Of a DNA stretch of 30,780 nt, positions 1 to 30,780 are shown one piece after another (position 1 is the first letter of the stretch; each line of letters opens with the position of its first letter). This DNA comes from a virus, in IMG/VR virus record IMGVR_UViG_3300030012_000635, positions 750-31,529 of that record. One strand, 5' to 3'. The translations under genes were made by a program, and so were the position numbers. The notes beneath the pieces are model-generated. The model did no database searches. It was not told where the DNA came from and saw only the letters and a program-made list of their open reading frames with translations.

Positions 1-402
1 ACAGTATCACTAAAGCTTAATGCCTATAACCCTTTTAAGGACATTATTTTGCCCCTCACAAGAGATTCTTCTTTAGGTATACCAGCCCCAATATCATATG
101 GTAACTTTACACCTAACAGCACTGGGGGCTATGCAACAAGTGGAAACTTTTTTGAAATGCCAGTACATTCTAATGATGGTGGTTTTTTAACAGCAGTAGC
201 CAGAGATGAAGCTATATCAAGTGAATCTGTACCCCATATATTTGATGACAGTACAGATAGTTTTATACCTATTCATCATATAACCAGTTCAGATACTGGT
301 TTAGCTAGTACAGTAAGTTCAGATGGTGTACACAAAACAAAATTTAGCACAGCTTTAATTAGAACAGTAAAATACAAGCCTGATTCTATTGATACAGATA
401 CT
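1..402. repeat. End repeat, copy 1 (matches 30379-30780)
   Basis: Bases 1-402 align without gaps to 30379-30780 with 9 differences, at positions 78, 96, 150, 201, 273, 307, 308, 375 and 378. All are silent in the tail-gene frame. This implies a unit length of 30,378 bp and a circular map or concatemer. Confidence 0.97.
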
Positions 403-1812
403 GATAATACTGGATCAAGCTGGACTAATACAGCTAATATATTGGATTCACCATCTGCTGATGATACATCAGATTTTAGCAGTACCACAAAAACAGCTAC
501 TATTAATGCTGGGTCAGGTGATGACTTTTCTGCTGTATTTAATTCAGACCCAATAACATTTAATACACCGTCAATAATAGGAACCGTTACTAGCTATGCA
601 GTTACTATAGTTTATAAAATTGTACAAACTGGTGATATTAGTACAATATCTGGAACGCATGATCTTGATATGTCTTTGACAAAAGATGCAAATGGTGATG
701 TAACTTATGGCAACAGCTTTGCTAATAATGGTGCAAATAGACCAAGTGGCTTTACATCATCCCAAACCAGTTTAAGTGATGATGAAACCAGTTCATTGAT
801 AACAAAAACAATTACATTTAATTCTACTGATATTGCTGGTGATATACCTGAATTTTTATCATTCAGATTAAGTTCTACTATAGAGCAAGATAATTCAGGA
901 ATTACCAGAAATCATACTGTTCAATTTCAAGTCTTTGATGTTAGAATAGTTGTTAGCCAAAAAGCAAAAATATCTGGAGATAATAACCAGTCTGGCAAAA
1001 GGGAAGTATTAAGCATTGAAAACGTTTATAATGGTGCAAATGGCTACACTGCTAGTTGGGATTCATCTGCTATAACAAATATTATAGATATGCACAGAGA
1101 TTTTATACATAGATTTGGTGGTCTAGCAACAAGTGTAACCCCTACAAATTATTCATCTGTAAAATCAGCTAGATCAAACTTTGATGTAAGATTCCATTTT
1201 TATGAAACAAGATCACTACAAAGTGTTTTAGATAAAATACAATTTGAGGGGGCATTTATATTTAGGGTAAACAGTCAGGGTAACTATGTTTATATAAACC
1301 CAGATCAGCCAAGTGCTGTAACAAATACAAGCACTGGTGATTTAACATTTTCAACATCTGATGTAGCCAGTGTAAACTTTTCAATAATGCCACTGCAAGA
1401 CCTTTCAACATCACATAAATTATTTTATGATCTGCACCCAGCTAAAAAAACATATAGAGAAACACTATCAAGAACATCATCAGATAGAACTTTATTAAAC
1501 TTTTCAACTACACAAGACAACCAGCAAACATTTGAATTTGATACACTTACATCATCTGCTGGTGTTACAGACTGGTCTAATAAATATTTTGAAAGATTTG
1601 GAAATATAGAAAATAAAATATTTGTTACTATGGAGATAATCAATCCAAAGTTTTTTTATTTAGAAGTGGGTGATTTTTTCAACTTTGATTCAAGTATGGG
1701 GTTTGCTTTTGATACTGACTTAGATGGAAGTGGTACTGGGTTTATGGTTTTGGAAACTCAAAGATCATTAGGTAAATTAAGAATAACAGCTTTTAATATA
1801 GGATTATCATAA
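1..1812 (+). CDS. Tail-tip/distal tail protein, 3' part (gene split by window ends)
   Basis: The frame is open from base 1 to the TAA at 1810-1812 (603 codons) and has no true start here; the TTG at 49 is only an internal codon. The second copy of this sequence at 30379 lies in a gene that starts at ATG 29887. The complete protein should therefore be about 767 residues, the first 164 encoded by 29887-30378. It follows the tape measure gene, where siphoviruses place distal tail and tail-tip (baseplate/receptor-hub) proteins. It is rich in Ser, Thr, Asp and Asn with alternating beta-type stretches, has no evident transmembrane segment, and ends in a hydrophobic beta-like segment. I recognise no catalytic motif. 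Role inferred from position and composition; the exact family is uncertain. Confidence 0.7.
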   Translation, partial: TVSLKLNAYNPFKDIILPLTRDSSLGIPAPISYGNFTPNSTGGYATSGNFFEMPVHSNDGGFLTAVARDEAISSESVPHIFDDSTDSFIPIHHITSSDTGLASTVSSDGVHKTKFSTALIRTVKYKPDSIDTDTDNTGSSWTNTANILDSPSADDTSDFSSTTKTATINAGSGDDFSAVFNSDPITFNTPSIIGTVTSYAVTIVYKIVQTGDISTISGTHDLDMSLTKDANGDVTYGNSFANNGANRPSGFTSSQTSLSDDETSSLITKTITFNSTDIAGDIPEFLSFRLSSTIEQDNSGITRNHTVQFQVFDVRIVVSQKAKISGDNNQSGKREVLSIENVYNGANGYTASWDSSAITNIIDMHRDFIHRFGGLATSVTPTNYSSVKSARSNFDVRFHFYETRSLQSVLDKIQFEGAFIFRVNSQGNYVYINPDQPSAVTNTSTGDLTFSTSDVASVNFSIMPLQDLSTSHKLFYDLHPAKKTYRETLSRTSSDRTLLNFSTTQDNQQTFEFDTLTSSAGVTDWSNKYFERFGNIENKIFVTMEIINPKFFYLEVGDFFNFDSSMGFAFDTDLDGSGTGFMVLETQRSLGKLRITAFNIGLS

Positions 1813-2063
1813 TGGCAAAACTATCTGCAAGAACTAATACAGCTTTAAAAAATAAAGCCAAAAAAAGTGGTATTTCTTTATCTATTCTAAAAACCATCTA
1901 CAAAAGAGGTTCTGGTGCATGGCTTTCCAGTGGGAGTAGAAAAGGAATGAGTATGGCACAATGGTCAATGGCTAGGGTAAATAGCTATATTAGAGGATCA
2001 AGAAAACATGATACAGATTTAAGGAGAAAAAGAGGTGGTAAGAAGAAGAGTCGCAAAAGATAA
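1812..2063 (+). CDS. DUF5824-like small basic phage protein
   Basis: 83 residues. The ATG overlaps the previous stop (TAATG), so it is probably translationally coupled to the tail-tip gene. The core carries a KRGxGAW segment (residues 31-37), then SRKGMSMAQWSMARVNS (42-58) and KHDTDL (65-70). This order resembles the DUF5824 family of phage proteins, which carry KRG-x-GAW, an RPG-like turn, QWA-x-ARVNS and a DxDL motif. The tail from about residue 71 is almost entirely Lys/Arg, suggesting nucleic-acid binding or a packaging/structural role. Function is unknown. It heads a run of five small basic genes. Confidence 0.65.
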   Translation: MAKLSARTNTALKNKAKKSGISLSILKTIYKRGSGAWLSSGSRKGMSMAQWSMARVNSYIRGSRKHDTDLRRKRGGKKKSRKR

Positions 2064-2211
2064 AAAAACTGGTTTACCTAAAAAATACCTATCTGGTTTA
2101 AAAGGCAGAAAAAGAGCCAGAAGAGCCAGTATTATTAAAAGAATGGCAAAACTTTATAAAGAGGGCAAAAGAATCCCAAAAAGATTATTTATAGAAAGGA
2201 GTAAACTATAA
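2035..2211 (+). CDS. Small basic conserved-type phage protein
   Basis: 58 codons from GTG 2035 to TAA 2209-2211. The start is chosen because AAGGAG (2021-2026) lies 8 nt upstream, the best Shine-Dalgarno match in the cluster. It overlaps the 3' end of the preceding gene by 29 nt in another frame. About 40% of residues are Lys or Arg. There is a KTGLPKKYLSGLKG turn, then a basic helix (RKRARRASIIKRMAKLYKEG) and KRIPKRLF. I recall similar KTGLPKKYLxG proteins from marine phage genomes but know no function. Nucleic-acid or nucleoid binding is a guess from charge alone. Confidence 0.65.
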   Translation: MVRRRVAKDKKTGLPKKYLSGLKGRKRARRASIIKRMAKLYKEGKRIPKRLFIERSKL

Positions 2212-2279
2212 TGCCTTATCACAGCAAGAGCATGAAGAAAAAAAAGAAAAAGAAGAATAAGAGAAAGAAGCGTAAATAA
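2211..2279 (+). CDS. 22-residue polylysine micropeptide
   Basis: An ATG overlapping the upstream stop (TAATG at 2209-2213) opens a 22-codon frame ending at TAA 2277-2279, which itself overlaps the next ATG. The peptide begins MPYHSKSM; all 14 remaining residues but one (Asn) are Lys or Arg. AAGGAG-like bases (AAAGGAG, 2196-2202) lie about 9 nt upstream. The stop/start coupling on both sides and the SD argue that it is translated. The low-complexity composition means chance cannot be excluded from one genome. Function unknown. Confidence 0.5.
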   Translation: MPYHSKSMKKKKKKKNKRKKRK

Positions 2280-2458
2280 TGGCTAAAAACCTTAAAGGAA
2301 TTAATCTTAAAGGTTTGACAAGCGTACAGAGGGGGCAAATGTCAAAACACAAAACACACCATACAAAAAGACATTTAGCCAAGATGGCAACCCTGATGCG
2401 ACAAGGTAAAACTTTCAAGCAATCACATACAATAGCTATGAGAACTGTGGGCAAATGA
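2279..2458 (+). CDS. Small basic His-rich phage protein
   Basis: 59 residues, coupled by TAATG upstream and ATGA downstream. The sequence has KHKTHHTKRHLAKMATLMRQ (residues 23-42), then GKTFKQSHTIAMRTVGK at the C-terminus. It reads as one amphipathic basic helix pair with clustered His and Lys. Similar short proteins with H-x-x-x-H-M-x-x-M-x-x-LM-x-x-G and A-H-x-x-A-M endings are familiar from marine phages, but I know no assigned function. Its position between tail genes and the early region suggests a late, virion- or packaging-associated role. Confidence 0.6.
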   Translation: MAKNLKGINLKGLTSVQRGQMSKHKTHHTKRHLAKMATLMRQGKTFKQSHTIAMRTVGK

Positions 2459-2733
2459 AAGACCCCAGACTAAAAAGATATGGATTAAAAGGCTTCAACA
2501 TAGCTAAGAGAACGCCAAACCACCCAACAAAATCACATATGGTTCTGGCTAGATCAAAAGGTAAAACAAAGCTTATAAGATTTGGGCAACAAGGGGTAAA
2601 AGGTTCACCACCAAAAAAGAATGAAAGTAAAGCCTACAGAGATAGAAGATTGAATTGGAGAAAACGCCATGCTAAAAATATTAATAATAAGCTAAGTGGT
2701 GCTTATTGGTCAAATAAGGTCAAATGGAGTTAA
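2455..2733 (+). CDS. Conserved-type basic phage protein (RTPNHPTKSH family)
   Basis: 92 residues, with its ATG overlapping the previous TGA (ATGA). Recognisable blocks are DPRLKRYGLKGFNIAKRTPN (residues 3-22), HPTKSH, IRFGQQGVKGSP and a C-terminal KRHAKNINNKLSGAYWSNKV. Proteins with this block order are frequent in marine podo- and siphophages, sometimes beside terminase or tail genes. I do not know an experimental function. It is strongly basic throughout with no membrane segment. It is the last of five consecutive very basic small genes. Confidence 0.65.
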   Translation: MKDPRLKRYGLKGFNIAKRTPNHPTKSHMVLARSKGKTKLIRFGQQGVKGSPPKKNESKAYRDRRLNWRKRHAKNINNKLSGAYWSNKVKWS

Positions 2734-2736
2734 ATT

Positions 2737-3135
2737 ATGGCAATTAATATAACATCAGCAAAATTTGGAGAAGATACATCTGGTACTAATAATGCCAACT
2801 ATACACCATCCACTAATCCACAAATAGGGGTCAGATATGGAAATAACTATAGAGGGATCACAGTTAATAGGGCTATGGACAATACTGCTTATACTGTTGA
2901 GCGATATGGCAGAAAGAAATCCTTTCAATTAACATATACTTTTTTACCTGAATCAGATAGAGATAAATTAGAAGCATTAGTAGTGTACACTGTTGGTCAA
3001 AAGAAATCTTTTTTCTTTTCACCATCTGGTGCATTTAATGATGACATTCAGGTAAGATTTACACAAAATACATTTGAATTTAACGAAGTAGCACCAAATG
3101 TATATTCCATTACTCTAAATCTAGAGGAAGTTTAA
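2737..3135 (+). CDS. Putative minor tail protein
   Basis: 132 residues starting at ATG 2737, with GGAG about 7 nt upstream overlapping the preceding stop region. The product is beta-rich: a central segment (YGRKKSFQLTYTFLPESDRD) followed by KLEALVVYTVGQKKSFFFSP and a final VYSITLNLEEV strand. The layout resembles small siphophage minor tail proteins of the lambda gpM type, which dock at the tail tip. Its placement as the last gene before the operator region, downstream of the tail-tip gene, agrees. Family assignment is tentative; other beta-sandwich structural proteins would look similar. Confidence 0.5.
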   Translation: MAINITSAKFGEDTSGTNNANYTPSTNPQIGVRYGNNYRGITVNRAMDNTAYTVERYGRKKSFQLTYTFLPESDRDKLEALVVYTVGQKKSFFFSPSGAFNDDIQVRFTQNTFEFNEVAPNVYSITLNLEEV

Positions 3136-3152
3136 ACAGTACACATACTGTT
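3135..3152. promoter_or_regulatory. Operator-like palindrome O1
   Basis: Perfect inverted repeat aacagta-caca-tactgtt, directly after the late-gene stop and about 90 nt upstream of the HTH regulator gene. A second copy matching at 16 of 18 positions lies at 9469-9486 before the terminase genes. It probably binds the HTH protein encoded at 3243. Confidence 0.7.
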
Positions 3153-3218
3153 ATAAATAATAATATAAATATAATTAATAATAATATATTTGCAGAATTG
3201 TAAAGATTCCTTTAAATT
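3151..3218 (+). promoter_or_regulatory. 41-nt pure A/T tract and candidate early promoter
   Basis: Positions 3151-3191 contain only A and T. They run into TTGCAG (3190-3195), 17 nt, then TAAATT (3213-3218), a plausible but weak -35/-10 pair for the early operon. The motif TTGTAAAGATT (3198-3208) lies between the boxes and recurs before the gene at 6941. It sits next to an imperfect inverted repeat TAAAG-attc-CTTTA. Confidence 0.45.
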
Positions 3219-3242
3219 GTATGCAAAATAGAGGAACTTTAC

Positions 3243-3482
3243 ATGAATGTTTTAGAAATAAGAGACTATCTGACATCTAGAGGTCTTAAATATAAATGGT
3301 TGGCTAATCAAATTGGAATTAGTGAATCATATATGTCATTATTAATATCTGGAAAAAGAAACTGGAATCAGAACTTTATAGAAAAAACAGCAGATGTTTT
3401 AGACATACAAACTGATAGACTTTTACAGATGATCAATCAAAATATTATTAATAATAGGGAGAACAATGGGAAATATATTTGA
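3243..3482 (+). CDS. XRE/Cro-CI type HTH transcriptional regulator
   Basis: 79 residues. ATG 3243 is preceded by AGAGGAAC at suitable spacing. Residues 18-39 form a classic helix-turn-helix (KWLANQIGISESYMSLLISG), followed by a C-terminal helix with LDIQTDRLL. The length fits a one-domain Cro-like repressor without a cleavage/dimerisation domain. It is the first gene of the early operon, downstream of O1, so it probably autoregulates and also acts at O2 before terminase as an early/late switch. No integrase is visible, so it need not imply lysogeny. The DNA-binding fold is clear; targets are inferred. Confidence 0.85.
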   Translation: MNVLEIRDYLTSRGLKYKWLANQIGISESYMSLLISGKRNWNQNFIEKTADVLDIQTDRLLQMINQNIINNRENNGKYI

Positions 3483-3636
3483 AGCTATTATGGAGTATAA
3501 TAGAATGACTGATCTGGAAACAATAAAGAGACTTGAGAAAACATTAAACCTAAATAGGGAGAAAAATGAAAAACCTAGAAAATTACATAGAAGTAAAAGA
3601 CAGATTAAGAGGTCTACAGAAAGACCATCAAAATAA
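3466..3636 (+). CDS. Small basic early protein, heavily overlapped
   Basis: 56 codons from ATG 3466, preceded by GGGAG 5 nt upstream, to TAA 3634-3636. It overlaps the HTH gene by 17 nt and the next gene by 71 nt. The N-terminal 33 residues read as an acidic/basic helix (MGNIFEAIMEYNRMTDLETI). The last 23 residues, encoded in the overlap, are very basic and may be incidental. The same SD string (aataGGGAGA) precedes both this ATG and the next gene at 3566, supporting real translation. Function unknown. Confidence 0.5.
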   Translation: MGNIFEAIMEYNRMTDLETIKRLEKTLNLNREKNEKPRKLHRSKRQIKRSTERPSK

Positions 3637-4159
3637 CTATTCAATAATTATAACACATGAGGTTGCTGGTGAAACTATTATGGCTACTTGTAAAATAACT
3701 ATCTTTACAGATAATGGTGAAAGGCAGTTTATAGATAGTGCTACTGAAGTAGGAAAGAATAGAAAAACACAAGAGAAAGCTAGTACCCATGCTTTAGGTA
3801 GGGCATTAAGTTTAGCTGGTTATCAGGGAACTAAATTTGGTCAAAATGCACCAATAGCAAGTAGAGAAGAAATGCAATCTTTTTATGATAGCCAGAAACC
3901 CATATCTGCTTCTGCACCACAAATAAAATATATTAGATCAATGGCTATTCAAGCTTATAGAGATTATGGGGGAAAGTTTGATGAATTTAATAATAGTGTT
4001 GATTTAAAATTTGATATACAAGAAAATGAAAAGGGTGGCTATTCAGTCTTTTTAGGAACTGATAAAATTGCTGTAGATGGTAAAGATTATAAAGGCAAAT
4101 TGGATATGCAAAATGCAAAAAAATATATTGAAACGCTTAAAAAAATCACCAGTGTTTGA
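3566..4159 (+). CDS. Putative Erf/Sak-like ssDNA-annealing recombination protein
   Basis: 197 residues, ATG 3566 with GGGAGA upstream. The N-terminal half has alternating strands (NNYSIIITHEVAGETIMATC) leading to QEKASTHALGRALSLAGYQG at residues 69-88. A [AE]-x-[ST]-x-[AS]-[LIV]-GRAL-x-x-x-G[YI] block like this is typical of Erf-type and related single-strand annealing proteins. The C-terminal half is a separate domain after a linker near residue 110 and may interact with SSB or DNA. Its neighbours (replication initiator, nucleases, SSB-like protein) fit a recombination-dependent replication module. The family is inferred from the short motif and context only. Confidence 0.55.
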   Translation: MKNLENYIEVKDRLRGLQKDHQNNYSIIITHEVAGETIMATCKITIFTDNGERQFIDSATEVGKNRKTQEKASTHALGRALSLAGYQGTKFGQNAPIASREEMQSFYDSQKPISASAPQIKYIRSMAIQAYRDYGGKFDEFNNSVDLKFDIQENEKGGYSVFLGTDKIAVDGKDYKGKLDMQNAKKYIETLKKITSV

Positions 4160-4361
4160 ACTGTGCAACATACTCAATAAATATTGTGGTATGTGTGCAT
4201 CATCAAACTATGACATTGAAACTAAAAAACTAACCAGCCAAAAGATTTATTATTGTGGTGCTGTTACATCTGGTATGAACAAGATAGAAAAAATGAATAA
4301 ATGTTGGCTAGAAATGAATGGCTATGAAAGAAGAAAACACCAAAAAAAATTCAGCTATTGA
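4152..4361 (+). CDS. Small Cys-rich protein, possible zinc binder
   Basis: 69 codons from GTG 4152, which overlaps the previous TGA, to 4361. The frame is open further upstream, but that part overlaps the preceding gene and reads as shadow, so the coupled GTG is preferred. Cysteines at residues 5, 12, 15 (CGMC), 35 and 51 could form a small zinc finger. The C-terminus is basic. The SD is weak, so expression probably depends on coupling. Function unknown. Confidence 0.5.
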   Translation: MFELCNILNKYCGMCASSNYDIETKKLTSQKIYYCGAVTSGMNKIEKMNKCWLEMNGYERRKHQKKFSY

Positions 4362-4554
4362 TCCCATCTTTGAAAAGGTTGCTAAAGCAGTTCTTGTAAG
4401 GGGTGTAGATATGAATAAGAAGCATGGCAATAAATTTGATTCTGTAGAAAGACACCCAGTAGATTTAATTCAAGAAATAGAAGAAGAGCTTATTGATGGT
4501 CTTGTGTACTTACAGAAATTAAAAGGGGTGCTAGATGGCAAAAAGATACATTGA
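4318..4554 (+). CDS. Small acidic early protein, weakly MazG-like
   Basis: 78 residues from ATG 4318, overlapping the upstream gene by 44 nt and the initiator gene by 20 nt. Residues 53-68 read EIEEELIDGLVYLQKL. This E-x3-E-x2-D pattern followed by a [VL]YL helix is reminiscent of MazG-like all-alpha nucleotide pyrophosphohydrolases. A preceding RHPVDLIQ fits the HP-x-x-x-L-x-E segment of phage MazG-like proteins. It is shorter than most MazG domains and only one metal-binding helix is evident, so catalytic activity is doubtful. It could clean nucleotide pools or simply be unrelated. Confidence 0.5.
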   Translation: MAMKEENTKKNSAIDPIFEKVAKAVLVRGVDMNKKHGNKFDSVERHPVDLIQEIEEELIDGLVYLQKLKGVLDGKKIH

Positions 4555-5317
4555 TACAAAAATCTGGGGCAAAGACTGGTATAGGTCATTGACACCAGAT
4601 AGCAAATGTTTATGGATGTATTTAATTACTCAGTGTGATCATGCTGGTATTATTGATTTTAGTGTACCATCAATTAACTTTCACATAAATAATAATCCTC
4701 AAAAAGACTACAATGAGATTTATGAAGATTTAAAAATGTTTGGTGATAGGCTGGTAATTTATGAAGATGGCACAAAAATCTGGGTAAAGACATTTATAGA
4801 TTTTCAGTATGGGGGTTTAGATAAACTATCACCATCTGTTAGACCACAAAAAGCAGTAATAGATAGATTACACCAACAAGGCTTGATAGATAGGGATAGC
4901 TTTGAATATACTGAAAAAGCTGAAGCTTCACATATCAAACCAGAAGAAGTGCTTTCTAGCTACCAATTTGAGCTTGAAAAAGACTTTCCTGATAAGGATG
5001 TAAACCTAGAAATACAAAAAATGGTAGACTGGCTAAAAGCAAATGGCAAAAGAAAAAAGAACTATAGAGCGTTTGCAAGAAACTGGCTAAGATCATCTTT
5101 TCAAGAAAACAAGCCAAAGACTAAATATAATCTATCAGATTTTAAAACAACTGTAGATGGCAGATCATATATTGGATATTGTGTAAAATGTTCAAAAAGT
5201 CAATTTTATGATAAATATGAAATTCACAACGATTCCAGATGCTGTAAAGCTGAATTAATACCAAAGAGGTTAGAAAATGCAAATACAAATAAATCAAGAG
5301 CAATTAGACCTAATTAA
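4535..5317 (+). CDS. Replication initiator / replisome-organizer-like protein
   Basis: 260 residues, ATG 4535 with AGGGG 7-8 nt upstream. The N-terminus (RYIDTKIWGKDWYRSLTPDS, then CLWMYLITQCDHAGIIDF) closely follows the opening winged-helix of phage replisome organizers, the R-[YF]-I-[DN]-T-K-[FI]-W start, which recognise the origin. A middle segment (LEIQKMVDWLKANGKRKKNY) and RAFARNWLRSSFQ resemble DnaD/DnaT-type helicase-loader tails. A C-terminal Cys cluster (C216, C219, H231, C236/C237) looks like a zinc finger. No polymerase or helicase is encoded, so this protein probably recruits host replication machinery. The origin was not identified. Confidence 0.75.
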   Translation: MAKRYIDTKIWGKDWYRSLTPDSKCLWMYLITQCDHAGIIDFSVPSINFHINNNPQKDYNEIYEDLKMFGDRLVIYEDGTKIWVKTFIDFQYGGLDKLSPSVRPQKAVIDRLHQQGLIDRDSFEYTEKAEASHIKPEEVLSSYQFELEKDFPDKDVNLEIQKMVDWLKANGKRKKNYRAFARNWLRSSFQENKPKTKYNLSDFKTTVDGRSYIGYCVKCSKSQFYDKYEIHNDSRCCKAELIPKRLENANTNKSRAIRPN

Positions 5318-5507
5318 TAAATGGGGTGAAAGTATAGTAGAACTTTCTAGGCAAGGTTTTTTGGATTCTTTCAAATACCCTATCAGTAAATCAGAAGCAT
5401 TACTTAGCAAATTGCAAAAAAAACAAAAATACAATCTTATAAAAAATAAAGATCATCCTATGGGTGATGTTTTAGACAATGAAAATAAGACTATCACAAG
5501 AAGATAA
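5277..5507 (+). CDS. Hypothetical early protein
   Basis: 76 residues. ATG 5277 is preceded by AAAGAGG at good spacing and overlaps the initiator gene by 41 nt; the 3' end overlaps the HNH gene by 29 nt. It begins MQIQINQEQLDLINKWGESI and has a predicted mostly helical body with a basic middle (LLSKLQKKQKYNLIKNK). There are no cysteines, membrane segments or recognisable motifs. Its position suggests a replication accessory role, but no function can be assigned. Confidence 0.6.
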   Translation: MQIQINQEQLDLINKWGESIVELSRQGFLDSFKYPISKSEALLSKLQKKQKYNLIKNKDHPMGDVLDNENKTITRR

Positions 5508-5850
5508 ATTATTTAGTTTATACATCAGGACAAGGGCTAAGGGATATTGTGAACACTGTAAAAAGTATTTTGGAATCAAGAAGCTTCAGGCAAGTCATTT
5601 TATTGGCAGAAGAAATAAAGCTGTAAGGTGGGATGATCAAAATGTATCTGCTTTGTGTTTTAGGTGTCATATGGTAGTGTTTACAGAGAATCCACTAATA
5701 CACACCAACTGGATGAAAAAAAAATTAGGTTTAAGAAATTTTAATAAATTAGTATTAAGAGCTAATAAAATTAAGAAATGGTCTAAAGATGACTTAAAAT
5801 TATTAAGAAAAAAACTTAGGGAGTTAATAAAATTAAGTGAAACCATTTAA
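5479..5850 (+). CDS. HNH/NinG-like recombination nuclease
   Basis: 123 residues, ATG 5479. The metal-binding layout is C24-x2-C27, H40 in ASHFIGR, N55 in QNVSALC, then C60-x2-C63-H64. This CxxC...SHF-x-GR...N...CxxCH order matches the lambda NinG (Rap)/HNH family, which cleaves branched recombination intermediates. The C-terminal half is a basic helical tail. Beside an annealing-type protein and a PD-(D/E)XK-like protein, it likely resolves DNA structures before packaging. A homing HNH endonuclease is less likely, since the gene is coupled into the operon on both sides. Confidence 0.7.
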   Translation: MKIRLSQEDKLFSLYIRTRAKGYCEHCKKYFGIKKLQASHFIGRRNKAVRWDDQNVSALCFRCHMVVFTENPLIHTNWMKKKLGLRNFNKLVLRANKIKKWSKDDLKLLRKKLRELIKLSETI

Positions 5851-6307
5851 TCAGAAAAATTATGATCAAAATGATGAATTTGCTAGAAAGGCTGTTAAAA
5901 ATCTTTTTAGGATTAAATGGAGTATTATTTTAGAAGATAACCCTGATAAATATGGAATAGACTTGCTGGGCTATTATAAAGGTAAATATTTATATATTGA
6001 AGCCAGTAAAAACAATACACAAGACTGGATAGATAATAGTTTTTATACACATAAACTAAGCCCATTTAAAGACATTAGCATATTTAAAAGACGTTTAAAA
6101 TATTTAAAAGCCACCCATGATAATCAATATTATTACTATTGCCAAACCAATAAACATGGCAATCTATTTGCTTTATTAAGAATCACTGAAGAAATATTAA
6201 ACTCACCTACTAGAAGAAAAACCCAGACCCCACTATCTGAAATTTATTTACAAAAAGATACAGCATTATTAGTAGACACAAAACATTTTAATTTTTATGA
6301 AATTTAA
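5837..6307 (+). CDS. Possible PD-(D/E)XK-fold nuclease
   Basis: 156 residues from GTG 5837, overlapping the HNH gene by 14 nt. Residues 39-58 read YGIDLLGYYKGKYLYIEASK: an Asp at the start of a strand (D42), then E55 and K58 at the end of the next, resembling the D-...-E-x-K signature of restriction-like or Holliday-junction nucleases. The spacing ExxK rather than ExK is unusual. N-terminal Phe/Arg/Lys helices (DEFARKAVKNLFRIKWSI) fit a conserved upstream Glu. A host-DNA degrading or junction-resolving role is inference only. Confidence 0.45.
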   Translation: MKPFNQKNYDQNDEFARKAVKNLFRIKWSIILEDNPDKYGIDLLGYYKGKYLYIEASKNNTQDWIDNSFYTHKLSPFKDISIFKRRLKYLKATHDNQYYYYCQTNKHGNLFALLRITEEILNSPTRRKTQTPLSEIYLQKDTALLVDTKHFNFYEI

Positions 6308-6497
6308 ATTTGCAGATTCAAAAGAAAAGCTAATCAGGGATACACATTTAAGAGATATTAAAATATCTACTGCATACCAATTTTTAAGACAATATACAGA
6401 TCATAAATATGCTAAGGTAATAGATATATTATCAAAAGAGTTCTTTTTATCAGAACAAGGAATAAAAAACATATTACAAAAAATGAAAGAAAAATAA
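6297..6497 (+). CDS. Small HTH-like protein
   Basis: 66 residues from ATG 6297, overlapping the upstream gene by 11 nt. The segment KYAKVIDILSKEFFLSEQGI (residues 38-57) plus KNILQ reads as a helix-turn-helix in which a short 'FFLSE' turn precedes the recognition helix. This is similar to small HTH proteins of marine phages. It could be a transcriptional or replication accessory factor. No other motif is visible; confidence in the fold is moderate and no function is assigned. Confidence 0.5.
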   Translation: MKFKFADSKEKLIRDTHLRDIKISTAYQFLRQYTDHKYAKVIDILSKEFFLSEQGIKNILQKMKEK

Positions 6498-6499
6498 CA

Positions 6500-6772
6500 A
6501 TGCAAGAAAAAAAATATATAAATGGAATAGTTCTAAAAGAAAAAAAGTTTGATAATGGTGGTTCTATTATAAATTGCTGGATTAAATATGATGACTTTAT
6601 AAAAGAAATAGATTCAATTAAAAAAAATGGATCAGTGAATATTATTATAGCACAAAGAAAAGAACCATCAAGCACTGGTGTAACACATTATGTTTATCAA
6701 GATACATTTGAACCTAAACAGAAGCAAGAGCCAGTACATTATGAAGAAACAGAAGATGATTTACCATTTTAG
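6500..6772 (+). CDS. Small SSB-like protein with acidic C-terminal tip
   Basis: 90 residues, ATG 6500. The body is beta-rich (INGIVLKEKKFDNGGSIINC, then VNIIIAQRKEPSSTGVTHYV), followed by a Lys/Gln/Glu linker and the terminal residues EETEDDLPF. The final DDLPF is nearly the DDDIPF tip with which bacterial SSB recruits partner proteins. An OB-fold domain of about 70 residues is shorter than bacterial SSB but common in phages. It is the last gene of the replication operon and is followed by a terminator-like structure. The role is inferred from the tip and context; the fold should be modelled. Confidence 0.6.
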   Translation: MQEKKYINGIVLKEKKFDNGGSIINCWIKYDDFIKEIDSIKKNGSVNIIIAQRKEPSSTGVTHYVYQDTFEPKQKQEPVHYEETEDDLPF

Positions 6773-6855
6773 GGCTGTTAACTAATTTTAAAACCTAGTA
6801 TGTGGTTTGGAAAAAGTTATATGGTTGGCACACCACAGCCCTTTTTTATTTTTTT
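6771..6855 (+). terminator. Terminator with long structured loop
   Basis: agggctgt (6771-6778, beginning in the stop codon) is perfectly complementary to acagccct (6835-6842) and is followed by a T-rich run to about 6855. The 56-nt loop is long for a simple terminator. It contains gtggt (6802-6806), which could pair with accac (6832-6836) in competition with the outer stem. It ends the replication operon. Confidence 0.6.
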
Positions 6856-6906
6856 GTAAATAAAGCTTGACACTTATAATTTATTATTGTTACCTTTGTA
6901 AAGATT
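6849..6906 (+). promoter_or_regulatory. Divergent relative of the accessory promoters
   Basis: tttttgtaaataaagcTTGACA (-35 at 6867-6872) matches the first part of the three cassettes at 7824, 8438 and 8843. The downstream half differs: no good TATAAT at 18 nt (TACCTT instead), but GTTACCTTTGTAAAGATT at 6889-6906. TTGTAAAGATT also occurs at 3198-3208. This is probably the promoter of the 6941-7472 pair, possibly activator-dependent. Confidence 0.5.
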
Positions 6907-6940
6907 AATTCACTAAAACAAAATACAGAGAGAACAAAAA

Positions 6941-7174
6941 ATGAAAACAAAAATAAAAAAACAATATGTTTTGTGCATTTTACATGAAAATGCAGTTTTA
7001 ACAGATGCTAAACTTGATACATACGGTGTACATTATAAAGCTGATGAAACGTTTACTTTTGAAGTAATTGGTAAATTTCATTCAGAATTAGATGCTTTGC
7101 AGAAACTACAATTAATTGGGCAATCTAATTATGAATATACAATTATTGAAAAATTAAAAGTTGTAGAGGTGTAG
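6941..7174 (+). CDS. Accessory small protein, unknown
   Basis: 77 residues, ATG 6941 with GAGAG upstream. First gene after the terminator and promoter at 6849-6906. It begins MKTKIKKQYVLCILHENAVL and reads as a small alpha/beta domain with four strands and one helix (SELDALQKLQLIG). No recognisable motif. The gene after it starts 1 nt beyond the stop, so the two are co-transcribed. Small size and early position are those expected of host-takeover or counter-defence proteins, but nothing in the sequence proves this. Confidence 0.65.
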   Translation: MKTKIKKQYVLCILHENAVLTDAKLDTYGVHYKADETFTFEVIGKFHSELDALQKLQLIGQSNYEYTIIEKLKVVEV

Positions 7175-7175
7175 A

Positions 7176-7472
7176 ATGATTGATCAAACGCTAGAAAAAA
7201 TATTAGATAGTATTGATGGAAAAAATTGTGATTCTTCTTCTTTTTGGATTGACTGTGAAGATTCTATTAGATATACTTCTGTTAGTGAGTTTTTAGAAGA
7301 TTTAGAATATTATGTACATGGATACAGTGAGTGGAATCATATGAGAAATCCAGATTACATGAAAGAAGAAGAAGATTTAGATGGTAAGCAATACAAAGAG
7401 CTTTTGATTGAGAAGAAAAATATGCAAAACTATCTCAAAAAATTTAAAAAAGCTATGAAAGTAATTTTATAA
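7176..7472 (+). CDS. Accessory acidic protein, unknown
   Basis: 98 residues, ATG 7176 with AGAGGTG upstream, in tandem with the previous gene. It is acidic and aromatic in the N-terminal two thirds (FLEDLEYYVHGYSEWNHMRN), then Lys-rich and helical at the C-terminus. The acidic, tyrosine-rich character would suit a DNA-mimic or protein-binding inhibitor, but that is speculation. No enzyme motif is visible. It is followed by the structured non-coding stretch at 7475-7580. Confidence 0.6.
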   Translation: MIDQTLEKILDSIDGKNCDSSSFWIDCEDSIRYTSVSEFLEDLEYYVHGYSEWNHMRNPDYMKEEEDLDGKQYKELLIEKKNMQNYLKKFKKAMKVIL

Positions 7473-7474
7473 AC

Positions 7475-7580
7475 TTTAAGGCTTGAGCTTAACAAATTGA
7501 TTAAAATCAAAGTGATTATTGATTTTTGAAATGTACATTGTATTAATTTCACAATTAACAATAACTGCTTGAGCCTTAAA
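7475..7580 (+). ncRNA. Candidate structured RNA element
   Basis: tttaaggcttgagc (7475-7488) pairs with gcttgagccttaaa (7567-7580) as a 14-bp stem containing two G-U pairs. Inside the 78-nt loop are two further hairpins, TTGATT-aa-AATCAA and TGAAAT...ATTTCA. It is non-coding, lacks a T-run directly after the stem, and ends about 10 nt before the SD of the next gene. It could be a leader regulator, a processing site or a small RNA. G-U tolerance fits RNA rather than a DNA operator. Confidence 0.4.
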
Positions 7581-7598
7581 AAATTTAAGAGGTAAAAA

Positions 7599-7778
7599 AT
7601 GTTTATACCAATATCAGCAATACTTGTAATGGGAATATTATTTATTGTTATTGCAAATAACAGCAAAAGTAAAATAGATTATTATAGGGTACAATGTGAT
7701 TTATGGCGACAATCAGCTATGGACTTGCAAAGGGAAATAAATGAAAGAAACCATAAGAAGCTAACCCAATTTAGGTAA
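7599..7778 (+). CDS. Small membrane-anchored protein
   Basis: 59 codons from ATG 7599, preceded by AAGAGG, to TAA 7776-7778. Residues 2-20 (FIPISAILVMGILFIVIAN) form one hydrophobic segment followed by a charged cytoplasmic or periplasmic helix (DLQREINERNHKKLTQ). It has the look of a single-pass inner-membrane peptide. Such early phage peptides can act in superinfection exclusion or host membrane alteration, but none is identified here. It is followed by a strong terminator. Confidence 0.6.
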   Translation: MFIPISAILVMGILFIVIANNSKSKIDYYRVQCDLWRQSAMDLQREINERNHKKLTQFR

Positions 7779-7793
7779 ATGTTCTCTCTCCAA

Positions 7794-7828
7794 GCCCCAG
7801 TGAAGAATAGTAGCTGGGGCATCTTTTT
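7794..7828 (+). terminator. Rho-independent terminator
   Basis: GCCCCAG (7794-7800) and CTGGGGC (7814-7820) form a 7-bp GC-rich stem with a 13-nt loop, followed by atcttttt. The T-run merges into promoter cassette A. Confidence 0.85.
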
Positions 7829-7923
7829 AATTATTTTGTAAATAAAACTTGACACATATATAATTCTATGATTATACTTGTTATATGAAATTATTAAACA
7901 AAACAATCGGAGAAGAGAAAATG
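7824..7923 (+). promoter_or_regulatory. Promoter/leader cassette A
   Basis: 100-nt module: T/A block, TTGACA (7849-7854), 18 nt, TATACT (7873-7878), 6 nt, ATG (7885), then GGAGAAGAGAAAATG ending at the gene's ATG 7921-7923. It aligns without gaps to 8438-8537 (87 of 100 identical) and 8843-8942. The first 31 and last 15 bases are identical in all three. Confidence 0.9.
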
Positions 7924-8379
7924 AATTACACAGAATTAACAAATAAAAAAAGAAAAGAATTTGGTAATATTAAAGACTATTTATCATGGTATAATGAAAA
8001 TAGATCAATGCTAACAGAAATGGAAAGAGAAGAAAAGGTAGCCAAGAAAAAAGAAATAAAAGCATTTGCTAACAGAGGTAGCTACACAGATTGTGAACCA
8101 TTTGAGGTTGTAAAAAAAATTAGTGATAAATGTGTAGAAATTAGAATGATGGATTCAAAAGAACTTGACTGGGAAAAAGAATGGGTTGTTGGTGGTTTTT
8201 CTGGAATAATGGTAAATCAAAATGAACAAAAATGGGAAATAACACAAAATAAAAACAGACCAACTTTTAGAATACGTTTTAGCAATCCTAAAAATGGCTA
8301 TACAACATGGAAAGATAAGTATGGTAATCAGTATTCAATGAATGATAGACCTATTAAGTTTTATGATTATAATTTTTAA
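7921..8379 (+). CDS. Accessory protein of cassette A, unknown
   Basis: 152 residues from ATG 7921, chosen because GGAGAAG lies 8 nt upstream. An in-frame ATG 12 codons earlier (7885) coincides with the predicted transcription start and would add MKLLNKTIGEEK. Residues 57-66 read YTDCEPFEVV. They are followed by strands EIRMMDSKELDWEKEWVVGG and FSGIMVNQNEQKWEI, and a C-terminal DRPIKFYDYNF. Proteins with a YTD-x-x-PFEV start, a GGF-x-G-x-x-x-NQ-x-x-Q-W centre and a KFYDYNF end recur in phages and plasmids to my knowledge, without known function. The only larger gene of the island, it is bounded by its own promoter and terminator. Confidence 0.7.
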   Translation: MNYTELTNKKRKEFGNIKDYLSWYNENRSMLTEMEREEKVAKKKEIKAFANRGSYTDCEPFEVVKKISDKCVEIRMMDSKELDWEKEWVVGGFSGIMVNQNEQKWEITQNKNRPTFRIRFSNPKNGYTTWKDKYGNQYSMNDRPIKFYDYNF

Positions 8380-8407
8380 TCATAGATTATAATTATAAAA
8401 ACAATTT

Positions 8408-8431
8408 AGCCCCTTAATTGGGGCTTTTTTG
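8408..8431 (+). terminator. Rho-independent terminator
   Basis: AGCCCC (8408-8413), loop ttaatt, GGGGCT (8420-8425), then a T6 run. It closes the cassette A transcription unit, and cassette B follows at once. Confidence 0.85.
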
Positions 8432-8437
8432 TTTATT

Positions 8438-8537
8438 TTTTTAATTATTTTGTAAATAAAACTTGACACATATATAATTTTATAGCTATAATTATTACAT
8501 GAGATCATTAAAGAAAACATCTGGAGAAGAGAAAATG
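8438..8537 (+). promoter_or_regulatory. Promoter/leader cassette B
   Basis: Same 100-nt module as cassette A, exactly 614 bp downstream with no indel. TTGACA is at 8463-8468, TATAAT at 8487-8492, ATG at the predicted start (8499), and GGAGAAGAGAAAATG ends at 8537. This is a consensus sigma70 promoter apart from its 18-nt spacer. Confidence 0.92.
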
Positions 8538-8834
8538 AAAGTAAAAAAATTAGTAACTAGACTTCAAAAATTAGAAGCAAGTGCAAAAAAATATTATTAT
8601 TCCTTAAAAAGACCACATTTTTCTGATGGGTTTGAAAATAAATATGGCTGGAAAATTAGATCAATCTTAGATGAATTATACTCTAAAGAGCTTTTAGAGG
8701 AATTTAAATTATATGTAAAAGAAAATGATTTAGATTATGACATAAATGTTAGATGGGAAAAGCAGAACATCTGTGGCAAAGAGTTTGATGTCCAAATTGG
8801 AGAACGTACATATTTAGGTGATATAATGGCTTAA
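8535..8834 (+). CDS. Accessory protein of cassette B, unknown
   Basis: 99 residues from ATG 8535 (GGAG 8 nt upstream). A leaderless in-frame start at 8499 would add MRSLKKTSGEEK. The sequence is helical at the N-terminus (KKLVTRLQKLEASAKKYYYS), then has an acidic segment (LYVKENDLDYDINVRWEKQ) and a C-terminal strand pair ending GERTYLGDIMA. No motif is recognised. No GC hairpin follows; the stop is directly followed by the T/A block of cassette C, so read-through into the next gene is likely. Confidence 0.65.
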   Translation: MKVKKLVTRLQKLEASAKKYYYSLKRPHFSDGFENKYGWKIRSILDELYSKELLEEFKLYVKENDLDYDINVRWEKQNICGKEFDVQIGERTYLGDIMA

Positions 8835-8842
8835 TATATATT

Positions 8843-8942
8843 TTTTTAATTATTTTGTAAATAAAACTTGACAAGTATATATAAAAAGCCTTATAATTAC
8901 TACATGAGAACAAACAAAAAACAAACTGGAGAAGAGAAAATG
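8843..8942 (+). promoter_or_regulatory. Promoter/leader cassette C
   Basis: Third collinear 100-nt module (offset 1019 from A). TTGACA is at 8868-8873, TATAAT at 8892-8897, ATG at 8904, and GGAGAAGAGAAAATG ends at 8942. The spacer and leader have diverged most here, while the first 31 and last 15 bases and the in-frame 12-codon spacing are kept. Confidence 0.9.
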
Positions 8943-9134
8943 ACTAGAAAAGAAAAAAATCTAACACAAAAAAATACTGTAGAAGCTTTAGAAATGCTCA
9001 AGAATAAAGTAAATGTTGATAAAATAGAAGATTATCAACATCTTATATTTGGTCTGTTAAAAAGTAGCCCTGAAACTTCAAACGCTTTTTTGAACCTAGT
9101 TAAAGAACTTAAAAATCAAAGGGTGGCTTCATAG
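8940..9134 (+). CDS. Accessory protein of cassette C, unknown
   Basis: 64 residues from ATG 8940 behind the shared SD. The upstream ATG at 8904 would add MRTNKKQTGEEK in frame. The product looks all-helical (NTVEALEMLKNKVNVDKIED, then NAFLNLVKELKNQ) with no cysteines or membrane segment. The next gene begins 23 nt later with the same SD string, so the two are probably one transcript. No function can be assigned. Confidence 0.6.
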   Translation: MTRKEKNLTQKNTVEALEMLKNKVNVDKIEDYQHLIFGLLKSSPETSNAFLNLVKELKNQRVAS

Positions 9135-9157
9135 CCATCCTGATCGGAGAAGAGAAA

Positions 9158-9370
9158 ATGAAATACAAAAATCATACAATAACATTTGATGAGGGTGGTT
9201 TAGTCAAGTTTGATTACACTACAGATGAAACTATAGAAGATTTAAAAGATGATTTAGGTGCTGAGTGGGATGATTGCACACCAGAAGAAAAAAGAGATAT
9301 GGTTTATAATGCTTTTTTAGATAATATAAAACATGATCTTAAATTTTATTTCAAAGATATGGAATTTTAG
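9158..9370 (+). CDS. Accessory acidic protein, unknown
   Basis: 70 residues, ATG 9158. It is preceded by atcGGAGAAGAGAAAATG, which matches the last 18 bases of cassette A exactly, although no promoter precedes it. The SD module alone has apparently been copied. The protein is acidic, with TTDETIEDLKDDLGAEWDDC followed by TPEEKRDMVYNAF and an aromatic end (LKFYFKDMEF). The charge pattern would suit a DNA-mimic or inhibitor, but this is conjecture. It is the last gene before the terminator at 9397. Confidence 0.65.
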   Translation: MKYKNHTITFDEGGLVKFDYTTDETIEDLKDDLGAEWDDCTPEEKRDMVYNAFLDNIKHDLKFYFKDMEF

Positions 9371-9396
9371 AAGATACCCCACTACATACCAACATC

Positions 9397-9428
9397 AAGC
9401 CCTGAGCGTAAAAACTTGGGGCTTTTTG
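9397..9428 (+). terminator. Rho-independent terminator
   Basis: aagccctgag (9397-9406) pairs with cttggggctt (9415-9424), a 10-bp stem with two G-T pairs, loop cgtaaaaa, and a T-run to 9427. It closes the accessory island. Confidence 0.8.
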
Positions 9429-9429
9429 C

Positions 9430-9500
9430 TTTATATATTATTTATATTTATATAATATTTATATTTATAACTGTATACATACTGTTTAATCAGTACACCA
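9430..9500. promoter_or_regulatory. A/T tract and operator O2 before terminase
   Basis: A 41-nt run of A and T only (9430-9470) abuts the palindrome aactgta-taca-tactgtt (9469-9486), 16 of 18 identical to O1. A further half-site cagtacac lies at 9491-9498. Downstream, 9506-9520 carries on the minus strand a TTTGTAAAGGT related to the motif at 3198 and 6896. The rest of the 289-bp gap before TerS holds a -10-like TATAAT at 9600-9605 without a clear -35, suggesting an activated late promoter. Confidence 0.6.
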
Positions 9501-9637
9501 GAAAAGTTACCTTTACAAATTATTATTATTTATTATAATTGCTTAACTTGAAATATTAGAAACTGGCACTGAAGATACAATATCTGGTAATTAATAGGCT
9601 ATAATGCGTATATTTTAGGTTTAAAGGAACTTTTATT

Positions 9638-9667
9638 GTGTTAGCTACCCTCAAGGTGTATGAATAA
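9638..9667 (+). CDS. Possible 9-codon leader peptide upstream of TerS
   Basis: GTG 9638, with AAAGGAA at 9623-9629 and 8-nt spacing, opens MLATLKVYE and stops at TAA 9665-9667, overlapping the TerS ATG at 9660. The TerS ATG lacks a well-placed SD of its own (AAGG ends 3 nt before it). Translation of the leader may therefore deliver ribosomes to terminase. Short and unverified. Confidence 0.3.
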   Translation: MLATLKVYE

Positions 9668-9980
9668 AGAAACCCCAGAAAAACAAGCAATTAACAGGCT
9701 TGAAAATGGTCAATTTAAAAAAGGTCAATCAGGCAACCCAAAGGGCAGACCCAAAAAAGGTTTAGCTATTGCTGACATACTTACTGAAATTGGTTCAAGA
9801 ATTGTAGCCAAAGATAAAACACTAAAAGAAGAAGTATTAGAAAAAGCTTATGATATGGCTTTATCTGGTGATCTAAATGCTATCAAGTTTATAGCAGAGC
9901 GTTTAGAGGGTTCTAGTGTGCAGAGGATGCAAGTGCAAAATGATAACCCAATAGAAGTTATGAGAATAGTAGATGAATGA
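9660..9980 (+). CDS. terS: Terminase small subunit
   Basis: 106 residues. Residues 16-33 carry NGQFKKGQSGNPKGRPKK, the DUF5681-type GQSGNPxGRP signature commonly found at the N-terminus of small terminase-like proteins. A helical segment follows (LEKAYDMALSGDLNAIKFIA), and the C-terminus probably oligomerises or contacts TerL. The protein would recognise phage DNA and regulate the large subunit, whose gene overlaps by ATGA. ATG 9660 is the only ATG after an in-frame stop at 9642, and its ribosome site is poor. Confidence 0.8.
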   Translation: MNKETPEKQAINRLENGQFKKGQSGNPKGRPKKGLAIADILTEIGSRIVAKDKTLKEEVLEKAYDMALSGDLNAIKFIAERLEGSSVQRMQVQNDNPIEVMRIVDE

Positions 9981-11203
9981 AACTAAAGCTGGACAACACA
10001 AGATGGGAAATAATAAATCACCCAGCAAAGTACAAGATTTTATCATGTGGCAGACGGTGGGGCAAGTCAACACTTTCAGCAATATTTCTACTACATCAAA
10101 AGTTACAAGCTGGAGAACGCAGAATGTATTTAAGCCCCTATCATTCTCAGACCAAAAGCATTATGTTCCCAGTTATGAAAAACTTATTAAGCCAGAATAA
10201 AGATGTTAAGATCAATGAAACAGAGCTATCATTTACCTTTTCAAATAATGCACAAATACTTCTTAAAGGGGCAGACAATGCTAACAGTCTTAGGGGTATT
10301 AACTTGGGCTATAATGGTTCAAACGCTGTAGTTTTAGATGAATGTGCATATATTAAAGAAAATGTATTTACAGAAATAGTTATGCCTATGCTATTTGATC
10401 ACAATGCAAAAGCTCTTCTATGCTCTACACCAGCTTCATTTAATCATTTCTACAATCTATTTATGTTAGGTCAAGGTCAAGACCAGAACTATAAATCTTG
10501 GCAGTTTAGCACACTTGAAAAAGGTATGATACCAAAAGAAGCTATTGAAGATGCTAAACGTACAATGACTGCTGATCAGTATAAACAAGAGATACTAGGG
10601 GATTTTGTTAGCATTGGTGGCAATAAAGCTGTTTGGAACTTTGATAGAAGCAAACATATAAAAGAGCCAGTAGACATACCACCAGTATTATATGCTGGTT
10701 TAGACTTTAATGTATCTATGATGGCTACCACTATATTTGGTGTTATATCAGATACAGTAGTAGTAGTAGATGAATTGTATTTAGAAAATTCTAACACTGA
10801 AGCTATGGCAAAGTATATAAAGCAAAAGTATCCACAAATTAAAGATTGCTTCCCTGATCCAGCTGGTAAATCTAGAAGCACCACTTCTAAAAACAATCAC
10901 AGTGATCATATGATTCTAAAAAATCATGGGTTCAATACTTATGCTAAAAATAAAGCACCCCATGTAAAACAGAGATTATATGACTTAAATAGGCTTTTAC
11001 TTGATGCAGATGATAATGTAAGGCTAACTGTATCACCTAAATGTGAAAAGCTTATAAGGGATTTTGAACTATGCCAGAGAAAGCCAGATGGTTCATTAGA
11101 TAAAACAGATTTAAGCCTTACACACTTTTTAGATAGTTTAACATACTATATAAACCTTAAACATTCTTCTTATGTAAAAAATATTAACTATGCAGAGTTT
11201 TAA
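9977..11203 (+). CDS. terL: Terminase large subunit
   Basis: 408 residues, ATG 9977. The packaging ATPase half has Walker A CGRRWGKST (24-32), Walker B NAVVLDE with E122, and coupling motif CSTPAS (149-154). The C-terminal RNase H-like nuclease half has D243 (YAGLDFN), acidic VVDE (263-266), FPDPAGKSRS with D294, and a final THFLDSLTYY with D386. The length is typical of compact terminases. It cuts concatemers and drives DNA into the prohead with TerS and the portal. Both activities look intact. A headful mechanism would fit the circularly permuted map, but the packaging class cannot be read from motifs alone. Confidence 0.95.
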   Translation: MKLKLDNTRWEIINHPAKYKILSCGRRWGKSTLSAIFLLHQKLQAGERRMYLSPYHSQTKSIMFPVMKNLLSQNKDVKINETELSFTFSNNAQILLKGADNANSLRGINLGYNGSNAVVLDECAYIKENVFTEIVMPMLFDHNAKALLCSTPASFNHFYNLFMLGQGQDQNYKSWQFSTLEKGMIPKEAIEDAKRTMTADQYKQEILGDFVSIGGNKAVWNFDRSKHIKEPVDIPPVLYAGLDFNVSMMATTIFGVISDTVVVVDELYLENSNTEAMAKYIKQKYPQIKDCFPDPAGKSRSTTSKNNHSDHMILKNHGFNTYAKNKAPHVKQRLYDLNRLLLDADDNVRLTVSPKCEKLIRDFELCQRKPDGSLDKTDLSLTHFLDSLTYYINLKHSSYVKNINYAEF

Positions 11204-11206
11204 AAT

Positions 11207-12559
11207 ATGATAATACCAGATTTAAGCAAACAGACCATTAATAAAATACTAACAGATGAACTTGAAAGAATAGAGCGTAATAGATATAAAGAAAATGAAA
11301 TGCTGATGGATTACTATGAGGGTATAGAAACTGATAAATATATAAGACCTTATTTTGATAGCATGACACTTTCCCAGATTCCCATGTTTTGTTCTAACAT
11401 TACAAGACGTATTGTAAAAGCAAAATCTATAGTATATGGAAAACAAGATATTGAAAGAATAACAGATGAAAGATATAATGATTATATAGGTGATCTGAAT
11501 TCTAAATGTAGACAGCTAGAAGAGCTTAATTTTTTATTAGGCAACATGGCATTTAAGACCCAGTATAATCCAGATAAACAAGTATTAGAATATCATTTAA
11601 TACCATTCTTTCAGGTTTTCTTTTTACATGGTATGGATACACCCAGTGCTATTATGTACCCAGTACAAAGACATGGATATGATAGAACAGAACAAGACAT
11701 CTATGCTTTTTGGTCTGAGTCAATTAATGGACAGCAAGGTATGCACTTTTTAGTAGATGGTGATGGTAATAAATACAAGCAGAATGAATTAGATATAAAC
11801 CCATACGATATATTGCCTTTTACATTTACAAGACGTAGCCCAATGGTCAGGGATTATTTTAGCACCAATGCTTCTGATGTAGTGATGGCTAATCAACATT
11901 TAGACATGGCTATGACTGAACTAGCATTAGCCATAAGAATGGGGGCTACTGGTGGTATTAAATGGATTAGTGGACTAGATGTAAACCCATCTGAACCTAT
12001 TAAACTGGGTATAGATAAAGTGCTTGTACTCCCCTCTGACGTTGACTTTAACATGACTGCACCTAGTGGGGGTCTACAAGAAATAATAAATACTACAAAA
12101 TTTTTTATTGAGTCTGTTGCTTCTAACAACCATCTACAAATTAAGTTTGCTGATGTTGGTGGTAATCCAGTATCTGGTGAAGCATTAAAGATTATGAATA
12201 TAGAAAACATAGAACAAAGAGAAGCTTCTATAGAAGATACATGGCGTAAATTTGAATCAGATAGGTATGATGTAGATAGAAGAGTATTAGAAGTAGATGC
12301 AAATGTAACTTTATCTGAGGAATATTATGTAGACTTCCCAGAAATGACATTTCCACTTAGTGATCTTGAACAGTTACAATTATTGCAGACTAAAAAAGAT
12401 ATGGGCATAATTACACAAAGAGAACTTTTAAAAACTCTTAATCCAGATATAGATGATGAAGAATTAGAATCAAAGCTAGGTGAAATAAGACAAGAACAGC
12501 AAGAAGCACAGCCACCACAGCAACAAGGAAGCTTAGTAGAAAGAATTATTAGTGGCTGA
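11207..12559 (+). CDS. Portal protein (SPP1 gp6-like)
   Basis: 450 residues, starting 3 nt after terL. The opening helix, KENEMLMDYYEGIETDKYIR and the following NITRRIVKAKSIVYG (residues 64-78) match the start of SPP1-type portals. A central helix region (ANQHLDMAMTELALAIRMGA) and a segment with EALKIMNIENIEQREASIED lead to the stem and wing. The C-terminus is Gln/Glu-rich (QEQQEAQPPQQQGSLVERII), presumably disordered crown. Twelve copies would form the DNA entry ring. The downstream gene starts at an overlapping GTG. Confidence 0.85.
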   Translation: MIIPDLSKQTINKILTDELERIERNRYKENEMLMDYYEGIETDKYIRPYFDSMTLSQIPMFCSNITRRIVKAKSIVYGKQDIERITDERYNDYIGDLNSKCRQLEELNFLLGNMAFKTQYNPDKQVLEYHLIPFFQVFFLHGMDTPSAIMYPVQRHGYDRTEQDIYAFWSESINGQQGMHFLVDGDGNKYKQNELDINPYDILPFTFTRRSPMVRDYFSTNASDVVMANQHLDMAMTELALAIRMGATGGIKWISGLDVNPSEPIKLGIDKVLVLPSDVDFNMTAPSGGLQEIINTTKFFIESVASNNHLQIKFADVGGNPVSGEALKIMNIENIEQREASIEDTWRKFESDRYDVDRRVLEVDANVTLSEEYYVDFPEMTFPLSDLEQLQLLQTKKDMGIITQRELLKTLNPDIDDEELESKLGEIRQEQQEAQPPQQQGSLVERIISG

Positions 12560-13352
12560 TATATTTGATGTATTTTATAAAGAACTTGATAGCCTTAGTG
12601 AAAAACTGTTTTTTGATATTGAAAAACTTGGCACTAGACTTTCATCATTATCAGATACAGAGATTGTTGCACTTGGCAGACAAATTGATCTATTTGCTGA
12701 ATTGCAAAATAAGGGATTTAATACAAGTTTTCAAAAACTTATGAATGGATATGATACACAAGCAGAAGAAGTAGTGAACAGATATAGAAGTATATTTGCT
12801 GATAAGCCAGAATTAGCCAGATTAAATATTGATGCTGTTGCAAATGAATTACAGTTATTAAGGGATTTAGATGGGGAAGCATTATTAGGCAGTCTAGCAT
12901 CAGAATCAAAGAAACTTGAATCAAGTTTATTCAGGGGCATCATAGCTGGTGAAACCTCAACACAAATAGGCAATAGGATAAAAGCACAGTTTGGAGAACA
13001 AATCTTGACTGGTGATGCAAGAATGATAGCAAGGGATGCTTTTTCTGAGTTTAGCAGAACATCTACTTTTAAAGTGTTTGATAATGTACCAGAGCAAAGA
13101 TTTAGATATGTTGGTAGCAGAGATAAAGCCAATAGACCAGCTTGTAGATTCTTATTAGATAATCAAAAGAATAGAAGAGGTTATACTAAAGCTGAATTAA
13201 GAGCTATAGGCAAACAAATGAGAAAAGGGGAACTGGCTTTGCCTACGTTTGATACTAAGAAAAAAGTATTCATAAAAAAGAAACAAAAAGCTGAATTTAC
13301 ACTAAAGAGATTTGGGGGTCATAACTGTAGACATACCATTGTAGCAGTTTAA
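12552..13352 (+). CDS. Minor head protein, MuF/SPP1 gp7-like
   Basis: 266 residues from GTG 12552, overlapping the portal stop. The N-terminal two thirds are helical. The MuF-type signature is FRYVGSRDKANRPACRFLLD (residues 194-213) and a C-terminal GGHNCRHTIVAV, equivalent to the GxNCRHxxxPV ending of the family. These proteins bind the portal and are injected or help DNA release; a few carry toxin domains, but none is visible here. The C-terminal insert between the two motifs is Lys-rich. Confidence 0.8.
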   Translation: MADIFDVFYKELDSLSEKLFFDIEKLGTRLSSLSDTEIVALGRQIDLFAELQNKGFNTSFQKLMNGYDTQAEEVVNRYRSIFADKPELARLNIDAVANELQLLRDLDGEALLGSLASESKKLESSLFRGIIAGETSTQIGNRIKAQFGEQILTGDARMIARDAFSEFSRTSTFKVFDNVPEQRFRYVGSRDKANRPACRFLLDNQKNRRGYTKAELRAIGKQMRKGELALPTFDTKKKVFIKKKQKAEFTLKRFGGHNCRHTIVAV

Positions 13353-13361
13353 AGGAATGAT

Positions 13362-13808
13362 ATGAATTTAGGACAAGTACCAATATTTACTAGAAGATTT
13401 ATGGATCAGCTAGGCACTAAGGTGGCTGGTAGGATCATTTTAGATGCTGGGAAAGGTATTTTCCAGAATAATAAAAAAGGTTTCAAATACAAATCTGAAT
13501 CTTACAAAGAAGCTAAAAAAGCTGGTAAGGCTACTAAAAAAGTATCAGCAGATAGAACTACTAAATTTGTTAATATGCGTTTAACTGGTGATACATTAAA
13601 TAAAATTAAAAGCACACCCACTAAAAGGGGTTTCAATATTGATTATGGAAATCCACTTGTAGTTCTGGGTAATGCTAAAAGAGATTATGACCTATATGGC
13701 ATATCTTTTAAAAATTTATCTTTTATTTCTAGGTCTTTACAAAGAGAAATAAATAGAAAAATATCTGAATATGAAAAACAAGATATAGAAATCAAAATAA
13801 AAAGATAA
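13362..13808 (+). CDS. Putative neck/virion morphogenesis protein
   Basis: 148 residues, ATG 13362, with AAAGGA upstream. It is basic, with a Lys-rich central loop (SYKEAKKAGKATKKVSADRT) and a conserved-looking MRLTGDTLNKIKSTPTKRGF. The latter is reminiscent of Mu-like virion morphogenesis or tail-completion proteins that have an 'L-x-x-TG-x-L-x-x-S' segment. It lies between the minor head and scaffold genes. Tail-completion or head-decoration roles are both possible; I favour neck assembly at low confidence. Confidence 0.45.
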   Translation: MNLGQVPIFTRRFMDQLGTKVAGRIILDAGKGIFQNNKKGFKYKSESYKEAKKAGKATKKVSADRTTKFVNMRLTGDTLNKIKSTPTKRGFNIDYGNPLVVLGNAKRDYDLYGISFKNLSFISRSLQREINRKISEYEKQDIEIKIKR

Positions 13809-13819
13809 GGAGTTCATCA

Positions 13820-14365
13820 ATGTCTGAAGATGTAAAACAAGACCCAGTCAAAGTGGATGACGTAAAACAAACCACAGAACAGCCAGAAGCTGTAAAAAGC
13901 GTTTCTGAATCTGTACCTTATTCTAGGTTTGCAGAGGTTATAGCAGATAAAAAGAAGATGGAAGAAAAGCTGATCAAACTAGAAGAAGATCAGCAAAAGA
14001 AAAGAAAGAAAGAGCTTGAGAAGCAAGGGGAATACAAAGCCTTGTTAACTGAGCAAGAAGCTGAATTATCTGAAGCCAAAGCAAAAGCCCAGCAGTGGGA
14101 AGAGTACCAGAGTCAGAAGAGGGAAAGTTTAATGAAATCTCACAACCTCAGTGAAAAGCAGATCAACATAGCAAACAAGCTTGATTTAGATGAACTTGAA
14201 AGTTATGTTGATGATATAAAAGAAAATTCAACAAAATCTGTAAATACAGATAGGTCATTACCCACACAAGGTAGGGTAAAGATGACTGGTAATCCATTCA
14301 AGAATATGTCCAGAGAAGATAGAAGAAAGAATTGGGCAGAAATTGTAGCCAGTTATAATGACTAA
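13820..14365 (+). CDS. Capsid scaffolding protein
   Basis: 181 residues, ATG 13820 with AAGGAG upstream. It is highly charged with no cysteine. A long coiled coil spans about residues 43-105 (DKKKMEEKLIKLEEDQQKKR and following), then a helix and a basic C-terminal segment (NPFKNMSREDRRKNWAEIVA) that would bind the coat protein. Composition, size and position directly before the major capsid gene are typical of gp20-like scaffolds. No protease motif is present here or nearby, so the scaffold may exit whole rather than be digested. Confidence 0.8.
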   Translation: MSEDVKQDPVKVDDVKQTTEQPEAVKSVSESVPYSRFAEVIADKKKMEEKLIKLEEDQQKKRKKELEKQGEYKALLTEQEAELSEAKAKAQQWEEYQSQKRESLMKSHNLSEKQINIANKLDLDELESYVDDIKENSTKSVNTDRSLPTQGRVKMTGNPFKNMSREDRRKNWAEIVASYND

Positions 14366-14382
14366 AACTTTAAGGAAATAAA

Positions 14383-15228
14383 ATGGCAAACGTAACATTA
14401 ACAACTTCTGCTGTAAACAAAAGAAGTATGTTGGCAGAGGGAATTTTAGCTTCCCTTGAAAGAAACCTAGTTTTTGAACAAACCATAGATTCTTCATTTA
14501 ACGATTTAGTAAAAGGTGGTCAAGGTCAAGTTTTGACAATACCAAAATTTACTGAACCTACAGTAGGGTCAAAGTCTGCTGGAAGTGATGTAACATTCAG
14601 TGCTGATACTCATGGATCAATAACATTGACAATGAATCAGCATAAATATGTTGCTAAACAAATTGAGTCAATAGCCCAGCTACAAACCCAAGAAAGTATG
14701 TTTAACAAGGAAGTCGAACAGTTTGGCTTCGTTTTGGGAAAGGCATATGACTCCTACATAGAATCAGTTTTAGAGGGTGGATCAACAAATCAAATTGATT
14801 ATGGTGCTGATGATACTTTCACTGTGGCTTTATTAAGACAAGGTATTGCAACTTTATTAAGTGCTGATGTACCAATGGGTGCTGATACATTTTTGGTTGC
14901 TAACCCAACTGCCTATGCTTCATTGTTAGCATTAGATACATTTGTAGATGCTTCTAAATATGGTGATTCAAGACCAGTTAGAACTGGAGAAATTGGATCA
15001 ATTTTTGGATTGCAAGTTTTTGTAAGTTCAGAAATTTCTGGTACTGCTGATGGTAATGAATCTGCATATATGTATCACAGAACAGCTTGTGTTGGTGCTA
15101 GACAAATGGAACCAACTGTAGAGCAAGACTATTCAGTAGTGGCTTTAGCTGATAGGGTTGTAGCACATATGGTATATGGTGCAACTTTAGCTTTTGCTGA
15201 TAGAATTGTAGAATACAATAACATCTAA
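14383..15228 (+). CDS. Major capsid protein, HK97-like fold
   Basis: 281 residues, ATG 14383 with AAGGA at 7-8 nt. The N-terminal arm (LERNLVFEQTIDSSFNDLVK) leads to VKGGQGQVLTIPKF, the E-loop/P-domain style IPKF-x-x-x-T segment of P22/N4-type coats. The A-domain contains MGADTFLVANPTAYASLLAL, and a GLQVFVSSEI strand precedes the final AFADRIVEYNNI. The codons are somewhat richer in Gly, Ala and Val than the early genes, as expected for an abundant protein. A strong hairpin follows the gene at 15238. Confidence 0.85.
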   Translation: MANVTLTTSAVNKRSMLAEGILASLERNLVFEQTIDSSFNDLVKGGQGQVLTIPKFTEPTVGSKSAGSDVTFSADTHGSITLTMNQHKYVAKQIESIAQLQTQESMFNKEVEQFGFVLGKAYDSYIESVLEGGSTNQIDYGADDTFTVALLRQGIATLLSADVPMGADTFLVANPTAYASLLALDTFVDASKYGDSRPVRTGEIGSIFGLQVFVSSEISGTADGNESAYMYHRTACVGARQMEPTVEQDYSVVALADRVVAHMVYGATLAFADRIVEYNNI

Positions 15229-15237
15229 AGGAGTTTA

Positions 15238-15257
15238 GGGGGGTAGCAATACCCCCC
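15238..15257 (+). promoter_or_regulatory. GNRA-capped hairpin after the capsid gene
   Basis: GGGGGGTA-GCAA-TACCCCCC: a perfect 8-bp stem with a GCAA (GNRA) tetraloop, 9 nt after the capsid stop. No T-run follows (attcccta), so it is more likely a transcript-stabilising or processing hairpin than an intrinsic terminator. The next ATG is only 7 nt beyond it. Confidence 0.75.
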
Positions 15258-15264
15258 ATTCCCT

Positions 15265-15558
15265 ATGCCTACTTTTGATTTTAAATGTAAATGTGGAAAT
15301 GTTTTTGAGGAATTGATTTTAAAAAATGAATCAGTTTCATGCCCTAAGTGTGGCAATAAAACGCTCAAAAAGCTCATGGGTACACCCAGAGTAATTTTTA
15401 AAGGATCAGGATGGACTACTTATGATGGTCAAGTAACAAAAGATTTAAAAAACATGATAAAACAACACCACAATAAAAGCTATTTAAAAACAAATGATGG
15501 ATTTAATACAGTCAATGATAAATCAGATATTGAAAAAATAAAAAGTTTAGGAACGTAA
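15265..15558 (+). CDS. FmdB-like zinc-ribbon protein
   Basis: 97 residues, ATG 15265. The first 45 residues are a zinc ribbon: C8-x-C10-GNVFEELI...C27-PKCG, with KLMGTPRVIFKGSGW. This matches the FmdB/CxxC regulatory-type ribbon often found as a small phage gene near structural genes. The remainder is basic and probably flexible. The ATG lacks an SD because the G/C hairpin occupies that space. Initiation may therefore depend on hairpin melting or coupling to capsid translation, giving low expression. Its role in the virion is unknown. Confidence 0.7.
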   Translation: MPTFDFKCKCGNVFEELILKNESVSCPKCGNKTLKKLMGTPRVIFKGSGWTTYDGQVTKDLKNMIKQHHNKSYLKTNDGFNTVNDKSDIEKIKSLGT

Positions 15559-15559
15559 A

Positions 15560-18500
15560 ATGGCATCCCAACAAGATTTAACAAATATTGCTATAAGCTC
15601 AGGCTTTGCAACATTAATTCACACTGAGGATTCAGGTGGTGTTACATCATCATTTACTAATCTTTATGATGGTGATGGCACATTGATCCCAATGGCAGTT
15701 AGCACAACTGCTGTAAAAATTATAGATGGTGCATATGATTTTGATATAGCATCACATGATGGCACAAATGGTTTAAAATTAGGTGGCACATTAGTTACTG
15801 CTAGTGCATCTGAGATTAATTATCTTGATGTATCTTCTATAGGCTCTGCACAAGCTTCTAAGGCGTTAATATTAGATTCTAATTTAGATATATCTGGGAT
15901 ACGCAATTTAACTGCTACTGGAACTATACAAGCCCTTAATTTTACTGCTACTGGTGATACTGCAATAGGAAACAGTGTAGCAAATGACACATTAGCAATA
16001 AATTCTACTATTACTACTAATCTTGTTTTTGAGGGGTCTACAGATAATTCATTTGAAACTACATTAGCAATTACTGATCCAACTGCTGATAGAACTTTAA
16101 CACTGCCAGATGCAACAGATACACTTGTAGGAAAAGCAACTACGGATACTTTAACAAATAAGACCCTAGACATTGATAATAATACTTTATCAAATGTAGA
16201 AGTGGATAACCTAAAAAGTGGCGTTCTAGATACCGATATAAGCTCTGTAAGTGGTTCTGATGATACATTAGCCAGTGCAAAAGCTATAAAAACTTATGTA
16301 GATGCCCAAGATGCCAACATAGCCAGTGATACTTTAACTTTTACCAATAAAACTTTTGATGTAGAAGCATCAGGCAATAGTATATCAAATATTGATGTAG
16401 CAGATTTAAAATCAGGTGTATTAGATACAGATATTTCAAGTGTATCTAGTTCAGATGATACACTAGCTTCAGCCAAAGCTATTAAAACCTATATTGATTC
16501 ACAAGTAACAGCACAAGATTTAGATTTTCAAGGTGATTCAGGTGGGGCATTGAGTATTGATCTGGATTCTGAAACATTAGATATAGCTGGTGGCACTGGT
16601 ATTGATACATCAGGGTCATCAAATACTTTAACTGTAGCTATTGATTCTACTGTAGCTACTTTGACTGGCTCACAAACTTTAACAAATAAAACACTTACCA
16701 GCCCTGACATAAATGGGGGAAGTGCAGATGCCTTAACAAGCTTAACAGTAGCAAATAATGTAGATATTGGAAACCATACTTTAACAGCTAATGGACTTAC
16801 TATTGATGGTACTTTTACTGATGGTGCATTATCGATAGCATCAGGAAGCATTACAAATGCAGTAAATGGAACTTTTAGTGGCACTGTACAAGCAGAACAG
16901 CTAACTACTACAGATGATGCAACAATATCAGATCAATTAAGCGTAGATGGTACAATGACTATTTCAACTGGTAGTATTGTTGATAGCTCAGGTGCAATAA
17001 GCTTCTCAAGTAATAATTTATCAACATCTGGAACGCTGGGGGCTGGTGCTGGTACATTAACATCATTAAGCGTAACAGATGGTAATATAACTAATGTAGG
17101 GGATATTGCTTTAGATACTATATCAGCAGATGATACAGCTATCACATTTTCAAGCCCAGTAAATTTTAACAGCCAAGCCACCACAAATGTAAATATAGAT
17201 TCAGGAAATATTGATGGGGCAACTATAGCTACATCAAATATTACTGTAGGATCATCAAAGACTTTAGACGTTTCTGCTGGTACACTTACACTTGCAGACA
17301 ATCAAATATCAGGCGATAAGGTAGAGGGTGGAACCATTGCAAGTACAACAATAACAGCACTTACAACTGCTGGTATTACAGCTAGTTCAAATTTGGACAT
17401 TGGTGATTTTACTATAAGAGCAAATAATTTTCTTGCAGATTCACAAACTGCAACACAAGTAGCATTTTATGGAACTAATGGGGTTTTGTCTGGTGATTCA
17501 GATATGACCTTTTCAGGGTCTACTTTATCAGTAACTGATCTAACTGTATCAGGCACATTAACAACTACTGGCAGTGTTCAAGAAGTTTCAACAACTAATT
17601 TAAACGTCCAAGACCCACTGATATTATTAAACAAATACGATTCACAGCCTACTAATAATGCTTTTGATGCTGGTTTTATAATTAAAAGGGGTTCTGGAGA
17701 TTCAGCACCAGCAAACGTAGGATTTATATTTGATGAATCTGCTGATCAATTTGCTTTGATAGATACAAGTGAAGATGGTACAACTGCTGGAAATGTTAGC
17801 ATTACAGATTATGAAAATTTAAGAATAGGTGCATTAACTGCTGATGATGCCAGTACATTTACATCTACAATATCTACAGCATCTGGATCAACTATTGGAA
17901 ACCTTACTTTAGCAGATGGCAGTATAACTTCAGGAAGTGGGGCTTTGAGTTTTGGAAATGAAAATTTAAGTACATCAGGTACACTAAGTGCTGGGGCTAT
18001 CACTGGTACAAGTTTTATCATTGGTAGTGCTGACATAAGTGAAGCAGAATTAGAAATTATAGATGGTGCTACAATTACAACTGATGAATTAAATATATTA
18101 GATGGTGATACCAGTGCAACATCAACTACAGTAGCTGATGCAGATAGGGTGGTATTAAATGATGGTGGCACTATGAAGCAAGTAGCTGTAACTGATCTTA
18201 GTGCATACTTTGATGATGAAATAACAGCTATGCCAAACTTGACATCTGTAGGCACACTTACAGCATTACAAATTGATAACATCAACATAAATGGCAATAC
18301 CATTGTTTCATCTGATACTGATGGAAATATAAATCTAACACCCAATGGAAGTGGTGAGGTGAATATTTCTAAAGTAGATATTGATTCTGGTGATATTTCT
18401 GGCACAGACATCACAGTAGGATCAGGTAAAACATTAAATGTATCTGCTGGAACTTTGACACTTGCAAATGATCAAATATCTGGCGATGCTATTAATGGTG

Positions 18501-21016
18501 GTACTATTGGATCAATTACAATAAATGCTTTAGCTGGTAATTTAGGTTTAGGAGATAACAACATTACAGCAGTCGGTTCGATAGCATTAGACAGTATAGA
18601 ATCTGCATCAACTGGTAATGGTTTCGATCTTACTTTATTAAATAATAAAGCAGATGCCTTAGAAATAAAAGAAGGCTCAAATGCCTACATGACTTTCATA
18701 ACCACAACTGGTTCTGAAGAGATACAGATTGATAAAGCATTAGATATAAATGCAAGTGTAGATATGTCATCAACGCTGACCGTTGCTGGAGATGTTAACT
18801 TTGATTCTAATACTTTATTTGTAGATGCATCTGAAAATAGGGTGGGTATAGGCTTAAGCAACCCAGTAAGCACTTTTGATGTAACAAGTGCTGAAACTGC
18901 AAATACTGCTAATTTTACTTCTACAAGTGGTGCAACAAATATAACTTTTAAAAGCTCTTCAACTTTAATTGGTCAATTAGAATTTATATCTGGTGGTGAT
19001 TGTCAACTTGCCACAAGAACAGCAAACTCACCTTTAGTTTTTAAAGAAAATAATGTAGAAAAATTAAGAATAACATCAGACAAAGTAATGTTTAGTGCTG
19101 ATGCTAAAGTAGATGCTGGTAATACAAGAGATTTAGGAACAAGTGGAACTAGGTGGAAAGATTTGTATTTACAGGGCAATGCTGATGTTGCTGGAAATGG
19201 TTTATTTGGTGGAACTATAACAATAGGCTCTGTATCAGATAATGGTGATGCATTAATTACCAATGGGGCTAGTAGTGGAAGATATGATGTATTAACTGTT
19301 AAAGAAGATGGTGCTACAAGGTGGGAAGTTTCTTTTGAAGGAGAGTCCTCAACCAATTCTTTAACTTTTGGTTCAAATGTAAGTGGTCAACAAGTATCAG
19401 ATGGTGGTATTTTAACACTTTTACCAGATGGAAATGTTGGCATTGGAACCAGCTCTCCCTCAAGTTTACTTCATTTGAAAGAAACCGATGGAGATGCAAA
19501 CGCTGGACCAATCTTAACACTTCAAAGGGATAATTCAGCATCTGAAGATAACAATGATGTTCTTGGAGAAATACAATTTCAAGGTTCTGATTCAGCAAAT
19601 ACGACTACAAATGTTTATGCTCAGATAAATGCTCAAATAGAAGATATATCACATACAAGTGAAGATGGCAGATTGCATTTACAAACGCAAGTAGCTGGAA
19701 CTATGACTGATACTTTAGTTTGTAATAGTGGATCGGTGGGTATTGGAATCAGCTCACCCACAGCTCTACTTCATGTCAAAAATACAACAAACAATGATGC
19801 ACCATTAAGAATTCAAGGTGGTACAAGTACAGAAACTTTTGATTTTAGAATTAAAGGTGTTGCATCTCCAGCTCATTTCTCTACTGGAATCTTTTCTATG
19901 GAGTCAGCTAATTCTGGTTTAGCTTTTTATACAAGAGATAGTAGTGGAAATAGTAACGAAAGAATGGTTATTCAAGGTGATGGAAAGGTTGGTATTGGAA
20001 CCAGCTCACCAGCAAGTAAACTGCACATTAACGATGGTAGTTTAAGGGTAGTTGGCTCTAATGAAAGAATTTTAGTAATAGAAGATGGAGGTCAAAATTC
20101 TGTAGAAATTGGACATTCAACAAGTTCAACGCATGATGGATTTATAGCCTTAACTAATGATAGTGGAACTACGCAAGTTTTGCTAACCTCTGGCACAAAT
20201 GATAGCCATATAAGTGGAAATGTAACTGTAGGTGGAAGTGCTACAGCACAAAGAAGTCTCCATGTTCAAGGTTCCGATGGAATATGTATATCTGATGGGG
20301 ATAGGGATAGAGTTGGTTTAATTCCACTTGCCCCAGATGCAAATAGTGGTGGACTTGATATTAATGTAAGAAGTGGTGGTAGTTCTACCCATGCAGTAAG
20401 GATAGATAGTAATGGTCAGCTTGGCATAGGTGTGACAAATTTAGGGGCAAGACTTCATGTCAGAGTCAATAGTGCTGGTGCTTTAAGTAAAACAAGAATA
20501 GATGGCGACGATGGCTCAAGCGATGGTGGTGCTGTATTAGCTTTAGCTTATAACACAACAGAAAAATGGAATATTTTAACCAGAAATCAAACAAGCGTAG
20601 GTAGTGCATTTTCTTTGCAAATATTAGATGATGATGGTAATGATGGTGTATTTTTAAATCAAGACGCAACTTCATTTAGTGCTAATTCAGATGAAAGAAT
20701 GAAAGAAAATATTGTTGAACTTGAAAGTGCAACGGATAAGCTTAACACTTTAAGATGTGTTAACTTCAACATGAAGCATGATTCAAGTGAAAAAAAGAGA
20801 ATAGGTCTTATAGCTCAAGATGTCTATAAAGTTTATCCAGAGGCTACAACTGGCACACCAGATAGTGAATATTCTTACAATCCAAGCAATGAGGGAAGTA
20901 GTCATATAAATGCAATGGCAGTTCAATATACTGAATTAATTGCACCAATGATAAAAGCAATTCAAGAGCTATCAGCAAAAGTTACAGAATTAGAAGAGAG
21001 ATGCAACTGTGAATGA
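15560..21016 (+). CDS. Giant tail fibre with C-terminal S74 peptidase/chaperone
   Basis: 1818 residues, the largest gene. The N-terminal third has repeats found in marine phage fibres: DRTLTLPDATDTLVG, LTNKTL (several), SASEINYLD and a 65-residue unit repeated at about K219 and K284. The middle has ITVGS-x-KTL-x-VSAGTLTLA-x-x-QISGD twice. Residues from about 1290 carry VGIGTSSP-type repeats (three). The C-terminus has S1710-D1711-E-R-M-K1715, the Ser/Lys active site of the Peptidase_S74 intramolecular chaperone, which trimerises the fibre then cuts itself off. It ends in a coiled coil. It probably binds the host surface; its position before lysis genes suggests a side or collar fibre. Confidence 0.85.
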   Translation: MASQQDLTNIAISSGFATLIHTEDSGGVTSSFTNLYDGDGTLIPMAVSTTAVKIIDGAYDFDIASHDGTNGLKLGGTLVTASASEINYLDVSSIGSAQASKALILDSNLDISGIRNLTATGTIQALNFTATGDTAIGNSVANDTLAINSTITTNLVFEGSTDNSFETTLAITDPTADRTLTLPDATDTLVGKATTDTLTNKTLDIDNNTLSNVEVDNLKSGVLDTDISSVSGSDDTLASAKAIKTYVDAQDANIASDTLTFTNKTFDVEASGNSISNIDVADLKSGVLDTDISSVSSSDDTLASAKAIKTYIDSQVTAQDLDFQGDSGGALSIDLDSETLDIAGGTGIDTSGSSNTLTVAIDSTVATLTGSQTLTNKTLTSPDINGGSADALTSLTVANNVDIGNHTLTANGLTIDGTFTDGALSIASGSITNAVNGTFSGTVQAEQLTTTDDATISDQLSVDGTMTISTGSIVDSSGAISFSSNNLSTSGTLGAGAGTLTSLSVTDGNITNVGDIALDTISADDTAITFSSPVNFNSQATTNVNIDSGNIDGATIATSNITVGSSKTLDVSAGTLTLADNQISGDKVEGGTIASTTITALTTAGITASSNLDIGDFTIRANNFLADSQTATQVAFYGTNGVLSGDSDMTFSGSTLSVTDLTVSGTLTTTGSVQEVSTTNLNVQDPLILLNKYDSQPTNNAFDAGFIIKRGSGDSAPANVGFIFDESADQFALIDTSEDGTTAGNVSITDYENLRIGALTADDASTFTSTISTASGSTIGNLTLADGSITSGSGALSFGNENLSTSGTLSAGAITGTSFIIGSADISEAELEIIDGATITTDELNILDGDTSATSTTVADADRVVLNDGGTMKQVAVTDLSAYFDDEITAMPNLTSVGTLTALQIDNININGNTIVSSDTDGNINLTPNGSGEVNISKVDIDSGDISGTDITVGSGKTLNVSAGTLTLANDQISGDAINGGTIGSITINALAGNLGLGDNNITAVGSIALDSIESASTGNGFDLTLLNNKADALEIKEGSNAYMTFITTTGSEEIQIDKALDINASVDMSSTLTVAGDVNFDSNTLFVDASENRVGIGLSNPVSTFDVTSAETANTANFTSTSGATNITFKSSSTLIGQLEFISGGDCQLATRTANSPLVFKENNVEKLRITSDKVMFSADAKVDAGNTRDLGTSGTRWKDLYLQGNADVAGNGLFGGTITIGSVSDNGDALITNGASSGRYDVLTVKEDGATRWEVSFEGESSTNSLTFGSNVSGQQVSDGGILTLLPDGNVGIGTSSPSSLLHLKETDGDANAGPILTLQRDNSASEDNNDVLGEIQFQGSDSANTTTNVYAQINAQIEDISHTSEDGRLHLQTQVAGTMTDTLVCNSGSVGIGISSPTALLHVKNTTNNDAPLRIQGGTSTETFDFRIKGVASPAHFSTGIFSMESANSGLAFYTRDSSGNSNERMVIQGDGKVGIGTSSPASKLHINDGSLRVVGSNERILVIEDGGQNSVEIGHSTSSTHDGFIALTNDSGTTQVLLTSGTNDSHISGNVTVGGSATAQRSLHVQGSDGICISDGDRDRVGLIPLAPDANSGGLDINVRSGGSSTHAVRIDSNGQLGIGVTNLGARLHVRVNSAGALSKTRIDGDDGSSDGGAVLALAYNTTEKWNILTRNQTSVGSAFSLQILDDDGNDGVFLNQDATSFSANSDERMKENIVELESATDKLNTLRCVNFNMKHDSSEKKRIGLIAQDVYKVYPEATTGTPDSEYSYNPSNEGSSHINAMAVQYTELIAPMIKAIQELSAKVTELEERCNCE

Positions 21017-21242
21017 AAAGATTAAAAAATTTACTTACAGATTTGATAGCTTTTTTAATGGTATGCTTATTACTACTTTGTTTGTCTGTGTATTCTCTTG
21101 GGCTTGTAATGAATTTTACTTTGGAAAAAGTAGGGAAGCTATTGAGATTGAAGAAGATTTGATGCGTTTAGCATTTGAAACAGATTCCCTTATGGGGGAA
21201 ATAAAAATACTGCTAGGTGATAGCAGTGATGTACAAAAATAA
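21009..21242 (+). CDS. Small single-pass membrane protein
   Basis: 77 residues from GTG 21009, with GAGAG about 8 nt upstream, overlapping the fibre stop. The membrane segment is about residues 18-33 (GMLITTLFVCVFSWAC), followed by a charged helix (KSREAIEIEEDLMRLAFETD) with coiled-coil character. The layout resembles inner-membrane spanin or lysis accessory proteins and it opens the lysis-like cluster, but no lipoprotein partner is obvious. A second, shorter frame from ATG 21013 also encodes a hydrophobic helix. Confidence 0.55.
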   Translation: MNEKIKKFTYRFDSFFNGMLITTLFVCVFSWACNEFYFGKSREAIEIEEDLMRLAFETDSLMGEIKILLGDSSDVQK

Positions 21243-21255
21243 AAGGAGTCATAAA

Positions 21256-21483
21256 ATGGCAAAAAAAGAAAAAGAACAAAAGCCAGTTTTAAACCTTGAT
21301 GGCAAAGAGTTTGAAATTGAAAGTATGGAAGATTCAGAAAAGCAAATGATCAATCATATAGCCGATCTAGATAGAAAGATCAACGCTTCAAGATTTAATC
21401 TCCAGCAGTTAGAGTTTGGAAAACAAGCTTTTGTTAACTCTTTGAAAGAGTCTTTAAACAAAGAAGAAAAAGGGGAAGCGTAG
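21256..21483 (+). CDS. Small coiled-coil virion-associated protein (DUF6447-like)
   Basis: 75 residues. ATG 21256 is chosen for the AAGGAG 8-9 nt upstream; an in-frame start 39 nt earlier lies in the preceding gene. LNLDGKEFEIESMEDSEKQM is followed by a long helix (HIADLDRKINASRFNLQQLE). The pattern 'L-DGKEY-x-IE-SMS...' plus a Gln/Ala-rich helix resembles a family frequent beside marine phage structural genes, which I believe is DUF6447. Function unknown. The 3' end forms a hairpin across its own stop codon. Confidence 0.65.
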   Translation: MAKKEKEQKPVLNLDGKEFEIESMEDSEKQMINHIADLDRKINASRFNLQQLEFGKQAFVNSLKESLNKEEKGEA

Positions 21484-21494
21484 AGCTTCCCTTT
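21470..21494 (+). other. Hairpin across a stop codon
   Basis: aaggggaagc (21470-21479, one G-T pair) pairs with gcttcccttt (21485-21494) around loop gtaga, which contains most of the TAG stop. The weak T-run (tttagggg) makes full termination doubtful. It may tune expression of the lysis genes that follow. Confidence 0.55.
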
Positions 21495-21505
21495 AGGGGT
21501 AAAAA

Positions 21506-21808
21506 ATGCTAGAAACATACGCTGAATATGGTGCAGTTGGAGTTGTTATTATTCTGTTTGGTTATATGGTTTTGAATCTTATGTCAAGCCAGAAATTACA
21601 GAATGAAGATTTAGACCAGATAAGACAAGCAAACGCTAAATTAGAAACTAAGATGAGTAATGTGGAAAGTATTATACTTAAAATGTTAGATAGGTGGAAT
21701 AAATCAGACGATACAAGCCAAAGACATAGAGAAGCTATAGTATCAGAGCTAAATGATGTAACTGATGATTTAAGTTATATAAAAGGCAGAATGAATGGGA
21801 AAAGCTAA
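21506..21808 (+). CDS. Holin-like or lysis-associated membrane protein
   Basis: 100 residues, ATG 21506. An N-terminal hydrophobic helix at about residues 10-27 (AVGVVIILFGYMVLNLMS) is followed by a coiled coil (LDQIRQANAKLETKMSNVES). It stops at TAA, which overlaps the next ATG. A one-TM protein with a long coiled tail could be a spanin-like linker, a small holin or an antiholin of the next gene. The cluster context (membrane proteins then a lysin) supports lysis; the exact role is open. Confidence 0.55.
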   Translation: MLETYAEYGAVGVVIILFGYMVLNLMSSQKLQNEDLDQIRQANAKLETKMSNVESIILKMLDRWNKSDDTSQRHREAIVSELNDVTDDLSYIKGRMNGKS

Positions 21809-21954
21809 TGTTGGATAGTTTAAAAACAATAGGAAATGCCACTGCTGGTATAGGTGTTTGGTTTTTTGATTTTTTACCAATGGTACTTCAAATGATAATC
21901 AGTATACTATCTATTGTATACATAACATTAAAAATAAAAAAGGAAATGAAATGA
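21808..21954 (+). CDS. Small holin candidate
   Basis: 48 codons from ATG 21808 (TAATG coupled) to TGA 21952-21954. The pattern is polar start, GNATAGIGVWFFDFLPMVLQ, then MIISILSIVYITL and KIKKEMK. This gives two short hydrophobic stretches, or one long one, with a basic C-terminus. The pattern G-x-W-x-x-x-LP-x-x-LQ followed by a membrane helix and KIRKE-like tail is one I associate with small holins of marine phages. It would permeabilise the inner membrane for the lysin encoded 180 nt downstream. Confidence 0.6.
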   Translation: MLDSLKTIGNATAGIGVWFFDFLPMVLQMIISILSIVYITLKIKKEMK

Positions 21955-22130
21955 ATTTACAAGAAATGATAATGAGCTATCTATTTAACGAAGAGAATAA
22001 ACAAAAAATTATTAAAGAACTTAATTCTAGCGTAGATATTCCAATAATCAAGGAAGATACTGAGGAAAGGATCATCACAGCCATTTATGGAGTGTTCGAA
22101 GATGTCATGGGAAAGGTTCTAAAGAAGTAA
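21951..22130 (+). CDS. Small soluble protein in the lysis cluster
   Basis: 59 codons from ATG 21951 (ATGA overlap with the holin candidate) to TAA 22128-22130, which overlaps the lysin ATG. The sequence is helical and acidic/basic mixed: MNLQEMIMSYLFNEENKQKI, an IPIIKEDTEERII centre and VFEDVMGKVLKK at the end. There are no membrane segments. Tight coupling on both sides indicates it is translated; function unknown. Confidence 0.6.
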   Translation: MNLQEMIMSYLFNEENKQKIIKELNSSVDIPIIKEDTEERIITAIYGVFEDVMGKVLKK

Positions 22131-22633
22131 TGGCTGATAAAATGCCAAACTGGTTGAAACAGCATTATAAAAATATCCATGATGTTTTGCACAAACTTGG
22201 TTCAAAGTATGTAAAAAATGAAATGGCTATAGAGCTTGTACTGGCTACTGGATTAGTAGAAAGTAAATTTAGATACACTAGGCAAGTAGGTTCTGAAATA
22301 GCCAGAGGATTCTTTCAAGTAGAAGCTGATACAGCTATAGACACTGTTGAAAACTATCTCAGGTTTAGGGAATCTTTACAGAAGAAATGTGCAGAGGTAT
22401 CAGATACACCACTTGATTTATGGCAAAGCACAGACAAAAAAAGATGGGAATTTGCTTTGACTCATAACAATGCTGTAGGAATCATAATTTGCAGACTTAA
22501 ATACTGGAGATCACCAAAGCCACTGCCAAAAACATTGAGCGATATGGGCGTTATGTGGAAGATGGTTTATAATACTGAAGATGGTGCTGGAACTACTGAA
22601 CACTTTGAAGAAATTGTAGGGAAGTACATTTGA
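22130..22633 (+). CDS. Endolysin, SLT/lysozyme-like murein hydrolase
   Basis: 167 residues, ATG 22130. Residues 36-68 contain the lysozyme-like core: LVLATGLVES with E44 as the likely catalytic acid, KFRYTRQ, then ARGFFQVEADTA equivalent to the A-x-G-x-x-QI motif of lytic transglycosylases. CRLKYWRSPKPLP near residue 122 is also typical of marine phage lysins. There is no signal peptide, so export depends on the holin. The cleavage chemistry (hydrolase or transglycosylase) cannot be told from sequence. Confidence 0.8.
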   Translation: MADKMPNWLKQHYKNIHDVLHKLGSKYVKNEMAIELVLATGLVESKFRYTRQVGSEIARGFFQVEADTAIDTVENYLRFRESLQKKCAEVSDTPLDLWQSTDKKRWEFALTHNNAVGIIICRLKYWRSPKPLPKTLSDMGVMWKMVYNTEDGAGTTEHFEEIVGKYI

Positions 22634-23400
22634 AAGTCAGGGAACAAGTAGTAATCTTTCCTGATATTCATTTCCCACATGAGGATAAAAAAGCTCTTTC
22701 ATGTGCTTTGGCTGTTTTGGAATATGTCAAACCAAAATCTTTTTTATTGTTAGGTGATTTTGCTGAGAATGAAGAAGCATCACACTGGAAATATCAAAAA
22801 GTAAAAAGACCTAGATTAGAAGATCAATTAAAATTTATTGATGAAGAATTAGAGCTAGTCAACAAAGGTTTGGATTTGATAGATGAATCATGTAAAAAAG
22901 CTAAAGTTAAGTATAAAATCTGTACTGAGGGAAACCATGAAATTTGGCTTAAAAATCTATGTGATGAACACCCATATTTAAAAAGGCAATATATGCCCAA
23001 AATAGCCTTTAAAATGAATGAAAGGGGTTATTCCTACCATCCCTATGGAAAGTACATAAAGATACGAAATTCAAAGCTCTGGGCGTATCATGGTGGGCAT
23101 TATAATGGGGTCAATCATCCCAGAAGCCATTTGCAGAATTTGGGCATAAATGTTTTGTATGGACACACCCATGATAGTATGAAATCTGTAGTAACTCATA
23201 TGGATGGTGCAAAGATGGCATTTTCAATGGGATGCTTATGCAATATGGAGAAAGAATTTTTAAAAAACAGAAAAACTAACTGGACACACAATGTAGGTGT
23301 TTTAGATATTTTTTCTAATGGTAATTTTAATTTAAATACTTTAACTATTATTAATGGTTATACATCACTTAATGGAAAGGTAATTCATGGAAACGTATAA
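22630..23400 (+). CDS. Calcineurin-like metallophosphoesterase
   Basis: 256 residues from TTG 22630, overlapping the lysin stop. All five metal-site blocks are present: D12-x-H14 (PDIHFPH), G42-D43, G101-N-H-E104, H154 (YHGGHY) and G178-H-T-H181. It is thus an intact binuclear phosphoesterase of the phage type. Possible substrates are cyclic nucleotides, nucleotide signals, or DNA ends as for SbcD-like enzymes; the sequence does not decide. Its location between lysis and tail genes, rather than in the replication module, is odd and suggests late expression or cargo acquired separately. Confidence 0.85.
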   Translation: MKVREQVVIFPDIHFPHEDKKALSCALAVLEYVKPKSFLLLGDFAENEEASHWKYQKVKRPRLEDQLKFIDEELELVNKGLDLIDESCKKAKVKYKICTEGNHEIWLKNLCDEHPYLKRQYMPKIAFKMNERGYSYHPYGKYIKIRNSKLWAYHGGHYNGVNHPRSHLQNLGINVLYGHTHDSMKSVVTHMDGAKMAFSMGCLCNMEKEFLKNRKTNWTHNVGVLDIFSNGNFNLNTLTIINGYTSLNGKVIHGNV

Positions 23401-23566
23401 TTTTAGTGAACTTAATCTGGGTGATCAGATACAAATATTAAAACAATTTGCTGAATTATATGAAGATTCAAAAGCACAAACAGTTTTGATGCAATTACTT
23501 ATAATGATAAAAGGAATGGAACAGCCAGAATTAATGGGTATATCAGTTTTAGAGGGAGAAGCGTAG
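23387..23566 (+). CDS. Small helical protein, unknown
   Basis: 59 codons from ATG 23387, overlapping the phosphoesterase gene by 14 nt, to TAG 23564-23566. The next ATG follows with no gap. The sequence is acidic and helical: LGDQIQILKQFAELYEDSKA and TVLMQLLIMIKGMEQPELMG. GGAAAGG lies upstream. No motif is recognised. Confidence 0.6.
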   Translation: METYNFSELNLGDQIQILKQFAELYEDSKAQTVLMQLLIMIKGMEQPELMGISVLEGEA

Positions 23567-24604
23567 ATGCCTAGCACAAATTATGAAGCGTTATGCAATA
23601 TAAATGATGATCTTCAAGTAGTTCTACCTACTTTAAATTCTTATAATGTGCGTAGACCAGTAGAGGGTTTTATTCAATCTTCTGGAATTATTTTTACTGT
23701 TGGTGGTGTAGGTTATGTAGAAATGCTTTTTAGAGATGGTAAAGAGCTTGGCACAGCACAATCATCAGCCAGTGATGTAACATCAGATGGTCAATATTTT
23801 TACGATGAAGATACAGACTTACTTACTGTAGCATCTGCACTTGATCCTAGTACAGAGCATTTTTATGAAGCTGGATTAGATTGGAAAAACACCAGACAAG
23901 AAGCTGTAAACAGAGCTAGTGCATTTGTCAGGGAGTACATCAATAGACCTATTAGAAGAATATATGGTGAAGAGGGGTCTGAATCTACTGGTAACTATCA
24001 AGATATTATAGTCAGGTCTACAAGTCATTTAGCTGTAGCATCTATTGTTAGACCCTATGACTTTGAAAAAGCTCAACAGATAGAGGGTATTGCCTATAAT
24101 GAAGAAACCAACACTGGGCTTTTAAATTTAATTAAAAAAGGTGAAATACCATTATGGGATGACACCACAGCCAGAAAAAGGGATGGTATAGTAAAAAAGA
24201 TAAGCGTTAATGCTTCTAGCACTGGTGGCATAGCAGATGTTTTAGTTCCAGAGGGTTCACCCTATGTTGACTGGGATAGAATCAAAGTAATTATAAAAGA
24301 TGATGGCAATAGTGGCAGTGGTGCTAATTTAGTTTCTGGCAGTGTTAGCACTATAAAATATTCAGTATTTACTAAAAATGATGATGGTATAAAAATTGAA
24401 GAAACTGTAAAAGATGAGCCTTTAAATGGGGGCTATCAAGAATTGGCTTATGGTACTTACATCAGGTGGGCTATTGGTGGCACATCATCTTCTACTACAG
24501 CTAAATATTATACCAATGATGAATGGGAAATAGAATTTGATGGACAGCCTATTGAATCAGGTTCTGGCATTGGTGCTTTACAAGTAATAAGGTCTGATTA
24601 TTAA
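23567..24604 (+). CDS. Putative head-tail adaptor / neck protein
   Basis: 345 residues, ATG 23567 with GGGAGAAG upstream. Residues about 105-135 form a helical segment (LDWKNTRQEAVNRASAFVRE, YINRPI) like the helical bundles of head-completion adaptors (gp6/gp15 type). The rest is beta-rich, Gly/Ser-rich and may form an external domain. Its position between lysis genes and the tail-completion pair fits a connector. It is long for a simple adaptor. A virion fibre or decoration component is the alternative. Confidence 0.5.
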   Translation: MPSTNYEALCNINDDLQVVLPTLNSYNVRRPVEGFIQSSGIIFTVGGVGYVEMLFRDGKELGTAQSSASDVTSDGQYFYDEDTDLLTVASALDPSTEHFYEAGLDWKNTRQEAVNRASAFVREYINRPIRRIYGEEGSESTGNYQDIIVRSTSHLAVASIVRPYDFEKAQQIEGIAYNEETNTGLLNLIKKGEIPLWDDTTARKRDGIVKKISVNASSTGGIADVLVPEGSPYVDWDRIKVIIKDDGNSGSGANLVSGSVSTIKYSVFTKNDDGIKIEETVKDEPLNGGYQELAYGTYIRWAIGGTSSSTTAKYYTNDEWEIEFDGQPIESGSGIGALQVIRSDY

Positions 24605-25080
24605 TGTCAGGTTTTGTAAACACATTTCAGCTTATAGAAGATAAATTGGCAGACATCATAAGAACTGAGTTTGGTGGCTATTCTGTTTACTTTGATGATG
24701 AATATTTAAATAGAAAAACTAAATATTTTAATATTAAAAAGGGTTCAGATAGTATTATTACAAATCTTATTCCAAGTTCACAGCTTAGGAATTATACATC
24801 TGAGGTAAAATTCTATTCAAAAAAATTCAATTTTAATGATCAGCAGAATCTTCAAAATGTTTATTTTGTTGGGGATAGGATTGCACAGCTTATTAAAAAT
24901 AATCAAAATGCTGATTTCCATTCATACACTGTAAATAGTAGTACCAGAACTTTAAACTTTATTAATGCAGTATTTACTAACTATAATCCAGACCCAGATA
25001 GGGATGATTCAGAAGATTTAGAAGATTTAGAAATATTAAGCTTTGATTTTAGTGTAGATGTTTTTGAAAGTATGGCATGA
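24604..25080 (+). CDS. Tail completion/terminator-like protein, copy 1
   Basis: 158 residues, ATG 24604 overlapping the previous stop. An N-terminal helix (FQLIEDKLADIIRTEF) is followed by VYFDDEYLNRKTKYFNIKKG (28-47), a strand EVKFYSKKFN and a C-terminal strand ILSFDFSVDVFES. This helix-strand order suits tail terminator or completion proteins that cap the tail tube. The gene following it shares the same blocks, so the pair are paralogs. Assignment is from order and secondary structure only. Confidence 0.5.
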   Translation: MSGFVNTFQLIEDKLADIIRTEFGGYSVYFDDEYLNRKTKYFNIKKGSDSIITNLIPSSQLRNYTSEVKFYSKKFNFNDQQNLQNVYFVGDRIAQLIKNNQNADFHSYTVNSSTRTLNFINAVFTNYNPDPDRDDSEDLEDLEILSFDFSVDVFESMA

Positions 25081-25718
25081 TTTTATTTAATAATACCTCA
25101 TTTGATGCACAAAGAAGCGTAAAGAATGTGCTTCAAAAAAGCCTTGCATCTGGCAACACTGGCATGAAATTCCCAGTATATTTAGACAGAGATTATAAAG
25201 CCAGATCAAATGCCTACTTTACCATCAGCCCACAAAGTTTTAATTTTGGAAATACAAAGCTTGATAGTCATTTAAAAGAATATGCTTTTGTAATTAAGTT
25301 TTATTATAGAAAAGCAAATGTCAATCTAGGTTCTGCATCAAGCAAAAGAACTACTTTAGAGATTATTAACAAGATTGTAGAAAAAGTAAAACAAATATTT
25401 GTAGAAAATAAAGAATTTGTATTTATCAATGATACTAGATTTGGTGGTCTTAATACAACATTTGGTGCAACAAACAAAAGATTTACATTTCCATTAAGGG
25501 CTAATAACGCATCTTTTAGCTCATTTACAAATTTAAACTTTGGTAATTTTACAAATAAATTTAGAAACTTTATTTTAGCACAAGATTCAAAGCTATTTAA
25601 TATACAGATCACCGATATTGATTATAGCCCAAGCAGAACAAATGCTGAAGATAGAAAAGATTTAAACATGGTAACAATGTCAGTAGTAATGACATTAGAA
25701 GATTTACTAAGATCATAA
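25077..25718 (+). CDS. Tail completion/terminator-like protein, paralog 2
   Basis: 213 residues, ATG 25077 (ATGA overlap). Blocks parallel the previous protein: VYLDRDYKARSNAYFTI (34-50), KEYAFVIKFYYRKAN, and PSRTNAEDRKDLNMVTMSVV near the end versus PDRDDSEDLEDLEILSFDFS. It differs by a Phe/Asn-rich insert (about residues 118-165) of low complexity (SSFTNLNFGNFTNKFRNF). The two may form a hetero-oligomeric ring or act at different faces of the neck. Which one is the terminator is not decidable here. Confidence 0.5.
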   Translation: MILFNNTSFDAQRSVKNVLQKSLASGNTGMKFPVYLDRDYKARSNAYFTISPQSFNFGNTKLDSHLKEYAFVIKFYYRKANVNLGSASSKRTTLEIINKIVEKVKQIFVENKEFVFINDTRFGGLNTTFGATNKRFTFPLRANNASFSSFTNLNFGNFTNKFRNFILAQDSKLFNIQITDIDYSPSRTNAEDRKDLNMVTMSVVMTLEDLLRS

Positions 25719-25726
25719 GGAGTATT

Positions 25727-25909
25727 ATGGAAGTAAAAAAGAAAAAAGATATGATGATACCTCAATCAGATTCTTTTAAAGGTCTATCAGTTAATGACTG
25801 GGAAAAATTAAATGATGGACAAAAAGTAAAACTAGATGAAATCCCAGAATTAGTTAAACCATATTTAGAGAATATGGACAAAGGAAAGGATAAGAAAAAT
25901 GGCTCTTGA
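25727..25909 (+). CDS. Small acidic/basic protein before tail tube
   Basis: 60 residues, ATG 25727 with AAGGAG 6-7 nt upstream. It overlaps the tail tube gene by 11 nt. MEVKKKKDMMIPQSDSFKGL, LSVNDWEKLNDGQKVKLDEI and PELVKPYL suggest one short helical domain between charged tails. No motif is recognised. Good SD and coupling support expression; it is probably structural or a tail-tube assembly helper. Confidence 0.6.
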   Translation: MEVKKKKDMMIPQSDSFKGLSVNDWEKLNDGQKVKLDEIPELVKPYLENMDKGKDKKNGS

Positions 25910-26921
25910 TGGACAAGCCCTAAGCCCTCAAGAATTTAAACTAGCTTTCAAGCCAGAAACCACCATAGGAACTGCAAATGTAGCTACTATGCAATTAATT
26001 AATGTGGATTCTGTTGAAACACCAGCTTTAAATATTACTCAGGTCTTAGATGTTAGAACTGGCAGTGGCAGAACTGCTAAAACCACAGATATGTTTACAG
26101 ATGAAAAAGGCACAGTGAAAGAAATTTCTTTCTCTGGTATAGCTGATACAACTGTACTACCAATTTTATTACAAGCAATAACCACTACTGCTGTAGGGTC
26201 TAGCCCAGCATCTTATGACATAGCTGGTGCATATACACCACCAGAAATACAGTTTGGTGGTTCTGTTAGTGATAACTTGCATACTTTTACAGTAGCAATA
26301 TCACACCCTGAAGCTGGAAACGATCACAGCATGGTATTTAAAGGATGTGTACTTACTAGCCTTTCATTATCAGGATCAATGGCTACACAGTCTGGCAGAA
26401 TTTCAATGAGTGGTACATTTCAAACAAGATCACTTGGCGTTTATAACAATGCTAGACCAACATCAACAAGTGCTTTTGGTTCTACGTTTTACAATATGTC
26501 TACTTTTGGTGAATCAAGTAACCAGACAAATGGTGTTAGGGTAGCTGGAATTGATGACTGTGTAATGTCTGATTTTACATTGAACATTGAAAACCCATCA
26601 GAATTTGTTGGATTTGACTCAGATGGAAACCCTCAAGCGATTGCAAGAGCTATTCCAGAAGTATCAGTTACATTTGATGCTACAATTAAAGCAGATGATA
26701 ATACATCAGGACTTCATGCTAGTTTGGTAGCTGGTGCTACTAACCTAACAACTGAGCTAACTAATCATGCTACATTTGCTTCTGCTACTACATTTGGAAT
26801 TAAGATAGCAAATAGTGTTTTAACATCTGTAGAACTAAGCCCAGCAACAGCTATGTTTTATGCAATAAGCACTAAAGCAGTTACTGATGGTTCTGCTGAT
26901 CTAATACAGATTATTGCATAA
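25899..26921 (+). CDS. Major tail tube protein
   Basis: 340 residues, ATG 25899 with AAAGGA upstream. The start (LSPQEFKLAFKPETTIGTAN) and the early VETPALNITQVLDVRTGSGR segment match siphophage tube proteins. Strand-rich Gly/Ser/Thr composition continues throughout, with few charged clusters and no cysteine bridge pattern. The position (after completion proteins, immediately before the frameshifted chaperone pair and tape measure) is diagnostic. The C-terminal 100 residues could be an extra Ig-like or tube-surface domain. Confidence 0.8.
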   Translation: MALDGQALSPQEFKLAFKPETTIGTANVATMQLINVDSVETPALNITQVLDVRTGSGRTAKTTDMFTDEKGTVKEISFSGIADTTVLPILLQAITTTAVGSSPASYDIAGAYTPPEIQFGGSVSDNLHTFTVAISHPEAGNDHSMVFKGCVLTSLSLSGSMATQSGRISMSGTFQTRSLGVYNNARPTSTSAFGSTFYNMSTFGESSNQTNGVRVAGIDDCVMSDFTLNIENPSEFVGFDSDGNPQAIARAIPEVSVTFDATIKADDNTSGLHASLVAGATNLTTELTNHATFASATTFGIKIANSVLTSVELSPATAMFYAISTKAVTDGSADLIQIIA

Positions 26922-27199
26922 TGATTACAGTTAAAGCATTGAACAAAGAATGGCAAGTGAAAGATATTACATTTGCTGAAAAAAGGAATTTGCACACCTT
27001 GAATTCTTTGTGCTTTGAAAATCAAAAAATAAATCAAGAAAAATACTATGAAATGCTTGAAACTGTAAGAAATATGGCTGGTTATGGTACTGGTACTGAC
27101 AATGAAAAGAAATTAGAAAAACTATCTATGGTGCAAGTAGATACACTTCTACAAACTTTTCTAATGGAATATCTTGGGTTAAACAGTGCAAAAAAGTAG
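26921..27199 (+). CDS. Tail assembly chaperone, short (G-like) product
   Basis: 92 residues, ATG 26921 overlapping the tube stop. It begins ITVKALNKEWQVKDITFAEK, a common chaperone opening (a small beta domain before a helical part), and ends NSAKK-stop. The last sense codons are GCA AAA AAG then TAG, which place a slippery A-AAA-AAG in frame. Most ribosomes would stop here; a fraction would shift by -1 to make the longer product, as with lambda gpG/gpGT. Small acidic/helical character and location support this. Confidence 0.8.
   Translation: MITVKALNKEWQVKDITFAEKRNLHTLNSLCFENQKINQEKYYEMLETVRNMAGYGTGTDNEKKLEKLSMVQVDTLLQTFLMEYLGLNSAKK
27190..27196 (+). other. Programmed -1 frameshift site (A-AAA-AAG)
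   Basis: The heptamer A AAA AAG sits in the proper phase of the upstream frame (GCA AAA AAG TAG), one codon before the stop. It is the most efficient known bacterial slippery sequence (as in dnaX). After the shift, reading continues GTA GAA TGG GAA TTG into the frame ending at 27615. Confidence 0.85.
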
Positions 27200-27615
27200 A
27201 ATGGGAATTGGCTGTAAATGTTTGGTGTAATTATCATGGATGGCAAGATAGTCTATTCCCAGACTCTTATGATAAGTTAGGTTATTTTGCATTATCACCC
27301 ACACTAAGTAAAAAGGTTTGGTTTGGTGATAAAAAAGACATTGATGCAGAGATTGATAGAATCTTGGGAATTAAAGATGATAAGTTTAGTTTTGGACAAA
27401 CGCTTTATCATTACATCCCATTCTTTTGTAATGCTTTGCTTTTTGCTGATACCAAATATACAATGCTTATTGAAGAATATATGACTTGTATAGATTATAA
27501 GATACCATTGGCAAGATCATTAGATGAAACACCAGTATTTAAAAGCAGATTTTTTGGAATTATAAGGCAAGAGTTGATACACTGCCAAAAATTAAAAATG
27601 GATCAAAATGGCTAA
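27196..27615 (+). CDS. Tail assembly chaperone, frameshift extension (T-like domain)
   Basis: The -1 extension of the upstream gene adds 139 codons (27196-27612, stop 27613-27615), for a fusion of about 231 residues. TTG 27208 is a possible independent start but has no SD and would discard the linker, so frameshift is preferred. The extension is helical with aromatic patches (WCNYHGWQDSLFPDSYDKLG, LYHYIPFFCNALLFADTKYT). In siphophages the long form binds the tape measure protein and tube subunits during assembly. It overlaps the tape measure ATG by 8 nt. Confidence 0.75.
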   Translation, partial: VEWELAVNVWCNYHGWQDSLFPDSYDKLGYFALSPTLSKKVWFGDKKDIDAEIDRILGIKDDKFSFGQTLYHYIPFFCNALLFADTKYTMLIEEYMTCIDYKIPLARSLDETPVFKSRFFGIIRQELIHCQKLKMDQNG

Positions 27616-29887
27616 AAAAGTTACATTAAAATTTGAGGTTGAGGGTGCTAGAGAGGTAGAAAGAAAAGCAAAAGGCATAGAAGAAAGATTAAAAGGTCTT
27701 GCAAAAAAGGCTGGTGGTGTTGCATTAGCTTTTTTTGGTACACAAGGCATTGTAAATGCTTTTAGTTCTGCTACACAAACTGGTGCTGAGTTTGAACAAA
27801 ACTTAAAAAACTTAGGTGTAATATCTGGTGCTACTGGGGGTAAACTAAGACAATTAGAGCAGTCAGCACTTAGATTGGGTGGTTCTACGAAATTTACTGC
27901 GTCTGCTGTAGCTGGGCTTCAAATTGAATTTAGTAAGCTTGGCTTTACATCTGATGAAATATTACAAGTAACAGAGGGTACACTAAACCTATCAACAGCA
28001 TTTGGAACTGATCTAGCTTCTACTGCTGAAATTGCTGGTAGCACATTAAGAGCTTTTGGACTGGATGCTGGTGAAACTACCAGACTTACTGATGTTATGG
28101 CTGAATCATTTTCTAGCACAGCATTAGATATATCTAAATTTGCCAATTCAATGTCATTTGTTGCACCAGTGGCTAAGGTTGCTGGTTTTAGTGTAGAAGA
28201 AACAACAGCTATACTTGGTACACTTGCAAATGCTGGTATTGATGGAAGCATGGCTGGTACAGCATTAAGGCAAATATTTTTAGAGCTATCTAATGAATCA
28301 TCAAAACTATCTACAAGGCTTGGGGGTTCTGTAAGTAATTCAGAAGAACTTATAGAAGCTTTAAACAAGCTTACAGAAGAGGGTATTGGCACTGCTGAAA
28401 TGAAAGAGCTTGTAGGGCAAAGGGCAGTAAGTGCTTTTAGTGTTCTGTTAGATGGTTCTGGAACTGTTGGAGAACTAGCAACACAATTTGAAAATGCAAC
28501 TGGTGCTGGGCAAAGAATGGCAACAGAAATGCTAGATACATTAGATGCTAGATTTGCTATACTTAGATCAGCTACTGATGATTTAAAAATAGCATTTTTT
28601 GAAACATTTGATGAAGCTTTAAAAGCATCTATAGATAGAATTACAGAAGCTGTGGGGGCAGTATCAGAATTTTTTAAACAACTTAATGAAAGCCCATTAG
28701 AAACAGCTATAAGAGATATTGAAGCACTTGGGGGCAATACAGCAGAACTTAGGTTAGAACTTGCTCAGACTAATTTAGAATTAGCAAAACAAGCTACAGA
28801 GGGTTTGCCATCAATTACAGAAGCAACTAAAGAACTAGCAGACAATACACAATCTTTAATTGATCTAGCAGAACAAAGAAGAATAGCTGAAGAAAATGCA
28901 AGTATTGATATTGGAAATGTTAGAGGCGAAGAAAGACAAAAGCTTTTTGAGTTAAAAAAAGAGGGTGAAGCAAGATTAGAGCAACTTGACAAAGAACAGC
29001 AAACTATAGAAGAAAGAAACAGACAGCTTGATGATTCTATTAAAAAACAGTCTGAATTTATTACTGCACAAAAATCACTAAAAGATGTTCAAGATGAAGT
29101 AAATCAAACTCAAGAAAAAACCAATACACAAGCGAAAACTGCTATAGATGATACAGCAGTACAAAATGAAAACAAGCTGAAAGAAATAGACATATTACAG
29201 CAAAGATTAGAAATGCTACAGCTTGGATTAACACAGCAAGAAACTGAAGCAAGTTTATTAGAATTTCAGTTAGCCAATAAAGAAGCTCTAAACCTATCAG
29301 ATGAAAAAGAATTACAATTAAGAATTAAACAATTACAGCTAAATCAGCAGTTTCAAAAACAAGCTGATGAAGCAAATAAAAAAGAAAAAGAACAAGCTAA
29401 AGCAAGATTAGACCAGCAAAAAGAAGAAACATTACAGCTAGTAATGAATAGTAAAAGTGCAGAAGAAGCTTTAGAAAAGAAAGTTAGAGCAGAAGCAACA
29501 AACGCCCTTGCTTCTATTGTTAGATCAGTTTTTGAATCTGTGCCATTTCCACTTAATATAGCTTTGGCAAGTGGTGCTTTAGCTGGTGGTACAAAGCTTA
29601 TAGACTTTGCTATATCAAATGCAAAATCAATTAAATTAAGAACTGGTGGTGTAGTAGATGGGTTTGGTGGTGGTGATAAAGTACCAGCCCTTTTAGAAAG
29701 GGGTGAGTTCGTATTAAATAAAGAAGCTGTACAGAATATTGGTATTGATAACCTAGAAAATTTAAACGCACAAAGATCAGGGGGTGGTGTCAATATCTCA
29801 TTTAACGCACCAGTAACTAATGAAGATTTTGTAAAAGATTTTATAGTACCAACTATTAATGATGCAGTAGGAAATAATTTTAGCTGA
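27608..29887 (+). CDS. Tape measure protein (TP901-type)
   Basis: 759 residues, ATG 27608. Residues about 58-225 form the TP901 core: GVISGATGGKLRQLEQSALR, SALRLGGSTKFTASAVAGLQ, ETTAILGTLANAGIDGSMAG and ALRQIF. A coiled-coil rich, Gln/Glu/Lys region (about 375-610) is the ruler. A hydrophobic segment (LNIALASGALAGGTKLIDFA) precedes the C-terminal RTGGVVDGFGGGDKVPALLE and RGEFVLNKEAV, typical of many tape measures. By the usual ~1.5 Å per residue rule the tail would be around 110 nm. No peptidoglycan hydrolase domain is evident. Confidence 0.9.
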   Translation: MAKKVTLKFEVEGAREVERKAKGIEERLKGLAKKAGGVALAFFGTQGIVNAFSSATQTGAEFEQNLKNLGVISGATGGKLRQLEQSALRLGGSTKFTASAVAGLQIEFSKLGFTSDEILQVTEGTLNLSTAFGTDLASTAEIAGSTLRAFGLDAGETTRLTDVMAESFSSTALDISKFANSMSFVAPVAKVAGFSVEETTAILGTLANAGIDGSMAGTALRQIFLELSNESSKLSTRLGGSVSNSEELIEALNKLTEEGIGTAEMKELVGQRAVSAFSVLLDGSGTVGELATQFENATGAGQRMATEMLDTLDARFAILRSATDDLKIAFFETFDEALKASIDRITEAVGAVSEFFKQLNESPLETAIRDIEALGGNTAELRLELAQTNLELAKQATEGLPSITEATKELADNTQSLIDLAEQRRIAEENASIDIGNVRGEERQKLFELKKEGEARLEQLDKEQQTIEERNRQLDDSIKKQSEFITAQKSLKDVQDEVNQTQEKTNTQAKTAIDDTAVQNENKLKEIDILQQRLEMLQLGLTQQETEASLLEFQLANKEALNLSDEKELQLRIKQLQLNQQFQKQADEANKKEKEQAKARLDQQKEETLQLVMNSKSAEEALEKKVRAEATNALASIVRSVFESVPFPLNIALASGALAGGTKLIDFAISNAKSIKLRTGGVVDGFGGGDKVPALLERGEFVLNKEAVQNIGIDNLENLNAQRSGGGVNISFNAPVTNEDFVKDFIVPTINDAVGNNFS

Positions 29888-30780
29888 TGGCATTATCACA
29901 ACCCCATGCAAACTATACCACAGCTTTAAATAATGCTAGTAGTGCTGGATTAGATGAAGATTATTTAATTATACTTGAATATAAAGATAGTTCTTCTGGT
30001 GGAAAAATAGGGCTAAGTATGGATTATTCTGGCAATATTACAGATGATGAAGATGGTTCTAGTGCCACTGTATCTTTTACCCCTTGCATAACATCTAGCC
30101 CAAGCATAAGAGAAAAAATTGATTTAAAGAACTATTCTAGTTCTATTGGTAATGTAACAGTAAATATTGTAGACATAGAAACTTCTGAAAGTACATTTCC
30201 ATTATCTAATAATAATGGTAGATTTTCTGGTGAATTTCCTAAAAGCAGTGGTGGCAGAGTTTTTATTAATAGTAAAGTTAGGATATTTTCTAAAGTATCA
30301 TCAGATACACAGACTGCAAGATTTTTAAAAGTATTTGAGGGGCGTTTAGGCAGTGTACAAGCTAATTTTATTGCCAAGACAGTATCACTAAAGCTTAATG
30401 CCTATAACCCTTTTAAGGACATTATTTTGCCCCTCACAAGAGATTCTTCTTTAGGCATACCAGCCCCAATATCTTATGGTAACTTTACACCTAACAGCAC
30501 TGGGGGCTATGCAACAAGTGGAAACTTCTTTGAAATGCCAGTACATTCTAATGATGGTGGTTTTTTAACAGCAGTAGCTAGAGATGAAGCTATATCAAGT
30601 GAATCTGTACCCCATATATTTGATGACAGTACAGATAGTTTTATACCTATACATCATATAACCAGTTCAGATACTGGTTTAGCTTCTACAGTAAGTTCAG
30701 ATGGTGTACACAAAACAAAATTTAGCACAGCTTTAATTAGAACAGTAAAATATAAACCTGATTCTATTGATACAGATACT
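29887..30780 (+). CDS. Tail-tip/distal tail protein, 5' part (continues at base 1)
   Basis: ATG 29887 overlaps the tape measure TGA. The frame is open to the window end (298 codons) with no stop. It begins MALSQPHANYTTALNNASSA, then a strand segment (EDYLIILEYKDSSSGGKIGL), SSATVSFTPCITSSPSIREK and IGNVTVNIVDIETSE. From residue 165 onward (30379) it is the same sequence as bases 1-402, with only synonymous changes. The N-terminal region has the beta-sandwich look of siphophage distal tail/hub proteins. The complete gene is rebuilt by joining at 30378/1. Confidence 0.75.
   Translation, partial: MALSQPHANYTTALNNASSAGLDEDYLIILEYKDSSSGGKIGLSMDYSGNITDDEDGSSATVSFTPCITSSPSIREKIDLKNYSSSIGNVTVNIVDIETSESTFPLSNNNGRFSGEFPKSSGGRVFINSKVRIFSKVSSDTQTARFLKVFEGRLGSVQANFIAKTVSLKLNAYNPFKDIILPLTRDSSLGIPAPISYGNFTPNSTGGYATSGNFFEMPVHSNDGGFLTAVARDEAISSESVPHIFDDSTDSFIPIHHITSSDTGLASTVSSDGVHKTKFSTALIRTVKYKPDSIDTDT
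30379..30780. repeat. End repeat, copy 2 (matches 1-402)
   Basis: Ungapped match to 1-402 with 9 substitutions, all synonymous, including a two-base serine change AGT to TCT at bases 307-309. The copies are therefore different alleles of the same locus. Confidence 0.97.

Follow-up and report, generated by a model that had tools for sequence, protein, structure and literature searches.

Three nearly identical modules, each joining a promoter to a start site, lie collinearly ahead of unrelated small genes in an uncultured virus genome, and probably represent sigma70 promoter-terminator cassettes that double as recombination joints. The architecture is repeated, junctions between differing gene contents fall inside the repeated blocks in three pairs of relatives, and unrelated payload genes lie between conserved flanks. 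The window analysed here comprises 30,780 nt out of the 31,529-nt virus record. Its ends (1-402 and 30379-30780) overlap by 402 nt with 393 identical positions (98%), so the genome should be about 30.4 kb long and circular or circularly permuted; slightly different variants were apparently assembled together. The window includes siphovirus-like families of terminase, major head protein and tail tape-measure protein, and its cassettes are located after the region of the NinG-like nuclease and before the gene for the small terminase. No DNA match to the cassette region was found in the phage collection, and a TerL profile search of bacterial and archaeal genomes found nothing. The nearest isolates are remote (TerL identity below 36% to any isolate), too distant for a host to be assigned from them.

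Compared without gaps over 100 nt (7824-7923, 8438-8537 and 8843-8942), modules A and B agree at 87 positions, A and C at 75, and B and C at 80, while the best 100-nt self-match anywhere in Markov-shuffled 30-kb sequences reaches only 54-58. Each module begins with an A/T-rich 31-nt block, identical in all three and ending in TTGACA, followed by an 18-nt spacer, TATAAT (B and C) or TATACT (A), and an A-rich 5'UTR that leads to the start site GGAGAAGAGAAAATG. Direct counts thus confirm both the near-identity and the promoter elements described in the original prediction. The sigma70-like scores of A, B and C (11/12, 12/12 and 12/12) are the top three among the matches listed between 2500 and 15500. 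The upstream block of module A scores 11/14 as a UP element, a value reached by 0.4% of window positions. The original prediction had counted three modules and confined the feature to 7824-8942. All three are real, but a diverged fourth copy at 6841 (module Z) and a fourth start block at 9146, which has no promoter, had been missed, and the whole feature spans about 6800-9430 (Table 1). Module Z is 62% identical to module A, shares the 17-nt core GTAAATAAARCTTGACA, contains the core GTAAATAAAGCTTGACA and lacks a good -10; its start site, GAGAGAAC..ATG, serves the gene at 6941-7174. In addition, a second subtype of the module, in which the -10 reads TACCTT and no ATG follows after 6 nt, occurs at window 6867, L025 879 and 1774, L022 6517 and L135 about 1100, and is possibly a separately regulated promoter class.

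Table 1. Coordinates of the cassette features and neighbouring genes in the window
Feature	Position	Strand	Description
Cro/CI-type regulator	3243-3482		
NinG-like nuclease	5479-5850		
Module Z (diverged further copy)	6841..6943	+	TTGACA 6867-6872; T-rich upstream block; weak TACCTT-type -10
Terminator of gene preceding unit A	7794..7828	+	Hairpin GCCCCAG..CTGGGGC + TTTTT; stretch folds at -15 kcal/mol; identical in L007
Module A	7821..7923	+	UP-like block; TTGACA 7849-7854; 18 nt; TATACT 7873-7878; predicted +1 ATG 7885; SD/start GGAGAAGAGAAAATG 7909-7923
Payload gene A	7921..8379	+	152 aa; family F18; partial homologue in L012 (71% over 76 aa)
Terminator of unit A	8408..8431	+	6-bp stem, 5 GC; T-run
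Module B	8435..8537	+	TTGACA 8463-8468; TATAAT 8487-8492; ATG 8499; SD/start 8523-8537
Payload gene B	8535..8834	+	99 aa
Module C	8840..8942	+	TTGACA 8868-8873; TATAAT 8892-8897; ATG 8904; SD/start 8928-8942; no GC-rich terminator ahead
Payload gene C	8940..9134	+	64 aa; family F19; homologue directly behind a module in L018
Promoter-less hairpin + start-site block	9120..9160	+	Hairpin 9120-9141; GGAGAAGAGAAAATG 9146-9160
Gene D	9158..9370	+	Second cistron of unit C; 70 aa; protein unchanged in L007
Terminator closing the C+D unit	9397..9431	+	Terminator 9397-9424

Across the window and the related viral contigs L007, L015, L018, L022 and L025, a terminator hairpin stands directly ahead of 17 of the 18 modules, the exception being module C of the window. 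The T-run of the terminator that precedes unit A extends into module A. Of the two units predicted to carry their own terminator, unit A does, as does the unit formed by genes C and D; unit B has none. A promoter-less block combining a hairpin with a start site also occurs; in the window its hairpin overlaps the stop of gene C, with a fold of -15.1 kcal/mol (z -4.9). Equivalents are found in L007, L018, L022 and L025.

Genes A, B and C begin at the second ATG of their modules. In consensus-type modules the first ATG follows the -10 after exactly 6 nt (12 of 12), which places it at the predicted +1, and in the same 12 it is in frame with the gene, without a stop, 36 or 39 nt ahead of the gene start. 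For the L018 module at 8090 we used the homology-supported gene start at 8165, which is in frame; the automatic pick was an ATG lying too close. An in-frame, stop-free leader is expected by chance in about 1/10 of cases given leader composition, but given the relatedness of the modules the 12 of 12 is suggestive only. This ATG had been described as an ATG leader; we rejected a separate leader-peptide gene because of the ATG's position at the predicted +1 and the reading frame that it shares with the payload. Most differences between homologous leaders alter the amino acid, and no peptide is conserved. A 5'-terminal AUG in frame might give rise to two forms of each payload: leaderless translation would add an N-terminal tag of 12-13 residues, and initiation at the SD site would not. 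We regard this reading of the sequence as unlikely. If it is true, the tag would matter through its presence and its sequence would be irrelevant, as the leader amino acids are not conserved.

The payload genes A, B and C, which had been predicted to be unrelated, have no detectable similarity to each other. When genes A and B were used to query viral contigs, no further relatives appeared, and no relative of gene B was found. Family F18 (gene A) is the last unit ahead of the terminase in L012, and gene C is 41-42% identical to its L018 homologue (E 3e-15 in a small local database). Families F04 and F19 reappear behind modules in differing orders. Searches of the payload proteins against Pfam and NCBIfam gave nothing above cut-off, PADLOC gave no convincing match, and the sole profile match is a weak one of gene A to phrog_19789, a PHROG of unknown function. 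The proposed host-takeover or anti-defence role therefore found no support in these searches. AlphaFold models of gene A and of the L007 F04 protein are poor (mean pLDDT 51-53). The consensus sigma70 promoters suggest early expression of the units.

The closest comparison comes from two contigs of different metagenomes, L007 (8.6 kb) and L006 (8.4 kb), which are 99.6% identical where compared and match the window at 91-98% identity in the region of the cassettes. Both keep module Z, and both have a single module after the same terminator. The 1,019 bp with units A and B are absent from L007, a difference that may be a gain or a loss. The L007 module is a hybrid: its left arm is that of window A (34/34 nt), where C differs by one base, and its right arm is that of window C (33/33 nt), where A matches at only 19/33. 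The changeover from A-type to C-type sits within a 34-nt block common to A and C, as expected for recombination between the two repeats. Behind this module L007 has F04 in place of the F19 gene of the window (38.5% nucleotide identity, 37.6% when shuffled), with an AGAGAG-type start site resembling those of distant relatives. A hairpin and start block follows, and then gene D, identical to the window at 212/213 positions. Outside 6497-9123, the alignments (roughly 10 kb compared) contain no large gaps.

We also considered whether units of this kind are independent ‘moron’ insertions, entering singly as self-contained units whose promoters resemble each other through a common source. Much as this explanation would have it, L007 lacks unit A, which carries a promoter and a terminator of its own, while the genes on either side are otherwise conserved. 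Unit B, however, lacks a terminator, and the right halves of modules have recombined with different genes, as in the L007 module with F04, so that units are not inherited whole; we consider the explanation quite improbable. The gene sets between blocks differ in related contigs with junctions inside the blocks, in agreement with the idea of cassette exchange in the original prediction, but the modules are not the sole sites of turnover. Two of the four gene-content differences between the window and L007 have no promoter module at their edges (6497/6500 and 7179-7469), and promoter modules thus favour gene turnover but are not required for it. The site at 6497-6500 is a gene-insertion hotspot without a promoter module: the window has no insert there, L007 (812-1534) has a ParB-like gene and L141 (3897-4552) a different insert. 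The gene swap at 7179-7469 is adjoined at its right edge by a 125-nt intergenic stretch (7472-7598) with imperfect inverted repeats, TTTAAGGCTTGAGC ... GCTTGAGCCTTAAA, that is kept in L007.

More distant relatives (L014/L015, L018, L022 and L025; TerL identity 61-63%) carry modules in the same place with slightly altered letters, AATTAATTGTAAATAATAC-TTGACA-N18-TATATT-N6-ATG-AAAGAGAG-ATG. The exact 18-mer TGTAAATAATACTTGACA also occurs in other viral contigs, most of them with only a promoter-like -35 and no further module, and these were left out of the counts. L015 and L018 share a terminator and module on the left (93%) and on the right (86%), while the payloads between these flanks, F24 in L015 and F19 plus F32 in L018, are unrelated (45.6%, shuffled 43.4%). 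At another module of L015, gene F28 lies exactly between two AAAGAAAGAGAG start blocks (12 nt); it is absent from L018, and the next gene is 94% identical. L022 and L025 share 31 identical nt of the module, although upstream DNA (48%, shuffled 45%) and payload (47.3%, shuffled 47.5%) are unrelated, and their hairpin and start blocks are 84% identical with different neighbour genes. The L006/L007 and L014/L015 pairs each come from different metagenomes and keep the same arrangement within the pair. An assembly artefact, in which a mis-joined repeat in a metagenome contig created the array, might be suspected from the exact A-B-C arrangement occurring in one record only. With three copies that differ at many positions and precede separate genes, and comparable arrays in relatives from other metagenomes, some of them seen twice, this is highly improbable.

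Several further elements were observed in these genomes. The 14-bp palindrome ACTGTTTAAACAGT occurs in L015 (6287, 8293 and 9363), in L018 (6391 and 8099) and, with one mismatch, in the window (9481). It lies several times exactly between the -35 and -10 of a module and also upstream of terminase genes, is absent from window modules A-C, and is probably an operator for a phage regulator. An inverted pair of about 55 nt with 80% identity (window 3132-3184 and 9431-9489), recognised via the copies in relatives, comes with half or whole copies of the palindrome; one member is upstream of the Cro/CI-like gene and the other upstream of the terminase genes. In L015 (7706-8250) and L018 (7577-8050), a module is followed by about 500 nt of partly conserved sequence, in L015 with no ORF of at least 40 aa, that is possibly a non-coding RNA unit. 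Rfam gave nothing at gathering score in the window and only sub-threshold matches in the L015 stretch.

Taken as recombination joints, the modules would act as follows. Each would supply a strong promoter of the host sigma70 type, preceded by an A/T-rich, UP-like region, together with an unstructured 5'UTR already equipped with a Shine-Dalgarno start site. It usually lies right behind the terminator of the previous gene, and this adjacency would insulate neighbouring small transcription units from each other. Recurring ahead of different genes, within a genome and in its relatives, the same stretch of roughly 30-100 nt would provide a short homology joint. Recombination between modules, start-site blocks or hairpin and start blocks, by homologous recombination or single-strand annealing, could then delete, insert or exchange the enclosed gene, which would keep its correct expression, and the payloads may act on the host. 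Homologies of this length are usable by phage recombination functions, and the phage has its own NinG-like nuclease.

The modules could be conserved simply through being good promoters. Under this alternative, selection and recent tandem duplication would account for ordinary repeated sigma70 promoters, and non-homologous mosaicism sparing the promoters would leave only apparent breaks. Turnover at window 6497 and 7176, where promoter modules are missing, fits such an account, and selection for function predicts payload junctions at gene edges. The L007 hybrid, however, switches from A to C inside the 34-nt shared block rather than at a gene edge, the block common to L022 and L025 has differing DNA on both sides, and the L015 gene lies exactly between two 12-nt start blocks, all of which makes the account distinctly unlikely. 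A test for general within-genome homogenisation (concerted evolution) was negative (p = 0.29), with only the window trio unusually alike, so ongoing recombination among the modules of one genome is not general.

Functionally, the window cassettes appear to work like promoter early stem-loops (PeSLs), reported by Arbiol et al. in 2010 and Comeau et al. in 2014; homology to PeSLs is not claimed. PeSLs are mobile regulatory cassettes of T4-type phages in which a terminator stem-loop is fused to a host-type promoter, repeated among small ORFans, with shuffling of the enclosed genes (PMC4503421, PMC3950731). Measured against that description, the modules studied here share the terminator stem-loop immediately before the promoter (all but window C), the host sigma70-like promoter (TTGACA-18-TATAAT/TATACT) and the shuffling of genes between cassettes, seen in three pairs of relatives. 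In contrast to the T4-type myovirus genomes, they belong to a siphovirus-like lineage of about 30 kb with no sign of T4 relation, number only about three to four per genome, include the 5'UTR and start site in the block, and coexist with a promoter-less hairpin and start block. Because residence in a T4-type phage is the one tested feature that differs, we do not class them as PeSLs. The haloarchaeal virus HGTV-1 has a conserved promoter-like motif with an inverted repeat before many ORFs, proposed to aid gene shuffling (PMC3950731); that motif is of archaeal TATA type, whereas ours belongs to the bacterial sigma70 type, and comparison of relatives reveals the exchange junctions here. The SAS/ESAS elements of Cluster K mycobacteriophages place a conserved start-codon block before numerous unrelated genes, accompanied in about half of the cases by an inverted repeat, and have been suggested as possible recombination targets, with ESAS repeats thought not to form RNA hairpins (PMC3203893). 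The window GGAGAAGAGAAAATG is likewise a conserved start block ahead of unrelated genes, with one type carrying promoters and the hairpin of the other folding well as RNA. The Cluster K consensus is a G+C-rich 13-mer, and its sequence probably differs from GGAGAAGAGAAAATG. Morons of lambdoid phages are small genes that are inserted between conserved neighbours and bring a promoter and a terminator with them. Unit A has both signals and unit B lacks the terminator, and here the promoter module is common to several units with breakpoints inside it.

These comparisons indicate that promoter-terminator cassettes serving as recombination joints also exist outside the large T4-type phages, since the same arrangement, in another sequence, occurs in a small phage of an unrelated lineage. 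The hybrid module and the gene caught between two start blocks are unusually clean natural examples of the way in which phages acquire ORFan genes that come with their expression signals in place, and the module offers a simple handle for collecting the payload genes of unknown function that lie behind such modules.
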